64,000 bases of DNA from Leucobacter sp. 7(1) (GTDB lineage: Bacteria; Actinomycetota; Actinomycetes; Actinomycetales; Microbacteriaceae): contig NZ_FUID01000026.1 of assembly GCF_900163635.1 (NCBI RefSeq), positions 1 to 64,000 on the forward strand. Direction: 5' to 3'. The translations under genes and the position numbers were made by a program. The notes below the pieces were generated by a model that made no database searches, was not told where the DNA came from, and saw nothing but the letters and a program-made list of their open reading frames with translations. Below are positions 1 through 64,000 of this stretch, piece after piece (positions within the stretch are counted from its first letter, which is position 1; the number at the start of each line of letters is the position of its first letter).

Positions 1-47
1 ATGGTACTGCACTCGGGAGGGTGTGGGAGAGTAGGACACCGCCGGAC
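1..47 (+). rRNA. rrf: 5S ribosomal RNA, 3' end (partial)
   Basis: The first bases match the conserved 3' strand of actinobacterial 5S rRNA, with the run GGTACTGCACTCGGGAGGG followed by GTGGGAGAGTAGGACACCGCC. The 5' part lies outside the window, so an rRNA operon reading rightwards ends here. The call rests on recognising the sequence; the exact 3' end is uncertain by a few bases. Confidence 0.85.
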
Positions 48-59
48 ACCTTTTAGAAG

Positions 60-106
60 GGCCTCAGATTTGTTACCAGTGATGGTGGCATGATCTGAGG
101 CCTTTC
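60..106 (+). terminator. rRNA operon terminator
   Basis: A 10-bp perfect stem (GGCCTCAGAT at 60-69 pairing with ATCTGAGGCC at 93-102) is followed by CTTTC. It sits directly after the 5S rRNA, as expected for an rRNA operon terminator. Confidence 0.75.
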
Positions 107-137
107 GCATACCCGGAGCGCCCACGTTCGCTCCAAA

Positions 138-172
138 AGAGCCCCGCCAGGGATGCTGGTGGGGCTCTTCGT
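138..172. terminator. Bidirectional terminator between 5S rRNA and lacI-type gene
   Basis: AGAGCCCCGCCAG pairs with CTGGTGGGGCTCT around a short loop. It lies between the rRNA operon and the convergent repressor gene, so it can stop transcription from both sides. Confidence 0.65.
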
Positions 173-202
173 GTTTCTGGGCCTTGGGCTTCGGTCGCGC
201 TG

Positions 203-1225
203 CTACCGTCGAGTGGACTCCCGGACGTCAAGCGTTGCCGTGGGGACCTCGAGGAACTCCTCTGTGGGCCTGCCCTCGGCGAGACGCACCGCTACCTCCA
301 CAGCGAGCGCGGCAATGCCCTCGGGGTGGAGATCCAGAGTGGTGACACTCGGCTTCGACATGCGGTTCTGGATCGCGCCTGATCCGGCGGCAATCAGAAG
401 ATCTTCGGGGACACGTATCCCGCGCGCCGCGACGGCCGCATTCAGCCCAGCTGCGTGGCGACCGGTGAGGCAGAACACAGCGTCCGGGTGGCTTCCCTCA
501 GCTCCGAAGAATCGGTCCGCCGCAGCCTCGCCGATACGCTCGCCTTCGACCTCGGGGAACGACGCCAGATCGGGGGACTGGCCGCGACGGGCGCACCAGT
601 CGAGATAGGCGTCCTCAGACTCACGGTTCCAGGCGTTCTGGTCGGTTCCGGTGAGGAGTGCGATGCGGGTGCCGCCGGCCTTCGCGAGGTGATCCAGCAC
701 CAGGATCGCTTCTTCCCAGTCTCGAGTCGCGAGCTCCACGAACTGACCGGGCCGCGCCGGATCCGAACCGACCGAGACGAACGGAATGTTCCGCTCGGAA
801 AGCATCGTGAGGACCGGATCGTTCTCGAATGGTTCGGTCACGATGTAGGCGTCGGCGGCTGTAGCGCTGAGGGGTGCGTCGGGCCGAGTGGGGTCATCGA
901 TGAGCATCATGCTGTAACCGTGCTCCATTGCAGCAAGCGAGGCCGCCCCGGACATGCGCAAGAAGTAGTCGACGCCCTCGGGGAGGAAGGTGTCGAGGCT
1001 GTGCAGGGGGCGGATCACGAGCGCGAGCAGGCCCAGGCGGGAGTTCTGCAGTCCCTGCGCGATGGGGCTGGCGCGGTAGCCGATTTCGGCGGCCACACGC
1101 TCGATCCGTTCGACGGTCTCGCGGCGTACCGTGCCCTTGCCGTTGAGGGCGTGGGAAACGGTTGTCGGAGACACTCCGGCCGCCTTCGCCACGTCCTTGA
1201 TGGTTGCTTTGCCGCTTCCTCGCAT
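203..1225 (-). CDS. LacI-family transcriptional repressor (regulator of the first peptide-type ABC importer)
   Basis: A 340-residue protein. The N-terminal LacI helix-turn-helix is at about residues 7-52, with the family pattern TIKDVAKAAGVSPTTVSHAL. The rest is a periplasmic-binding-protein-like effector domain. It is divergent from the ABC importer operon that starts at 1424, and two CG-centred palindromes of LacI type lie between them, so it very probably represses that operon and responds to its substrate or a product. On its own strand TAGTCT ends 6 bases before the ATG, so the mRNA is probably leaderless. The effector cannot be read from sequence. Family assignment is secure; the target is inferred from position. 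Confidence 0.9.
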   Translation of the reverse strand: MRGSGKATIKDVAKAAGVSPTTVSHALNGKGTVRRETVERIERVAAEIGYRASPIAQGLQNSRLGLLALVIRPLHSLDTFLPEGVDYFLRMSGAASLAAMEHGYSMMLIDDPTRPDAPLSATAADAYIVTEPFENDPVLTMLSERNIPFVSVGSDPARPGQFVELATRDWEEAILVLDHLAKAGGTRIALLTGTDQNAWNRESEDAYLDWCARRGQSPDLASFPEVEGERIGEAAADRFFGAEGSHPDAVFCLTGRHAAGLNAAVAARGIRVPEDLLIAAGSGAIQNRMSKPSVTTLDLHPEGIAALAVEVAVRLAEGRPTEEFLEVPTATLDVRESTRR

Positions 1226-1310
1226 TCCGTCAGACTACCCACTCTTTCCGCCGTGCATCTAGCCGCCGCCCCGCGCCGCCGGAGCGAAACGGTCTCACAC
1301 GCGCGAATTT

Positions 1311-1340
1311 CCCAAAACGTTTTACCCAAACCGTTTTGGG
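1311..1340. promoter_or_regulatory. Two adjoining LacI-type operators
   Basis: CCCAAAACGTTTTACCC (1311-1327) and CCCAAACCGTTTTGGG (1325-1340) share the central CCC. Each has the central CG typical of LacI-family sites. The outer halves also form a larger inverted repeat (CCCAAAACG with CGTTTTGGG). They lie between the divergent repressor gene and the importer operon. A weaker third match is GAGCGAAACGGTCTC at 1282-1296. Confidence 0.7.
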
Positions 1341-1423
1341 TGCTACGATCCTTCCAGGGTCTTCGCCCGGCGTGATGCCGGGCAGGGGAGATTCAATGAC
1401 GAAACTTCGAACAGGAGAACAAC

Positions 1424-3076
1424 GTGAAACTCGCACCGACGCGGGCCGCAGTCGCCCTCTTTGCTATCGCGGGACTCGCTCTCGCGGGTTGCGCATCCGG
1501 AAGCCGTGGCGGCGACGCCGGCGGCACCGAGGAGGGGACCGCACTGCTGCAGACCACTCCGAAGCCTGGTGCCGTAGCCGACAAGGTTGTCTGGAACTCC
1601 ACCTACGGCGAACTCGCCAGCCTGGATCCCGTGAAGGCCTTCAACTACCCCGAGAACACGATCGTCTCGAACCTGTGCGAGCCGCTCTTCCAGATGCAGC
1701 CCGACCTCTCGATCAAGCCGAACCTCGCCACCGAGTCCGACACCACGGACGGCAAGGTCTGGACCATTACCCTGCGTGACGATGTCACGTTCTGGGACGG
1801 GACGCCCATGACTGTCGAAGACGTGGTGTTCTCGATCAACCGTCACCTTGTCCCCGAAGAGGGCAGCTACTGGGGCGGCGGCGTCGTCGCCAACATCGCC
1901 TCGGTCGAGGGCACCGGCGCGAACGAGATCACGATCACGCTGAACACCCCCGACTACACGCTCCCCTCCTCGCTGAGCACCATCATCGGCGTCGTGGTGC
2001 AGCAGAAGCAGCGCGAGGCTTCGGGCGAAAACTACGGCAACCCCGACACGGGCGTCATGTGCACGGGCCCGCTGCAGTTCACGCCCGGCAACTGGAAGCA
2101 GGGGCAGTCGATCACCCTCGATCGCTACGACGGCTACTGGAACGCCGACAAGCAGGCGCAGGCGAAGCAGGTCGAGATCGGGTTCGTTGTTGACCCGACC
2201 GCCATCGCCAACGGCCTCGCAACCGGTGAGATCCAGGGCTCCTACGACGTGCCGCTCCCGGCGCTCGGCCAGCTGGGGTCGAGCAGCACCGGCACGCTCT
2301 ACGCGGGCCAGGGCATGCAGGACATGGCAATCATCTCCACCGGCGAGGGCCTCTTCGGAGATCCCGTAGTGCGCCGCGCGCTGACCCGCGCGACGGATCG
2401 CCAGGCCATCGCGGACACCGTCTATGAGGGCACCGGAACCGTGGCCCGCTCGGTCGTGCCGCAGTCCGCGTGGGACGCGATCGAGGGCGTGGCCGAGCTG
2501 CGCGACGAGCAGCTCCCCGATCTGAGCTTCGACCTGGACGCCGCGAAGGCGGAACTCGAAGCCGCAGACGTCGATCTCTCGCAGCCGATCAAGATCGCGT
2601 ACCCGAGCGAGCGCGGCTTCTACGCCGACATCCTGAACGAAATGGCGAACGGGGCAAAGGAGTTGGGCATTACGCTCGAGCCCACCGGTGTTCCGAGCGC
2701 CCAGTTCGGCGCGTTCTTCTCCGACGCTGAAGCACGCAAGGGTTTCGACGGCTTCGTCACGACGAACTACCTGAGCGCTCCGGACCCGCTGCTGCACCTG
2801 ATCAGCGTCGCAAAGACCGGGAGCGATCAGAACTACGCTGGCTTCTCCGACCCCAAGGTCGACGCAGCGCTTGACGCCGCGATCGGTGAGAGCGACGCTC
2901 AGAAGCGCGCAGAGCTGACCGTCGAGGCTGAGGCCATGATCATGGAGGCCCAGCCGTGGGTGCCGATCAACGACCTCGCCGTCCGCCTGTACATGGACGA
3001 GAGCATCACCGGCGCACCGGCCTCGTTCGTCTACCTGTACTACCCGTGGGCCGCTGACATCGGCGCAACCGCCTAG
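1424..3076 (+). CDS. Peptide-type ABC importer, substrate-binding lipoprotein (SBP family 5)
   Basis: A 550-residue extracytoplasmic solute receptor. The N-terminus is a lipoprotein signal with lipobox LAGC at about residues 19-22. The body is of the SBP_bac_5 (DppA/OppA/NikA) type, including the family stretch DPVKAFNYPENTIVSNLCEP and later YWNADK. The start is a GTG with AGGAG 7 bases upstream. It is the first gene of a five-gene importer set (receptor, two permeases, two ATPases) followed by a C45 hydrolase, so the ligand is probably peptide-like or N-acylated. Regulation by the divergent LacI protein is inferred from the operators at 1311-1340. The ligand cannot be named from sequence. 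Confidence 0.9.
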   Translation: MKLAPTRAAVALFAIAGLALAGCASGSRGGDAGGTEEGTALLQTTPKPGAVADKVVWNSTYGELASLDPVKAFNYPENTIVSNLCEPLFQMQPDLSIKPNLATESDTTDGKVWTITLRDDVTFWDGTPMTVEDVVFSINRHLVPEEGSYWGGGVVANIASVEGTGANEITITLNTPDYTLPSSLSTIIGVVVQQKQREASGENYGNPDTGVMCTGPLQFTPGNWKQGQSITLDRYDGYWNADKQAQAKQVEIGFVVDPTAIANGLATGEIQGSYDVPLPALGQLGSSSTGTLYAGQGMQDMAIISTGEGLFGDPVVRRALTRATDRQAIADTVYEGTGTVARSVVPQSAWDAIEGVAELRDEQLPDLSFDLDAAKAELEAADVDLSQPIKIAYPSERGFYADILNEMANGAKELGITLEPTGVPSAQFGAFFSDAEARKGFDGFVTTNYLSAPDPLLHLISVAKTGSDQNYAGFSDPKVDAALDAAIGESDAQKRAELTVEAEAMIMEAQPWVPINDLAVRLYMDESITGAPASFVYLYYPWAADIGATA

Positions 3077-3108
3077 TCTGCGGACTTCGCAGCAGGAAGG
3101 GATCATTC

Positions 3109-4059
3109 ATGGTCTATCTCGGTAAACGGCTCGCCGCCCTCCTCGGCGTGCTCATCGTGTCCAGCTTCATCGTGTTCTCGGGGATGTACCTCGCCCCGGG
3201 CAGCCCCGAGCAGTTCCTCGTGCAGGGGCGCACGGTGAGTCCGGAAGTGCTCGCGGCAATCCGCGCACAGTATGGCCTGGACGATCCCTTCCTGCTGCGT
3301 TACTGGCACTGGCTTGTTGACGTGCTCCAGGGCGACCTCGGTCGCTCGCTGCTCACGCAGCAGGACGTGACGACGCTCGTGGCGTCGCGCCTCCCCACCA
3401 CACTTGCCCTGGCTGCGTACGCGGCCATCCTGATCGTGATCTTCGGCGTGGGCCTCGGCGTGCTCGCCGCAACAAAGTCCGGTGTATTCGAGAAGCTCGT
3501 TGTGTTCGGCTCGAACCTTGGCTTCGCGGTGCCGACCTTCTTCGCAGCGCTTGTCCTCATGTTCCTCTTCGGCTCGAGCCTGGGCTGGTTCCCGGTGTCG
3601 GGATCCGGCGAGGGCTTTGTTGATAGGTTGTGGCACCTCACCCTCCCTGCCGTGGCGCTCGCGTTCCCCGGGATCGCGGTCGTGGCGCGCATCACTCGCA
3701 CCGCGGTGCGTGAGGAGCAGGACTCCGAGCACGTGATCATGGCGATCGCCCGCGGCGTACCCAAGCAGCTTGTGCTGTGGCGGCACACAATCCGCAACTC
3801 AATGCTGCCTGTCTCCACCGTCATCGGCACGCAGATCGCGGGCCTCCTCGCGAGCGCCTTTGTCATTGAGTACGCGTTCACGCTCGACGGGATCGGCTCG
3901 CTGCTCGTGAATTCGGTGCAGAAGAAAGACTTCGCGGTTGTCCAAGCAATCGCACTCATCATGGTGCTGGCCTTTGGCCTCATCAACCTCATCGTCGACC
4001 TGCTCTACGCAGTGATCGATCCCCGGGTCCGGCTCACCAAGGGAGTGGCAGCGCGATGA
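3109..4059 (+). CDS. ABC importer permease, DppB type
   Basis: A 316-residue inner-membrane permease with about six membrane spans and the binding-protein-dependent transport fold. The first span carries MYLAPGSPEQF, typical of DppB/OppB proteins. The cytoplasmic EAA-type coupling loop lies around IAIARGVPKQLVLWRH. AGGAAGGG precedes the ATG, 32 bases after the receptor gene. Its stop codon overlaps the start of the next permease (ATGA), so the two are translationally coupled and should form the heterodimeric channel. Confidence 0.92.
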   Translation: MVYLGKRLAALLGVLIVSSFIVFSGMYLAPGSPEQFLVQGRTVSPEVLAAIRAQYGLDDPFLLRYWHWLVDVLQGDLGRSLLTQQDVTTLVASRLPTTLALAAYAAILIVIFGVGLGVLAATKSGVFEKLVVFGSNLGFAVPTFFAALVLMFLFGSSLGWFPVSGSGEGFVDRLWHLTLPAVALAFPGIAVVARITRTAVREEQDSEHVIMAIARGVPKQLVLWRHTIRNSMLPVSTVIGTQIAGLLASAFVIEYAFTLDGIGSLLVNSVQKKDFAVVQAIALIMVLAFGLINLIVDLLYAVIDPRVRLTKGVAAR

Positions 4060-4991
4060 CCGATCAGAAGTTTACGCGTCGCCCCGACGCAAACACCCGT
4101 GCACAGGACACGGTGGCGGTGCAGTTGCTGCGCAAGCACCGCGGTGACGTCCCGACCTCCGGCTGGCGGCTGCTGAAGCGCCGCCTCGGACCGGTGGGCA
4201 TCGTGAGCCTCGCGATCATCGTGCTCGTTGTGCTCATGGCGCTGCTCGCCCCGGTGATCGCCCCCTACGACCCGTTCGAAGGCAGCGTCACCGCGCGGCA
4301 CGAGGCCTGGAGCCTTGCCCACCTCATGGGCACGGATCAGTCCGGTCGCGACATTCTGTCTCGCATCATGTGGGGTGCGCGCACAAGCCTCATCGGCCCC
4401 ACAATCGTGATCGTGATCACCGCGGTGCTCGCGACGACGCTCGCGCTCACGGCGGTCTGGTTCGGCGGCAAGGTTGACGCCTTCATCAGCCGGATCCTGG
4501 ACATCCTGTTCGCGTTCCCCAACATGCTGCTCGCGATCCTCGCGGTCGCGATCTTTGGGCCGTCACTGATTACCGCCTCGATTGCACTCGCTATCGGGTT
4601 CACGCCGTATTCCGCCCGCGTGATCCGCTCGGTGGCGCTGCGCGAGCGGAACCTGCCCTATGTGGCTTCCGCACAGCTGCAGGGAATCTCCGGCTTCCTC
4701 ATCACCGTGCGTCACATCCTGCCGAACGTGCGCACGCAGATCCTCACCGGCATGACCATCAACTTCGGCTACGCCATGATCGAGCTCGCGGCGCTCTCCT
4801 TCCTCGGGCTGGGTGTACAGCCGCCCACCCCCGACTGGGGCCTCATGGTCTCCAATGGTCAGGCGTCCCTGCAGCAGGGGTTCTGGGAGCAGAGCATCTT
4901 CGCCGGCCTCATGATCGTCATCACCGTCGCCGCATTTGGCTACGTCGGTGAGCAGCTGGGCGGCCGCAAGGCCGCGGGAAGGACCCGCTGA
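4056..4991 (+). CDS. ABC importer permease, DppC type
   Basis: A 311-residue partner permease. It has an N-terminal cytoplasmic tail, an OppC-like first span (IVSLAIIVLVVLMALLAPVI), and the FGTDQxGRD-like motif as MGTDQSGRDILSRIMWG. It ends with the family signature SFLGLGVQPPTPDWG. Its ATG overlaps the preceding stop and its own stop overlaps the next start, so four genes of the operon are translationally coupled. Confidence 0.92.
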   Translation: MTDQKFTRRPDANTRAQDTVAVQLLRKHRGDVPTSGWRLLKRRLGPVGIVSLAIIVLVVLMALLAPVIAPYDPFEGSVTARHEAWSLAHLMGTDQSGRDILSRIMWGARTSLIGPTIVIVITAVLATTLALTAVWFGGKVDAFISRILDILFAFPNMLLAILAVAIFGPSLITASIALAIGFTPYSARVIRSVALRERNLPYVASAQLQGISGFLITVRHILPNVRTQILTGMTINFGYAMIELAALSFLGLGVQPPTPDWGLMVSNGQASLQQGFWEQSIFAGLMIVITVAAFGYVGEQLGGRKAAGRTR

Positions 4992-5827
4992 TGCTAGAAA
5001 TCACCGATCTCGTCCTCACCGTCACCGACCCGGACACCGGGCAGGAGACGGAGATCCTGCACGGCAACTCGATCACCCTCGGCGCGGGCGAAGCCCTGGG
5101 CCTCGTGGGGGAGTCCGGCTCAGGCAAGTCGATGACGCTGAAGTGCATCCTCGGAATCGAACCCGCGGGCGCACGCGTTGACGGCCGGATCGTCCTCGAA
5201 GGCACGGATTTGCTGGGGGCCGGTGGTGAGGAGCTGCGCCGGATCCGCGCAGACGACCTCGCGCTGATCGCGCAGAACCCACACGGCGCCCTGAATCCCG
5301 TGCTGCCCGTCGGCCGCTACCTGATCGAGGGGATGACCGACGCGCGCAGCATGAGCCGGCGCGATGCTGAAGCGAAAGCTGTCCAGCTGCTCCGCGATGT
5401 CGGGATCGCCGACGCGGAGCGCGTGCTCGCCTCCTACCCCCACCAGCTGTCCGGCGGGCTGCTGCAGCGCGTTGTCATCGCGGGGGCGATCTCGGGATCT
5501 CCGAAGCTCCTGCTCGCGGACGAGCCGACGACCGCGCTCGACGTGACGACCCAGGCCGAGGTCGTCGCGATCCTCGATGAGATGCGGCGCGAGCACGGTC
5601 TCTCGATGATCTTCGTGACACACGATCTCGACCTCGCAGCGGCGGTGTGCGACCGCCTCGCGGTGATGCGCAACGGCGAGATCCTCGAGGTCGGGACTCC
5701 CGAACAGATCCGGGATCAGCCGCAGACCGACTACACCCGCGCGCTGATGGCGGCGCGACCCATGCTCTACCCGGACGGCCACCCGGCCGCGTTCCTCGCG
5801 GAGACCGAGACGACGGAGGCGCAGTGA
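4991..5827 (+). CDS. ABC importer ATPase, DppD type
   Basis: A 278-residue nucleotide-binding subunit. Walker A GESGSGKS is at about residues 40-47, the signature is LSGGLLQR, Walker B is LLLADEPTTALD, and the switch histidine is in VTHDLD. The signature has Leu where most have Gln or Met (LSGGQ/M), a minor variant for DppD/OppD proteins. The C-terminus is the short oligopeptide-transporter type extension. It overlaps both neighbours by the ATGA arrangement and should pair with the next ATPase. Confidence 0.92.
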   Translation: MLEITDLVLTVTDPDTGQETEILHGNSITLGAGEALGLVGESGSGKSMTLKCILGIEPAGARVDGRIVLEGTDLLGAGGEELRRIRADDLALIAQNPHGALNPVLPVGRYLIEGMTDARSMSRRDAEAKAVQLLRDVGIADAERVLASYPHQLSGGLLQRVVIAGAISGSPKLLLADEPTTALDVTTQAEVVAILDEMRREHGLSMIFVTHDLDLAAAVCDRLAVMRNGEILEVGTPEQIRDQPQTDYTRALMAARPMLYPDGHPAAFLAETETTEAQ

Positions 5828-6690
5828 TGGAAAACGTCACCCCACACCAGATCCCTGTGTCGGATCCGGCACCGATCATTGAAGCCGAGGGACTGCAGCG
5901 CACATTCCACCTGAGCCGCAAGGCGAGCGTGACTGCGCTCGATGACGTCTCGTGCGTGCTCCGCACGGGCACCTGCCTCGCAGTGGTGGGGGAGTCCGGA
6001 TCCGGCAAATCGACGCTGGCCCGCGTGATCGTGGGCCTCGAATCCGCTGACGCCGGCACGGTACGCATCGCGGGCACCGCGGTGAAGCCGACCACGGCGC
6101 GACCGGCGCTGCGCGAACGGGCAAAACTCGTGCAGATGGTGTTCCAGGATCCACAGGGCTCCCTGAACCGTTCGCTTCCTGTCAGTGCGACGATCGACGA
6201 GATGCTGCGCGCGCACCGCCCGGACCTGGATCGCGCCGGCCGTCGCGCTCGTCTGCTTGAACTTTTCGAGGAGGTCGGGCTCACCGAACGGCACGCGGAC
6301 GCGAAGCCGGCCGCGCTCTCGGGCGGGCAGAAGCAGCGCGTCGCGATCGCGCGGGCGCTCGCTGCCGAGCCACGAATCATCGTTCTTGACGAGGCAGTGT
6401 CGGCGCTTGACGTGTCCGTCCAAGCCCAGGTTCTTGACCTACTCAAGCGGCTCCGCGAGGAGCACGGACTCTCCTACCTGTTCATCACTCACGACCTCTC
6501 CGTGGTGCGCGACATCGCCGATGACGTGGTGGTGATGCGGCAGGGCCGGATCATTGAGCGCGGCACTGTGGACGACGTGCTCGACTCACCGCAGGATCCG
6601 TACACACAGCTGCTCATTGCCTCCGCACCGCGACCGGGGTGGAAACCCCGCCGCGGACTTCGCGCAGCGCTGCTGGGCACCGCGACCTAG
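5827..6690 (+). CDS. ABC importer ATPase, DppF type
   Basis: A 287-residue ATPase. Walker A GESGSGKST, Q-loop FQDPQGSLNRS, signature LSGGQKQRV, Walker B IIVLDEAVSALD and switch ITHDLSVV are all intact. I chose the ATG that overlaps the previous stop codon (TGATG); a longer open frame extends upstream but only within the preceding gene. With the previous ATPase it would power the importer encoded from 1424. Confidence 0.92.
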   Translation: MENVTPHQIPVSDPAPIIEAEGLQRTFHLSRKASVTALDDVSCVLRTGTCLAVVGESGSGKSTLARVIVGLESADAGTVRIAGTAVKPTTARPALRERAKLVQMVFQDPQGSLNRSLPVSATIDEMLRAHRPDLDRAGRRARLLELFEEVGLTERHADAKPAALSGGQKQRVAIARALAAEPRIIVLDEAVSALDVSVQAQVLDLLKRLREEHGLSYLFITHDLSVVRDIADDVVVMRQGRIIERGTVDDVLDSPQDPYTQLLIASAPRPGWKPRRGLRAALLGTAT

Positions 6691-6796
6691 TCGGATGAGG
6701 ACCGTCCCGGAGCCGGACATCGGCACCGGGCGGTTCGCCGTCCGCACGCACCCTTCGCCGGGCCGATCCGGCGCACCGATTTCAGAAAGAACCGAG

Positions 6797-7861
6797 ATGA
6801 CCGAGAAGAACACCCGACTCCATATTCAGGTTGCGGGCGACACCGCACGCGAGCTCGGCGTTGCCCGCGGCACCGCGCTACGCGAGAGCCTCGCAGAGGC
6901 GGCAGCGAGCTACGAAGGCCTGTTCCGCATGGTGGGCGTGAGTGAAGAGCGCGAACGCGCGGGCGTCGCGGCAGTGCTGGAGACCCTCGCGGAGTGGCGG
7001 CCCGACGTTGTCGCGGAGCTCGAGGGCATCGCGGAGGGGTCTGGCGTGAGCCTCGCACAGGTTGTGGCGCTCAATGCCCGCACCGAGATCCTTGCGCTGG
7101 GCAACCGCGGAGGCCACGAGTGCTCCACGGTGACGTCTGTGATCGACGGGCAGCGCCTCGGCGTGCAGACCTGGGACTGGCACATCGAGTTCGACCCGTT
7201 CTGGCACACGCACGAGGTCACGGGCCCGGGGTACCGCTTTGTCGGGCTCACGGAGCAGGGCATCGTCAGCAAGATCGGGATGAACGAGGCGGGGCTCGGA
7301 CTCCACTTCAACATCCTGGGGCACCGCGAAGACCGGCCCTCCGGTGTGCCCATGCACGTGCTGTCGCGCGTTGTGCTCGCGGAGTGCGCGACGATCGCGG
7401 AGGCGCTCGAGCTGATTCGCAGTGCCCCGATCACCTCGTCATCGGCGTTCACAATGGTGGACGCGACGGGGGCGGTATCGGTCGAGATGAGCCCCGCCGG
7501 GGTATTCCCCATCCCCGAAATCGCGGGTTCCGTGCAGCGCACGAACCACTTCCAGCACGAGACCCCGCTCGCGAGCCAGAAGAGTGCGCTCTACGAGCCG
7601 GACTCCTCAGAGCGCCTGGCACTTGTGCGCGAGCGGCTTGCTGGCGGGCTGCCCACGGCGTCCGCCGCGATGGTCGAGCTGCTGGTCTCCGACGAGACGC
7701 AGCCGCCGCTCACCTGTGTGGCTGACATGAGCAAGGAGTTCGGCGAGCGCTGGGCCACGCTCGCGACGGTGATCACCGACCCGGGCGCGCACTCGATCCG
7801 GATCCTTGACGGTATGCCGACCGACGCGGCGACGGGGCACTGGCGGACGCTCGTCGCGTAG
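6797..7861 (+). CDS. C45-family Ntn-hydrolase (acyltransferase/amide hydrolase)
   Basis: A 354-residue protein of the peptidase C45 family, which includes isopenicillin N acyltransferase, the insect N-beta-alanyldopamine hydrolase and bacterial carcinine hydrolases. The likely autocatalytic nucleophile is Cys109 in GGHECSTVTS, followed by the family segment LGVQTWDWHIEF. Such proteins cleave themselves before this Cys and then hydrolyse or transfer acyl groups on amides. It lies 106 bases after the last ABC gene, in the same direction, so it probably acts in the cytoplasm on the imported compound. I used the ATG at MTEKNTR; the open frame extends upstream without recognisable homology. Substrate unknown. 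Confidence 0.82.
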   Translation: MTEKNTRLHIQVAGDTARELGVARGTALRESLAEAAASYEGLFRMVGVSEERERAGVAAVLETLAEWRPDVVAELEGIAEGSGVSLAQVVALNARTEILALGNRGGHECSTVTSVIDGQRLGVQTWDWHIEFDPFWHTHEVTGPGYRFVGLTEQGIVSKIGMNEAGLGLHFNILGHREDRPSGVPMHVLSRVVLAECATIAEALELIRSAPITSSSAFTMVDATGAVSVEMSPAGVFPIPEIAGSVQRTNHFQHETPLASQKSALYEPDSSERLALVRERLAGGLPTASAAMVELLVSDETQPPLTCVADMSKEFGERWATLATVITDPGAHSIRILDGMPTDAATGHWRTLVA

Positions 7862-8210
7862 GGGCTGGGGTAGCGGCTGTGGAAGCGGCGGGGAAGTGGC
7901 GCGGTTGTGCTCCGCTTCCCAGCCTCCCTCCCTCGCCCCGCCTGCCGGCCTCGCCCCACCGGCCTGCCTGCCTGCCCGCACCCGCGCCGCCCCCCTGAGG
8001 CAAATTATCTTGCCCGAGCGATACTTTGCGATATTTCCCTCGCTGTGGATAATTTCCCTCGTGTAGGGCGGGGTGAGCGATCGGGAATGGGGAGGTGCGA
8101 GTGCGCGCGAGTGCGGAGGGCGGCAGGGTGCGACCAAGTGCAGGGTGCGCCCAAGTGCAGGGCGCGACAGGGTGCGGGGCGCTTGTCCCTCGCCCCGCCC
8201 TGCGCGATAG
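7862..8210. other. Gene-free convergent intergenic stretch
   Basis: It lies between the C45 gene and the convergent amidohydrolase. It holds a C-rich low-complexity run (about 7910-7995), one copy of the 69-bp dispersed element (7996-8064), and short tandem copies of a GTGCAGGG-type unit (about 8130-8185). I see no credible coding frame. Confidence 0.6.
7996..8064 (+). repeat. 69-bp dispersed element, copy A
   Basis: The element starts TGAGGCAAATTATC and ends GGATAATTTCCCTCGTGT, so its ends form an imperfect inverted repeat. An internal ATATTTCCCTCG repeats the right-end motif. It aligns without gaps to copies at 12353, 23429 and 42437, and lies between two convergent genes. Confidence 0.75.
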
Positions 8211-9821
8211 CTACGCGACCGGCACGCCGTCAACGTAGGTGGCGAGAACGGGCGTCTGCGCGAGCTCCTGGGGCGTGATCGCCAGGGGGTCCGCGGCAAA
8301 CACAGTGAGTGCCGCGCGTGCTCCGGGAACGAGCGCCCCCTCGTCGGTCGCGCCGATCGCGCGCGCCGCGTGAGTCGTGTACCCCTCGAGTGCCTCGCGG
8401 GCGTTGAGCGCCTGCTCGGGCTGCACCGGGGCGAGCTCGGGGCGCGCGAGCGGGATGCGCAGGATCGTTTCCGCCATCATCTCCCGCGGGTCAAACGGGG
8501 TAACCGGCCAGTCACTCCCGAGCGCGAGCACCGCCCCGGAATCACGCAGATCCTTGCATCGCCAGCCGTGCCGTGCCCGCTCCTCGCCCAGTCGCACCGA
8601 CCAGTTATCGCTGCGGTCGGCGCGGGTGTGCCGGGTTCCGTGGATGGGCTGCATGCTGGCCGCGACCCCGAGCGCCGCGAACCTGGGGACCGTGCTGTCG
8701 GGGATCGTTTCGATGTGCTCGATCCGGTGCGCTGCGCGCCCGGCGATCTCGCCGAGCGATTCGATCGCGTCGAGCACAAATGACACGCCCTGGTCGCCGA
8801 TCGCGTGAGTGGCCGTGGCGATCCCGCGCTCCGCGAAGAAGCGAAGCGCCCGGCGGTAGGCATGGGGATCAGTCCAGATCGACCGAAGGCCCTCGCCGTA
8901 GCAATCGGGGTGGGCCAGCCAGGCCGAACCGTTGTCGACGGTGCCGTCGATCATGAACTTCACACCCTCGACCCGCCAGCGCCTCCCGTGCAGACCCTGG
9001 AGTTCGGCGATTCGCGTGAGCTCCTCGTCGGTGGCCCCCGGCGGCACCATAGGGGAAAAGCGCAACCGGAGCGGGAGTTCGGCGCGAGACTCGAGGAGTT
9101 CCAGCACCTCTCGGCTACCCGGGTGGAAATCCATGACGTGGGTCCCGGTGATGCCGGATCCCGCCATGCCAGAGAGGACCGTGGAGAGCCGTTCGGCCCG
9201 CGCCGCAAGGGGTTCTTCGGGGATCTGCTCGAGCACCAGGGTCATGGCGGCGAGTTCGAGCAGGTATCCCGTCGGCGCACCGCTCTCGTCGATGCCCACC
9301 GCCGATTCGTCGGGGAACGTTTCAGACCCGGTGAGGCCGACACGCTCGATCGCGGCGCTGTTGATCACCGCCGAGTGTGCGTCCCGCATCCGGAGGAACG
9401 CGGGGTGCTCGCCCGTTGCCGCGTCGAAGACCTTGCCGGTGAACCCGGTGCCGGTGAAGATGTTGGGGTCTAGGCCCCACCCGAAGACCCACTCTCCTGC
9501 GGTCGCCGCTGCCGTGGCGGCGGCGACCGCAGCTTGGGCCTCCGGGAGGGTGAGGTCGGTCAGCTGCACACCGCGCGTCAGTTCCAACCCAAAGACGATG
9601 TGCGTGTGGCCGTCGGTGAGCCCCGGGGTGATGGTGCCCGAGGGGAAGGCATCGACTTGGGTGTTCGGGCCCACGTGTGACTGCAGGCTCTCGCGCGTGC
9701 CGACGGCGAGGACCCGGCCTTCGGAGATGGCCACCGCGGTTGGCGGTTCCCCTGTGGGCGCGGTCATCGTGTGCACGCCTGCGGCGGTCAGGAGGCGGTC
9801 GGCGAAGGGGAGTGTAGACAT
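8211..9821 (-). CDS. YtcJ-like metal-dependent amidohydrolase (Amidohydro_3)
   Basis: A 536-residue amidohydrolase of the YtcJ/NfdA type (the latter includes N-substituted formamide deformylase). Metal-site motifs are GHTH (His72 and His74), ATHAIGD, RIEHIE and the late Asp in LGSDWPV. VKFMIDGTVDN is family-typical. I start at MSTLPF, with GAGGA upstream; the open frame continues upstream only as a shadow of the MFS gene. It follows that gene by 41 bases on the same strand, so the two form an operon under the palindrome at 11147. It probably hydrolyses an amide or formamide bond in the cytoplasm. Confidence 0.87.
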   Translation of the reverse strand: MSTLPFADRLLTAAGVHTMTAPTGEPPTAVAISEGRVLAVGTRESLQSHVGPNTQVDAFPSGTITPGLTDGHTHIVFGLELTRGVQLTDLTLPEAQAAVAAATAAATAGEWVFGWGLDPNIFTGTGFTGKVFDAATGEHPAFLRMRDAHSAVINSAAIERVGLTGSETFPDESAVGIDESGAPTGYLLELAAMTLVLEQIPEEPLAARAERLSTVLSGMAGSGITGTHVMDFHPGSREVLELLESRAELPLRLRFSPMVPPGATDEELTRIAELQGLHGRRWRVEGVKFMIDGTVDNGSAWLAHPDCYGEGLRSIWTDPHAYRRALRFFAERGIATATHAIGDQGVSFVLDAIESLGEIAGRAAHRIEHIETIPDSTVPRFAALGVAASMQPIHGTRHTRADRSDNWSVRLGEERARHGWRCKDLRDSGAVLALGSDWPVTPFDPREMMAETILRIPLARPELAPVQPEQALNAREALEGYTTHAARAIGATDEGALVPGARAALTVFAADPLAITPQELAQTPVLATYVDGVPVA

Positions 9822-9862
9822 GGAGAGTCCTCGTCTGCGATGCGAATGTAGTGAGCGCCGGG

Positions 9863-11107
9863 TTAGCGTGTAGCGGCGTCGGCGGGCGCGGTGGGAACCG
9901 AGAGGGCCGTGGTGTTCCCGTCCTCGAACTTGCGGCGGGTGCGCGAAATCATGAAGAGCGCGGCCCCGAATACGAGACTGGGGGCGGTCACGATGAGTGC
10001 GTACTGCAGCGGGCTCAAGACGCCGACAAGCTGGCCTCCGATGAGTGGTCCGAACGCGACGCCGGCAAGGTAGAAGCCGGAGACGATCACGCCGACGCGG
10101 CCGGTCACGTCCATCACTGCGGCGAGGCCGGTCACGAGCACGAGGATGGCACCGTACATGACGCCCCACACCAGAATCGATGCGCTGTAGGCCACTGCGG
10201 AGCCGCTGGTGATCATGATGAACTTGGTGACCGTGCTCAGCGCGATGATGATCGCGAGTGACCAGCTGCGCCCCAACCAGCGCAAGGCGAGAGGGGCCAG
10301 CAGCGCACCGATAAGGCCGCCACCGACCTTGCCCGCGAGCAGCAGACTCGACGTTTCGGGGGAGACCCCGGCCTGGACCGAGAGCACACTTGTCATCGAG
10401 TAGACCATGTCCTCGGTGAGGGACCACAGGCACATTGAGACGGCGATCACGATTGTGGTGATTGTCAGTGCGCGGCTCGTGGGGATCGGGGCGGTCGCGG
10501 GGGAGGCGGACTGTACCTGGTCTGCGGCACCGGTCGCGGGGAGGTTGGGGAGGCCGCCCGCGAGGATCAAGCCCAGGACGCCGAGCGCGGTGATCACGAT
10601 GAGGACGGAGCGCAGATCGTTGTGGAACAGCGGGGCGATCGCGAGCAGCGCGGTTGCGCCGAGGCGGTTGATCACCATGACGGTGGTCACGGTGCGGTCG
10701 GGGTTCTGCGTGGAAGACGCCGCCGCGGTGCCGGTCGCGATCATGACGCCGGCGCCCACGCCGCCGAGCATAAGCCCGCCCATTACCGCGGGTGTGGTGA
10801 GGAGTGCCGCGGCGAAGCCGTAGCCGACAATCATGGCGATGAGGCCGATGCGCCCGAGGCGGGGCCGATCCGCGTGGGCGATGAATCGAGTGGTGACAAA
10901 CATTGCGAGCGCCGATCCGGCGGTCATGCCTGTCGCCAGCGCGCCGGCGGTGGCGATGTCTACCCCGAGATCCTGGACCATCGCGGCGATCAGCACGGGC
11001 ACGAGGTTTGCGGCCATGAGGGCGAACACCCAGGTGCCGACGAAGCCCAGGACCACCTTGCCGGTGAGTGCGGTGAGGCCTGAAGAGGGTGGGGCGGTGG
11101 TGGACAC
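9863..11107 (-). CDS. MFS transporter
   Basis: A 414-residue major-facilitator protein with about 12 hydrophobic spans and a cytoplasmic loop (roughly residues 180-215) between the halves. The start is GTG (VSTTAPPSS), with AAAGGAG 6 bases upstream. Transcription begins near a perfect 18-bp palindrome shared with the divergent LacI gene, so it is probably induced by that regulator's ligand. It is followed by the YtcJ-like amidohydrolase. Together they suggest uptake (or efflux) and hydrolysis of one compound, but direction and substrate are not visible. Confidence 0.88.
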   Translation of the reverse strand: MSTTAPPSSGLTALTGKVVLGFVGTWVFALMAANLVPVLIAAMVQDLGVDIATAGALATGMTAGSALAMFVTTRFIAHADRPRLGRIGLIAMIVGYGFAAALLTTPAVMGGLMLGGVGAGVMIATGTAAASSTQNPDRTVTTVMVINRLGATALLAIAPLFHNDLRSVLIVITALGVLGLILAGGLPNLPATGAADQVQSASPATAPIPTSRALTITTIVIAVSMCLWSLTEDMVYSMTSVLSVQAGVSPETSSLLLAGKVGGGLIGALLAPLALRWLGRSWSLAIIIALSTVTKFIMITSGSAVAYSASILVWGVMYGAILVLVTGLAAVMDVTGRVGVIVSGFYLAGVAFGPLIGGQLVGVLSPLQYALIVTAPSLVFGAALFMISRTRRKFEDGNTTALSVPTAPADAATR

Positions 11108-11146
11108 GGGTGACTCCTTTGTCGTGCGGGACTGCGCTACGCGAAA

Positions 11147-11164
11147 TGCGGGAACGTTCCCGCA
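11147..11164. promoter_or_regulatory. LacI-type operator between divergent MFS and LacI genes
   Basis: TGCGGGAACGTTCCCGCA is a perfect 18-bp palindrome with a central CG. It lies 39 bases before the MFS start and about 110 bases before the LacI start. It is the natural site for the adjacent repressor. Confidence 0.75.
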
Positions 11165-11272
11165 CTGCGTAAATATACGGCGATGGCTCCGGGAATGCAA
11201 ACCGGCGAGCAGGCCGTTCACGCTGCTCGAGGCAGCCAGGAGGCGCGGGCAGCGGCCCCTAGACTGAGCCTC

Positions 11273-12223
11273 ATGGCCTCTTCTGGAGTGACGATTGTGG
11301 ACATCGCGCGGGCACTTGGGGTGTCGAAGACCGCGGTGTCCTCGGCGCTGCACGGCCGAGGGCGCGTGTCCGAGGAAACCCGGCAACGCATCCTCGCCCA
11401 GGCAGAGCAGATGGGGTACGTGTCGAACCGCGCCGCGCAGCGGCTTCGCGGAGGGCGCTACGGCGCGATCGGGCTCCATCTCCCCGCCGATCTGCGTGAA
11501 CTCGCGTTTTACATGGAGTTCGCGTTCGGGGTGGCTGACGTGGCAGCCGCGACCGGGACGGATCTCCTGCTGCGCACCGCGGACGCGGGCGGGAGCACCA
11601 GGCCTCAGATTGATGGGCTCCTCGTTGTGGATCCCACGCCCACGACGTTTTCCGGTGCCGTTGCCGGCCTGGGTGATGTCCCCCTTGTCGCTGTCGGGGA
11701 ATATCACGGTCCTGAACAGGAACGCATCGCCGCCTGGATCGCCGCGGACCACCGGCGGCTCACGTGCGAGGTGCTCGATGCCCTCGCGGAGGAGGGGGCG
11801 AAGCGGCCCGCGCTCGCCGCGATTGAGCCGGGGCGAGAGCCGTTCTGGGCGAGCCAGGTCGTCGCGGGCTATGTGGATTGGTGCACCGAGCGTGGCATCG
11901 AGCCGGATATTCGCCGGGCATCCGTGACACCCTCAGACCGCGAGATTGCTGAGGTCTTGGGCAGCGTTGAGGGCGCGGGCCGCGACGGGCTCCTGTGGGT
12001 CGCACAAGGAATCGTGCCGCACGCGCTTGCGCTCCAGGCCCAGGGTGCGGGGGCTGCGTTGCATCTGGGGGCGATGGCTGCGGAGCAGGGGCCCGCGCGC
12101 GTGGTCGGGGTGGATCTGCGGCCTCGGGAGTACGGGCGCGCAGCGGCCGAGCTCCTCTTTCGCGTGCTCGCCGGCGGAGCGCGCGAGCAGCTTGGCCACG
12201 ACGCGGTGGTCATCCGACCCTAG
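11273..12223 (+). CDS. LacI-family transcriptional repressor (second)
   Basis: A 316-residue LacI-type protein. The helix-turn-helix is at about residues 5-50 (VTIVDIARALGVSKTAVSSA), followed by a sugar-binding-like effector domain that ends AREQLGHDAVVIRP. TAGACT lies exactly 7 bases before this ATG, so I chose it as a leaderless start over the upstream one. It is divergent from the MFS-amidohydrolase operon, with one palindromic operator between. It probably represses that operon and itself. It is not a close copy of the LacI protein at 203. Confidence 0.9.
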   Translation: MASSGVTIVDIARALGVSKTAVSSALHGRGRVSEETRQRILAQAEQMGYVSNRAAQRLRGGRYGAIGLHLPADLRELAFYMEFAFGVADVAAATGTDLLLRTADAGGSTRPQIDGLLVVDPTPTTFSGAVAGLGDVPLVAVGEYHGPEQERIAAWIAADHRRLTCEVLDALAEEGAKRPALAAIEPGREPFWASQVVAGYVDWCTERGIEPDIRRASVTPSDREIAEVLGSVEGAGRDGLLWVAQGIVPHALALQAQGAGAALHLGAMAAEQGPARVVGVDLRPREYGRAAAELLFRVLAGGAREQLGHDAVVIRP

Positions 12224-12340
12224 GCAGCCGCACCCGCAGCCGCAGCCGCACCCGCTGCCGCGCCCGCGCCCGCTGCCGCAGCCGCAGCCGCAGCCGAGCC
12301 AGACGACACCCGCTGCCTCCCCCGGCCGTGCTCTCCAGCG
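12224..12340. repeat. GC-rich simple-sequence tract
   Basis: This non-coding tract is built from GCAGCC and GCACCC hexamers with minor variants. The same hexamer forms a perfect 13-unit array inside dnaX at 45283. It sits just after the LacI gene and just before a 69-bp dispersed element. Confidence 0.6.
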
Positions 12341-12352
12341 CCGCGCCCGCCA

Positions 12353-12421
12353 TGAGGCAATTTCTCGCACACGAGGCGTTTTCCGCGGAGAACGCATCGT
12401 CGTAGATAATTTCCCTCGTGT
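12353..12421 (+). repeat. 69-bp dispersed element, copy B
   Basis: It aligns without gaps to copy A. The ends are best conserved (TGAGGCAA and AGATAATTTCCCTCGTGT), while the centre has diverged. It again lies between two convergent genes. Confidence 0.75.
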
Positions 12422-12457
12422 TGGGTGCGTGGCCCGGGGTGCCTCCTCTTATGCGGC

Positions 12458-13528
12458 TTATGCGGCGCGCAGCAGGTCGCGCACGCGCGGGATCACGACG
12501 TCGCCGTAGCGCTCGATGCTTGCCATGAGCTGTGCGTGCGGCATCGTGCCGTTGGCGTACTTCAGGTCGAAGCGGTCGGCGCCGAGCGTGCGCACAGTTG
12601 CCGCGATGCGCTGCGCCACGGTCTCCGGCGAGCCGACGTAGAGTGATCCGCTGTCTGCCTCGCGCTCGAACTCGGCGCGCGTCGCGTTCGGCCAGCCGCG
12701 TTCAGCCCCGATCCGGTTGCGGTTGGCCTCAAAGTGCGGCCAGAGCTCGTCCCTGGCGGCGGCGTCGGTCTCGCCGACGTGGCCGGGGGAGTGCACCCCG
12801 AGCGGCATCGGCGCGCTGCCGACCTCATCCTGAGTACGCCGGTACAGCTCCGCGAACGGGAGGAACCTGGCCGGGTCACCGCCGATGATCGCGAGCATCA
12901 TCGGGATCCCGAACTGTACGCTGCGCAGCACGGACTGCGGGCTGCCGCCCACGCCGATCCAAGCGTTCACACCGTTTGGCTGTTCGGTCTTGGGGTAGAC
13001 CTCCTGCTCAACAAGGGTGCTGCGGTGGCGGCCTGACCAGGTGACAGGCCCCTCCTCGCGGAGTCGGGCAAAGAGATCGAGTTTCTCGGTGAACAGCGTC
13101 TCGTAGTCTTCGAGCCGGTACCCGAACAGGGGGAAGGACTCCGTGAACGAGCCGCGGCCCAGGATGACCTCGGCGCGGCCGGAGCTGACGGCGTCGAGTG
13201 TCGCAAAACGCTCATAGACGCGCACCGGATCGTCGCTCGACAGCACCGTGACACCCGTGCCGAGCAGGATGCGTTCGGTCTTGCCTGCAATGGCTGCGAG
13301 CGCGATCTCGGGTGAGCTGAGCGCGAAGTCGTCGCGGTGGTGCTCGCCGAGGGTGATGGCGTCAACGCCGAGACTGTCGGCACGAGCGGCCTGCTCCACA
13401 ACGTCGCGGAGCACCTGCGCGTGAGACGCGCGGGTGCCGTCGGCCGTCGTGGTGACGTCGCCGAACGTGTCGAGTCCGAGGATGAGCTGCTCGGCGGTTG
13501 CGCCGGCAATAGTGCGCGGAAGAGTCAT
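12458..13528 (-). CDS. LLM-class (luciferase-like) flavin-dependent oxidoreductase
   Basis: A 356-residue TIM-barrel protein of the bacterial luciferase-like monooxygenase family. Family-typical stretches are LGVDAITLGEHHRDDF, ILLGTGVTVLSSDDPVRVYE and AEVILGRGSF, with NAWIGVGGSPQSVLR further on. Such enzymes use reduced FMN or F420. I see no flavin reductase gene nearby. It lies inside the catabolic region, so a role in oxidising a breakdown product is possible but unproven; many paralogues with unknown substrates exist in actinobacteria. Confidence 0.85.
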   Translation of the reverse strand: MTLPRTIAGATAEQLILGLDTFGDVTTTADGTRASHAQVLRDVVEQAARADSLGVDAITLGEHHRDDFALSSPEIALAAIAGKTERILLGTGVTVLSSDDPVRVYERFATLDAVSSGRAEVILGRGSFTESFPLFGYRLEDYETLFTEKLDLFARLREEGPVTWSGRHRSTLVEQEVYPKTEQPNGVNAWIGVGGSPQSVLRSVQFGIPMMLAIIGGDPARFLPFAELYRRTQDEVGSAPMPLGVHSPGHVGETDAAARDELWPHFEANRNRIGAERGWPNATRAEFEREADSGSLYVGSPETVAQRIAATVRTLGADRFDLKYANGTMPHAQLMASIERYGDVVIPRVRDLLRAA

Positions 13529-13596
13529 ACGGGTCTCAACGCCCGGCCCGACCCGCCTATTCCGAGCCCGAGCCGGAGCTCAGGGCGAGCGCGTGG

Positions 13597-13959
13597 TTAG
13601 CGGGCGCTGCGGGAGGTGATGTAGCCGAGGGCGGCACCCACGAGGCCGAAAAGCACGGGCCACACCCAGAACAGGCCGAAGCCCAGCAGTGCCCCCACGG
13701 CTGCCGCAAGGAGAAGCAGCTCAAACAGGGCGGCCGCGAAGCGGTCCACGCGCAGCACGGGCCGCGGAGACAGGAAAAGTGCCCAGAGCAGCACGGAGAG
13801 CGCGAGCATGCCGAGCCCCGTGAAGATTCCGGGGAACGGGAGCGGCCACGCGAGGAAGCCCCAGATCGTGATGATGACGATCGCGGCGAGCTGGAACAGT
13901 CCCCGGACCAGCTGAAGTTTTGCGTTCGGGGCTGCGGGCTGAGAGGTGGAGCTAGTCAC
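13597..13959 (-). CDS. Small YrdB/DUF2568-like membrane protein
   Basis: About 120 residues with four hydrophobic segments and short polar ends, matching the look of the YrdB/DUF2568 family of unknown function. I chose the GTG (VTSSTSQPA), preceded by AGAGGG. A longer frame begins at 14055, but its extra N-terminus is low-complexity and runs into the divergent promoter region. No function can be assigned. Confidence 0.65.
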   Translation of the reverse strand: MTSSTSQPAAPNAKLQLVRGLFQLAAIVIITIWGFLAWPLPFPGIFTGLGMLALSVLLWALFLSPRPVLRVDRFAAALFELLLLAAAVGALLGFGLFWVWPVLFGLVGAALGYITSRSAR

Positions 13960-14082
13960 ACCCTCTATGGTACCCGCTGCCCGCGGTCGGACTGACCGCG
14001 TCCGAGTCAGGGTTGCGGCCGCGTGGTACAGGAAATAGTCGACAAAGTGGTTCATTCAACTGCTGGCGGATACCGTATTAAC

Positions 14083-15357
14083 ATGGACCAAATGGGCGAT
14101 CTCGGCGTGACTGTCCCGGCGCAGCTTGTGCGCGGGATCCGCGACGTGCGCGCGCTCGACGCCGCGGGTGCGTTCAGCGAGCCGCGCCGGATCACCTGGG
14201 TTGATGGCCGCTTCACCGAGCCAGCGCCCGAAACCGAGCCAGCTCCGGCCCAGGCGAAGGCGGCGGAAGAGCTCGACGGGACCGGGTTCTGGCTGATTCC
14301 CGGCCTCGTGGACACGCACGTGCACGCAGCTTGGCATGCCTTCAACGCCCCGGATCGTGCGGCGCTCGGCCCCGTCGCTACCGCGAGCGCGACCGCGGAT
14401 GGCTTGGCCCGGACCCTGGCCGCCGGAATCACCCGGGTGCGTGACGCTGGCGGGCTGACTCCGGACGCACTCGCCGCCGTACCCGAGGGGCGGCGGCCCC
14501 GGGTGCAGCTTGCGGTGCGAATGCTGGATCGCGCCGCCGCGGACGCCGCGGGGGGCCTTGATGTCGCCGTAGAGGAGGCGCTTGCAGCGGGCGCGCGCTG
14601 GATCAAGCTCGTCGCCACGGCGGGCGTCGCGGCCCCGGCAGGGACCGGACTCGACCCGGTGTTCAGCGCGGCCGAGACACGCGACGCGGTGCGGCGAGCG
14701 GAACACGCGGGCGCGGGCACGATGGTGCACGCGTGGGGCGGCGAGGCCATTGACTGGGCGATCGACGCCGGGGCAACGAGCCTCGAACACGGTATCTTCC
14801 TGACCGCGGCGCAGGCTGTCCGCGCTGCCGATGCGGGACTCACCTTCGTCCCGACACTGCGGATTTACACCCTCGTGCGGCGCATGATCGCCGACGGTGC
14901 CCTGCCCTCTGCGTTCCGCGCCAGAGTCGACGAGGCGATCGCGGCGCACCCGAACGCAGTGCGCCGAGCGCGCGACGCGGGTCTTCCGATCGCCGTGGGA
15001 ACCGACTCCGGCACCCCTGAACAGCACGGCTCCGCACGGCTTGAGTTCGATGCGCTCGTCGCGGCCGGGCTGACTCCGAGCGAAGCGCTCACCGCTGCTA
15101 CCCGCTCCGGTGCGGAACTGCTGGACCGGGTCGCCCAGGACCCACGCGGCGCCGCGGCGCCCGGCAGGTCAGGAACCCTCACCCCCGGCGCGACCGCCGA
15201 CGCGGTGCTGCTGCGGCGTGATCCGCGCGAACCCGGCGCGCTTTCCGACCCCACCACGATCGCTGCCGTGCTGGCCGACGGCGTGCTGCATGATCCCGCG
15301 ACGCTGGACCCCCGGCGCGCCCATGAACCCACCCCACTCCGAGAGGACCCGAAGTGA
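14083..15357 (+). CDS. Metal-dependent amidohydrolase, imidazolonepropionase-like
   Basis: A 424-residue amidohydrolase. Metal ligands are visible: DTHVH (His79 and His81), the likely carboxylated Lys in WIKLVATAG, MVHAWG, SLEHGI and the Asp in GTDSG. The family includes prolidase-like and imidazolonepropionase-like enzymes acting on C-N bonds. I chose the ATG at 14083; TACCGT lies 6 bases upstream, so transcription may be leaderless. A start at 14023 is also open but lacks this feature. Its stop overlaps the next start (the binding protein), so it is the first gene of the second importer operon. Confidence 0.82.
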   Translation: MDQMGDLGVTVPAQLVRGIRDVRALDAAGAFSEPRRITWVDGRFTEPAPETEPAPAQAKAAEELDGTGFWLIPGLVDTHVHAAWHAFNAPDRAALGPVATASATADGLARTLAAGITRVRDAGGLTPDALAAVPEGRRPRVQLAVRMLDRAAADAAGGLDVAVEEALAAGARWIKLVATAGVAAPAGTGLDPVFSAAETRDAVRRAEHAGAGTMVHAWGGEAIDWAIDAGATSLEHGIFLTAAQAVRAADAGLTFVPTLRIYTLVRRMIADGALPSAFRARVDEAIAAHPNAVRRARDAGLPIAVGTDSGTPEQHGSARLEFDALVAAGLTPSEALTAATRSGAELLDRVAQDPRGAAAPGRSGTLTPGATADAVLLRRDPREPGALSDPTTIAAVLADGVLHDPATLDPRRAHEPTPLREDPK

Positions 15358-16934
15358 ACATCGCATTCCCCGCGAGGCGCCGCCGCCTCGCCGCTGCAAC
15401 GACGGCGCTCGCCGCCGCGCTCCTGTTGTCCGCATGCGCGGGCGGCACCGCACCCGGCGCGGGCAGTGAGACGGCGAGCCCCGAGGTGGGCGGCACGCTC
15501 ACCTTCGGCCGCGTCGCCTCCGCCAATGATCTCGACCTGAACCAGCAGATCACCGCGAACAACGCCTTCGCCATCGACAAGATTTTCGAGCCGCTTGTCA
15601 GCTTTGACGTGGACGGCAAGATCGTCCCGTGGCTCGCCGAGTTCGAGACGAACGAGGCCGGCACTGAGTACCGCTTCACGCTCCGTGAGGGGCTGAAATT
15701 CTCGGACGGCACCGACGTCACCCCGGAGGACGTGGTGTTCTCCCTGAACCGACATCTCGAGGTCGAGGGACCGCTCCCGCTCACCGCCCCGATTACGGAG
15801 ATCGCGGCGAGCGGCGAGCGCGAGGTCACGATCACGCTGAGTGAGGCGTACACCCCGTTCCTCTCGGAGCTTGCGAGCTTCTCGAACGGCATTTTCCCGG
15901 CGAACTTCGGCGGCACTCCGGAGGCGGACTTCTTCCAGCAGCCGGTCGGGACCGGGCCGTTCGCGGTCAAGAGCTTCGACCCGAACGGTGACCTGGAATT
16001 CGTGAAGAACGAGCACTACTGGCAGGACGGAAAGCCGTACCTGGACGGGCTTGTCTACAAGGTCATCGCGGACGACGCGCAGCTCCGGCAGCAGCTGGCG
16101 GCCGGGCAGATCGACGCGATCGACACGGTGCCCGCCGCAAACGCCGCCGAAGTCTCCAGTGCGGCCGACACGGAGCTCTCGCAGACCCCCGGCTGGGCCA
16201 CCGAGCAGGTGTTCTTCAACACGCAGCGCGAGCAGTTCGCTGACCGCAACGTGCGCCGGGCGATCGCGCACGCCCTCGACCGCGAGGGCATCACCGCGGC
16301 GACCACCTTCGAGACCGCGGAGGTCGCGAACGCGCTGCTGCCGCCGACGATCACGGACTCCGCGAACGACACGGTCACTCCGCTCAACTTCGACCTCGAC
16401 GCCGCGAAGACGGAGCTCGCAAAGTCAGCGTACCCGGATGGCTTCGCCACCACCCTGCTCATCCCGAGCGGCAACGCGCAGCGCGCGCAGATCGCGCAGA
16501 TCGTGCAGGAGTCGCTCGGCAAGATCGGGATCGACGTGACGATCGAGCAGCTCGACATCGCGGTGTTCCGTGAACGGTTCCGCGCCTACGACTACGACTT
16601 CATGCTCAACAGTGGGCAGTCTGATGCGCCGGATCCGAACGGCTTCATCACCTTCCAGGCCGACCCGGAGGGTTTCAGTAAGTCGTACTGGACACACTTC
16701 ACCGATGAGCGGGTGACGAAGCTGATGCACGAGGGCCGCACCACTCCCGAGGGCGAGCAGCGCACCGAGATCTACGCGGAGATCCAGCAGATCCTCGCTG
16801 ACGAGGTGCCGTACATCCCGCTGTTTTTCCCGGCGAGCCTGAAGGCGACCACGAGCGACGTGCACGGCTTCACTGTTCTTCCCAATAGCAGCGTCCTATT
16901 CCAGGACGTGTGGCTGGCGGGCGGTGGCGCGTAG
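15354..16934 (+). CDS. Peptide-type ABC importer, substrate-binding lipoprotein (second set)
   Basis: A 526-residue SBP family 5 receptor with a lipoprotein signal and lipobox LSAC near residue 27. The family core is clear (KIFEPLVSFDVDGKIVPWLA and DVVFSLNRHLE). The GTG start overlaps the amidohydrolase stop. It resembles the receptor at 1424 only at family level, so the two importers probably differ in ligand. A very stable hairpin directly after the stop may stabilise its mRNA so that receptor exceeds permease. Confidence 0.9.
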   Translation: MNIAFPARRRRLAAATTALAAALLLSACAGGTAPGAGSETASPEVGGTLTFGRVASANDLDLNQQITANNAFAIDKIFEPLVSFDVDGKIVPWLAEFETNEAGTEYRFTLREGLKFSDGTDVTPEDVVFSLNRHLEVEGPLPLTAPITEIAASGEREVTITLSEAYTPFLSELASFSNGIFPANFGGTPEADFFQQPVGTGPFAVKSFDPNGDLEFVKNEHYWQDGKPYLDGLVYKVIADDAQLRQQLAAGQIDAIDTVPAANAAEVSSAADTELSQTPGWATEQVFFNTQREQFADRNVRRAIAHALDREGITAATTFETAEVANALLPPTITDSANDTVTPLNFDLDAAKTELAKSAYPDGFATTLLIPSGNAQRAQIAQIVQESLGKIGIDVTIEQLDIAVFRERFRAYDYDFMLNSGQSDAPDPNGFITFQADPEGFSKSYWTHFTDERVTKLMHEGRTTPEGEQRTEIYAEIQQILADEVPYIPLFFPASLKATTSDVHGFTVLPNSSVLFQDVWLAGGGA

Positions 16935-16953
16935 CGCGCACGCCAGAATCACC

Positions 16954-16992
16954 CGCGACCCCGCGGACGCAACACGCGTCCGCGGGGTCGCG
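16954..16992 (+). promoter_or_regulatory. Perfect 17-bp stem between receptor and permease genes
   Basis: CGCGACCCCGCGGACGC pairs perfectly with its complement after a 5-base loop (AACAC). There is no T-run, so it is more likely an mRNA-stabilising or attenuating hairpin than a full terminator. It lies between the abundant-type receptor gene and the permease genes. Confidence 0.6.
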
Positions 16993-17014
16993 GCGCGACT
17001 ACAGTGAGGACGTG

Positions 17015-18073
17015 GTGAGGACGGACGGACAGCAGCCGAACAGCGTGCGCGTTGCGTGGCGTACCGTGCTGCGCGCGGTGGGCCGCGTGCTCGCTCGGGT
17101 TGTCCCCGTGATGATCGGCGTGGTTGTCGCCGTGTTTTTCCTCCTTCGCATGGTGCCGGGGGATCCGGCGGCCATGATCCTCGGCGACCGTGCGACGCCG
17201 CAGTCGATCGCCGCGCTCCGCGTGCAACTGGGCCTCGATCTGCCGCTGTGGCAGCAGTTCACCGACTTCTGCTGGGGCCTGATCACCCGGTTCGACACGG
17301 GGAACTCCCTCGTCACCGGCGTCTCCACGCGTGAGTTGATCCTCGCGAAGGCACCCGTCAGCCTCGGCATCGTGGTGCTCGCCGTGGTGCTCGCGATCCT
17401 GATCGCGGTGCCGCTCGCGGTGACGGCCGCACTGCGCCAGGACGGCTGGGCCGATCACGTGATCCGCATCCTTCCCGCCGTGGGGATGGGGATGCCACTG
17501 TTCTGGATCGGCCTGCTGCTCATCATCGTGTTCGGGGTGCAGCTGCGCTGGTTCCCGGTTGGCGGTGTGGGGACGGGGCCCGGGGAGCCACTGCGCAGCC
17601 TGTTCCTGCCGGCGCTCGCTGTCGCGCTCGGGATGGCCCCGCCGCTGATCCGCTCGCTGCGTGCGCAGCTCATCGAGGTGCTGAACGCGGACTTTGTGAC
17701 GACACTGCGGGCTGCCAGGGTCCCGGAGCGCCGGATCGTGTTTCGGCACGTGCTGCGCGGGGCAGCGCTGCCCACCCTGACGCTGCTGAGCGTCAACACT
17801 GCCTACTTGATCGGTGGCACGCTCGTCGTGGAGAAAGTGTTCGGCATCAACGGGCTCGGCACCCTGCTATTTCAGTCGATCGGGACGCGAGATTTCCCGG
17901 TGGTGCAGGGCATCGCGCTGTACTGCGCGGTGCTGGTGGTCGTGGTGACGACGCTCGCGGGGGTGCTGTCGGCGGTGCTGGATCCGCGCCTGCGCGCGGC
18001 GGACGCGGCGGACGCCCTGGCCGGTGCCGCGGACGCCCCAGCGCAGCTGCCCACGGGCGGGGCAGCACGGTGA
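17015..18073 (+). CDS. ABC importer permease, DppB type (second set)
   Basis: About 352 residues, with DppB-like spans starting RVVPVMIGVVVAVFFLLRMV and the motif GDPAAMILGDRATPQSI. The open frame begins earlier, at 16910, but would then include the hairpin at 16954-16992. I chose the GTG at 17015, after GAGGA; GTG at 17012 is nearly as good. The C-terminus has an Ala-rich tail (AADAADALAGAADAPAQ). It overlaps the next gene by GTGA, so it is translationally coupled to its partner. Confidence 0.85.
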   Translation: MRTDGQQPNSVRVAWRTVLRAVGRVLARVVPVMIGVVVAVFFLLRMVPGDPAAMILGDRATPQSIAALRVQLGLDLPLWQQFTDFCWGLITRFDTGNSLVTGVSTRELILAKAPVSLGIVVLAVVLAILIAVPLAVTAALRQDGWADHVIRILPAVGMGMPLFWIGLLLIIVFGVQLRWFPVGGVGTGPGEPLRSLFLPALAVALGMAPPLIRSLRAQLIEVLNADFVTTLRAARVPERRIVFRHVLRGAALPTLTLLSVNTAYLIGGTLVVEKVFGINGLGTLLFQSIGTRDFPVVQGIALYCAVLVVVVTTLAGVLSAVLDPRLRAADAADALAGAADAPAQLPTGGAAR

Positions 18074-20520
18074 GGGCCGCGAGCTGGCGGCGCGCTGCCG
18101 CATCTCCCGCGTTCGTGATTGGCGCGAGCCTTACCCTCGCGCTCCTCGCTGCGGCGTTCTTCGCGCCGGTGATCGCGCCCGCAGACCCCGCCGCGCAGAA
18201 TCTCACGGGCGGCCTCCTGCCGCCCTCCGCCGAGCACTGGTTCGGCACGGACCAGCTCGGCCGTGACGTATTTTCGCGGATCCTGTTCGCCGCCCAAACC
18301 GATCTCCGGCTCGCGGTCACCGCGGCCTTTGCCCCGTGTGTTATCGGGGTCACGGTCGGATTGATCTCCGGATACTTCGGCGGAGCGACCGACTGGATTG
18401 CTGCGCGGGTTACCGACACGGTGATCGCGTTCCCCTTCTACGTGCTCGTGATCGCCATCGTCTTCGCCGTTGGCGCGGGGGAGGGCGGCATTATCCTCAC
18501 CTTCGCGCTCGTCGGGTGGGTGGGGTACGCCCGCGTGCTGCGCGCCATGACGGCGGCACTGCGCGAATCCGGCTGGGTGCAGGCGGCCCGGGGCGGCGGG
18601 CTCTCCCACGCGCGGGTGCTGCTGCGCCACGTGCTGCCGAACGTGCTGCCGCAGGCAATCGTGCTGCTCGCTACCGAGATCGTCCTGATCATGGTCGCGA
18701 TCGTGACGCTCGGCTATCTTGGACTCGGGATCCAGCCACCCACCCCGGACTGGGGCACCATGATCGCGGACTCCCAGCAGTTTGTGACGACGCACTGGTG
18801 GCTACCGACGTTCCCGGGCCTCGCGGTGGTGCTGACGGGAATCGCGTTCTCCCTGCTCGGCGACGGAATCGGGGACGTGCTGCGGCTCGATGCCGGGCGC
18901 GGAGGGCGTGCGCGGGGCCGGCGGGCGGCTCGGGCGGTCACGACAGCCGTGGCAGCGCCCGCAGCGCAAGGCACCGGAGCGATTCCCGCGGGAGCGGTGC
19001 GGGTGCGCGGGCTGCGCGTTGTGCCTGTGACGCACCTCGATGCGCCGCCGCTCGTCGACGGCCTCGACCTGGACGTCGCCCCGGGGGAAGCGCTCGGCAT
19101 CGTCGGGGAGTCCGGTTCGGGAAAAAGCCTGACGCTGCGCGCACTGCTCGGCCTGCCGCCGCGCGGCGTGCGGGTCACGGCGTCGGAACTGCGGGTGGGC
19201 GGCCCCGTGGGAATGGTATTCCAGGATCCACTGACCGCGCTGGATCCGCTCACTCGGGTGGGCAGCCAGTTGCGTGCGGCGGTGCAGGCGAGTGCGCCCG
19301 CCGACGCGCCCCGGGACCGAACCCAGTCCACGGAGCGCGTCCGCGAGCTGTTGGAAGCGGTGCAGTTGCCGGATCCCGCCCGGATCGCACGTGCCTACCC
19401 GCACGAGCTCTCGGGCGGCCAGCGACAGCGCGTCGTTATCGCCCTCGCCCTCGCAGGGAACCCGGCGGTGCTGCTCTGCGATGAGCCGACCACCGCCCTC
19501 GACGTGACCGTGCAGCGGGGTGTGCTGGAGCTGCTCGACGAGCTGCGCCGCAACCGCGGACTGACCCTCGTGTTCGTGAGCCACGATCTCGCGGTGGTTG
19601 CGGAACTCTGCGAGCGAATTGTCGTGATGCGTGGGGGCCAAGTGATCGAGGCCGGACCGACCACACGCATCGTGCACACGCCGGGCACCGCGTACACTCG
19701 AGAACTCCTTGAATCCGTGCCGCGGCTCCCGGCGCTGGACACGTCTGCGCCGGTGCCCGTCTTGCGCCCTACCGACAGCCCCCCAGTGCTCGACGTCCGT
19801 GACGTGCGCGTCGCTTACGGGCGCACGCTCGCCGTCACGGGGGCCACATTCGCCCTCCCCGCCGGCACCGCGCTGGGCATCGTGGGCGAGTCTGGTTCAG
19901 GCAAAACCACCCTGGCCCGAGCGATCGCCGGCCAGCTGCGCACGGTGGGCGGCGAGATCCGGCTCGATGGCACGGTACTCGACCCGCGGCGCGGCATCAA
20001 CGAACTGCGAGACATCCAGCTCGTCCCGCAAGATCCGACCTCGTCGCTCAATCCCAGACTCACCGTGCACGACACCCTGAGTGAACTCCTTCGGGTGCAC
20101 CGCGTGGTGCCTCGACCCGAAGTGCCGGCCCGAGTGGGAGGGCTCCTGGAGCGCGTCCGGCTTGATCCGGCGCTCGCCGCCGCATATCCGCACGAACTGT
20201 CCGGGGGGCAGCGGCAACGCGTGGCGCTTGCACGTGCGCTGGCACTCTCCCCACGGGTTCTTGTGGCTGACGAGCCCACGAGCGCGCTCGACGTCGCAGT
20301 GCAGGCGAGCATTATCGAGTTGTTGGGGGAGCTGCAGCGCGAGTTGGGCCTCGGCATCGTGCTCGTCTCTCACGATCTCGCCGTCGTCAATGCGCTGTGT
20401 GATCAGGTGCTGGTGATGCGCGCGGGTCAGGTTGTGGAGACGGCGGGGCGTGAATTCTTCACGCACCCCGGCTCCGCATACGGCCGTGAACTACTCGCGG
20501 CGGTGCCCCGCTTGAGCTGA
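18070..20520 (+). CDS. ABC importer fusion: DppC permease plus two ATPase domains
   Basis: An 816-residue single chain. Residues about 1-280 are a DppC-type permease (FGTDQLGRDVFSRIL and GYLGLGIQPPTPDWG). Residues about 310-555 are a first ATPase (GESGSGKS, LSGGQRQRVVI, LLCDEPTTALD). Residues about 575-816 are a second ATPase (GESGSGKTT, LSGGQRQRVAL, VADEPTSALD). All motifs of both ATPases are intact. The separate four-gene layout of the first importer is thus reduced here to receptor, permease and one fused protein. Similar fusions are known in actinobacteria. The frame is continuous, with no sign of a sequencing join. Confidence 0.9.
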   Translation: MRAASWRRAAASPAFVIGASLTLALLAAAFFAPVIAPADPAAQNLTGGLLPPSAEHWFGTDQLGRDVFSRILFAAQTDLRLAVTAAFAPCVIGVTVGLISGYFGGATDWIAARVTDTVIAFPFYVLVIAIVFAVGAGEGGIILTFALVGWVGYARVLRAMTAALRESGWVQAARGGGLSHARVLLRHVLPNVLPQAIVLLATEIVLIMVAIVTLGYLGLGIQPPTPDWGTMIADSQQFVTTHWWLPTFPGLAVVLTGIAFSLLGDGIGDVLRLDAGRGGRARGRRAARAVTTAVAAPAAQGTGAIPAGAVRVRGLRVVPVTHLDAPPLVDGLDLDVAPGEALGIVGESGSGKSLTLRALLGLPPRGVRVTASELRVGGPVGMVFQDPLTALDPLTRVGSQLRAAVQASAPADAPRDRTQSTERVRELLEAVQLPDPARIARAYPHELSGGQRQRVVIALALAGNPAVLLCDEPTTALDVTVQRGVLELLDELRRNRGLTLVFVSHDLAVVAELCERIVVMRGGQVIEAGPTTRIVHTPGTAYTRELLESVPRLPALDTSAPVPVLRPTDSPPVLDVRDVRVAYGRTLAVTGATFALPAGTALGIVGESGSGKTTLARAIAGQLRTVGGEIRLDGTVLDPRRGINELRDIQLVPQDPTSSLNPRLTVHDTLSELLRVHRVVPRPEVPARVGGLLERVRLDPALAAAYPHELSGGQRQRVALARALALSPRVLVADEPTSALDVAVQASIIELLGELQRELGLGIVLVSHDLAVVNALCDQVLVMRAGQVVETAGREFFTHPGSAYGRELLAAVPRLS

Positions 20521-20628
20521 GATCCGGAGCGCCGGATCGCGCCTCCGCCCTCCCCACGCAGAATCGGCCGCGCTGAGGTGCCCCGGGATTGCTACGCTCG
20601 AAGCACAGATCTGTGAAAGGAGACACCC

Positions 20629-21207
20629 GTGGACGGCATCATGAACTGGTTGGACGGCCTGATCGACGGCTCGCTGCTCGCGGGCGGGGTGTTCCTGCTG
20701 ATCGGGATCATCGGCGCCGTGCTGCTCCTGCTATCGCTTGTGCTCGACGGGATTTTCGACGCCTTCGACTTCGGCGACGGCCCGCTGAGCCTCACGACCA
20801 TCGCAGCATTCACCGCCATCTTTGGTTTCACGGCCTTCGCGAGTGTGGGTGCCGGGATGGCGACCCCCGTGGCCGCGGTGGTGGGGGCCCTCGCCGGACT
20901 CGTGGGGGGTCTTGCCGCCTGGTGGCTCACCCGACTGATCCGCGGGGCCGAATCCACGACCGCGCTCAGCGGCGACGACCTCGTCGGCTCGACAGGTTCC
21001 GTGGTGCTCGCGATTCCCGCGGCCGGCCTGGGCGAGGTCGCGCTGACCCGCCACGGCGAGCGGGTGTCACTCTCGGCCTCAGCGGCCGACCCGATCCCGC
21101 GCGGAACGGCCGTGCGTATCGTGCAGGTCATCACCTCGACTTCGGTGCGCGTTGAGCCGATCACCGAGGCAGCATCCGAGCCGCCCACCGCACCACCCAC
21201 GACGTAA
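20629..21207 (+). CDS. NfeD-like membrane protein
   Basis: A 192-residue protein with about four membrane spans (residues 15-110) followed by a small soluble domain (GDDLVGSTGSVVLAIPAAGLGEVALT) of the NfeD OB-fold type. NfeD proteins work with SPFH/flotillin proteins, and a flotillin gene follows directly. The start is GTG, with GAAAGGAG upstream. TACGCT at 20593-20598 is a plausible -10 box. Confidence 0.8.
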   Translation: MDGIMNWLDGLIDGSLLAGGVFLLIGIIGAVLLLLSLVLDGIFDAFDFGDGPLSLTTIAAFTAIFGFTAFASVGAGMATPVAAVVGALAGLVGGLAAWWLTRLIRGAESTTALSGDDLVGSTGSVVLAIPAAGLGEVALTRHGERVSLSASAADPIPRGTAVRIVQVITSTSVRVEPITEAASEPPTAPPTT

Positions 21208-21219
21208 CCCCCCCCCCCC
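21208..21219. repeat. Twelve-base poly-C tract
   Basis: Twelve consecutive C residues begin right after the NfeD stop codon, about 20 bases before the flotillin start. Such tracts are prone to slippage; here it would change the gap, not a reading frame. Confidence 0.9.
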
Positions 21220-21238
21220 ACCACCGAACGGAGACCGG

Positions 21239-22795
21239 ATGTTCCTTGCAAGCCCGGCCATCATTGGCATCTTTGGCGCGGTCATCGCGCTGGTGCTGAT
21301 CGCGCTCGTCATCATCAAGCGCTATCGCATCGCAAAACCCGATGAGGCAATCATCGTGACCGGGGGCAAGGGGAAAGAAGTCGTCGACGCGACGGGCCAG
21401 CGCTCCCGTGATCTCTCCGGCCAGAAGGTCGTGACCGGCGGCGGCGTCTTTGTTGTCCCGTTTGTCCAGAAGTCCTTCACAATCTCGCTGCGTTCGCGCC
21501 GCCTCTCGATCACGACCGAGGCGCAGACAACGGACGGCATTACAATCCAGGCGCAGGCCGTCGCGGTCGTCAAGGTCGGCGGGACTCAGGAAATGATCCG
21601 CGCTGCCGCACAGCGATTCCTCTCGAACTCGGACGAGATCGACGAGTCCACGCAGGAAGTGCTCTCGGGTTCGCTTCGTTCGATCATCGGTGGGCTCACG
21701 GTGCTGCAGATCATCCGCGACCGCGCGGTCGTCGCGCAGAGTGTGCTCGAGGCAGCCGAAGAAGCGCTCACGAAGCAGGGGCTCGTTGTCGATACGCTGC
21801 AGATTCAGGAAATCCGCGACGGGGTTGAATACATCGTCAATATTGGTCGCCCGGAGTCCGCGAAGGTGCGCCAGGCCGCAGACATCGCCGAGACAAACGC
21901 GTATCAGGCATCCCAGGAGGCCAAGATCGCCGCGGAGCGTGTGCTGCTCGACCGCAATCGCGAGCTGAAGTTGCGCCAGGCCGAGATTCAGGTGGAGACC
22001 GACAAGGCAAACGCGCAGGCTGGCGCTGCCGAGCCGCTCGAGCAGGCGATTCAGCAGCAGGCGATTGTTGAGCAGCAGCAGATCACCGCGCAGCGTGAGG
22101 TCGCCCTGCGCACGGAGAAGCTGAACGCCGACGTGCGTGCGGTCGCCGAGGCTGAGGCGTACCGTGTCGAAGCGCTCGCAAAGGCTGAGGCCGCCGCCGC
22201 CGTGTCGGCTGCTGACGGACGGGCACAGTCGGTGGAACGCGAGGGGCTCGCGAGCCGCTCGGCGCGTATCGCCGCGTCCGAGGCGCTCGAGGCTGAGGGC
22301 CGGGCTGAAGCCGCGGCCCTCGAAGCGAAGGGTACGGCTGAGGCCGCCGCGATCGACGCGCGTGCTCGTGCGCTCGAGACGCAGTCGCAGGCCGTGCTGG
22401 CGCAGGAACTCATCCACCTCCTGCCGCAGATCGCGGGCGAGTACGCGCAGGCGATTGGTGCCATCGACAACATGACTGTGGTGTCCGCCGACGGCACCTC
22501 GAAGCTCGCCGGCGACGCGATGGGAAACATCAAGGGCCTGCTCGAGATGGCGCGGGAGACCGTGGGCATCGACCTCGTGGGGATGCTGAATGGCGCGGTG
22601 ACGGGTGGCGCTGCTGGCGCTGCTGCGGGACGTGCCGCGAACTCGGCACAGCCGACAACTGTGGTGGTGCCCGAGCGCGCAGACGAACCGGCGCACGCGG
22701 CCTCCGTGCCCGTGCAGAGGACCGCACCGGAAGCCCCGGCCGCCCCCGCCGTTCCGGCAGATGCGCCGGAGGCACAGGCCGACCGGGCAGAATAG
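21239..22795 (+). CDS. Flotillin/SPFH-domain protein
   Basis: A 518-residue flotillin. It has an N-terminal membrane segment (residues 1-25), an SPFH/band-7 domain (about 30-200), and a long charged Ala/Glu-rich coiled coil (about 215-430) with repeated EAxA patterns. The C-terminus is Ala/Pro-rich. Flotillins scaffold membrane microdomains. The ATG follows CGGAGACC. The gene sits between NfeD and a PH-domain protein, an expected functional group. Confidence 0.9.
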   Translation: MFLASPAIIGIFGAVIALVLIALVIIKRYRIAKPDEAIIVTGGKGKEVVDATGQRSRDLSGQKVVTGGGVFVVPFVQKSFTISLRSRRLSITTEAQTTDGITIQAQAVAVVKVGGTQEMIRAAAQRFLSNSDEIDESTQEVLSGSLRSIIGGLTVLQIIRDRAVVAQSVLEAAEEALTKQGLVVDTLQIQEIRDGVEYIVNIGRPESAKVRQAADIAETNAYQASQEAKIAAERVLLDRNRELKLRQAEIQVETDKANAQAGAAEPLEQAIQQQAIVEQQQITAQREVALRTEKLNADVRAVAEAEAYRVEALAKAEAAAAVSAADGRAQSVEREGLASRSARIAASEALEAEGRAEAAALEAKGTAEAAAIDARARALETQSQAVLAQELIHLLPQIAGEYAQAIGAIDNMTVVSADGTSKLAGDAMGNIKGLLEMARETVGIDLVGMLNGAVTGGAAGAAAGRAANSAQPTTVVVPERADEPAHAASVPVQRTAPEAPAAPAVPADAPEAQADRAE

Positions 22796-22799
22796 AGGC

Positions 22800-23387
22800 A
22801 TGGTTCCCCGCTCAGCCCGCTCGATGACCGCGGAGGTCGACTCCGTGCTCGGACCGGCCCCCGCGAGCTACGCGCAGCCGGAGGTCGTGGTGGTGCGCTT
22901 TCGCCGCCACGGCCGCCGGCTCGTGCTGCCCGTCGTGGTGCTGTGTGTTGTCGCGGCTGTAGCGGGGTTCTGGGTGGGGCGACTTCCCGAGGGATGGATG
23001 AACCTCGCCGCTGCCGCCGGTGCCGTGGCTGTGGGCGTGCTTCTGGGCGTCGCTCCGATCCTGTCCTGGCTGGCCGGGCGCACCACCGTCACGACGCGAC
23101 GCGTGATCGTGCGTAGCGGCCTGTTTGTGCGCCACCGCTCGGAGCTGGCCCTCGCGCGCGTGCGTGAGGTCCGGCAGCGGCGGGGCCTAGGGCAGCGCCT
23201 GTGGGGGACCGGCAGCATCGACCTCCTGCATGGCGCCGAGCGCCTGGTGCTCCAAGATGTTCCGGGGGTGGGCGATACCGCCGAGGCCCTGCAGGAGCTG
23301 ATGGAGCGGAGCTTCGCGGTGGAGAGTCGCCTGCAGCGCGCGAGTGCGGCGGCCTTCCCGGAACACCTGGGCGGCACCGGGGTCTAG
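22800..23387 (+). CDS. Bacterial PH-domain (YdbT-like) membrane protein
   Basis: A 195-residue protein with two membrane spans (about residues 40-90) and a PH-like domain (TTVTTRRVIVRSGLFVRHRSE, then RVREVRQRRGLGQRLWGTGS), typical of YdbT/bPH2 proteins. The start is 4 bases after the flotillin stop, so the three genes form one operon. ATG at 22824 is an alternative start. Function is not established. Confidence 0.8.
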   Translation: MVPRSARSMTAEVDSVLGPAPASYAQPEVVVVRFRRHGRRLVLPVVVLCVVAAVAGFWVGRLPEGWMNLAAAAGAVAVGVLLGVAPILSWLAGRTTVTTRRVIVRSGLFVRHRSELALARVREVRQRRGLGQRLWGTGSIDLLHGAERLVLQDVPGVGDTAEALQELMERSFAVESRLQRASAAAFPEHLGGTGV

Positions 23388-23428
23388 CCCCTGCTTGGCC
23401 AGCCCGGCGCAACAGGCTCCGCCCAACA

Positions 23429-23497
23429 GGTGGCATTTTCGCCTACCCGAGCGAGATTCCCCGATAATTCGGTGGGGCCAGATAAATTGCCTCGATG
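23429..23497 (+). repeat. 69-bp dispersed element, copy C
   Basis: It aligns without gaps to the other copies through CCCGAGCGA in the left half and AGATAAATTGCCTCG at the right end. It again lies between convergent genes. Confidence 0.65.
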
Positions 23498-23509
23498 AGG
23501 CGGGGTGCG

Positions 23510-24097
23510 CTAGCTCGTGCGGGCGATGAGGATGTCGATGAGGTTTCCTGCGATCCCGACGAGGCGCGCGATCTCGTTTTCATCGCGGTCGATCCACCGG
23601 CACTCGGGGTCGCCGACAGGCACGAAGTCCTCGTGACGCTCCCAGACCATCAGCGTGCGCTCCGCACCGAGCACATACTGCTGCCACCAAATCTGCCGCA
23701 GATACTGGCGCGGGATCGTGCGCCACTCCTTGTTCGTGGTCTTGATCTCGGCGAGCTCCAGCGACCCGGTCTCGCGCTGCGTGAGCCCGTCGGGGGTCGC
23801 GAGGTGCCGCATGTCTGCTGCGGCGTGGAACAGGGCCTGGCTCGGGGCGATGCCGTACTCCCGCAGCACCCAGGCGGCAATCTCCGGTTCGCGCGCCTTT
23901 CCGTGTTCGGTGTACACGTTTCCCGTGAAACGGCTCCCGTGGAGCTTCTCGTGCGCGGCGCTCTCGAGCGAGCGAGGCGTCGAGAGTTTCGCGACGTCGG
24001 TGGCCGTGATTCCCTGTGCTCGGGCTCTGAGCCAGGCAAACCGATCAGTTCCGTCGGTGACCACGCGGGCAAGATGATGGGGAATCGGAGCGGACAC
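23510..24097 (-). CDS. YqaJ-type exonuclease
   Basis: About 195 residues of the YqaJ viral-recombinase nuclease family (PD-(D/E)xK fold, related to lambda exonuclease). Visible motifs are GITATDVAKL, the Glu in EHGKAREPEIAAW, the Asp in TPDG, the catalytic ELAEIKT (E-x-K), and QYLRQIWWQQYVLG. I chose the GTG (VSAPIPHH) with GGGAGA upstream; an ATG 19 codons earlier is open. No other phage genes are adjacent, so it is a lone nuclease, possibly domesticated for DNA repair. Confidence 0.82.
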   Translation of the reverse strand: MSAPIPHHLARVVTDGTDRFAWLRARAQGITATDVAKLSTPRSLESAAHEKLHGSRFTGNVYTEHGKAREPEIAAWVLREYGIAPSQALFHAAADMRHLATPDGLTQRETGSLELAEIKTTNKEWRTIPRQYLRQIWWQQYVLGAERTLMVWERHEDFVPVGDPECRWIDRDENEIARLVGIAGNLIDILIARTS

Positions 24098-24337
24098 CCG
24101 TATAGTCTCCCACGACCCCGCGTGTGTGTTGGAGATGGCTGTGAGCTGGCACACAGGCGCGGCCCAGGTGACGCTGGGCTAGGGGTCAGACAAGCCCGGT
24201 AGGATTTCAAGCGAAGTTCCTGCTGGATACCGCAGTTGCCGGGCCAGAGAACACGCCAGCCGAATGGACGTTCCCCCCATACGCGTCGCATTCGTGATTC
24301 CCTACGCATATCCCCCAGAGAGAAGACACTGAGACTT

Positions 24338-25072
24338 ATGGATTCACAACACCTCACCCGAGCAGACGGAGGGAAGATCAGGGCGCTCGTCGTCGATGAC
24401 GAAGAGTCGATCACGCAGTTGATCGCCATGGCCCTGCGTTACGAGGGCTGGGAAGTGGAGACCGCGGAGACCGGTCAGGACGCCACGGATAAGATCGCGA
24501 GCTTCCGTCCGGATGTTGCGGTCCTCGACATCATGCTGCCCGACTTCGACGGCATGCAGCTGCTCTCGCGTATCCGCGCGGCGGGCGAAATGTTCCCGGT
24601 ACTGTTCCTCACCGCACTCGACTCCGTCGAAGACCGCGTCAACGGCCTGACAGCTGGCGGCGACGACTACGTCGTGAAGCCGTTCAGTCTCGAAGAGCTC
24701 ATCGCGCGCCTCCGCGGACTCGTGCGCCGCTCGCAGATCACACTCGCGCAGCAGGCCGATCCGGTGCTGCGCATCGGCGACCTGACGCTCAACGAGGACA
24801 GCTACGAAGTAGAACGCGGCGGTGAGCCGATCACGGTCACTAACACCGAGTTTGAGTTGCTGCGGTACCTCATGCGCAACCCCAACCGGGTTCTCTCCAA
24901 GGCGCAGATCCTGGATCGGGTCTGGGCGTACGACTTCTCCGGAAAGTCCACGGTTGTTGAGCTCTACATCTCCTACCTGCGGAAGAAGATCGACGCCGGC
25001 CGTTCGCCCATGCTGCACACCGTGCGCGGGGCTGGCTACATGCTGAAGGCCGCGGCTCCCACTCAGGGCTAA
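24338..25072 (+). CDS. OmpR/PhoB-family response regulator (orphan)
   Basis: A 244-residue regulator. The receiver domain (about 14-128) has the acidic pair VVDDE, phospho-acceptor Asp64 in VLDIMLPDFDG, and Lys in VVKPF. The C-terminal winged helix (about 145-240) includes TNTEFELLRYLM and STVVELYISYLRKKI. No histidine kinase is adjacent, so its partner must be encoded elsewhere. The ATG has only a weak upstream purine run (AGAGAGAAG). Confidence 0.92.
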   Translation: MDSQHLTRADGGKIRALVVDDEESITQLIAMALRYEGWEVETAETGQDATDKIASFRPDVAVLDIMLPDFDGMQLLSRIRAAGEMFPVLFLTALDSVEDRVNGLTAGGDDYVVKPFSLEELIARLRGLVRRSQITLAQQADPVLRIGDLTLNEDSYEVERGGEPITVTNTEFELLRYLMRNPNRVLSKAQILDRVWAYDFSGKSTVVELYISYLRKKIDAGRSPMLHTVRGAGYMLKAAAPTQG

Positions 25073-25084
25073 GCTGCCGTCACT

Positions 25085-25137
25085 CGGATCCCCCGAAGAG
25101 AGCCCACTGAGCACTCTTCGGGGGATCCGTAGTTTTT
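25085..25137 (+). terminator. Terminator of the response regulator gene
   Basis: A 16-bp perfect stem (CGGATCCCCCGAAGAG with its complement at 25114-25129) is followed by AGTTTTT. Confidence 0.85.
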
Positions 25138-25215
25138 GGCGAGGTTGACCCGATTCGTCCCGATTCCGTGCAGAATCTGCGTTTTCTCTGGACTCCGTCT
25201 TCTAAGCTGAGACCC

Positions 25216-27651
25216 ATGATGTTGACGGGGAACCGGGGCCTGACCACCGCGGAAGCGGAACGGCGTTTCGCCGACGGCCAGGGAAACGTGACCCCGAACG
25301 GTTCGAGCCGATCCCTGTGGGAGATCCTCGCGGCGAACGTGTTCACGCTGTTCAACGGAATCGTGTTCGCCGGTTTCGGGGTGCTCCTCGCCCTGGGGCG
25401 CTGGCAAGACGCCCTCTTTGGCCTGCCTGCCCTGTTCAACACCGTGATCGGGGTTGTGCAGGAGTTCAACGCCAAACGTACTCTGGACCGGCTCGCCGTG
25501 CTCAACGCCCCCACTGCCCGCGTGCTCCGCGATGGCATCGCGGTGGAGATCCCGCTGGATCGCGTGGTGCTTGGCGACCTGCTCGTGTTACAAACGGGCG
25601 ACCAGATCACCGCGGACGCCCGCGTCGTCGAGAGCGATCACCAGGGACCCAGTGGGCTGGAGATCGACGAGTCACTCCTCACGGGTGAGTCTGATCCGAT
25701 CCGGAAGCGGCCCGACGACGAGGTGCTGTCGGGGTCGAGCGTCGTGGGAGGCAGCGGCACCGCCGAAGTCGTGCGCGTGGGTGCCGACTCGTATGCAGCG
25801 AAGCTCACCGCAGAAGCGCGTCAGTTCTCGCTCGTGCGCTCCGAGCTGCGCGGCAGTATCGACCGCCTGCTGAAGTGGGTGACCTGGGCGCTGGGGCCGA
25901 TGATTCTGATCGTCGCGAACGGGCAGATGCAGGCGCAGGGCGGCTGGGAGGCCGCGATCGCGAGCGGCCACTGGCGTGAAGCCGTCGTCGGGGCCGTCGC
26001 GGCAGTCATCGCGATGGTGCCGCTCGGGCTTGTGCTTGTGACGAGCATCGCCTTCGCCGTGAGCGGAGTCACACTTGCCCAGCGACAGGTCCTCATCCAA
26101 GAGCTGCCCGCGGTGGAGGGGCTCGCGCGCGTTGACGCACTCTGCCTGGATAAGACAGGCACGCTCACGACCGGGGAAATGGCCTTTGATCGCGCCATCC
26201 CGCTGCGCTCGGTCCCCGGTTGGGATGGCATCCTGGGGCATATGGGCGCGGCCCCGGACGCGAACGGCACGGCGCGCTGCCTGGCTGCTCCGTTCGGCGA
26301 CGCCACCGCCCCGCACGCGCCCGAGGTGATCCCGTTCGACTCCGCGCGCAAGTGGAGCGCGCTCGTGATCGCGGCACCGCTGGATCAGGCGCGCCCGGAC
26401 GCACCCGCCGCCGGGACATGGGTACTGGGGGCTCCGGAGTTCGTACTTGATGCGAAGTTGGATCCACGAGTTGCTGACGCGCTGCGTGAGGCTGGTCGGC
26501 TCGCGGACGCCGGATCACGCACGCTTGTGCTCGCGCACAGCCCGGTTCGCCCCCCGGCGGGTGAACAGCCTGAGCTGCCGGAGGAGCTCCTCCCCGTCGC
26601 GCTGTTGACCTTCCATGAGGAGGTCCGTGAGGATGCCGCCCAGACGCTCCGTTACTTCGCGGAGCAGGGGGTCGACGTGCGCGTCATCTCCGGGGACGAC
26701 CCGCGCACGGTCGCCGCGGTCGCCCGCAAGGTGGGGCTCGACAGCGCAACGGCGCGCGACGCGCGGACGCTCCCCGAGGACCTCGACGAACTCGCCGAGG
26801 TGATGGAGCAGGAGCGCGTATTCGGCCGGGTCACGCCGCGCCAGAAGCTCGACATGGTGCGGGCACTGCAGCGCAAGGGGCACGTCGTTGGAATGACCGG
26901 CGACGGGGTGAACGACGCGCTCGCAATCAAGGAAGCCGATCTTGGCATCGCAATGGATACCGCGGCACAGGCGACAAAGGCGGTCGCGCGACTCGTGCTC
27001 CTCGACGGTCGCTTCGACCGAATGCCGGGCGTTGTTGCCGAGGGGAGGCGCGTCATCTCGAACATCGAGCGCGTCTCGATGCTGTTCCTCACAAAGACGA
27101 CGTACGCCTTTGCCATCGCGGTGGTGTTCGGACTGCTCGCCTGGAGTTTCCCGTTCCTGCCCCGTCAGCTCTCCATCACCGACGGCCTCACGATCGGGAT
27201 CCCCGCGTTTTTCCTTGCGCTGATGCCGAATGCTGCGCGGTACCGCTCAGGATTCCTGAAGCGGTCGCTCGCCTTCGCGATCCCCGCGGGTCTTGTGGTG
27301 ACGCTCGCCATTATCGCCGTTCATATCGGGGCGTCCCGGATCGCGGAGTACAGCGGTATGGAGCTGCAGTCGGCGTCAACGCTGACTCTGGCGGGAATCG
27401 CGCTCTGGGTGCTGGCGGTGCTGGCTCGGCCGATCCACCCGTTCCGGGTGCTGATCGTGGTGGCGATGTACGCCGGTCTCGCGCTTGTCTGGGTCATTCC
27501 CTTCCTCCGCGATTTCTTCCAGGTCACGTGGCTGCCCACCGAGCTGGGGCTGCTGGTCCTCGGAGTCGTCGGTGTTGGCGTTGTGCTCGTCGAGGTGCTG
27601 CGCGCCTGGCACGTGCGCGCAACGCGGCGTGCCGAAGGTGTGCTACAGTAG
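25216..27651 (+). CDS. Cation-transporting P-type ATPase
   Basis: An 811-residue E1-E2 ATPase. TGES (about 156-159) is the actuator motif, Asp312 in DKTGTLT is the phosphorylated residue, and GDGVNDALAIKEADLGIAM is the hinge. About ten membrane spans include a large C-terminal group. There is no N-terminal heavy-metal domain. Size and form suggest the mycobacterial CtpE-like group (calcium). The fourth span reads VPLGLVLV where calcium pumps often have PEGL, so the ion is uncertain. TAAGCT lies 7 bases before the ATG, indicating a leaderless mRNA. Confidence 0.88.
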   Translation: MMLTGNRGLTTAEAERRFADGQGNVTPNGSSRSLWEILAANVFTLFNGIVFAGFGVLLALGRWQDALFGLPALFNTVIGVVQEFNAKRTLDRLAVLNAPTARVLRDGIAVEIPLDRVVLGDLLVLQTGDQITADARVVESDHQGPSGLEIDESLLTGESDPIRKRPDDEVLSGSSVVGGSGTAEVVRVGADSYAAKLTAEARQFSLVRSELRGSIDRLLKWVTWALGPMILIVANGQMQAQGGWEAAIASGHWREAVVGAVAAVIAMVPLGLVLVTSIAFAVSGVTLAQRQVLIQELPAVEGLARVDALCLDKTGTLTTGEMAFDRAIPLRSVPGWDGILGHMGAAPDANGTARCLAAPFGDATAPHAPEVIPFDSARKWSALVIAAPLDQARPDAPAAGTWVLGAPEFVLDAKLDPRVADALREAGRLADAGSRTLVLAHSPVRPPAGEQPELPEELLPVALLTFHEEVREDAAQTLRYFAEQGVDVRVISGDDPRTVAAVARKVGLDSATARDARTLPEDLDELAEVMEQERVFGRVTPRQKLDMVRALQRKGHVVGMTGDGVNDALAIKEADLGIAMDTAAQATKAVARLVLLDGRFDRMPGVVAEGRRVISNIERVSMLFLTKTTYAFAIAVVFGLLAWSFPFLPRQLSITDGLTIGIPAFFLALMPNAARYRSGFLKRSLAFAIPAGLVVTLAIIAVHIGASRIAEYSGMELQSASTLTLAGIALWVLAVLARPIHPFRVLIVVAMYAGLALVWVIPFLRDFFQVTWLPTELGLLVLGVVGVGVVLVEVLRAWHVRATRRAEGVLQ

Positions 27652-27659
27652 TCCCTGGC

Positions 27660-27796
27660 CATAGACCGCCGGTAGGGTCCGCAAGGATCCCGGAACGTCT
27701 GCGAACGCAGAGACCAGCGCAGGTACTGAACTCCTTGAGTGGCGGATTCAATCCCAACTTCTCGAAGCTCCGTGCGTGCGCGCCGGAGCTTTTTTC
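27660..27796 (+). ncRNA. Ribosomal protein L10 leader
   Basis: The leader precedes rplJ and has the look of the L10 leader: a structured region (about 27665-27720), then AACTTCTCGAAGCTCCG and a final stem AAGCTCCG/CGGAGCTT (27765-27791) followed by a T-run. L10-L12 complex binding to this leader gives feedback control of rplJL. The final stem could act as a transcription attenuator. Confidence 0.75.
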
Positions 27797-27868
27797 ATTG
27801 AATTGAGCTCCTGCGGCACGGCCCCCAGGTGGCATCCGCCGCGTGGGTACAACAAGCTAGGGAGCGCC

Positions 27869-28378
27869 ATGGCAACGAAGGACGCTACGGTCGCCGATCT
27901 TCAGCAGAAGTTTGAAGAGTCGAGCGCCGTTCTGCTGACTGAGTACCGCGGTCTCACGGTTGCTCAGCTGCAGGAACTCCGCAACAGCATCCGCGAGCAC
28001 GCGACATACGCTGTGGCGAAGAACACGCTCACCAAGATTGCGGCCAACAACGCCGGAATCACCGCATTCGATGCCGAGCTCGCGGGTCCCTCCGCGCTCG
28101 CTTTCGTTCACGGTGACACCGTCGCGGTCGCAAAGGCACTGCGTGACTTCGCCAAGGCAAACCCTCTTTTGGTGGTGAAGGCGGGCTACTTCGATGGCAA
28201 GCCTCTGACCGCCGCTGAGGTAGGCAAGCTCGCCGATCTCGAGAGCCGTGAGGTGCTGCTGGCTAAGGCCGCAGGCGCCATGCAGGCCTCGCTCGTCGGT
28301 GCAGCTCAGCTGTTCAACGCTCTGCCCGCCAAGGCCGCACGCGGCTTCGGCGCGCTGCAGGAGAAGCAGGACGCGTAA
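27869..28378 (+). CDS. rplJ: 50S ribosomal protein L10
   Basis: A 169-residue L10, base of the ribosomal stalk. The N-terminal globular domain (ATVADLQQKFEESSAVLLTE and YRGLTVAQLQELR) and the C-terminal helix that binds L7/L12 dimers are both present. The ATG follows AGGGAGC. It is cotranscribed with rplL. The usual upstream rplK-rplA pair is not here; a P-type ATPase precedes instead. Confidence 0.96.
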   Translation: MATKDATVADLQQKFEESSAVLLTEYRGLTVAQLQELRNSIREHATYAVAKNTLTKIAANNAGITAFDAELAGPSALAFVHGDTVAVAKALRDFAKANPLLVVKAGYFDGKPLTAAEVGKLADLESREVLLAKAAGAMQASLVGAAQLFNALPAKAARGFGALQEKQDA

Positions 28379-28458
28379 GGATCGGCTCACGCCGTTTCAC
28401 GTATTACACACCCGCCTGAGGCACGCACGTGCGCAGGCAAACATCAAGGAGATACATC

Positions 28459-28836
28459 ATGGCTAAGCTTTCGACTGAAGAGCTGCTCGAGCAGTTCAAG
28501 GGCCTCACCCTCATCGAGCTCTCCGACTTCGTGAAGGCCTTCGAGGAGACCTTCGACGTGTCGGCTGCTGCTCCGGTTGCTGTTGCTGCTGCTCCGGCTG
28601 CTGCTGCTGAAGCTGTCGAGGAGAAGGACGAGTTCGACGTCGTCCTCGAGTCGGCTGGCGACAAGAAGATCCAGGTCATCAAGGTTGTGCGCGAGCTCAC
28701 CGGCCTGGGCCTCGGCGAGGCAAAGGCTCTCGTTGAGGAAGCACCCAAGAACGTGCTCGAGGGCGCGAAGAAGGATGCTGCCGAAGAGGCAAAGGCAAAG
28801 CTCGAAGAGGCAGGCGCGGGCGTCAAGCTCGTCTAA
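28459..28836 (+). CDS. rplL: 50S ribosomal protein L7/L12
   Basis: A 125-residue stalk protein. It has an N-terminal dimerisation domain ([20 protein letters not shown]), an Ala-rich hinge (residues about 36-52) and a C-terminal factor-binding domain ([20 protein letters not shown], then [14 protein letters not shown]). AAGGAG precedes the ATG. A strong terminator follows. Confidence 0.97.
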
Positions 28837-28857
28837 GTCTTTTCGCTTTCGCGATCA

Positions 28858-28897
28858 CAGGGGGCCGCTCGATCGAGCGGCCCCCTGCTGCGTTTTT
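28858..28897 (+). terminator. rplJL terminator
   Basis: CAGGGGGCCGCTCG and its complement form a long perfect stem (28858-28887), followed by a T-run at 28892-28897. Confidence 0.9.
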
Positions 28898-28907
28898 CGC
28901 CGTGTAG

Positions 28908-30017
28908 TTAGACGGTGAAGCGCACTTCCGCGCCCAGCTCCCCACCACCGGGCATATCATCCCGCCGCAGTACGAGCACCCGCCCGCCGTGCGCAAGAAC
29001 CTGCGCGGCGATGTCATCGACGATGCTGCGGCCGGGGGTGTCTACGCTCGCAACCGCCCCGGATTCTCGATCCAACGTCCCGCTCGGGTGGGCGTCGAGC
29101 GCCACGTACAGCGTGGCCACGGCCCCCGCGATCGCGGAGCGGGCTACGTCGGTGAGATCGGTGACGGCGCGTCCCGAAGCGCGCCGCGTTTCGAATCGAT
29201 CAGCAAGTGCGCTCAATTCCGCGGCATAGTGCGCGTCGAGGATGCAACGCGCGGCCTCGTCGAGATCCGCCGCGCTCCGGTCATCCGGATTGCCCTCGAT
29301 TGAGGTCGGGAGGAGATTTGCCGCCGAAGTGACCGAGCGGAAGGCACCGTCGAGTGGCTGCGTGGTGGCCAGGATCAGCGGATGCGGATTGCCGCGCAAC
29401 GCCGGAATTACCGCGCGATCGACGGCCCGCGCATACGCGAGCAGCCGCGCGGTCTGGCCCTCCGGCCCGTGCAGCCGGCGGCGGTGCGAGTCCACACCGG
29501 GGTCTTCCACGTTGAACGCGTCCAAGAGGTCCGTCGGGAGCTCCGCCACGGGAAGCTCGGTGCCGCGATGGTCGGGCCCGATGGCGATGAGTCGGACCGC
29601 ATTCTGACTCAGCGCAAGCACCGTGGCTTCGTGCGGGAAGGTGAGCGTGCGGAGGATCGGGACGACGCGGAACTGCTCACCCGCGAACCACTCGGTTTCG
29701 AGTTCATTCGGGAGCCTGTAGCTGATTGTGCGTTCCGGGCCCGCGAACACCACAAGACTGTTCGAGAGGTACCGCCACAGGTGGCTGTCATCGTGAAGGT
29801 CGCGGAGCCCCGCCTCGGTGAGGGCGATTTCGGCGGGGTCCCCGCCGATCTCAGTGAGGCGCGCTATTGCCTGCGAGATGAGCGTGCCAAACGTAATGCG
29901 GTTCGCTTCCGCCTCGGTCGTCACCGGCGTCGTCCGCAGGACGATTGTGACGAGATTCGGACGTGACACTGCTGCGAGTTGCTGGATCTCCGAGTGCTGC
30001 GGGATATCAGTGTGCAC
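28908..30017 (-). CDS. BaeRF-family (eRF1-like) protein, probably family 11
   Basis: About 369 residues. The pattern of an N-terminal VTIVLRTTP strand, a central domain with TELPVAELPTDLL, and a C-terminal segment ending GGRVLVLRRDDMPGGGELGA suggests the bacterial archaeo-eukaryotic release factor (BaeRF) group. These are thought to act on ribosomes but mostly lack experimental work. I chose the GTG (VHTDIPQHSE) because AAAGGGG lies 7 bases upstream; a start at 30068 is open. It is convergent with rplL and divergent from the ABC exporter. Confidence 0.65.
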   Translation of the reverse strand: MHTDIPQHSEIQQLAAVSRPNLVTIVLRTTPVTTEAEANRITFGTLISQAIARLTEIGGDPAEIALTEAGLRDLHDDSHLWRYLSNSLVVFAGPERTISYRLPNELETEWFAGEQFRVVPILRTLTFPHEATVLALSQNAVRLIAIGPDHRGTELPVAELPTDLLDAFNVEDPGVDSHRRRLHGPEGQTARLLAYARAVDRAVIPALRGNPHPLILATTQPLDGAFRSVTSAANLLPTSIEGNPDDRSAADLDEAARCILDAHYAAELSALADRFETRRASGRAVTDLTDVARSAIAGAVATLYVALDAHPSGTLDRESGAVASVDTPGRSIVDDIAAQVLAHGGRVLVLRRDDMPGGGELGAEVRFTV

Positions 30018-30326
30018 CGATGGGCCCCTTTCCGTTGTCGCGGCGGGGATCCGTTGCCGTGCCCCCATCGCACCGTGAACCCTCTCCCGGGGCTCCCGGG
30101 AGAGGCCTACCGCCTACTCTGCCTGACGGAGCCGGAAAAAGGAACGGCCAATCGATCAGGGTGTGCGATACGTAACGATGCGTGCCGACTACTGCACGCC
30201 GTCGAACTCCGGGTGTACGCTCGGTTTCACCTGCTGGGGGATGGTATTCTTGCCCACTGCTCTGTCGTGTGCAATCCGCGTTCCCCGCGGGAATCGCGGC
30301 GATCTGTGCCCACTGAAAGGAGCCCT
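30018..30326. promoter_or_regulatory. Divergent control region of baeRF-like and ABC exporter genes
   Basis: This 309-base stretch has no convincing gene. It contains a perfect stem CCTCTCCCGGG/CCCGGGAGAGG at 30081-30105 and an extended -10 box TGGTATTCT (30242-30250) that would give a leader of about 70 bases for the exporter operon. Confidence 0.45.
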
Positions 30327-32063
30327 GTGGCGCTCATCTCTCTGACTTTGCGACATGCAAAGACCTACTGGCCGTTCGTGGCTATGGTGTTGGTGCTCCA
30401 GCTCCTCTCCACGATCGCCGCGCTGTGGCTGCCCAGCCTCAACGCCCAGATCATCGACAAGGGCATCACCCAGGGTGATACCGACTTCATCTGGCGCACG
30501 GGCGGATTCATGCTCATCGTCGCGTTGGGCCAGCTCATTACCGCTGTGGCCGCCGTGTACTTCGGGGCGCGTACCTCGATGGGGATGGGGCGCGACCTGC
30601 GCCGCGAGGTCTACCGCAAGGTTGATTCGCTGAGCACGCTGGAAGCGACGAAGTTTGGCGCGGGAACGCTCATCACCCGCGGCACAAATGATGTCCAGCA
30701 GGTGCAGATGCTCGTGCTGATGACCCTGAACTTCATGGTGTCCGCGCCGATCATGGCGATCGGCGGCGTCATCATGGCACTCCGTGAAGACGCGGGAATG
30801 TCCTGGCTTGTCTGGGCCTCCGTCGCGGTGCTCGCGGTGATCGTGAGCTTCCTCGTGTGGTTGTTGCTGCCGCTGTTTCGGACGATGCAGGATCGCGTGG
30901 ACACGATCAACGGGGTGCTGCGGGAGCAGATCATGGGTATCCGCGTCGTGCGCGCGTTTGTTCGCGAGAACTTCGAAGCGGATCGCTACGAGCGGGCCAA
31001 CCGCGGCATCACTGACGTCTCGGTAAAGGTTGGCAACATCTTTGTGCTGATGTTCCCGGTCATCATGATGGTGCTCCACGTCGCGACGGCAGCGGTGCTG
31101 TGGTTTGGCGGGCATCGGGTCGAGGCAGGCGTGGTGCAGGTAGGCTCGCTCACCGCGTTCCTCCAGTATCTGCTGCAGATCCTGATGGCCGTGATGATGG
31201 GCGTCTTCATGACCATGATGATCCCGCGTGCCGTTGTGTGTGCGGAACGTATTCGTGAGTTGCTCGATACCGAATCGAGCCTGACGTTCCCGGAGGCGGC
31301 GTCGGCGCCGACCCCCGCGGCCGGGCGTATCGAGTTTTCCGGAGTCACGTTTGGGTTCCCCGGGGCCGAACAGCCGGTGATCCGAGACGTCAGCTTTACC
31401 GCTGAGGCCGGGAAGACGACCGCAATCGTCGGGTCGACCGGGGCCGGGAAGACTGTGCTCCTGAACCTCATGCTGCGACTGTACGATCCGCAGCAGGGCA
31501 CGATCACGATCGATGGGAGCCCCGTCTCGGCCCTCACCCGGGGGCAGCTCGCGGAGACGGCGAGCCTGGTGCCGCAGCGACCCTATCTGTTCTCAGGGAC
31601 GATCGGCTCAAATCTCAGGTTCGGCAAGGCGGATGCAACGGAGGACGAGCTCTGGGAGGCGCTGCGCGTGGCGCAGGGCGACGACTTTGTCCGCGAGAAG
31701 GAACTCGGTCTCGAGGAGCCCGTCTCGCAGGGTGGCACGAGCGTGTCTGGTGGGCAGCGCCAGCGCCTATCGATCGCCCGAGCACTCGTCGCCAAGCCGC
31801 GCGTGTACCTGTTCGACGACTCATTCTCTGCGCTCGACGTGGCAACGGACGCGCGCCTGCGGGCCGCGCTTCCCAGCGCGACGGAGGGGGCGACCACGAT
31901 CATCGTGGCACAGCGCGTGTCGACGATCACGGAAGCCGATCAGATTCTCGTGATTGAGGGCGGCGAGATTGTGGGGCGCGGCACTCACGCGCAACTGCTG
32001 GAAACCAGTGAGGTGTACCAGGAGATTGTGCGATCGCAGCTTGAAGAGGCGGAGGCGGCCTAA
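30327..32063 (+). CDS. ABC exporter half-transporter (degenerate ATP site subunit)
   Basis: A 578-residue half-transporter: six membrane spans (about 1-310) and an ATPase domain (about 345-575) with Walker A GSTGAGKT, signature VSGGQRQRL and Walker B VYLFDDSFSALD. The catalytic Glu after Walker B is Asp here, typical of the inactive-site subunit of heterodimeric exporters such as TM287/288. The start is GTG with GAAAGGAG. It overlaps the next gene by one base (TAATG), so the two are made together. Confidence 0.9.
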   Translation: MALISLTLRHAKTYWPFVAMVLVLQLLSTIAALWLPSLNAQIIDKGITQGDTDFIWRTGGFMLIVALGQLITAVAAVYFGARTSMGMGRDLRREVYRKVDSLSTLEATKFGAGTLITRGTNDVQQVQMLVLMTLNFMVSAPIMAIGGVIMALREDAGMSWLVWASVAVLAVIVSFLVWLLLPLFRTMQDRVDTINGVLREQIMGIRVVRAFVRENFEADRYERANRGITDVSVKVGNIFVLMFPVIMMVLHVATAAVLWFGGHRVEAGVVQVGSLTAFLQYLLQILMAVMMGVFMTMMIPRAVVCAERIRELLDTESSLTFPEAASAPTPAAGRIEFSGVTFGFPGAEQPVIRDVSFTAEAGKTTAIVGSTGAGKTVLLNLMLRLYDPQQGTITIDGSPVSALTRGQLAETASLVPQRPYLFSGTIGSNLRFGKADATEDELWEALRVAQGDDFVREKELGLEEPVSQGGTSVSGGQRQRLSIARALVAKPRVYLFDDSFSALDVATDARLRAALPSATEGATTIIVAQRVSTITEADQILVIEGGEIVGRGTHAQLLETSEVYQEIVRSQLEEAEAA

Positions 32064-34132
32064 TGGCGAAATCGGATCGGAAGTCCGCGAAGAAGGCGGC
32101 CGTCGAGGAGTTTGAGCTTCCCGACGATTATCAGCCCGACAATGACGACTGGGGTGGTCAGCCCGCGAAGAAGGCGAAGCACTTCTGGCCTGCCGCGAAG
32201 CGTCTGGTGGGGTTGCTTGCGCCCGAAAAGTGGCTGTTCTCGCTCGTCGTGCTCCTGGTGATTGGCTCGGTCGTACTCACCGTCATTGCCCCGAAGATCC
32301 TGGGTCAGGCGATGGACGTGATCTTCAACGGAATCCTGGGCAAGGATCTCCCCGCCGGCGTGCCGCTTGATCAGATCGTCGCGGCGGCCCGTGCCGCGGG
32401 CGAAGACAGCTATGCGGACATGCTCGAGGGCTCGCAGCTGGTGCCGGGCGAGGGGATCGACTTCGCTCGTCTCGGCCAGCTGATCCTCATCGTGTTGGGC
32501 CTGTACCTTGTCGCATCGTTCCTGATGTGGCTGCAGGGTTTCCTGCTGAACAAGCTTGTCATGCGCGTTGTGTACACACTGCGCCAGGACATTGAAGCGA
32601 AGATCAACAGGCTTCCGCTGAGCTTCTTCGATGGCCGCCAGCGCGGTGATGTGCTCTCCCGGGTGACGAACGACGTGGACAACATCCAGCAGGCACTCCA
32701 GCAAGCGCTTTCGCAGCTCGTACAGTCGCTCCTAATGGTCATCGGTATCACCGCGATGATGTTCGCGGTGTCGTGGCAGCTGGCGTTGCTCGCGCTCGTC
32801 GCACTTCCGCTGTCCGGCATCATCGCCGGCGTGGTTGGCGTCCGCGCGCAGAAGCTCTTTGTGGCGCAGTGGAAGTACACGGGCGATCTGAACGGACACA
32901 TCGAGGAGTCCTTCACTGGGCACGAGCTTGTCCGCATCTTCAACCGGGACACCGAGATGACCGAGGAGTTCGACCGTCGCAATGAGGGGCTGTTCAGCGC
33001 GGCGTACCGCGCCCAGGCGCTGTCGGGCACCATTATGCCCGCGATGCAGTTCGTGCAGTACCTCAGCTACGTGCTCATTGCGGTCGCCGGCGCCCTGCGC
33101 GTCACGGCGGGGCAGATGACTCTCGGTGATGTCACCGCCTTCATCCAGTACTCGCGCGAGTTCGCCCAGCCCATCGGCGAGATGGCGGGCATGGCAAACA
33201 TGCTGCAATCTGGCGTCGCCTCTGCGGAGCGCACCTTTGAGCTGCTCGATGCGGACGAACAGGACCCCGATACCGAAGAGGCATCGCTGCCGGATCGCAC
33301 TGACGGGCACGTTGTATTCGAGGACGTGAGCTTTAGCTACGATCCGGAGCAGCCGCTCATCGAACACCTGTCGCTCGAGGCCAGCCCCGGGCAAACCGTC
33401 GCGATCGTCGGTCCGACCGGCGCGGGCAAGACTACGCTTGTCAACCTCGTCATGCGGTTCTACGAGCTGAACAGTGGTCGGATCCTGCTGGACGGCATCG
33501 ACATCACCCAGCTGTCGCGTGCCGAACTCCGCGGCCACGTCGGCATGGTGCTGCAGGACGCGTGGCTGTTTGAGGGCACCATCCGGGAGAACATCCGGTA
33601 CGGCCGCTTGGACGCGAGCGATGACGAGGTTGTGGCGGCTGCGCAGGCCACGATGGTTGATCGCTTCGTGCGCCAGCTGCCCGAGGGGTATGACACGGTC
33701 ATCACCGAGAACGGCTCTTCGCTCTCGGCAGGTGAGCGACAGCTGCTCACCATTGCCCGCGCGTTCATCGCGCAGCCGTCGTTGCTGATCCTCGACGAGG
33801 CAACCTCGTCCGTGGACACGCGCACCGAGGTGCTTGTGCAGCAGGCAATGAGCGCACTCCGCACGGACCGCACGTCGTTTGTGATCGCGCACCGACTCTC
33901 CACGATCCGCGATGCCGACATGATCCTCATGATGGAGCGTGGGCACATCGTGGAGCAGGGTTCGCACGTCGAGCTGCTCGAGCGGCGCGGTGCGTACTAC
34001 GCGCTGTACCAGGCACAGTTCGCCGGTGAGGTTGACGAGGCTCACGCCGAGGAACTGCTGACGGGGGCGGTGCCGGTGGCGACCACAGGTGCCGTGCCGG
34101 TCGTGGGGGAGTCCGGCGAGGCGGGGCAGTAG
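32063..34132 (+). CDS. ABC exporter half-transporter (catalytic Glu subunit)
   Basis: A 689-residue partner with a long N-terminal Lys-rich tail (about 1-50), six spans interrupted by an extracellular insertion (about 95-135), and an ATPase domain with GPTGAGKTT, LSAGERQLL and LLILDEATSSVD. This subunit keeps the catalytic Glu but has the altered signature LSAGE. The two half-sites are complementary, as in asymmetric multidrug or lipid exporters. The substrate is unknown. Confidence 0.9.
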   Translation: MAKSDRKSAKKAAVEEFELPDDYQPDNDDWGGQPAKKAKHFWPAAKRLVGLLAPEKWLFSLVVLLVIGSVVLTVIAPKILGQAMDVIFNGILGKDLPAGVPLDQIVAAARAAGEDSYADMLEGSQLVPGEGIDFARLGQLILIVLGLYLVASFLMWLQGFLLNKLVMRVVYTLRQDIEAKINRLPLSFFDGRQRGDVLSRVTNDVDNIQQALQQALSQLVQSLLMVIGITAMMFAVSWQLALLALVALPLSGIIAGVVGVRAQKLFVAQWKYTGDLNGHIEESFTGHELVRIFNRDTEMTEEFDRRNEGLFSAAYRAQALSGTIMPAMQFVQYLSYVLIAVAGALRVTAGQMTLGDVTAFIQYSREFAQPIGEMAGMANMLQSGVASAERTFELLDADEQDPDTEEASLPDRTDGHVVFEDVSFSYDPEQPLIEHLSLEASPGQTVAIVGPTGAGKTTLVNLVMRFYELNSGRILLDGIDITQLSRAELRGHVGMVLQDAWLFEGTIRENIRYGRLDASDDEVVAAAQATMVDRFVRQLPEGYDTVITENGSSLSAGERQLLTIARAFIAQPSLLILDEATSSVDTRTEVLVQQAMSALRTDRTSFVIAHRLSTIRDADMILMMERGHIVEQGSHVELLERRGAYYALYQAQFAGEVDEAHAEELLTGAVPVATTGAVPVVGESGEAGQ

Positions 34133-34156
34133 CCCGTGTGAGCGACCGGGATCCGG

Positions 34157-34200
34157 AGCGCCCCGCATGACACGCGTCATGCGGGGCGCTCCGCCTGTTT
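34157..34200 (+). terminator. Terminator of the ABC exporter operon
   Basis: A 15-bp perfect stem (AGCGCCCCGCATGAC with its complement at 34176-34190), then CCGCCTGTTT. Confidence 0.8.
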
Positions 34201-34320
34201 GGCAGCGCACAAGTGTCCAGAAAGTAAAGACTCGCGTTAATGTTGGACGCCGTCCCAAACTTTCAGTAGTCTCGGTACGTTACATCAGAGTTGATACCCC
34301 TGAACTGAGAGGTGGGCCAC

Positions 34321-36915
34321 ATGCGGGCACCCGTCTGGAGAGGGCTCGCGGTATGTGCCACGATCCCCATTGCGTTGATGATGCTCGGCCCCGCCGCGCA
34401 CGCGGAGGAACCCGTGGGAGAAGGCCAGTCGGTCACCCTCACGGAGCGAATCGTTGAGGCCGCCGAGGCTGGGGCGACCACGCCCAGCGAGCTCTCCGCC
34501 GAGGTCGCCCTGCCCGTCGAGGGCGGCGGCAGCCTGAGCTTCGACGCGGCCGAGCGCATCGTCGCGACGGTGATCTTCGCGCAGGCCCCCACTGGCGCGG
34601 ACCGCGCGGCACTCGCCACGATCGCGGAGATCGACACCGACCTCGCCCCCTTCCCGGCCTTCACAGTACGCGTTGATCCGGCGCAGCTGGGCGCGCTCGG
34701 CTCGCTCCCCGGTGTGGTGAGCGCGGCCCCCGCACTCAGCCCGTTCACCGGCGCGGACTTCCGCGCCGAAACGCCCCGAGCTGCAACTGACGCCCCGGCG
34801 GCAGCCTGTGGGCCGATCCCGATCGAGGCGGACAGCCCGCTGCGCTCCGCGGAGGCGCGGGCGAAGTTCGGCGTCGACGGCACCGGCGTCACGGTTGGCG
34901 TGATCTCCGACTCGTTCGCCCAGGTGGCGGCACCCACCTCGTGGCAGGACGACGTGGCGTCCGGCGCGCTGCCCGGGCCGGGGAACCCGTGCGGACGCGA
35001 ATTGCCCGTTGAGGTCCTGTTTGATGGGGCTCCGGGATCGAGCGACGAGGGGCGTGCGATGGCGCAGCTCGTGCACGGCATCGCTCCGGGGGCGCGCATC
35101 CTCTTCGCGGACTCCGGGAGTAGCGACATCGAGATGGCGAACCACATCGTGGCGCTCCAGGAGGCCGGCGCCGACGTCATCGTCGACGATATCTCCTGGA
35201 CGCAGGAGACCCTGTATCAGCAGGGCTTCATCTCCGGAGCAATCGAAGAAGTGAAGTCGCGCGGCGTTGCGTACTTCACCTCGGCGGGAAACTCGAACGC
35301 CGTCGGCTCCGTTGGGGAGAGTGCCGGTCGTCCCATTTCGTCATGGAGCACCACGGCGTACCGTCCCACCGAGTGCCCGGAATGGATGGTGACCGGGGAT
35401 GATGATCCGCTGAGTGGGGCCACCGGGATCGATTGCCTCGATTTTGACCCGAGCGACTCCGTGGCGACGCCGTATGACACGCTGCACACGCTGGGGCAGC
35501 CCGGCGAGGATGACATCACGGTGCAGCCGATCGGTTCGATCGGGGAACCGCTGTTCGGGGTGACCACCAACTACGAGTGGCGGTACTACGCTGTGGATCC
35601 CGCAACCCAGGAGCCGGAACTCATCGGCCTCGTCCCGCAGATCAGCGCCGAGTTTCCCGGAATGTCCGGGAAAGTGCAGGTACCCCGGGGGGCCGAGATC
35701 CGCATGGTGATGGTGCGCACGGCGCACGATCCCGCGGCGCCGCTGCCGGCGGTCACCATCAGCTTCATGCGCGGCGGCCCCGCGTTCACCGACCGCGCCC
35801 ACCTGGGTGACGGTGTGACCGACATCGTCGGCCCGAGTACCTTTGGGCACAGCGCGGACGGATCCGGGCTGAGTATCGCGTCGCTGCACTGGGACGAACC
35901 GGAAACGGTTCGAGGCTATAGTTCGCTCGGATCTGCCACCCTGCGGTTTGAGCCCGTCAGCCTGCAGGTGCCGACGCCGTCGGCCCCGCTGCCGAACCCG
36001 GTGCGCGTGCCCACGCCGCATATTGCCGCCGTTGACGGCACGCAGACCACGTTCTTTGGTGAGGACGAAGGGGAAGGGGAGGGCCCGGAGTACCGCTTCT
36101 ATGGAACCTCCGCGGCAGCCCCGAACGCTGCTGCGATCGCCGCGCTCGGCAAGTCCTATGCCCCCAACGTCGGTGGAGCGGAGCTCAGCGCGCTGATTCA
36201 GGACACCGCGCGTGGCACCGCCGAGGGCGGTCCAGTCAACCCGTATCTCGCCGTCGGTCACTCCGACACCGACGTGTTCGGTGCCGGCATCGTGGACGCG
36301 ATGGGCCTGCTCGAAGCACTGCCCGCCGCGCCCGTCGGACCCGCCGCCCCCACCGGTCTCCGTGCGACTGACGTGACCGCGAGTGGTTTTGTGTTGGGCT
36401 GGGACTCGGTGGCCGGAGCCGCGAGCCTGCGCGTTGAGCTCCTGCCCGGAGCAGACGAGCAGGCGGCGGGTGCTGCCGGTGCCGCGGACACAAGCGCCGA
36501 TCAGGCCCCCGCACCGCTCGCAAGCGTTGAAATGCCCGCGGACGCGACGGGTCATCGTTTCACCGATCTTGCTGCGGACACGGCCTACCTGGTGCGCGTG
36601 ACCGCGGTGGGTGCCGAGGGGCAGACCGCAGCGTCGACGCTGCCAGTGCGCACGGTTGCGGCCGAGGTACCCCCGAAGCCCGAGCCGAAGCCCGAGCCAG
36701 TTGTTCCCCCGAAGCCCGAGCCGCAGAAGCAGGCGCGGGGGCCGCTGGCCCAGACCGGTGGCGGATCCGGGTTGCCGTTCATCCTGGCCGGCGGAGTGCT
36801 GCTGCTCGTGGGTGCGGCGACGATCGCTGTGGTTGCGACGCGGCGACGGTCCGCGCTTGCGCTGAGCGGCGACGCGCCCGAGGGCGCGGGTGCGCGACGC
36901 GAGGCGGGTGAATAG
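34321..36915 (+). CDS. Secreted, wall-anchored subtilase-like protease without the usual His motif
   Basis: An 864-residue surface protein. It has a signal peptide (cleavage likely after AHA, residue 28), a propeptide-like region, and a subtilase-like domain (about 185-655) with Asp197 in GVISDSF, oxyanion Asn324 in SAGN and Ser597 in GTSAAAP. The HGTHVAG motif is replaced by SDEGRAMAQLVHGIAPGA (about 241-257), so the triad His is missing and a carboxylate may stand in, as in sedolisins. A fibronectin III-like domain, a KPEP-rich stretch and the sorting signal LAQTG (809-813) plus membrane helix follow. LAxTG is the class E sortase motif. The ATG has GAGAGG 8 bases upstream; a GTG three codons earlier is less likely. 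Confidence 0.85.
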   Translation: MRAPVWRGLAVCATIPIALMMLGPAAHAEEPVGEGQSVTLTERIVEAAEAGATTPSELSAEVALPVEGGGSLSFDAAERIVATVIFAQAPTGADRAALATIAEIDTDLAPFPAFTVRVDPAQLGALGSLPGVVSAAPALSPFTGADFRAETPRAATDAPAAACGPIPIEADSPLRSAEARAKFGVDGTGVTVGVISDSFAQVAAPTSWQDDVASGALPGPGNPCGRELPVEVLFDGAPGSSDEGRAMAQLVHGIAPGARILFADSGSSDIEMANHIVALQEAGADVIVDDISWTQETLYQQGFISGAIEEVKSRGVAYFTSAGNSNAVGSVGESAGRPISSWSTTAYRPTECPEWMVTGDDDPLSGATGIDCLDFDPSDSVATPYDTLHTLGQPGEDDITVQPIGSIGEPLFGVTTNYEWRYYAVDPATQEPELIGLVPQISAEFPGMSGKVQVPRGAEIRMVMVRTAHDPAAPLPAVTISFMRGGPAFTDRAHLGDGVTDIVGPSTFGHSADGSGLSIASLHWDEPETVRGYSSLGSATLRFEPVSLQVPTPSAPLPNPVRVPTPHIAAVDGTQTTFFGEDEGEGEGPEYRFYGTSAAAPNAAAIAALGKSYAPNVGGAELSALIQDTARGTAEGGPVNPYLAVGHSDTDVFGAGIVDAMGLLEALPAAPVGPAAPTGLRATDVTASGFVLGWDSVAGAASLRVELLPGADEQAAGAAGAADTSADQAPAPLASVEMPADATGHRFTDLAADTAYLVRVTAVGAEGQTAASTLPVRTVAAEVPPKPEPKPEPVVPPKPEPQKQARGPLAQTGGGSGLPFILAGGVLLLVGAATIAVVATRRRSALALSGDAPEGAGARREAGE

Positions 36916-36920
36916 TCCGC

Positions 36921-36926
36921 TAGACT
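36921..36926 (+). promoter_or_regulatory. -10 box of the SRP RNA gene
   Basis: TAGACT ends about 6 bases before the first stem base of the SRP RNA. Confidence 0.5.
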
Positions 36927-36931
36927 AGAAC

Positions 36932-37020
36932 GGCTCCCTACGTGGCGCTATCTCGAGGAACTCCCCCAGGTCGGAAACGAAGCAAGGGTACTCGGGCTCT
37001 AGCGGGTACGTAGGGAGTCT
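36932..37020 (+). ncRNA. ffs: Signal recognition particle RNA (4.5S type)
   Basis: The stretch begins GGCTCCCTACG and ends CGTAGGGAGTC, which pair. The conserved Ffh-binding hairpin is recognisable around CCCAGGTCGGAAACGAAGCA. A T-rich tail (CTTTCTTTTCT) follows as terminator. The RNA pairs with Ffh for membrane targeting. In many actinobacteria it sits near dnaX; here dnaX is 5.5 kb away. Confidence 0.9.
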
Positions 37021-37224
37021 TTCTTTTCTCCCGCGGTCGGTCCGGAGGCCTCGGGGGCGCGTGGCTCACCCATGTCGCGCGTCGCTCACACAGTCGGAGA
37101 TTCACGGAATCCGCGGAGATTTTCTCCCTGAAACCGGGCATAGGTGCAGGATCTCCGGGGTTTCGGTGATCGCGGCCGGGCGGCCGGGCCTGGGGATCCG
37201 GGGCGCAGCTTTGGCAGACTCGCC
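37021..37224. other. Intergenic stretch after SRP RNA
   Basis: Apart from the T-rich terminator tail I see no gene or clear repeat in these 204 bases. Confidence 0.5.
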
Positions 37225-37875
37225 CTAGTGCTCGGGCCAGGCCGCCGCGAGCTTGGTCATGAGGCGGGCGAGTTCGCGCCGTTCCGCGGGGTCGAACTGT
37301 TCGAGTGCCACGAGCATGTCCGCCCGCTGTCGCCCCCGGAATCCGTGCACCGCCTGCTGGCCTGCCTCGGTGAGTCGGACGCGGGTGCGACGCGCGTCCT
37401 CCGGGTCTGCCTCTCTGACTGCGAAGTCGCGCTCGACGGCTTGCTGCACCAGGCGTGAGGCGCGAGGCTGATCGACGCCGATCCGCTCGGCGAGTTCGCT
37501 GATGCTCAGCGCCTCGGTCGCGTGTGCGAGCTGCCCGAGGAGGCGGAGGAGGGCGGGGCCGCCAAAGCCCCCGCGAGGACCGGGGCCGCCGCTGCGCCCG
37601 AAACCGGGGCCGCGGCCTGGCTCGAATCCGGGGTGCCCGCCGTTGCCGTGGGGGAGCCGTGCTCCGTGGACGTCCCGGGATTCGTGGAAGTTTCCGGGCC
37701 AGTGGGCACCTTCGGGGTCGTGGCGGCGGGGATCCCCGCCGAACTCCGGGCCGCCGGCTCGTCCGGGGCCGCCTCGGTGTCCGCGGCGACCGCGCAGCCG
37801 GGCAAGGGCAGCCACGATCTGATCGGCCTCGGGGCCGGCGTCCGCTGGCGCGGGATCGGGAACAGTGCTGGTCAT
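37225..37875 (-). CDS. MarR-family regulator with His/Gly-rich insertion
   Basis: A 216-residue protein. Residues about 30-105 are rich in Gly, His, Arg and Pro (HRGGPGRAGG and LPHGNGGHPGFEPGRG). Residues about 108-210 are a MarR winged helix (LSISELAERIGVDQPRASRLV, then DARRTRVRLTEAGQQA). TAAAAT lies 6 bases before the ATG, so the mRNA is probably leaderless. It is divergent from another MarR-like gene with a His/Gly-rich tail. The His-rich segment suggests metal binding, but that is inference. Confidence 0.82.
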   Translation of the reverse strand: MTSTVPDPAPADAGPEADQIVAALARLRGRRGHRGGPGRAGGPEFGGDPRRHDPEGAHWPGNFHESRDVHGARLPHGNGGHPGFEPGRGPGFGRSGGPGPRGGFGGPALLRLLGQLAHATEALSISELAERIGVDQPRASRLVQQAVERDFAVREADPEDARRTRVRLTEAGQQAVHGFRGRQRADMLVALEQFDPAERRELARLMTKLAAAWPEH

Positions 37876-37992
37876 GCAGATATTTTACATGCCCCTTGAC
37901 ATGCATGTGGTTTCCATGTCACACTACATATACATGCACAATGACATGCAACTCCGGCGGGAAGGACTCCCGCCCCTCGAAAGGACTTCTTC
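37876..37992. promoter_or_regulatory. Divergent control region with repeated ACATGC boxes
   Basis: Short sites of the type TGACATGCA recur: 37897-37905 and 37942-37950 direct, plus ACATGCATGT (37899-37908), CCATGTCA (37913-37920), TACATGCA and TTACATGCC. TGACATG (37897-37903) with CATGTCA (37914-37920) makes an inverted repeat. TTGACA at 37896-37901 may be a -35 box. The cluster is the likely target of the flanking MarR proteins. Confidence 0.6.
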
Positions 37993-38862
37993 ATGACGAA
38001 CTCTCATGACTTCTCAGATACTCCGGCAACTCCCGCAACTCCCGCTGCCTCGGAGCGCTCGCTCCGGTACTGGCTCAAGGCAGTGGACGCGCTCATCGCC
38101 CAGGAGCACGCTCAGCGTTTCGGGGCAGAGCGCGCGACCCGGCGGGACCTGCGGATCCTGACCGCGATCGCCGAGCCCGAGTCGGTTCCCGCCGAGCTGC
38201 GGGCCCGCCTCGACCGCGGGGGCAAGCGCGTGTTCGCGCTCGCCGAGCGCGGCTGGATCATCCGCAGCGGCGGGGGCTGGCAGCTCACCGCCGAGGGTGA
38301 GACGGCGCGTGTGCGGCTCACTACCGCCGCGCAGGAGACGCGGGACCGAGTCACCGGTGCCGCCTCCCCGGAGGACCTGGCGACCACCCGATCCACCCTC
38401 GAGGCCATCGCCCGCGAGCTCGGGTGGACCGAGGACACGCGCCTGCCCCGCCGCGGCCACCGCCACCCGCACGGCTTCCGTGGGCGTGGTGAGCGCGGCC
38501 GCTTCGGCGGGGAGCACCACCACAACGGCCATGCCCCGCGCCCGGACCACTGCTCGCACTCGGAGCGCGCGGGCGGCTGGGCCAGCGACCGCCGCGAGTG
38601 CGGCACGCCAGCGGATCACCGCACCGGGCGCGGCCGTGGCCACGGACATGGACACGGCCACGGACACGGGCACGATCAGGGATTCGGCCCTGACACCGGA
38701 TGGGGCCGCGACGCCGACTGGGGCCGCGGGCCCCGCGACGGCCACGGCGCTGACCGGGGCTTCTCGGGCCGTGGTCACGGGCACGGTGCCGGTCGCGCCG
38801 CCTTCGAGCGCGGCTACTCGGCGGGCTTCGTGGCCGGACACGGTGTTTCGGACGCGCGCTAA
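37993..38862 (+). CDS. MarR-like winged-helix protein with His/Gly-rich tail
   Basis: A 289-residue protein. Residues about 15-150 look like a MarR winged helix (LKAVDALIAQEHAQRF, ATRRDLRILTAIAE, LDRGGKRVFALAERGWI, LTAEGETARVRL). Residues about 155-289 are dominated by His, Gly and Arg, including GHGHGHGHGHGHD and HRHPHGFRGRG. The tail could bind nickel, zinc or copper. AAAGGACTTC precedes the ATG. It mirrors the divergent gene, which has its His-rich part near the N-terminus. Confidence 0.7.
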   Translation: MTNSHDFSDTPATPATPAASERSLRYWLKAVDALIAQEHAQRFGAERATRRDLRILTAIAEPESVPAELRARLDRGGKRVFALAERGWIIRSGGGWQLTAEGETARVRLTTAAQETRDRVTGAASPEDLATTRSTLEAIARELGWTEDTRLPRRGHRHPHGFRGRGERGRFGGEHHHNGHAPRPDHCSHSERAGGWASDRRECGTPADHRTGRGRGHGHGHGHGHGHDQGFGPDTGWGRDADWGRGPRDGHGADRGFSGRGHGHGAGRAAFERGYSAGFVAGHGVSDAR

Positions 38863-38917
38863 CCGGGGAGGGGCACGGTCGCGGGTGCGGACGCGCCCGG
38901 TCCAAGCTCGGACTCCT

Positions 38918-38967
38918 CGAGGGGCCGGATCAGGGGTGGAAGCCCCGATCCGGCCCCTCGCCGTTTC
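38918..38967 (+). terminator. Terminator of the His/Gly-rich gene
   Basis: A long stem (CGAGGGGCCGGATC with GATCCGGCCCCTCG, plus inner GGGG/CCCC) from 38918 to 38960 is followed by CCGTTT. Confidence 0.75.
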
Positions 38968-39074
38968 TGGTCTGTGACGAGCGCTGCGGGTGAGCTCGCT
39001 TGCGCTCCGCGACGCTGGGTGACGCTAAGCGACTTCCGATCCGTGCGAGGAGTTGCCCGCGTAGACTGACGCTT

Positions 39075-41198
39075 GTGGCAGCAAGCATCTACTTGACCTC
39101 GGCCGAGGGCCGGACCGGAAAGAGCGCCGTGGCGCTCGGTGTGCTCGACACGTTGCTCGCGGATGCCCCGCGCGTGGGCGTGTTCCGGCCCCTCATTCGA
39201 TCCGCCAGTGAGCGCGATCGCGTCCTGGATTTGTTGCACCGCAGGGCGACGGCGGATGTTCCCTACGAGGCATGCGTTGGCGTGACCTATGAGGACGCGC
39301 ACGCCGATCCGGACGCCGCGATGACCCGGATCGTGACTGCCTACCAGGAGCTCCGCGCGCACTGCGACGCGATCGTGGTCGTGGGGTCCGACTTCACCGA
39401 CGTCGCCGCGCCAACGGAGCTCGCGTTCAACGCCCGCATTGCCGCGAACCTCGACACTCCCGTCCTGCTTGTCCTGGGCGGACGGTCAAACGAGGAATCG
39501 GAATATCTCGGGCAGCAGCCCGCCCGCACGGCCGCGGAACTGGGGCAGCTCGCGGAACTGGGTCTCGCCGAGCTGCAGTCCGAACACGCCACCGTGCTTG
39601 CCGCGCTCGTGAACCGCGCGGACCCCGATCACCTGCGCGACATCGAGCGCGCGGTCACGGCCGTGCTGCCCGCAGGAGTTCCCGTCTGGGCGGTGCCTGA
39701 GGAGCTGCTGCTTGTCGCCCCGCCCGTGTCGAGCGTGATCGAGTCCGTCGGTGGCGAGCTCGTGCGCGGGTCGAGCGAGTTGCTGGCACGCGAGGCGCGC
39801 GACATCGTTGTGGCCGGAATGTCAATGGAAAACGTACTACCGCGCCTGCTCGAGGGGTCGATCGTCGTGATCGCGGCGGATCGCTCAGAGACGCTGCTTG
39901 CCGTCACCATGGCGCACGAGGCCCCGACGTTCCCGACGATTGCGGCCGTCGTGCTGAACGGCGACTTCGCCCTGCCCGCCGACGTGGAGCGGCTCCTCGA
40001 CGGCATCGATTCGACCCTCCCGATCGTCCGGACCCACACGGGCACGTTCGACACGGTGCGCCGGATCACCCGGGCACGCGGCCTGATCACGCAGGATTCG
40101 ACCGCGAAGTTCGACACCGCGCTCGCCCTCTTCGCCCAGCACGTTGACGGCGTCACGCTTCGCGAGCGGCTCCGCCTGCACTCGGGTGGGGTGCGTACCC
40201 CCGTGATGTTCGCGTATGAACTGTTTGACCGCGCCGCAGCCGCGAACGCACACATCGTGCTGCCCGAGGGCAGCGACGACCGGATCCTCCGCGCCGCGAG
40301 CACGCTCCTCTCCCGCGGCACCGCGCGGCTCACGATCCTCGGCGACACCGCCGCGATCCGAAAGCGGGGCGGCGAGCTGGGCCTGTCCATCGAAGCCGCC
40401 GAGACGATCGATCCGGCGACCTCCGAGCTGCGCGAGCGCTTCGCAGCCGAATACGCGCGGCTGCGCGCACACAAAGGCATCACGCTCGACCAGGCCCGCG
40501 AGACGATGACCGACGTCAGCTACTTCGGCACGATGATGGTGCACCTCGGGCTTGCCGACGGCATGGTGTCCGGGGCGGCGCACACAACGGCGCACACGAT
40601 CCGGCCCGGCCTCGAAATCATCAAGACGAGCCCCGGGGTATCGGTCGTGTCGAGTGTGTTTTTCATGGCCCTCTCCGACCGTGTGCTTGTCTACGGCGAT
40701 TGCGCCGTGAACCCGGACCCCACGGCGGCGCAACTTGCGGATATCGCGATCTCCTCCGCGGACACCGCCGCGCAGTTCGGCGTCGACCCCCGCGTTGCGA
40801 TGCTCTCCTACTCGACCGGTGAGTCGGGATCCGGCGCAGACGTCGACAAGGTCCGTGAGGCCACGGCGCTCGCCCGCGCGGCCCGCCCGGAACTGCTACT
40901 CGAAGGCCCGATGCAGTACGACGCTGCGAGCGATCCGGCGACCGGTGCCGCGAAAATGCCTGGCTCGGAGGTTGCTGGGCGCGCCACCGTGTTTATCTTC
41001 CCCGACCTCAACACGGGGAACAATACCTACAAGGCAGTGCAGCGATCCGCGGGTGCCGTCGCGGTCGGGCCCGTGCTGCAGGGACTCGCCAAGCCCGTGA
41101 ACGATCTCTCGCGCGGCGCGACAGTGACCGACATCCTCAACACTGTTGCGATCACGGCGGTACAGGCCGGCATGACCCGGGACGGGGTGCGCGCATGA
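39075..41198 (+). CDS. pta: Phosphate acetyltransferase
   Basis: A 707-residue long-form Pta, which interconverts acetyl-CoA and acetyl phosphate. The N-terminal P-loop-like part (IYLTSAEGRTGKSAVALGVL) and central DRTGG domain precede the catalytic PTA domain (about 370-700), with GMVSGAAHTTAHTIRPGLEI and MLSYSTGESGSGADVDKV. TAGACT lies 7 bases before the GTG start, so the mRNA is probably leaderless. It overlaps ackA by four bases (ATGA), giving a coupled acetate operon. Confidence 0.95.
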   Translation: MAASIYLTSAEGRTGKSAVALGVLDTLLADAPRVGVFRPLIRSASERDRVLDLLHRRATADVPYEACVGVTYEDAHADPDAAMTRIVTAYQELRAHCDAIVVVGSDFTDVAAPTELAFNARIAANLDTPVLLVLGGRSNEESEYLGQQPARTAAELGQLAELGLAELQSEHATVLAALVNRADPDHLRDIERAVTAVLPAGVPVWAVPEELLLVAPPVSSVIESVGGELVRGSSELLAREARDIVVAGMSMENVLPRLLEGSIVVIAADRSETLLAVTMAHEAPTFPTIAAVVLNGDFALPADVERLLDGIDSTLPIVRTHTGTFDTVRRITRARGLITQDSTAKFDTALALFAQHVDGVTLRERLRLHSGGVRTPVMFAYELFDRAAAANAHIVLPEGSDDRILRAASTLLSRGTARLTILGDTAAIRKRGGELGLSIEAAETIDPATSELRERFAAEYARLRAHKGITLDQARETMTDVSYFGTMMVHLGLADGMVSGAAHTTAHTIRPGLEIIKTSPGVSVVSSVFFMALSDRVLVYGDCAVNPDPTAAQLADIAISSADTAAQFGVDPRVAMLSYSTGESGSGADVDKVREATALARAARPELLLEGPMQYDAASDPATGAAKMPGSEVAGRATVFIFPDLNTGNNTYKAVQRSAGAVAVGPVLQGLAKPVNDLSRGATVTDILNTVAITAVQAGMTRDGVRA

Positions 41199-42379
41199 GA
41201 AACGTGCTTGTGGTGAACGCCGGGTCCTCCTCCATCAAGTATCAGCTGATTGAGGCGGAGACCGGGATTCGGCAAGCGTCCGGTCTCGTTGAACGGATCG
41301 GAGAGCCGAAGGGACGGATCCTGCACCGCGGTGCGAGCTCCGACGAACTGGAACTCACCTTTGCTGATCACACCGCGGGATTCACGGCGATGCTCGACGC
41401 GTTCGCGCGGCACGGTCTTTCCGCCCGGGACCTCGGCATCGTCGCGATCGGCCACCGTGTCGTGCAGGGCGCGGGCGAGTTCAGCGCGCCGACCCTGCTC
41501 GACGACCGGGTCACGGAGCGCATCAACGCGCTGAGCGAGTTGGCACCGCTGCACAACCCAGGCCACTACCAGGCAATTGTGGCGGCACGCGAGGTCTTCC
41601 CGGACGTGCCGCACGTCGCGGTATTCGACACCGCCTTCCACCAGACGATGCCGCCGCAGGCGACAACCTACGCGATCGACACCGCGGTGGCGGCGGAGCA
41701 TGGGATCCGGCGCTATGGCTTCCACGGGATCTCACACCAGGTCGTCTCGCGGCGCGCGGCCGAGTTCCTAGGCCGACCGGTCGCAGAGCTGCGGCAAGTT
41801 GTGCTGCACCTCGGCAACGGGGCGTCCGCGTGTGCCGTCGACCGTGGGCGTTCGGTCGATACGAGTATGGGGCTCACCCCGTTGGAGGGGCTCGTAATGG
41901 GCACCCGTTCCGGCAACATTGATCCGGGCGCGCTGCTGCACCTGATGCGCGCGGGACTCAGCCCGGACGAGGTCGACGAATTGCTGAACCAGCGCTCGGG
42001 CCTGCTGGGGCTCACCGGCACCGGGGACTTCCGGGACGTGCGCGCGGCAGCCGACCGAGGCGAGCCCGAAGCCGAGCTGGCGATTGCGGTGATGGTGCAC
42101 CGGATCCGGCACTACCTGGGGGCGTTCTTCGTGTCGCTTGGCGGGGCCGACGCGGTCGTGTTCACCGCGGGCGTGGGCGAGAACAACGCCGCGCTTCGTG
42201 CCGACGTGTGCGCGGGCCTCGAGTGGCTCGGGGTCCGGATCGACCCGGCACGAAACCTGGCGGTGAGTGGCGAAGCGCGGCGCATCAGCACTGATGACTC
42301 CCCGGTGGCGGTCCTTGTCGTCCCCACGGACGAGGAAGCGGAGATTGCGCGCCAGACCTGGGACCTCGTCACGGCATAG
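41195..42379 (+). CDS. ackA: Acetate kinase
   Basis: A 394-residue ASKHA-fold kinase that makes ATP and acetate from acetyl phosphate. The signature VLVVNAGSSSIKYQL at the N-terminus, HRVVQGAG, YGFHGISHQ and HLGNGAS are all present. The ATG overlaps the pta stop. Length is normal. Confidence 0.97.
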   Translation: MRNVLVVNAGSSSIKYQLIEAETGIRQASGLVERIGEPKGRILHRGASSDELELTFADHTAGFTAMLDAFARHGLSARDLGIVAIGHRVVQGAGEFSAPTLLDDRVTERINALSELAPLHNPGHYQAIVAAREVFPDVPHVAVFDTAFHQTMPPQATTYAIDTAVAAEHGIRRYGFHGISHQVVSRRAAEFLGRPVAELRQVVLHLGNGASACAVDRGRSVDTSMGLTPLEGLVMGTRSGNIDPGALLHLMRAGLSPDEVDELLNQRSGLLGLTGTGDFRDVRAAADRGEPEAELAIAVMVHRIRHYLGAFFVSLGGADAVVFTAGVGENNAALRADVCAGLEWLGVRIDPARNLAVSGEARRISTDDSPVAVLVVPTDEEAEIARQTWDLVTA

Positions 42380-42436
42380 CCCGCGCGGGTGCTGGCCCAC
42401 CCGCCGGGCGCCCGCGCCGGTCCACCCCGCCTAAAC

Positions 42437-42505
42437 TGACGGAAATTATCTAGCACGACGGATTCTTCGCGGAATTTCGCTCACTTTGGGGAAAATGCAT
42501 CAGGG
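42437..42505 (+). repeat. 69-bp dispersed element, copy D
   Basis: It aligns without gaps to copy A, with strong identity in GGAAATTATCT, TTCGCGGAATTTC and the CTCACTTTGG section. This is the only copy between codirectional genes (ackA and dnaX). Confidence 0.7.
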
Positions 42506-42576
42506 TAGGTGAGGGCGGCCGCGTGGGTTCGGCCGCTCGGGGGCGATTGTCGGGGGTCACGGGTAGCATGGACCCC

Positions 42577-45500
42577 GTGGTTGCCGCACTCTATCGCCGT
42601 TATCGGCCCGAAGCCTTTGCCGAGATGATCGGACAGGCCCAGGTGACCGATCCGCTCATGACCGCGCTCCGTACGGGGCGAATCGGCCATGCCTATTTGT
42701 TCAGCGGCCCGCGCGGCTGTGGCAAGACCACGTCTGCGCGTATTTTGGCGCGCTGCCTGAACTGCGCAGAGGGTCCCACAGACACCCCCTGCGGTGTCTG
42801 CCCGAGCTGCGTTGAGCTCAGCCGCGATGGTGGCGGATCCCTCGACGTTGTCGAGATCGACGCCGCAAGCCACGGTGGCGTCGACGACGCGCGCGACCTG
42901 CGCGAGCGCGCGGTGTTCGCCCCGGCACGCGACCGCTTCAAGATCTTCATCATCGATGAGGCCCACATGGTCACGCCGGGCGGCTTCAACGCGCTCCTCA
43001 AGATCGTCGAGGAGCCGCCGCCCCACGTGAAGTTCGTGTTTGCCACGACGGAGCCGGACAAGGTGATCGGCACCATTCGCTCCCGCACGCACCACTACCC
43101 GTTCCGACTCATTGCGCCCGGTACGCTCATCGATTACGTGCAGTCGCTGTGCGACAGCGAGGGTGTGCAGGTCGAGCCCGGTGTGCTGCCCCTCGTGGTG
43201 CGCGCGGGTGGCGGCTCCGTGCGTGACACGCTCTCGATCCTCGATCAGCTCATCGCCGGATCTGAGACGGCGCTCGTGACGTCGGAGCGTGCGGCGGGGC
43301 TGCTCGGCTTCACACACACCGAGCTTCTCGACGATGTGGTGTCCGCGTTCGGGCAGCATGATCCCGCGGCCGCGTTCCAGGCGACGGACCGCGTCGTGCA
43401 GACAGGGCAGGACCCACGTCGTTTTGTCGAGGACCTCCTCGAACGACTGCGCGACCTGATTGTTGTGAGCGCCACGTCCGTTGAGGGGGCGGCCGCAGTG
43501 TTCCGCGGTGTGCCCGAGGACCAGCTCACGCGCATGTTTGAGCAGGCCCAACGATTCGGCCGCGGCGAGCTCTCGCGCGTGGCAGACACGGTAAGCGCGG
43601 CGCTGGATCAGATGGCTGGGGCGACCGCCCCCCGCCTGCAGCTCGAACTCATGATCGCCCGTGTCCTCGTCCAGGCGTCTGCCCCTCAGAGCCAGGTTGC
43701 TCCGCAGGGCCAGTTCTCGGCGCAGCCACCAGCCGCACCTGCCCGCGCCCCCCAGCAGGCGGCCCCTGCGGCGGCCCCCGCCGCTCCGGCCCAGCCTGCA
43801 GCACCCGCGGTGAACCCGCTCTCGGCGGTCGCGGCCGCCCGGAGCGCGGCGGTTGCCCCGCCGCAGCCAGCTCCTGTTCCCGCTGCTCCTGTTCCCGCTG
43901 CTCCGGCTGCTGCGGCACCGACTCCGACTCCGAACGTGTCTGCCGCGCCCAACGCTGCGCAGACCGCGGCCTCGATCCGTGATTTCCTGCGTGAAGAGGA
44001 CGCCGGCGACGCGCCGCAGGTGCCAACTGTTCCGGCCGAGGCGCAAGCCTCCGCAGCACCGGCAGCACCGGCAGCACCGGCAGTACCCGCCGCGCCAGCC
44101 GTGCCCGAGGCACAGGCTCCCGAGGTGCCTGCAGTATCTGCAGCGCCCGAGGCACCAGCCGCGCCCGAGGCGCCAGCAGCGCCCGAGGCGAGCGTGCCGA
44201 GCCCTGCTGCTCCGGTCCAGGCCGCTCCCGCTCAGTCGGCACCGCGGCCTGCCGTGCCCGGCGGGGCGCAGACGACAGAACAGCCGCACCCCAACGCGGG
44301 TGTCGCTGGCTTCGGCCGACCGATCACCGACGTGCTGACCGCAGCGCAGGTCGCCAGCATTGGCGCGGAACCGACGCGTCCGTATCCTGCGGCAGCTCAG
44401 CCGCCCGCGCAGGCTGCACCGCAGACTGCCGCACCGCAGGCTGCCGCGCCGCAGGGCCAAGCTCCCGCTCAGGCAGCGACCTCGACACAGACCCCGACGC
44501 CCGGCCAATCGGAGACGGAGGCCGCCGCATCGACCGCGGCGAGCGGTACCGCCGCGGGGAACCCCGAAAACGACGCTGACGTTCCCGGTGAGGACGGGCA
44601 CGCCGCCGGCTTCGACGACCTGATGGAACTCTGGCAGGATCTGCTCGACGAACTGCTCGAATCTGACCGCGACGCCTGGAACGCCGTGCGACCGGTTACG
44701 CCGCTCGCGCTTGACGGTGACGTGCTGACGGTGGGCCTGGCCTCCGGTTCGGACCTTGCGGCGTTTAAGTCCGCCGGGGCTGGGCCGCTGCGCGAAACGA
44801 TTCTGTCTGCCGTGGGCATCAGCGTGAAGTACAAGCCGACGCGTGTACAGGCCGAGAACGCGCCCGGCGCGCAGACGACCGCTCGGGAACCACGGCCGGA
44901 CGCTGACGCAGAGGAGCCTCATCGAGCGGGTGCGGACGACCCGGTCGCCCGCGCAACAGCGCGGCTGAACGGTCTGGGACCGGCGCTCAGCGCCCCGGCC
45001 TGGGCTGATCCCGTGCCAGCACCGCCACAGTCTGCCGCGCCCGTTTCCGTTGCGGTGCCTGCGGCACCAGCACACCCGAACACTGCGGCGCGCACTACGG
45101 CTCCCGTGAGCCCGTCGGCTCCTGCAACGCCGGGGACACCTCCCGTCGAACCCGCCGCCGGAAACCCCGTCACTCCCGTCACTCCCGTAACTCCCGTAAC
45201 TCCCGGGATGACTCCGGGGACGGACGCCACCGAGCCCGGAACTGTCCCGGCGGTGACCCCGCCCGCAGTGAAATCGGTAGCCCCGCAGCCGCAGCCGCAG
45301 CCGCAGCCGCAGCCGCAGCCGCAGCCGCAGCCGCAGCCGCAGCCGCAGCCGCAGCCGCAGCCGGTACCGGTCCGCGTGGCGGATCCCGCAGCTTCGGTTG
45401 GGGAGCCCGAGCAGCCGAAAGCGCACACGCCACCCCGCGCTGCAGTACCCGCGGCGGCGTCCGCGGCCCCGACAGTCCCGCCGAAGTCGCCGGCATCGCG

Positions 45501-46011
45501 CACCGCGGCGACTGAACCCACGGACCCGTTCGCTCACGGTGACCCGTACAGCGACATGGACTCCTTGCCCAGCGGGGACAGCGAAGAAGACGCGTACGGT
45601 ACGAGCGACCCGTTTGCTGCGGCATCGGGCGCGTCGACCGCCACGCCGAGCTCGTCCCGGTCATCGGCCGCTCAGGTCCCCAACGCCTCAGCTCAGGCAC
45701 CCACCGCACCGACCGTGCCCGCGCCTGCATCTCGGCCCGCACCTACTGCCCCCGCCCCCGCTGGAACGGATCGCACACCCGGAGTGGATCCGGCACCCGC
45801 CGCGACTGCGCAAGCACACCCAGGTGCCGCGAGCGCCGAGTCATCCGTGCCTTCACCGGAGGCCCCGGACGCCCCAAAGGCCGCGGACGCACAGCAAGCA
45901 CCGGAAGCCCCAAAGCGCACCGCGCCAACCTTCACCCGGTACGGCGAGGCCGTCGTGCGCGAGGTGCTCGGGGCGCGGTTCGTCGAGGAGCGTCCGCTCC
46001 CGCCACGCTAG
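42577..46011 (+). CDS. dnaX: DNA polymerase III subunits gamma and tau
   Basis: An 1144-residue clamp-loader ATPase. The AAA+ domain has VVAALYRRYRPEAF at the start, Walker A GPRGCGKT (about 44-51), the four-Cys zinc site (CLNCAEG and CGVCPSC), DEAH and the SRC-like region. After about residue 370 comes a very long Ala/Pro-rich linker with a (Pro-Gln)13 run. It is clearly longer than usual for DnaX. I chose the GTG because TAGCAT lies 7 bases upstream (leaderless) and it matches the usual N-terminus; an ATG three codons upstream overlaps that box. recR follows, the usual pairing. Confidence 0.92.
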   Translation: MVAALYRRYRPEAFAEMIGQAQVTDPLMTALRTGRIGHAYLFSGPRGCGKTTSARILARCLNCAEGPTDTPCGVCPSCVELSRDGGGSLDVVEIDAASHGGVDDARDLRERAVFAPARDRFKIFIIDEAHMVTPGGFNALLKIVEEPPPHVKFVFATTEPDKVIGTIRSRTHHYPFRLIAPGTLIDYVQSLCDSEGVQVEPGVLPLVVRAGGGSVRDTLSILDQLIAGSETALVTSERAAGLLGFTHTELLDDVVSAFGQHDPAAAFQATDRVVQTGQDPRRFVEDLLERLRDLIVVSATSVEGAAAVFRGVPEDQLTRMFEQAQRFGRGELSRVADTVSAALDQMAGATAPRLQLELMIARVLVQASAPQSQVAPQGQFSAQPPAAPARAPQQAAPAAAPAAPAQPAAPAVNPLSAVAAARSAAVAPPQPAPVPAAPVPAAPAAAAPTPTPNVSAAPNAAQTAASIRDFLREEDAGDAPQVPTVPAEAQASAAPAAPAAPAVPAAPAVPEAQAPEVPAVSAAPEAPAAPEAPAAPEASVPSPAAPVQAAPAQSAPRPAVPGGAQTTEQPHPNAGVAGFGRPITDVLTAAQVASIGAEPTRPYPAAAQPPAQAAPQTAAPQAAAPQGQAPAQAATSTQTPTPGQSETEAAASTAASGTAAGNPENDADVPGEDGHAAGFDDLMELWQDLLDELLESDRDAWNAVRPVTPLALDGDVLTVGLASGSDLAAFKSAGAGPLRETILSAVGISVKYKPTRVQAENAPGAQTTAREPRPDADAEEPHRAGADDPVARATARLNGLGPALSAPAWADPVPAPPQSAAPVSVAVPAAPAHPNTAARTTAPVSPSAPATPGTPPVEPAAGNPVTPVTPVTPVTPGMTPGTDATEPGTVPAVTPPAVKSVAPQPQPQPQPQPQPQPQPQPQPQPQPQPVPVRVADPAASVGEPEQPKAHTPPRAAVPAAASAAPTVPPKSPASRTAATEPTDPFAHGDPYSDMDSLPSGDSEEDAYGTSDPFAAASGASTATPSSSRSSAAQVPNASAQAPTAPTVPAPASRPAPTAPAPAGTDRTPGVDPAPAATAQAHPGAASAESSVPSPEAPDAPKAADAQQAPEAPKRTAPTFTRYGEAVVREVLGARFVEERPLPPR
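45283..45360 (+). repeat. Perfect CCGCAG microsatellite, 13 units
   Basis: Thirteen identical hexamers lie in frame inside dnaX and encode alternating Pro-Gln. A gain or loss of units keeps the frame and changes linker length by two residues. Confidence 0.95.
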
Positions 46012-46092
46012 GCATCACACCACATACACTGAGACCGTCCCGCGCACGCGGGGTGCGGCTATCCGCGCATCACACTCCTGGAGGCACGCCCC

Positions 46093-46689
46093 GTGTACGA
46101 CGGCATTGTTCAAGACCTGATCGACGAGTTCGGTCGGCTCCCCGGCATCGGCCCGAAGTCGGCGCAGCGCATCGCCTTCCACATCCTGCAGACGCAGAAC
46201 TTCGACGTGAGCAAGCTTGCGGAGCTGCTGAGCGAGGTTCGCGAGAAGGTTCGGTTCTGCGCGGTGTGCGGCAACATCACCGAGCAGGAAGAGTGCTCGA
46301 TCTGCCGTGATCCTCGCCGAGACCGCAGCCTGATCTGTGTGGTTGAGGAGCCCAAAGACGTCGTCGCAATCGAGCGCACCCGCCAGTTCCGGGGCGTGTA
46401 CCACGTGCTCGGCGGCGCGATCAGTCCCATCGATGGCATTGGCCCGGACGATCTCTCGATTCCGGCGCTCATGCGTCGGCTCGGGGAGGCCGAGATTCGC
46501 GAAGTCATCATCGCGACAGATCCCAATCTGGAGGGCGAGGCGACGGCCGCCTATCTGTCACGCCTGCTCAACAGCATTGAGGTGCCTGTCTCGCGGCTGG
46601 CCTCCGGTCTCCCCGTGGGCGGCGACTTGGAATTCGCCGATGAGGTTACGCTCGGACGGGCGTTTGAGGGGCGTCGCCGGATCGAATAG
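46093..46689 (+). CDS. recR: Recombination mediator RecR
   Basis: A 198-residue protein of the RecFOR pathway. The helix-hairpin-helix region ([20 protein letters not shown]), the four-Cys zinc finger ([16 protein letters not shown]) and the Toprim domain ([15 protein letters not shown], then [14 protein letters not shown]) are intact. The start is GTG, with GGAGG 9 bases upstream. It follows dnaX by 81 bases. Confidence 0.96.
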
Positions 46690-46728
46690 CTTGCCGGATC
46701 GGTCACGATGTGGCCGGAAGGCACGGCA

Positions 46729-46806
46729 ATATGACACCCGAAATCGAATCGTCATATACGAAGCGATAGACTGGCACTTCGCGTTCGCATTTGAGGAGGA
46801 ACCCGC
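46729..46806 (+). promoter_or_regulatory. lysC promoter region with inverted repeat
   Basis: ATATGAC (46729-46735) and GTCATAT (46751-46757) form an inverted repeat with a 15-base gap. TAGACT at 46767-46772 is a likely -10 box and GAGGAGGAA the ribosome site. The repeat could be an operator just upstream of the promoter. Confidence 0.45.
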
Positions 46807-49178
<2,372 letters not shown>

Positions 49179-49197
49179 CACGCACCACAGTTTCTGA

Positions 49198-49238
49198 CAG
49201 CGGGGGCAGGATCCAGGCGGATCCTGCCCCCGCTGCCG
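49198..49238 (+). terminator. lysC-asd terminator
   Basis: CAGCGGGGGCAGGATCC (49198-49214) pairs perfectly with 49219-49235. There is no T-run, but the stem is very stable. Confidence 0.75.
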
Positions 49239-49419
49239 TATGTCGTGGGACGCGGCTGCACCAGGGAAGACACGCGCTGGAGGCCGGGGAAACGGGTGTG
49301 GGAACACTCAGCTTTCGACTTGAAGTACTGCAGTTCCCTCGGCACCGTGCTGTGTCGCATTGTGGAACCCAGAATTGTGACAGGAAGATCCGGGACGCGG
49401 CGCGAGGAGTACGTTCACT

Positions 49420-49770
49420 ATGCACGAGCAGCTCAGCGCACGTGACCGCCGCATTCTGCTGAGCGAATCGCAACCGCTGATCTTGCGCCGCGCGTTCTTC
49501 GCGGCACTGGGGGTGCCCGAGCAGCGCTCGCCACAATGGTGTCGGGACTCGATCGAGGTCCTCATCAGTGGAGAGCACTGGGCGCCTGAGATTGACTGGG
49601 CAGTGGGGGACCCGCTGGAACTCCACTTCGTATCGGCTGCGAACGCGCGCTGGGTGTTCGAGGCCGCGGCCCGTGCCGGGTACGAGGCGCAGCTGGACGG
49701 TGCCGAGGCGGCAGTCCGGCGGTGCCGTGTACTGGTATACCGTGGGGATCCGGGCGTTCGGGCGCAGTAG
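49420..49770 (+). CDS. Small protein of unknown function
   Basis: A 116-residue soluble protein that I do not recognise. It has no membrane segment or signal peptide. It is rich in Ala, Glu and Arg, with the central stretch GEHWAPEIDWAVGDPLELHF. GAGGAG lies 10 bases before the ATG, which supports translation. It sits alone between asd and pheA in the same direction. Codon use looks normal for the region. Confidence 0.6.
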   Translation: MHEQLSARDRRILLSESQPLILRRAFFAALGVPEQRSPQWCRDSIEVLISGEHWAPEIDWAVGDPLELHFVSAANARWVFEAAARAGYEAQLDGAEAAVRRCRVLVYRGDPGVRAQ

Positions 49771-49838
49771 GCGTTTCGGAGGGTGAAGACACGGAAGCCG
49801 GACCGTCTCGATGCGCGGGACGCGATACGCTGGGGACC

Positions 49839-50798
49839 ATGTCTGCACACGCCGCCCCGGTCCGCCGTTACTCCTATTTGGGGCCGGCTGGAACGTTTAC
49901 GGAGGCGGCCCTGAAGCAGGTGCCCGAGGCTGTGGGGCAGGACTGGCATCCGGTGGAAAACCTCGGCGAGGCGCTCGCCGAAGTGGTTTCGGGGCGCAGT
50001 GATGCCGCGATGATCGCGATTGAGAACTCCATCGACGGTGGGGTCACGGTCGCGCAGGACGCCCTCGCGACGATTCCCGGCCTCCGAATTATCGGCGAGT
50101 ACCTCGTCCCCGTCAGCTTTGTCCTGGTGGCGCGCCCCGGGATGACGCTCGACCGGGTCTCGGTGGTGTCTGGCCACCCCGTTGCCTATGGTCAGTGCCG
50201 CACCTGGCTCGACGCACACACCACGCAGCACCGGCACCTGATCGCAACCTCGAACGTGCAGGCCGCGGCGGATCTCTTCGACCCGGAGAAGGGGATCGAT
50301 GCGGCAATCGCGCCGCCTGGGATCGACGCGCACTACGATGTCGAGGTACTCGCTGAGGGGCTCGCGGAGAACCCCGATGCCATGACTCGCTTCGTGCTTG
50401 TGAGCCGTACGGTGCCCGTGGGGGAGCCCACCGGAGCCGACAAGACCTCGCTGATTGTCGAATTGCCGGAGGATCGCTCGGGCGCGCTGCTCGACCTGCT
50501 CGAGCAGTTCGCGACTCGCGGTGTGAACCTGACGCTGCTGGCCTCGCGCCCGATCGGGGATCGCATGGGCCGCTACCGGTTTGTGCTCGATGCCGAGGGG
50601 CACGTGAAGGATGCTCGCGTCGCTGACGCGCTCCTCGGGATCAAGCGCTTCAGCCCCCACGTCGTGTTCCTGGGCTCCTACCCCCGCGCAGATCGTGTGG
50701 CAGCGACGACCCGCGCTGCGCACGACGACGATGCATTCCGGGACGCCCGGGACTGGTTGCGCGGCGTCATCGAGGGCACCGCCGACGGCGAAGGCTAG
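49839..50798 (+). CDS. pheA: Prephenate dehydratase
   Basis: A 319-residue enzyme of phenylalanine synthesis. It starts with RRYSYLGPAGTFTEAALKQV. The catalytic region has the TRF motif (DAMTRFVLVSR). The C-terminal ACT domain (about 200-290) with LLASRPIGDRMGRYRF is the regulatory ESRP-like site. There is no chorismate mutase domain. TACGCT lies 7 bases before the ATG, so I chose this start (leaderless) over the longer frame. Confidence 0.95.
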   Translation: MSAHAAPVRRYSYLGPAGTFTEAALKQVPEAVGQDWHPVENLGEALAEVVSGRSDAAMIAIENSIDGGVTVAQDALATIPGLRIIGEYLVPVSFVLVARPGMTLDRVSVVSGHPVAYGQCRTWLDAHTTQHRHLIATSNVQAAADLFDPEKGIDAAIAPPGIDAHYDVEVLAEGLAENPDAMTRFVLVSRTVPVGEPTGADKTSLIVELPEDRSGALLDLLEQFATRGVNLTLLASRPIGDRMGRYRFVLDAEGHVKDARVADALLGIKRFSPHVVFLGSYPRADRVAATTRAAHDDDAFRDARDWLRGVIEGTADGEG

Positions 50799-50964
50799 TC
50801 CGGGGCCCTGCCTCCGGGGCCCTGCCCTGCCCATCCAATGCGCGACAGCGCACCCCTGAAACTCCAGAGCCCAGAGCCCAGAGCCCAGGCCCCTGGCCCC
50901 TGGTCCCTGGCCCCAGGCCCCAGGGACCAGAGCCCAAAGCTTAGAGCCCAGGCCCCAGGCCCCG

Positions 50965-51022
50965 CCGAGATCGTGATTGCGCACATTCCTGGGATGGCTG
51001 AGGTGCGAAATTGAGTTCTCGG
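50965..51022 (+). repeat. 58-bp palindromic element, copy 1
   Basis: The left arm CCGAGATCGTGATTGCGCAC pairs with the right arm TGCGAAATTGAGTTCTCGG. Flanking GCCCC bases extend the stem outward. Confidence 0.8.
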
Positions 51023-51092
51023 CGGGGATGGAGTGATGGAGTGCTCACAGGTACCCTCGGCGGAGGCCAATGCTCAGGGCACTCCAACTCCT

Positions 51093-51150
51093 CCGAGATC
51101 GGGATTGTGCACGTTCCTGGCTTGGGTGAGGTGCGAAATCGGGTTTTCGG
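51093..51150 (+). repeat. 58-bp palindromic element, copy 2
   Basis: It has the same length and layout as copy 1, with arms CCGAGATCGGGATTGTGCAC and GTGCGAAATCGGGTTTTCGG. Confidence 0.8.
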
Positions 51151-51190
51151 CTGCTTCCCTGCTTCCCTGCTTCCCTGCTTCCCCGCTTCC
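51151..51190 (+). repeat. Tandem CTGCTTCC array, five units
   Basis: Four identical 8-bp units and one with a single change follow palindrome copy 2 directly. Confidence 0.85.
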
Positions 51191-51274
51191 CTAGTCTCCC
51201 TGCGGGTGAGGTACTCGGGGTGCTCGCAGGTACCCCGGGCGCAAACCAATACAAGGGATGTGTTCCAGGCCCCG

Positions 51275-51332
51275 CCGAGATCGTGATTGCGCACATTTCT
51301 GGGCTGGCTCAGGTGCGAAATTGAGTTCTCGG
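51275..51332 (+). repeat. 58-bp palindromic element, copy 3
   Basis: It is nearly identical to copy 1 over the whole 58 bp. Confidence 0.8.
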
Positions 51333-51358
51333 CGAGGATTGGGGCATAGCCGCCCTTC

Positions 51359-51393
51359 TTGACACCACACTACTGTGTAATGCACACTAGTGT
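51359..51393 (+). promoter_or_regulatory. padR promoter and operators
   Basis: TTGACA (51359-51364) is a good -35 box, with a -10 box near CACACT (51383-51388). Two ACAC/GTGT palindromes overlap it: ACACTACTGTGT (51367-51378) and ACACTAGTGT (51384-51393). They suit autorepression by the PadR protein. Confidence 0.65.
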
Positions 51394-51428
51394 GGCAGGG
51401 CGAAGTGCCCGCGGGTTACGGAGGAACC

Positions 51429-51809
51429 ATGGATACGACGCAACTCCTGAAGGGAGTGCTCGACGTCGCCGTGCTCGCGGTTGTGCACCGCGAAGACGGC
51501 TACGGCTACGACGTGGTGCGACGCCTCCGCGAGGGTGGCCTCGAGGAAGTTGGTGACGCCTCGGTCTATGGGACGCTGCGCCGACTCTATGCGGCGGGAG
51601 CGCTCTCGACGTATGTCGTGCCGTCAGACGGCGGCCCGCACCGGAAGTACTACAGCATCACGCCGGTGGGGCTCGAGCTACTCGCAGCGCAGCGAGCGGG
51701 ATGGGAGCGGTTCGCCGCGACGCTGAGCGCACTCATCTCCGGCGACCCCACGAGCCGCTCCTCGCTGAACCCCGTCACACCCACGACCCCGTCAGGAGCG
51801 GACGCATGA
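51429..51809 (+). CDS. PadR-family transcriptional regulator
   Basis: A 126-residue winged-helix repressor with the PadR pattern LKGVLDVAVLAVVHREDGYG, GDASVYGTLRRLYAAGAL and PHRKYYSITPVGLELL. GGAGGA lies just before the ATG. It overlaps the next gene by ATGA, so the pair is coupled. The palindromes in its promoter are probably its own sites. Confidence 0.9.
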   Translation: MDTTQLLKGVLDVAVLAVVHREDGYGYDVVRRLREGGLEEVGDASVYGTLRRLYAAGALSTYVVPSDGGPHRKYYSITPVGLELLAAQRAGWERFAATLSALISGDPTSRSSLNPVTPTTPSGADA

Positions 51810-52939
51810 GCACCACAACCGGCACCCACAACGCACGCGCGGCCGAGTTCGCGACCGCGGTGCGCGCCCAGCTCTCGGACCTGCCGCGCGAGGAGGTAGA
51901 TGAGCTCACGGACGGGCTCCCCGCCGACCTCGCGGACAGGCTCGACGACGGCGGTGAGCTGGGGGATCCGGCGCACTATGCCGCGGAACTGCGTCAGGCC
52001 GCCGGGTTGCCACCACGCGCTGCGCTTTCCGATCCCAGCCCCGCATCAGTACCGTTCCGTGACCGCGTGGCCGCGTGGGGTGACCGCGCCCAGCATTGGT
52101 TGGCGGCAACGCCCGCCCGCCGAGCAATCACCGAGTTCGTTGTCGCGCTGCGTCCCGTGTGGTGGGTGCTGCGCGGGCTCGTGATCGCCGCGCTCATCGC
52201 CCTGTTCCTCAACTGGGGACTGCTGTGGTGGCCGCTGGCGTTTACCGCGCTCGCCGCTGTCGTGGTGAGCGTGCAATGGGGGCGTGGGAAGTGGACCCTC
52301 AGCGGCTGGGGTCGGTGGCTGCGCCGGATCGCGAGTGCCGTGGTAATCCTGGCGCTCCTGCCGATGGCAGCGTTTGTGATGGAGCGAGCATCACAGGCCC
52401 TCACACAGACGACGGAGGAGCCGTGGAATCAACCCGGGCTGAACTCCGACGGGGAGATGATCACGAACATCTTCGCCTACGACTGCGAGGGAAAGCCGCT
52501 CACCGAGGTACGTCTGTACCGGCAGGACGGACGCCCCCTCCACACGGGAGCTGGCGAGCCCGGCGGGGACTATGGCTGGACGCCCATGACCGAGGGGCCG
52601 GGCGAAATGCGCCGCAATGCGGCCGGCACGATGCCGGACGAGTGGAACGTGTTCCCCCTGCGACAGTTGCACGATCTGGGCTGGGGCAACGATGAAGACT
52701 TCGAGGAGTACCAGGCGCGGCCGGGGGAGTCGGCGAAGCTTCCCTTCGAGAAGCTTGCAGCGCTCGCGGACTGTGACGCAAACGCAAGCGATGAGGCCGG
52801 AAAGGACCCTGCCGCTGAGAAAGACGCTGCCGCGGAAAATGGCGCTGACGCGACAGACACTGCGACAGACACCGCGGGCGACACTGCCGCGGCGGCCGAG
52901 AAAAACACTGCCGCAGAGGAAGCGCCGAGCCGGCCATGA
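51806..52939 (+). CDS. HAAS-like membrane protein coupled to PadR
   Basis: A 377-residue protein. The N-terminal part (about 10-70; DLPREEVDELTDGLPADLADRL) resembles the HAAS/DUF1700 domain often found beside PadR regulators. Three hydrophobic segments follow (about 125-195), then an outer domain (about 205-310) and an acidic Ala/Asp/Glu/Thr-rich tail. It may be the membrane partner that controls or is controlled by PadR. The function of the C-terminal domain is unknown. Confidence 0.7.
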   Translation: MSTTTGTHNARAAEFATAVRAQLSDLPREEVDELTDGLPADLADRLDDGGELGDPAHYAAELRQAAGLPPRAALSDPSPASVPFRDRVAAWGDRAQHWLAATPARRAITEFVVALRPVWWVLRGLVIAALIALFLNWGLLWWPLAFTALAAVVVSVQWGRGKWTLSGWGRWLRRIASAVVILALLPMAAFVMERASQALTQTTEEPWNQPGLNSDGEMITNIFAYDCEGKPLTEVRLYRQDGRPLHTGAGEPGGDYGWTPMTEGPGEMRRNAAGTMPDEWNVFPLRQLHDLGWGNDEDFEEYQARPGESAKLPFEKLAALADCDANASDEAGKDPAAEKDAAAENGADATDTATDTAGDTAAAAEKNTAAEEAPSRP

Positions 52940-53001
52940 CCGGTCCGGGCCCCGCGCCGGTGAGTGCGCGCCACCACGTGGCGAACGCGTCATCTGATCC
53001 G

Positions 53002-54000
53002 TCAGGCCTGCGCGTTCCACTCCGGAAGCACGCGTACGACGAGGGCGCCGGGGTCGACCACCCCGGTGACCGCGAGCGCGAGCCCGAAGTCGTCCCCATC
53101 CAACTGCACAGGCTCCGGCCCCGGCACCGACAGCGCGTATCGCGTCGCCTGGAGGTAGGAGACGCTGCGGGTGTCGTTGACGAGGTCGATGATCCGGCGG
53201 CCCGTCTTCGTCTTCCGAAGCACGCCGTTCTCCCAGCCGATCTTGTTCCAGATCCGGAGCCAGGAAAACGGTCCGAGCGGGCGCAGCGCGACGACGTCGA
53301 GTTTGCCGTCGTCAAGCTTCGCGTCGGGGATCAGGAGCACCCCACCCGGCATCAGCCCACAGTTGCCGATCATCACCGTGTATACCGAAAGCGGCTGCAC
53401 AGGGGAGTTGTCGATTGAATAGTGAATCTGCAGCGGGCCGTCTCGCAACATTGTGCGCACACCCGCATCGACGTAGGCGAGCCACCCGAGCCGCTTCTTG
53501 AGCGTTGACCGGGTCGCGGAGATCGTGCGAGCGTCGAGCCCCATCCCAGCGAGCACGAGGAAGAGATGTTCGACCTGGGATTCATCCTCACGCGTGATCG
53601 TGAGGATGCCGACATCGACAGCGCGGTTCCGTCCGTAGAACGCCGCGCGCACGGCCTCCTCGATCCGGTTGAGGGGAATGCCGAGGTTGCGGGCGAGCAG
53701 GTTTCCCGTGCCCTGCGGCACGATCCCGATGGGGATCCCGGTGCCGCGAAGCACCTCGGACACGGCACGGATCGTGCCGTCGCCCCCACTCACGAGGACA
53801 ACGCTCGCTCCGCGTGCAAGGGCCTCTTGTGCGGCCGCAACTCCTGCGTCCTCGGCGGCCGTCTCGTACCAGTGTGTGGGGGCCCAGCCGACCTGCTGTT
53901 CATGCGTCGTCACCGCGGCCCGCAGTGCGTTGATATCGGTCTTGAGCGGGTGATACACCACGGCCGCGCTCGGCTGGGGGCGCGCGGGAGAGGCAGACAT
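53002..54000 (-). CDS. Diacylglycerol kinase-like lipid kinase
   Basis: A 332-residue DAGK-catalytic-domain protein with the nucleotide motif VVLVSGGDGTIRAV (about 68-81) and IGIVPQGTGNLLARNLGIP. It probably phosphorylates diacylglycerol or a related lipid at the membrane. TACGCT lies 6 bases before this ATG on the minus strand, which supports a leaderless start here over the longer frame. It is convergent with the HAAS gene and divergent from serS. Confidence 0.9.
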   Translation of the reverse strand: MSASPARPQPSAAVVYHPLKTDINALRAAVTTHEQQVGWAPTHWYETAAEDAGVAAAQEALARGASVVLVSGGDGTIRAVSEVLRGTGIPIGIVPQGTGNLLARNLGIPLNRIEEAVRAAFYGRNRAVDVGILTITREDESQVEHLFLVLAGMGLDARTISATRSTLKKRLGWLAYVDAGVRTMLRDGPLQIHYSIDNSPVQPLSVYTVMIGNCGLMPGGVLLIPDAKLDDGKLDVVALRPLGPFSWLRIWNKIGWENGVLRKTKTGRRIIDLVNDTRSVSYLQATRYALSVPGPEPVQLDGDDFGLALAVTGVVDPGALVVRVLPEWNAQA

Positions 54001-54106
54001 GGCACCAGCGTAGTGCCCGCGGCGTCCGGAACCCGGGTGGGGCGCGCGTGAGTGATGTCGCGAGGAAGCCGCCACCGTTCAGCCGGGCACGGCTAAGCTG
54101 GGACGC

Positions 54107-55378
54107 GTGATCGATCCAGTCTTGCTCCGCACAGATCCCGAAGCCGTGAAGCGCTCGCAGCGCGCACGAGGAAGCGACGAGGGGGTGGTGGACAGCGCGC
54201 TCGCCGCCGATGCCGCGCGGCGTTCCGCCCTGACTGAGTTCGAATCTCTGCGCGCCGAACAGAACGAGTTCGGCAAGCAGGTGAAGGCGGCCTCGAAGGA
54301 GGACAAACCCGCGCTGATCGCGCGCGCGCAGGAGCTTGCGGCCGCCGTGAAAGCCGCAGACGCCCGCGCGAAAGAGGCGGAAGCCGAGTTCGCCGCCGTC
54401 GCGATGCGCATCGAAAACATCGTCATCGATGGCGTGCCCGCCGGCGGCGAGGAGAACTTCGTCACGCTGCGCGAGGTCGGGGCGAAGCCGGAGTTTGATT
54501 TCCCGGCGCGTGACCACCTGGAGCTGGGCGAGATGCTCGGTGCGATCGATATGGAGCGCGGGGCGAAAGTCTCAGGCGCACGGTTCTACTTCCTCCGTGG
54601 AGTGGGCGCCCGCCTTGAGCTCGCACTCATGAATCTCGCACTCGACAAAGCTCTGAGCCACGGTTTCACGCCGCTCATTACGCCGACCCTCGTGAAGCCC
54701 GAGGTGATGCGCGGTACCGGGTTCCTCGGTGAGCACGCCGACGAGGTCTACCACCTGCCGGCCGATGATTTGTTCCTGACGGGAACCAGCGAGGTCGCGC
54801 TCGCCGGGTACCACTCGGACGAGATTGTGGATCTTGCGCCCGGTGCACTGCGTTACGCCGGCTGGTCGACCTGTTACCGCCGCGAGGCAGGATCGCACGG
54901 CAAGGACACCCGCGGGATCCTGCGCGTGCACCAGTTCAACAAGCTGGAGATGTTCGTATACGCCGATCCGGCCGACGCAGAGGCGGAGCACGACCGTCTT
55001 GTCGGGTGGCAGGAGGAGATGCTGCAGGCGCTCGGCCTGCACTACCGCGTCATCGACGTCGCCGCGGGCGATCTCGGATCCAGCGCCGCGCGGAAGTTCG
55101 ACATCGAGGCCTGGGTCCCCACCCAGGATGCCTACCGTGAGCTGACCTCCACAAGTAACTGCACCACGTTCCAGTCGCGCCGCCTCGCGACCCGGTTCCG
55201 CACGGAGAGCGGCAAGACCGCGCCGGTTGCGACCCTGAACGGTACCCTCGCGACAACCCGCTGGCTTGTCGCGATCCTCGAAACTCATCAGCAGGCTGAC
55301 GGCAGTGTCACCGTCCCGGAGGCGCTGCGTCCCTACCTGGGAGGGCTTGAGGTCCTCACCCCGATCACTGGAGTGTGA
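54107..55378 (+). CDS. serS: Seryl-tRNA synthetase
   Basis: A 423-residue class II synthetase. The N-terminal coiled-coil arm (about 1-100) binds tRNA-Ser. The catalytic core has [11 protein letters not shown], FRxE-like [20 protein letters not shown] (motif 2), and [14 protein letters not shown] (motif 3). TAAGCT lies 7 bases before the GTG start (leaderless). A tRNA-Ser gene lies 950 bases downstream. Confidence 0.96.
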
Positions 55379-55382
55379 CCGA

Positions 55383-56261
55383 ATGACGACCCCCCTGCTG
55401 CCGCCTGTCTCGGAGGCGGCACGCCACCTCGTTGCGCTCGACATCGACGGGACCGTGCTGAGTCACGGTTTTGGAGAGGGCGCGGGCGACGACTCGGAGG
55501 GCGGCCGGATCGACCCGGATCTGGCCGTGGCGATTCGTGCCCTGCACGAGGCGGGGCACGAGGTCGTCATTGCGACTGGGCGGTCGGTGGACGCGACGCT
55601 GCCCATCGTGGAGCGACTCAAGATCCGGCCTGACTGGGTTGTCGCAGCGAACGGTGCGGTGACGTTGAAGCGGGATCCGCTCGCGACGCGCGCTTATCGC
55701 CGGGAGATCGTTGAGGCCTTCGACCCGAGTGACGCGCTGCAGAAGATCCGCACTCAGCTGCTGACCGCGCGCTTTGCGGTCGAGCTCGCGGACGGCGGCT
55801 TTTTGTACACGGAGCAGATTCCAACGGGCACGCTGCCTACGCAGCAGCGGAAGGTGCCCTTTGAGGATCTGCTCGGGGTGCAGGCCTCTCGTGTGGTTGT
55901 GGTCTCGCCGGATCACCGCCTTGAGGAGTTCCTGGGGGCCGTCGAGTCGCTGGGCCTCACCCATGTTTCCTACGCAGTCGGGACGACCTCCTGGCTCGAC
56001 ATTGCGCCGTACGGGGTGACGAAGGCGAGCGCGCTTGAGGTTGTGCGCGAGCGGCTCGGGATCGATCGCTCACGTGTCTTCGCGGCGGGGGATGGGCGCA
56101 ACGACATCGACATGCTCCGTTGGGCCGCGCACCGTGGAGACGGTGTGGCGATGGGCCAGGCTGACCCGGACGTGCAGCAGGTAGCTTCTCGCGTCACACT
56201 CCCGATCCAGGAGAATGGCCTGTTGCTCGCGCTCCGCGAGCGGTTCCCGGGCCTCGCCTGA
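55383..56261 (+). CDS. HAD-family (Cof-type) phosphatase
   Basis: A 292-residue HAD hydrolase. Catalytic Asp20 and Asp22 are in LDIDGTVL, with VIATGRS as motif II and FAAGDGRNDIDML as motif IV; a Cof-type cap lies between. Such enzymes dephosphorylate small sugars or cofactors. The ATG is 4 bases after the serS stop, so it is cotranscribed with serS. The substrate is unknown. Confidence 0.9.
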   Translation: MTTPLLPPVSEAARHLVALDIDGTVLSHGFGEGAGDDSEGGRIDPDLAVAIRALHEAGHEVVIATGRSVDATLPIVERLKIRPDWVVAANGAVTLKRDPLATRAYRREIVEAFDPSDALQKIRTQLLTARFAVELADGGFLYTEQIPTGTLPTQQRKVPFEDLLGVQASRVVVVSPDHRLEEFLGAVESLGLTHVSYAVGTTSWLDIAPYGVTKASALEVVRERLGIDRSRVFAAGDGRNDIDMLRWAAHRGDGVAMGQADPDVQQVASRVTLPIQENGLLLALRERFPGLA

Positions 56262-56327
56262 CCCGCGCAGCGCTCGCGCTTCGCGCATGGTGCGCAAAGG
56301 CGCCCGCGGTTTGCTAGGCTCTTTCGC

Positions 56328-56418
56328 GGAGGGTTGTCCGAGCGGCCGAAGGAACTTGTCTTGAAAACAAGCACTGGGTAACCCCCAGTCAGGGGTTCAA
56401 ATCCCCTACCCTCCGCCA
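56328..56418 (+). tRNA. tRNA-Ser (TGA anticodon)
   Basis: The acceptor stem GGAGGGT/ACCCTCC closes the gene. The anticodon stem CTTGT...ACAAG holds a TGA anticodon. A long variable arm (CACTGGGTAACCCCCAGT) is the class II feature of tRNA-Ser. The CCA end is encoded. Confidence 0.95.
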
Positions 56419-56420
56419 CA

Positions 56421-56459
56421 AAGTGCCCGATCAGGTATCAACCCGATCGGGCACTTTTT
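56421..56459 (+). terminator. tRNA-Ser terminator
   Basis: AAGTGCCCGATC pairs perfectly with GATCGGGCACTT, followed by a T-run. Confidence 0.9.
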
Positions 56460-56527
56460 ATTGCCTAGTGGTGCAATGCAGCCCCGTCCCGCCCTGCCGC
56501 GCCCGCGTCCCGCACCTTGATCCTGCG

Positions 56528-56585
56528 CCGAAAGGTCAATTTCGCACATCCCGAGTGGGGAAAAGACGCAAAATTGCGCTTTCGG
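56528..56585 (+). repeat. 58-bp palindromic element, copy 4
   Basis: The arms CCGAAAGGTCAATTTCGCAC and GACGCAAAATTGCGCTTTCGG pair. It has the same total length as the copies at 50965-51332 and shares ATT-CGCACAT and AAATTG, so it is a diverged member of that family. Confidence 0.65.
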
Positions 56586-56634
56586 GGGCGTAGGGACTTG
56601 GGTGCGCGGGAGCGGGGCTGGGGCGCGGGCTTTG

Positions 56635-57108
56635 CTACTGCAACGGGTGCGCCACCATCGTGCCTTCGAGGCCCTCATCTTCTTCGGGCTTGGGGTCGCG
56701 CGCGTCGGAATACGCGAACATGATCGATGCGGTGGCGAGCACAAACGCGATGATCCCGAGCGGGTTGCACAGCGCGATCGACATCTCCGCGGAGAACGCA
56801 GAGCCGGAGGCGAGGCTCAGAATCGATTCCAGTTGCCCGTTCGCGAGGTCTGGCACCGTGAAGCCGAACCCGATCGCACACACCCAGGTCAGAATGAGGG
56901 TGACGATGGTGCTGCGTCCCGTGCGCTTACCGCGTGCTCGGGTGATCGAGATCCGGCGCGCAAGCCACAACTGCAGCCCGGCAAAGATGAGCCCAATGGT
57001 GGGGACATACCACCAGGACAGTGACCCGCCAATCCCAAATGGCCACCGGCCGAGCGCCATCCACAGCGCCAATACCACTCCAACAACACCAACTACGCGG
57101 CTGTTCAC
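56635..57108 (-). CDS. Small multi-span membrane protein of unknown function
   Basis: 157 residues with about four membrane spans and an acidic C-terminus (DPKPEEDEGLEG). It belongs to no family I recognise. The start is GTG, with AAGGAGC upstream; longer frames begin further 5'. It lies between tRNA-Ser and tRNA-Thr on the opposite strand. Confidence 0.7.
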   Translation of the reverse strand: MNSRVVGVVGVVLALWMALGRWPFGIGGSLSWWYVPTIGLIFAGLQLWLARRISITRARGKRTGRSTIVTLILTWVCAIGFGFTVPDLANGQLESILSLASGSAFSAEMSIALCNPLGIIAFVLATASIMFAYSDARDPKPEEDEGLEGTMVAHPLQ

Positions 57109-57229
57109 GCGCGCTCCTTCTCTGCAAGCGTCCCGCCGACATGCCCGGCGTTCATGTATAGCCAAGCAGATTTCGTATCGGGATGCGAAAGGTGCTATTC
57201 TCAAACGGTTGTCATCGCAAGGTGGCTAC

Positions 57230-57301
<72 letters not shown>

Positions 57302-57336
57302 CTGACTCTCTGGCCCGCACTCGTGCGGGCCAGTTT

Positions 57337-57410
57337 GGCTGAGTAGCTCAGCTGGTTAGAGCGCACGACTCATAATCGTGAGGTCGCGGGATCGAGCCCC
57401 GCCTCAGCTA
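57337..57410 (+). tRNA. tRNA-Met (CAT anticodon, elongator type)
   Basis: The acceptor GGCTGAG/CTCAGCT and anticodon stem CACGA...TCGTG enclose a CAT anticodon. The T-arm is CGGGATCGAGCCCCG. From the base after the anticodon onwards, 48 bp recur exactly at 61691-61738, so this gene is the attachment site of an integrated element and stays complete. Confidence 0.95.
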
Positions 57411-57421
57411 CAGAGAGTCAC
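57374..57421 (+). repeat. attL: left copy of the 48-bp direct repeat
   Basis: It begins AATCGTGAGGTCGCGGGATC and runs through the 3' half of tRNA-Met to AGAGAGTCAC. It is identical to 61691-61738. Bases outside differ (CAT before and AACG after, against CGG and GAAA at the right copy). Confidence 0.92.
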
Positions 57422-57682
57422 AACGAAACCCCCTCTTCGGAGGGGGTTTCGACGTTTACGCGGGGTTGCCGATTCAATCGGCTGGCGACCAATGAGGTAG
57501 TCGAGCGTGACGCCAAATGTGTCCGCGATGGCCACCACTTCGTCCAGGGTCCACCTGGTTACGCCGTTTACCTTGTTGCTCAGTGTGGGGGCCGATAGGC
57601 CAGCTTTCAACGCGATTTGCTTTTGCGAGACGCGACTACCGAACCTCAGGTGGTTGACCCGAAGCGACACGTGGTCGTACAT
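57404..57682 (-). CDS. XRE-type helix-turn-helix protein
   Basis: A 92-residue protein. Residues about 10-68 match a Cro/CI-type helix-turn-helix (VSQKQIALKAGLSAPTLSNK, then GVTRWTLDEVVAIADTFGVT). The C-terminal 20 residues are Arg-rich and are encoded by the terminator hairpin and the attachment repeat, so the stop codon lies inside tRNA-Met. The reading end may thus be an accident of integration. No good ribosome site is seen. It could be the element's regulator. Confidence 0.65.
   Translation of the reverse strand: MYDHVSLRVNHLRFGSRVSQKQIALKAGLSAPTLSNKVNGVTRWTLDEVVAIADTFGVTLDYLIGRQPIESATPRKRRNPLRRGGFVVTLCS
57425..57450. terminator. Hairpin after tRNA-Met
   Basis: GAAACCCCCTC pairs with GAGGGGGTTTC around a TTCG loop. 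It lies just inside the island and overlaps the 3' end of the XRE-like frame. Confidence 0.75.
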
Positions 57683-57727
57683 GTTTGATTCAAGCTGCGG
57701 CTCACTGATGCCCCCAGATTACTTGAG

Positions 57728-58133
57728 GGGCTCATCGCAAATGAGGGTGTAAAGATAGGCGGCGGAGTTCCCTGCGCCCCCCCCAACTAGGCCCACAGCC
57801 ACGAGCTGCCCATCCCGCATCGAAACTCGAAACCCTTCGAGAGGTTCAGATCGTTCCTTACTGGAACGGCGCTACCCAACACAGGCGATCCGGAATCGCG
57901 AGTGTGGCCAGGAGCCAGAACCTCGAGAGAGAAGCTCGAAGACGGGCCACTTTGGTTGCGTGTTGCGCGGCAACACGCAACCAAAACGGCCCTTCACGAA
58001 TTCATCTCGGATCACGGATCGCCGCTGGCGGCCACAACCAAGTGACCAGGCGCGCTGGCAAGAACCCACAGGCCCCCTGAGCGGCCTTCCTTGAGCTCCC
58101 GTGCAGCTCTACACCCTCAAATGCGAAGAGCCC
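57728..58133. mobile_element. Inverted-repeat pair, ISL3-like ends (MITE-like, 406 bp)
   Basis: GGGCTCATCGCAAATGAGGG (from 57728) and the reverse complement of the stretch ending 58133 (GGGCTCTTCGCATTTGAGGG) are near-identical 27-bp ends facing outward. GGCTCTTC is characteristic of ISL3-family ends. No transposase frame lies between them, and I see no target duplication. The interior holds a strong hairpin and no credible gene. Confidence 0.6.
57951..57985. repeat. Perfect 16-bp stem with 3-base loop
   Basis: TTTGGTTGCGTGTTGC, loop GCG, then its exact complement. It lies in the middle of the ISL3-like inverted-repeat unit. There is no T-run on either side that clearly marks a terminator. 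Confidence 0.8.
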
Positions 58134-58135
58134 GA

Positions 58136-60769
58136 TTAACTCATCGCCGACCGCCACCTCCTGCCGAGGAGGAGCACCGCGGCACCGAGGAGGAGGACAC
58201 CCACCCCGAGGACACCAATGCCAGAGCTCTCGGCACCCGTACGCGCGAGCTTGCCGCTGGTACCGGAACCACTCTGCTGCGTGGCGGGGCTGTTCCCGGC
58301 GCCCTCTTCCTCACCAGTGCCGATACCTGCAGAAGCCATTACGATTTCGACAGTGGTGGAGCTGGGCAGCAGGTCAAGCCTCTCGGGGGCGAAGACGAGT
58401 TCGATCTGGTGTGACCCGACGGAAAGCGCAGGAAGAGTGACCGAACCAGCACCGGCTTCAACGCCAAAGGGCAAGTCGAGGGGCTTACCATCTTCGAAGG
58501 CCTGCACGGAACCATCGACTCCTACCGACTCAAGGGCCGCGAACACTGGAACTTCGGCCACCTCGCCCGCTGCCACTGAGTAGCGGGTCTGACTGGCCCG
58601 CACGCTCGTTTCAAAGCCTCGTACCTCGAAGGTGACAGGTTCGCTCTCGGAAGGCGCGAAACCGGGTCCTGGCACAAACCGAGCCGTGATGGTGTGCCGG
58701 CCCACTGGCAACTCGCCGACCTCGAGCGAGAACGCCGACATGGCATTGTTCAGCCCCTCTTCCGCTGTCTCGCAGTCGAGATCGACCCCCTCAGTGTCAC
58801 AATCCAGCCCGGCAGGGATCGTGAAAAGTTGCTCTTCCGGCTCGCCCTCGCTTGCGACAACCTCGATCGCGCCGCGCGGATCGGTTGTGTCGGTGTCGTC
58901 TGCGTTGGTGACGGTGCCCGCGAAGAGGATCGTACCGTCAGCGCTGATATCGAGGTTCGAGAGATTCAGGACCGTACCCGTGGCGATAGTCGCGACGCTG
59001 ATGGGCAGCGGCACAGAATCTGACGGCAAGAAGTACGCGTCATCATCCCCGAGATACGAGACCGTCAAGGTTTGTGCCTCAGGCGGAATTACCGCGTCTG
59101 CGAATACCGCGAGTCCGCTGTCGTTGAGCTCGGTAAAAGCGACTGGCTGCCCATCAGATTCGAGCTCGGCAAAGCCGCCGACTGTGGCGCTTGAGGAAGT
59201 GACCTGCGCGGTGATCCTCGCCGGAGTGAACGCCTTCAGCGAATCGGGAACCGAGACAAATTCGGTCGCGGTCGCGGTCGGGGTGGGAAGCTCCGGGGGA
59301 GTCAGATCATCATCAGTGCTGAGATCATTTCCGGTGTCGACGCTATCGGTAGCACCGACGCCATTGGTGTCATCGGCACTATCGAGCTCATTGGTGACTT
59401 CGCCATCTTCGAACATGGCAGTGGGGCCGGGGAAGGTAACTCGCAGTGTGGAGGTCGAGCTCGTGAGCCCCGGCTGCTCTGGAGCAAATTTGATACGGAA
59501 TTCGTGTTCGCCCGGGCTGAATCGCCCACTGGGATGCCGCAAAAAGAGGTTCGCGTGCCCGTTGGTCGCACCGGTGACGTTGTCGTTCGTGTTGCCCTCG
59601 GCGAGCTTCTGATCTCCCTCAGTGACGACGAAAGTGCCTCGTGTTCCGACATAGGAGGTGCGGGCCGTGCTGGCGAACACCTTCACCCCAATGCCGACGT
59701 CGCTCAGTGGGGTGCCCTCTGCGGTGAACGCGACGAGAGACTTGCCAGGCACCACGACGTATGAGGCGGTCGTCGATTCAAAAAAGTTGGAATTCATGCG
59801 CACGAGCCAGGTGGCAGTCTTATCGTAGGTAGAAGCGCGACCTTTTGCGTCACGCACGCCTGCCGCGGTCCAGGTCATGCCGGCGCCGCCGCCGCCGCCG
59901 CCGCTCGAACCCCAGAACTTCTGACCGCCGCCGCCGCCCAGACCACTCGCTGGCCAACCGCCACCGCCTGCGCCACCGCCACCGCCGTCGGTGTTGAGGC
60001 CCGCGGAGCTGCCCGCCTGACCCACCGATTTGTACCCCTTTGCCTGAGCGTTGTCAATGCCAGCGAGCCCACCGGCGCCGGGGTGCGCTCCGCCGCCGGA
60101 CCTGCCGTTACCGGAAGTGGGTTCTGAGGGGGCGTAGGAAGTGCCGCCCATACCGCCGAGATTTGTGACGCTCACACTCTCGCAACGCCCGTCCCCAAAG
60201 GTTGAGCATTGCTTCTTGTTCTCGCTGTGTGTGGCACTGCCGCCCGCACCGCCTCCACCACCGGCCACCGCGACGAGTGTGCCGTTGAGCTTCACGGCTG
60301 CGGCTCCGCCTCCTCCTCCTGCGTGTTTGCCGGTGATGCTGCCCTTGCCGCCGGTGCCGCCGCTCACAAAACCCTTACCGCCGTCTCGTTCATCCTTCTT
60401 GCCGGTGGCGCTCGTCGAGGCGTAGACCGTGAGCACGTCGCCGGGCGCAACATCAAGCTCGACCGAGAAATCGGCACCCAGACCACCGGAAGACCCTTTT
60501 CCGGCCCCCTGGCCACCGGTGCCACCGCGCAGCGCGACCACGACAGTGCTGACTCCGTTCGGCACGCGCCAATCGGTGCCTGAAGGATCGGTGAAGCCGT
60601 AGATGGCATCGGTCGGATTGATGACGGCCTGTGCCGGGGCGGGCGCAACCAGAGTTACAACACTGATGGCGAGTGCCGCTGCGGTAGACAGTGCGGCCAG
60701 CACGCGCGAAGTGCGGCGAGGCGTGCGGTGAATGGAGGTGTCGGCGTCGTCACCGAAAAGGTTGGTCAT
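58136..60769 (-). CDS. Glycine-rich, LARTG-anchored surface protein
   Basis: An 877-residue protein. It has a signal peptide (cleavage likely after APAQA), then a Gly-rich domain (about 60-300) with runs such as KLNGTLVAVAGGGGGAGGSA and LGGGGGQKFWGSSGGGGGG. Ig-like beta-sandwich repeats follow (about 330-770), separated by an acidic Asp/Thr stretch. The end is the sorting signal LARTG (841-845), a hydrophobic helix and a basic tail. LAxTG is the class E sortase motif. TATACT lies 6 bases before this ATG (leaderless); a start at 60796 is less likely. The stop is 3 bases from the ISL3-like repeat. It is the main cargo of the island, perhaps an adhesin. Confidence 0.85.
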   Translation of the reverse strand: MTNLFGDDADTSIHRTPRRTSRVLAALSTAAALAISVVTLVAPAPAQAVINPTDAIYGFTDPSGTDWRVPNGVSTVVVALRGGTGGQGAGKGSSGGLGADFSVELDVAPGDVLTVYASTSATGKKDERDGGKGFVSGGTGGKGSITGKHAGGGGGAAAVKLNGTLVAVAGGGGGAGGSATHSENKKQCSTFGDGRCESVSVTNLGGMGGTSYAPSEPTSGNGRSGGGAHPGAGGLAGIDNAQAKGYKSVGQAGSSAGLNTDGGGGGAGGGGWPASGLGGGGGQKFWGSSGGGGGGAGMTWTAAGVRDAKGRASTYDKTATWLVRMNSNFFESTTASYVVVPGKSLVAFTAEGTPLSDVGIGVKVFASTARTSYVGTRGTFVVTEGDQKLAEGNTNDNVTGATNGHANLFLRHPSGRFSPGEHEFRIKFAPEQPGLTSSTSTLRVTFPGPTAMFEDGEVTNELDSADDTNGVGATDSVDTGNDLSTDDDLTPPELPTPTATATEFVSVPDSLKAFTPARITAQVTSSSATVGGFAELESDGQPVAFTELNDSGLAVFADAVIPPEAQTLTVSYLGDDDAYFLPSDSVPLPISVATIATGTVLNLSNLDISADGTILFAGTVTNADDTDTTDPRGAIEVVASEGEPEEQLFTIPAGLDCDTEGVDLDCETAEEGLNNAMSAFSLEVGELPVGRHTITARFVPGPGFAPSESEPVTFEVRGFETSVRASQTRYSVAAGEVAEVPVFAALESVGVDGSVQAFEDGKPLDLPFGVEAGAGSVTLPALSVGSHQIELVFAPERLDLLPSSTTVEIVMASAGIGTGEEEGAGNSPATQQSGSGTSGKLARTGAESSGIGVLGVGVLLLGAAVLLLGRRWRSAMS

Positions 60770-60895
60770 CGTCCAAGTATAGACGCATGTAGGCATTCGG
60801 GGGCATAGTGGGAGTGCGGAGTTTGGTCAAGATCTCCCCAAGATGATGCTTCCTACACATCTATCCAAAAGACCTGGGTCTGGTGCACGACGGTC

Positions 60896-61144
60896 CTATA
60901 CGGGGTGTGCTGAAGCTTTGGTTGAGTCCAGGGTCTCCGCCGCCAGTGCGACGACATCCTTCATTAGGGTCTCGAACTCGATGGGGGTCAGTTTCCCGAG
61001 TCTGCGTTGCCGCCTCTCGCGATGGTAGATCCCTTCAATCCACTGGACGATCGCGAGACGCAGCTCGAGCCTGGTGGCCCACCGGCGCTCGGGCAAGAAC
61101 ATAGCCGAGGTCGGCGATGTCGTCTGAGAGGACCCGGTACCCAC
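60896..61144 (-). pseudogene. IS3-family transposase OrfB, C-terminal fragment
   Basis: The last part matches the end of IS3-type DDE transposases (ELRLAIVQWIEGIYHRERRQ, then LTPIEFETLM). The catalytic core is missing. It is separated from the OrfA remnant just upstream by a short frame-broken segment reading RELHEDDPEGGYRVLSDDIA. The element is a deletion derivative. Confidence 0.75.
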
Positions 61145-61183
61145 CCTCGGGGTCGTCCTCGTGCAGTTCCCGGAGCACCCCGA

Positions 61184-61504
61184 TCAGATGCGCCTCCTCC
61201 GCACCGCCGCGGCCATCTCGCGGCGCTCATCAGGATCGGTCGATGGGGTCATCCCATGCGAGCGGAACCGGTCGTCTCTCACCCACGTCTGCAGCGCGGT
61301 CTTCGAGATCCCCAGGTCCCTGCACGCCGTCTTCTGCGACGACCCCGCAGTGACCATCGCCACGGCGTCTCGTGTGAACTCATCGGAATTGATCTTCGGC
61401 ACGACTGCCATACTTCCAGCGCACTCCATACCCAGGAAGTATGCGGTCATGGACTCAACCGAAACCTCAGCAGACCCCAATGCCTGGTGACCTTCGTCTG
61501 TCAC
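61184..61504 (-). pseudogene. IS3-family transposase OrfA remnant
   Basis: The N-terminal helix-turn-helix of IS3 OrfA is recognisable (VPKINSDEFTRDAVAMVTAG and ACRDLGISKTALQTWVRDDR). The true start is probably at VPKINS or just before it. The usual coiled coil and the programmed frameshift into OrfB are lost. With the fragment at 60896 it is one decayed IS copy. Confidence 0.75.
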
Positions 61505-61690
61505 CCCGCGAACGAGTCACCCCAAGAACTGATCTTTCCCTGCCCCTGAAGCGAACAAGATCAGGCTCGCGCGTTGGGGATCGTTCGTGTGCTTGCACAA
61601 CGTTGGCTCTTCCATTCGGCCAAGTCAACTGTGGGCAAGGAAGGGTCAACTTTTCGTGCTGAAAGTGGCGAATTGGCTTGGGTGAATCGG
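61505..61690. other. Right end of the island without genes
   Basis: I see no coding frame with support. The stretch lies between the IS3 remnant and the right attachment repeat. An integrase gene would be expected near one end but is absent. Confidence 0.5.
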
Positions 61691-61738
61691 AATCGTGAGG
61701 TCGCGGGATCGAGCCCCGCCTCAGCTACAGAGAGTCAC
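61691..61738 (+). repeat. attR: right copy of the 48-bp direct repeat
   Basis: It is identical to 57374-57421 and holds the 3' half of tRNA-Met without the 5' half. The hairpin right after it (61738-61773) was probably the original terminator of the tRNA gene before insertion. Confidence 0.92.
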
Positions 61739-61773
61739 GAAAATACCCACGGTCTTGGTCGGGGGTATTTTCG
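61738..61773. terminator. Hairpin after attR
   Basis: CGAAAATACCC pairs with GGGTATTTTCG. It follows the tRNA fragment and also ends the convergent gene at 61793, so it is probably bidirectional. Confidence 0.75.
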
Positions 61774-61792
61774 TTTGTCAGCGATGTGCCTG

Positions 61793-62440
61793 CTACCAGC
61801 TGCGCAGCCCACTCATGTTGCCGGAGAGCCATTCCTGTGACCAGCTCTCGCCGTTTCCGGGTGTGACGACCAGGCTGCTCGGTGTGACGCTATACAGCGT
61901 GTCGCCGTTTGTGGCGAAGGCGTATCGGCCGTCGCTTCCCTGCCGCCGCTCGGCGGGGAGCAGCATGTACCCGAGTGCGTCATTACCTCCGAGGTAGAAG
62001 TAGTCCCCGGCCTGCGCGCAGATCCGTACCACGAACTCTTTGGTGGTCCCGTAGAACACCTCGGAAGCGGGCGAAGGGCACAGGCCGTTGACCTCGGGTG
62101 CCACGACCGGAGCTTGGGTTGTTGGTCGCGGGGCCGCTGTGGTGGGCTTGGGCGCGGGGGCCTGAGGCGTCGCGGGAGCCTCCTGGGCGACCGGCGCGGG
62201 ATCGGCCGCGGCGGGTGCCTCGGGGGCGACCGGTGCGGCAACCTCAGCTGGCTGAGTGGCTGCGGAGTTGTTCCCGTTCATGATCGCGTAGGTGATGCCG
62301 GCGCCGGCGCCGATCGCCAGGAGTCCGCCGAGCACCAGTATCGTGATTCTCTCCGCGGGCCGGGCGAAGAGTCCGGGCTGTGCGGGAGCGGGGCTCGCCG
62401 GGGGCGCGGTCGGGGTCGGGTCAGGGAGTTCCGTGCTCAT
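61793..62440 (-). CDS. Membrane-anchored exported protein with Pro/Ala-rich linker
   Basis: 215 residues: a Pro-rich cytoplasmic tail (1-38), one membrane span (about 40-62), an Ala/Pro/Thr-rich linker (about 65-125), and an outer domain (about 128-215) with two Cys and FVVRICAQAGDYFYLGGND. AAAGGA precedes this ATG. I do not recognise the outer domain. It lies next to the island but outside its repeats, so it is probably native. Confidence 0.75.
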   Translation of the reverse strand: MSTELPDPTPTAPPASPAPAQPGLFARPAERITILVLGGLLAIGAGAGITYAIMNGNNSAATQPAEVAAPVAPEAPAAADPAPVAQEAPATPQAPAPKPTTAAPRPTTQAPVVAPEVNGLCPSPASEVFYGTTKEFVVRICAQAGDYFYLGGNDALGYMLLPAERRQGSDGRYAFATNGDTLYSVTPSSLVVTPGNGESWSQEWLSGNMSGLRSW

Positions 62441-62809
62441 GGCGTCCTTTCGAGGCTCACGCGGGCCGGGGAGATCGGGGGAGGCGTGTGGGTTGCGAGT
62501 CGTGAATGACGGCTGCCACGGCGACACACCTCTAAGTATGTGCGTTTTCTATCTGTTATCCATTCTAACTCAGTGCACTATCGCTGTGAGGAGAGCCGGG
62601 TATGAGGAAACAAATGCGCTCTGCGCTGAGGCCGAGGGGTCGCTCCAAGTGCGGGAGCCTGGGAGGACCGTGAGTGTGAGGCGGTTCTTTCCCACTGGAA
62701 GACACCCAACCCGTACTCAGGCAGGCCCGGTTACACTGGGGGACGCAGTTCGGGTTCGCTCCGATCGCTGCGTCCACGGGGCTCGGGGGACCGAACCTGG
62801 AGGTTCTCT
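62441..62809. promoter_or_regulatory. Divergent control region before the STAND/LuxR-like gene
   Basis: An AT-richer patch lies at about 62528-62580. TACACT at 62732-62737 is a plausible -10 box for the downstream gene. A possible 23-codon frame lies between (62602-62673). Confidence 0.4.
62602..62673 (+). CDS. Possible 23-residue leader peptide
   Basis: The ATG follows GAGGAGAG at a good distance, and the frame is basic (MRKQMRSALRPRGRSKCG). It would precede the large regulator gene. Nothing beyond the ribosome site supports it. Confidence 0.2.
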   Translation: MRKQMRSALRPRGRSKCGSLGGP

Positions 62810-64000
62810 TGCGCAAGGTTTCCTATCAGTCGCGCCCGCACTTAGTGCAGGTCCTGCGCCGGTATTTGCTGGCTGGGTACGACGTCGAATTGTTGTCGCC
62901 GAGAGGGAACGGCGGATCCCGGTTTCTCCGTGAGTTCCTCGCCGAGATCAGAGAGCACGGTCAGGCGGCCGTATTGCTTCCCGACGTGGGCGACGAACGC
63001 CCGGTGCCGAGCGTTTTGCTCGCTGCGCTGGCTGACCAGGGGCGTACGATTCCGAACACCACGGTGAGTTCGCCAACCGAACTCGCCGCGCACATGGAAC
63101 GAGCCTTCGGGAGTCGTCCCCTGACGCTCGTTGTCGACGGTCCGCAAGCGCTCACTCCGCTGCTGCAAGCGGCAATCGCGCTGTATCGGGCCTCGGCGCA
63201 ATTGCAGATCGTGCTGCTGTGCGATCGCGAAAATACGGCCCCGGAGCGAGCCCCGCAGGCGGTCACCGTGCCGCTGCCGACGCTCACCTTGGAAGAGCTC
63301 GGCGCTGTGCTCAATGGCGTGTGCGGCGCACCACTCGACGCGGGCACTTTGAGTCGGGTGTACGCGAAATCCGCGGGGCTTGTGAAGCTCGCGGTCGCCA
63401 TCGCCGAAGTGGGAGTGATCGAGGGGAATCTGAAGCTTGTGGACGGGCTGTGGGTGGCAGCACGGGATCTCTGGAGTCCCCGTCTGCTCCCGATGGTGCG
63501 GAGTTACGCCCAGGGAGCGGGGCCGGAGGACGCGGATGCGCTTGAGGCGATTGCCGTCGCGGGGCTCGTGTCCGCCGCGGACGCGGTGTCTCTGATCGGG
63601 GCGGACCGTGTGGAACGCCTAGAGCGCCAACAGCTCATCGCCGTTGAGGCCACCGGGACCCGCCACTGGGTGACCGTGAACCCGCCGATCCTCGGCGAGA
63701 TGTTTCGACACGGTCGGTCCCCCATGCGGCTGGCGCGGGTCGGCGCCCAGATCGAAGAGGTGACCGCGAAACCGGTTGAGGCGCTGACTCCCATTGACAC
63801 GAGGGTTCGGATCGGGCGGATCGATCCGATGATGATCCGGCGAGTCTCTGAACAGAGGGCCGTCACGCTCAGGACCGCGCACCGCGCGTGGGAGGAGCAC
63901 GGGAGCGCGGACGCGGGCCTCCGCTATATAGATGCGCTCGTGGCCAGCAGCGCACCGGCCGCGGAGGCACTTGCCGTCGTCGCACTGGTGTCGGGACTGC
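62810..64000 (+). CDS. Large STAND ATPase/LuxR-type regulator, 5' part
   Basis: An open frame of 397 codons with no stop before the window end. The start is TTG, with GGAGG 5 bases upstream. The N-terminus (VSYQSRPHLVQVLRRYLLAG) and segments such as LTLVVDGPQALTPLL resemble a nucleotide-binding domain like those of MalT/LuxR regulators; the P-loop is weak (SPRGNGGSRFL instead of GxxGxGKT). The expected C-terminal LuxR helix-turn-helix would lie outside. Family call is tentative. Confidence 0.6.

Follow-up and report, generated by a model that had tools for sequence, protein, structure and literature searches.

The stretch of Leucobacter sp. 7(1) DNA analysed here, 64,000 nucleotides long and referred to below as the window, carries four copies (A to D) of a dispersed palindromic element. 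Copies A, B and C lie between convergent genes, as an earlier note on this sequence had reported, and copy D lies between tandem genes. Pfam matches identify the neighbours: copy A is flanked by genes for an AAT-family acyltransferase (+) and an amidohydrolase (-), copy B by those for a LacI-type regulator (+) and a luciferase-like monooxygenase (-), copy C by a bPH_2 gene (+) and a YqaJ-domain gene (-), the strand of the latter being settled by its Pfam match, and copy D by the genes for acetate kinase (+) and the DNA polymerase III gamma/tau subunit (+). The elements, all of which were training copies for the covariance model described below, and the matches to their end motif are as follows.

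7985 to 8072, + strand: copy A, F-F-R-R element, covariance-model E 1.3e-17, training copy
7997 to 8009, - strand: left outer motif of copy A, unit F1, end-motif match
8048 to 8060, + strand: right outer motif of copy A, unit R1, starting 51 bp from the left motif
12342 to 12429, + strand: copy B, F-F-R-R element, covariance-model E 1.2e-19, training copy
12405 to 12417, + strand: right outer motif of copy B, unit R1, end-motif match
23418 to 23505, + strand: copy C, F-F-R-R element, covariance-model E 5.2e-13, training copy
23481 to 23493, + strand: right outer motif of copy C, unit R1, end-motif match
42426 to 42513, + strand: copy D, F-F-R-R element, covariance-model E 4.5e-16, training copy
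42438 to 42450, - strand: left outer motif of copy D, unit F1, end-motif match

An Rfam search of the window returned just three tRNAs and the SRP RNA, and the elements had no match above the gathering score. Short tandem repeats crowd the spacers near copies A and B (7858-7982, 8123-8168 and 12224-12300), and similar flanks were seen by eye at a number of other copies. Two further sets of repeats were also noticed. A sequence 89% similar to the 3' part of the tRNA-Met gene at 57337-57411, with one long stretch of identity, is found again about 4.3 kb downstream, at 61684-61748. The interval contains a gene coding for Ig-like domains (58136-60769, - strand), and synteny with the relative L. 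chromiireducens subsp. solipictus TAN 31504 (genome G029) breaks within 57337-61748. This region looks like the remnant of an integrated island, with the tRNA repeat arranged as at an integration site. The second set follows a prephenate dehydratase gene. Its three copies, each of about 75 bp, lie at 50955-51339 and have ends that form imperfect inverted repeats; relative to the first copy, the other two show 73% and 95% identity. A fourth copy, on the opposite strand at 56526-56550, is more divergent. The set is possibly another palindromic family.

The element had been described as a 69-bp unit in four gap-free copies with imperfectly inverted ends. The copies are real, since at 88 bp they align with one another without gaps, and the one gap that appears when longer flanks are included falls outside the element. 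The length, by contrast, was set too short, because the symmetry reaches about 10 bp beyond the 69-bp unit on either side. When 16 copies were compared over 108 bp, 485 Watson-Crick matches were counted about one axis and 231-279 when the axis was slid by 1 or 2. The consensus ends of the 88-bp element are CGCCC...GGGCG, terminal inverted repeats of the kind used to recognise MITEs and IS-derived elements, and the symmetrised half consensus is CCCGCCCAAACCGAGGCAATTTATCTAGCCCGAGCCATTTTCCG.

Each half also contains a direct repeat. In 166 arms from 83 copies (94 copies minus 11 that were poorly symmetric in the register used), identity within the arm at an offset of 19 bp was 0.446, compared with 0.253 in shuffled arms, and at no other offset from 8 to 29 did it exceed 0.303, the value reached by each of the runners-up, 18 and 20. 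The corresponding z of 37 is a ranking rather than a probability, as copies and arms are not independent. The best conserved columns of the left arm (3, 6, 13-17, 21, 22, 25, 32, 33 and 40) include five pairs that are 19 apart (3/22, 6/25, 13/32, 14/33 and 21/40). Each half is therefore made of two direct 19-bp units, and the element is 88 bp long, two-fold symmetric, and composed of four such units in F-F-R-R order (F1-F2-R2-R1). The right-end motif that had been noticed inside copy A is indeed present, but it is one of the four units and not a peculiarity of that copy.

A search of the host genome for the end motif GATAATTTCCCTC, with up to 2 mismatches allowed, gave 38 occurrences, compared with 0 for the reversed control, and several of these occurrences are partnerless single arms that resemble chance matches. 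Within the window alone, the 13-mer gave 8 matches at up to 3 mismatches where 4.6 were expected, a count reached by 11 of 100 shuffles and not significant; the signal lies in the fixed geometry and in the whole genome rather than in the window count. A covariance model, the check suggested in the earlier note, was built over 88 positions from 15 copies. In the host it gave 94 matches at E<=10, which merge across strands into at least 48 sites, the 15 training copies among them; the figure is a lower bound, because scoring covered 150 of the 718 candidates from the first look. E was 1e-3 or better at 44 of the 48 sites, and the weakest four (C83:46730, C106:46052, C69:61982 and C67:60-117) are doubtful. 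All 94 matches span model positions 1-88, one of them, on C67, within only 58 bp, and separated ends were thus seen in none. In G029, which lay outside the training set, at least 91 matches at E<=0.01 marked at least 46 sites (best E 7e-18). In searches of many genomes, the model of this family (family R1) matched 14 of 54 Leucobacter genomes at E<=0.1 and 6 of 398 genomes of the Microbacteriaceae at 1e-3, four of the latter in other genera with one site each. As few candidates were scored per genome in the multi-genome searches (82 and 77 for the genus, 11 and 10 for the family), these counts are minimum values, and a failure to match is weak evidence of absence.

Nine of the 48 host sites are found no more than about 550 bp from the end of a contig (e.g., C38:46825, C72:30770, C83:46329, C84:55883 and C92:134), where chance would place one or two (212 contig ends x 550 bp, or ~3% of the genome). 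Hairpins or adjoining tandem repeats may break the assembly at the elements, which may thus mark assembly break points.

The positions of the sites were mapped against gene orientation, another step proposed earlier, using gene calls from a simple codon-usage method that had been trained on the window. The host sites comprised 23 convergent, 14 tandem and 1 divergent gap, 1 site inside a weak ORF, and 9 sites at contig edges, at all 9 of which the visible neighbouring gene points toward the element. The 46 sites listed for G029 comprised 26 convergent, 15 tandem, 2 divergent and 3 edge sites. Convergent gaps thus hold 23 of the 38 bounded intergenic sites in the host and 26 of 43 in G029, compared with 16% of intergenic bases, a background taken from two contigs only, C17 of the host and C7 of G029. 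The binomial probabilities are 6e-10 and 5e-11, respectively, under the assumption that sites are independent, and most sites are common to both species. The elements are therefore intergenic, 3' of genes and enriched between convergent genes, as REP elements are.

Many dispersed copies, a patchy occurrence in the genus and a consensus specific to the family are features that a non-autonomous mobile element of the MITE or REP type would display, its units being binding sites for a transposase and its copies having no present function in the host. Multi-unit inverted ends also resemble the ends of some transposons. Comparison with G029 bears on this directly. An element was found in G029 at the matching place (within 450 bp of the predicted position) for 41 of the 48 host sites, and high mobility is therefore disfavoured. 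These 41 host sites correspond to 35 distinct G029 elements, since six G029 elements each serve two host sites; the counterparts of copies A, B and D are at C7:12950, C7:17258 and C7:51584. The comparison covered the element-bearing loci of G029 and its contig C7, and when C17 was compared with all of C7, 7 of 8 host sites were shared. Among the seven unmatched sites, copy C is the one shown to be absent: the orthologous G029 gap has no element, and its aligned flanks lie 59 bp apart, compared with 132 bp here. This presence in one species and absence in the other is what mobility would produce, and the empty gap is too diverged to show a clean insertion. No clear target-site duplication was seen in the alignments inspected.

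The earlier suggestion of a REP element moved by a transposase elsewhere is not supported for a REP transposase. At E<=0.001, Y1_Tnp (PF01797), the single transposase family searched, was detected in 0 of 54 Leucobacter genomes, while a control search found it in 5 of 14 named genomes. Both this result and the sites matched in place in the relative led us to reject mobilisation by a RAYT. In G020 and G021, genomes that carry the second family described below, no lone ends of the sort that would bound a transposase gene in an autonomous element were seen among the matches listed, all arms listed there being in close pairs or inside full-length model matches; the host covariance model is unable to detect widely separated ends. 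Neither one family R1 copy nor one copy of the second family matched the phage collections, nor did the latter match the plasmid collections.

For 37 of the 41 matched pairs (those with core identity >=0.55), the cores averaged 72% identity without gaps and the 40-bp flanks, also compared ungapped, averaged 38%, whereas unrelated copies averaged 55%, with a 95th percentile of 67%. Identity was above 67% in 25 of the 41 pairs and 0.67 or less in 16; since the latter are no more alike than the top 5% of unrelated copies, it is their place that argues for descent, and these pairs count in favor of mobility. At most aligned sites the flanks are scrambled between the species. When 31 one-to-one ortholog pairs were compared column by column, identity was 87.6% at the 26 high-information columns, 68.0% at 60 medium columns and 41.9% at 2 low columns. 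Slow change at the high-information columns is what would be expected from selection on contact bases, and could instead reflect conversion between copies; neutral mobile copies would lack such column-specific constraint unless conversion causes it. Weighing these points, we consider a mobile element with no host function quite unlikely. Many elements have been retained at their sites across related Leucobacter species and are thus probably functional, and the abundance of intergenic copies, the convergent bias and the column constraint agree with the view that selection acts on a unit whose length is constant and whose sequence drifts.

The two arms of the element also change together. In the 35 of 41 pairs whose identity was 60% or more, 52 of 170 double changes preserved pairing, a count that includes G029 elements used twice, and the corresponding values in slid registers were 5/103, 10/104, 6/112, 9/115, 16/106 and 9/97. 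In the set of 83 copies, Watson-Crick pairing was seen in 2290 of the 3652 symmetric cells, compared with 2098 +/- 22 in shuffles. For the first 15 copies the result was mixed: 1 of 500 shuffles attained their covariation score, but 273 of 500 attained their count of pairs with changes on both sides. This co-variation is the main fact that simple protein binding does not predict. Formation of a hairpin or cruciform, or mutation templated by the palindrome, does predict it and may contribute. In the extreme, the element might be an ancient palindrome that hairpin-templated repair keeps symmetric by copying arm onto arm, with no selection at all. A copy at C8:327806 of G029 (L137), which at 78 bp is 10 bp below the model length and is by eye almost perfectly symmetric, suggests that arms have been corrected against each other. 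Mutation of this kind, however, leaves unexplained the 19-bp direct repeat, the near-constant length amid indel-rich flanks, the slow change at certain columns and the location bias, and as a full account it appears very improbable.

Arm co-variation is also expected if the element acts as RNA, with a transcribed hairpin that terminates transcription bidirectionally and protects the 3' ends of mRNAs; selection would then act on pairing. The location 3' of genes, including the orientation of the neighbouring genes at the contig edges, agrees with this, as does strong folding in some copies: four copies picked for their apparent symmetry form near-perfect long hairpins (z -9.4 to -11.6), and the fold energy of one copy (L103) is -70.1 kcal/mol. 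In the window, however, the folding z was -5.9 for copy B and -3.5 for copy A but only -1.1 for C and -0.8 for D, no better than shuffles. The strand of the mismatches was also examined, counting G-U against A-C on the transcribed strand, where selection on a transcribed hairpin should leave G-U in excess. At tandem sites the counts were 66 and 61 (24 of 29 sites, poorly paired ones being dropped), at the 47 convergent sites 101 and 121, and at 9 unoriented edge sites, some of them near copies of one another, 39 G-T and 17 A-C, an uneven split. As G-U shows no excess over A-C at the oriented tandem sites, function as DNA is favoured over function as RNA. The T-run typical of intrinsic terminators was absent from the 20 bases downstream of 29 tandem elements (74 T in 580 bases). 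Canonical terminator hairpins beside convergent gaps were found at 3 of 42 gene ends with an element and 12 of 164 without, too few in both classes to discriminate. Neither constant length nor periodic conserved bases are needed by a hairpin. Taken together, the strand, T-run and folding results lean to a function at the DNA level, and a conserved RNA terminator is not favoured; action as RNA seems to us unlikely. The bidirectional terminator proposed earlier thus keeps the strong folding of some copies and loses the T-run, the G-U signal and the folding of C and D.

A separate sequence family with the same plan, family b, was found in Leucobacter and in some other Microbacteriaceae. Its single arm gave 76 matches in G020 and 48 in G021, compared with 0 for the reversed control, and many of these arms occur in pairs 54 or 55 bp apart. 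Identity at the 19-bp offset was 0.531 versus 0.257 in 48 arms from 24 copies, and these 24 copies comprised 10 convergent, 9 tandem and 3 divergent sites, 1 edge site and 1 inside site. At 1e-3, the family-b sequence model matched 25 of 54 Leucobacter genomes, a number of them through just a few weak matches, and at 1e-4 it matched 18 of 398 genomes of the Microbacteriaceae, across 8 of 85 genera. Ten of the loci in other genera were read (L338-L347): 9 showed, at the position of the match, a palindrome 54 bp long or longer, and in 6 the best internal offset was 19, in some cases marginally. Homology between family R1 and family b was considered and set aside, because their best ungapped profile similarity was not above that of shuffled columns (p = 0.28, 2000 shuffles); the two families share their geometry, and common descent is not claimed. 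On one side of the family-b element at three G020 loci (L298, L299 and L300), the outer 19-bp unit is repeated in tandem four to six times, counting the unit of the core, a pattern like that expected from slippage or site amplification. At G021 L308, three family-b elements lie in one gap at 229-bp spacing, element and spacer being tandemly duplicated together.

We also examined 28 loci of other Leucobacter species that carry an ortholog of the monooxygenase gene beside copy B. In G001, G025 and G050, a long palindrome of unlike sequence lies 3' of this gene and has 19 as its best internal offset, for which the frequency in unrelated palindromes has no systematic null. In G005, G008, G023, G034 and G049, palindromes of 56-72 bp at the same side lack the 19-bp period, and the pattern is therefore far from universal. 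The palindromes of G020 and G006 (L203 and L208) sit 5' of the gene, and the one in G020 is an example of the 19-bp period away from the 3' side. A DNA search with the G001 palindrome turned up a clear second copy and a weaker match, both in G001, the other hits being short and at chance level, so that an abundant family of this palindrome is not supported. One could extend these observations to a class of Microbacteriaceae elements set by geometry, with four 19-bp F-F-R-R sites over about 80-90 bp at gene 3' ends and at least two families of unlike sequence, each of which would be recognised by a co-evolving DNA-binding protein of its own and would bound convergent transcription or organise the chromosome as a hitherto unseen system. 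We think this extension unlikely as a whole.

Several known systems invite comparison. BOX elements of streptococci are modular hairpins in which the copy number of a unit varies, and the present element is likewise a modular hairpin with a unit of variable copy number; here, it is the outer 19-bp unit that multiplies, at some family-b loci of G020, and the core itself does not vary. Integron attC sites combine variable sequence with a constant palindromic plan and paired sites in each arm, between RYYYAAC...GTTRRRY ends. The likeness to the element extends to all but the last feature, as no consistent GTTRRRY ends were seen by eye and the copies are dispersed rather than in cassette arrays. 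ERIC elements, which we take to be the same as the enterobacterial unit RU-1, are imperfect palindromes of about 100 bp with tens of intergenic copies, and to our knowledge no transposase is known for them. By this general description the element resembles ERIC; it differs in sequence, in host group and in its internal 19-bp direct repeat. RU-1 is given as a 127-bp enterobacterial unit (PMC2759123). REP elements are palindromes of 20-40 bp with a GTAG or CGTC end tag, located mostly between convergent and tandem gene pairs (PMC3733652). The element is like REP, BIME and REPIN sequences in being dispersed, intergenic, palindromic, mostly in convergent or tandem gaps and species-specific in sequence; it differs in having four 19-bp units over 88 bp and CGCCC...GGGCG ends in place of the tag, and in the two findings that set it apart from REP/RAYT systems, the lack of a Y1 transposase in the genus sample and the retention of most sites across two species. 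Among the titles and abstract openings listed on Microbacteriaceae and Leucobacter repeats, actinobacterial palindromes and REP/BIME sequences, none describes the element.

We read the element as a REP/ERIC-like class that is new, and most probably as an array of four putative protein-binding sites acting at the DNA level at gene 3' ends; of the roles named in the earlier note, that of a putative protein-binding unit fits best. Periodic conserved bases, fixed geometry, retention between species and the lack of a strand signal are the reasons for this reading. Each 19-bp unit would be a putative contact site for a chromosomal DNA-binding protein, and one element would present two pairs of such sites facing each other at a place reached by two converging transcription complexes. 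Because of this convergent location, the likeliest effect would be to end or separate convergent transcription, with the element serving as a roadblock, boundary or topology site. Spread of the family probably took place in an ancestor, and selection would now maintain it. Our tentative preference, held at somewhat short of an even chance, is therefore for a dispersed and largely vertically kept 88-bp extragenic array of putative protein contact sites with a likely roadblock, boundary or topology role in convergent transcription.

Palindromes scattered through bacterial genomes are commonly attributed either to past RAYT transposition or to a role as RNA hairpins. The Leucobacter elements form an abundant set of palindromes that has neither signature and is retained while the surrounding spacer scrambles. 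The four-site, 19-bp plan common to families of unlike sequence offers a testable case of what may be a DNA-binding system at the convergent gene ends of actinobacteria.
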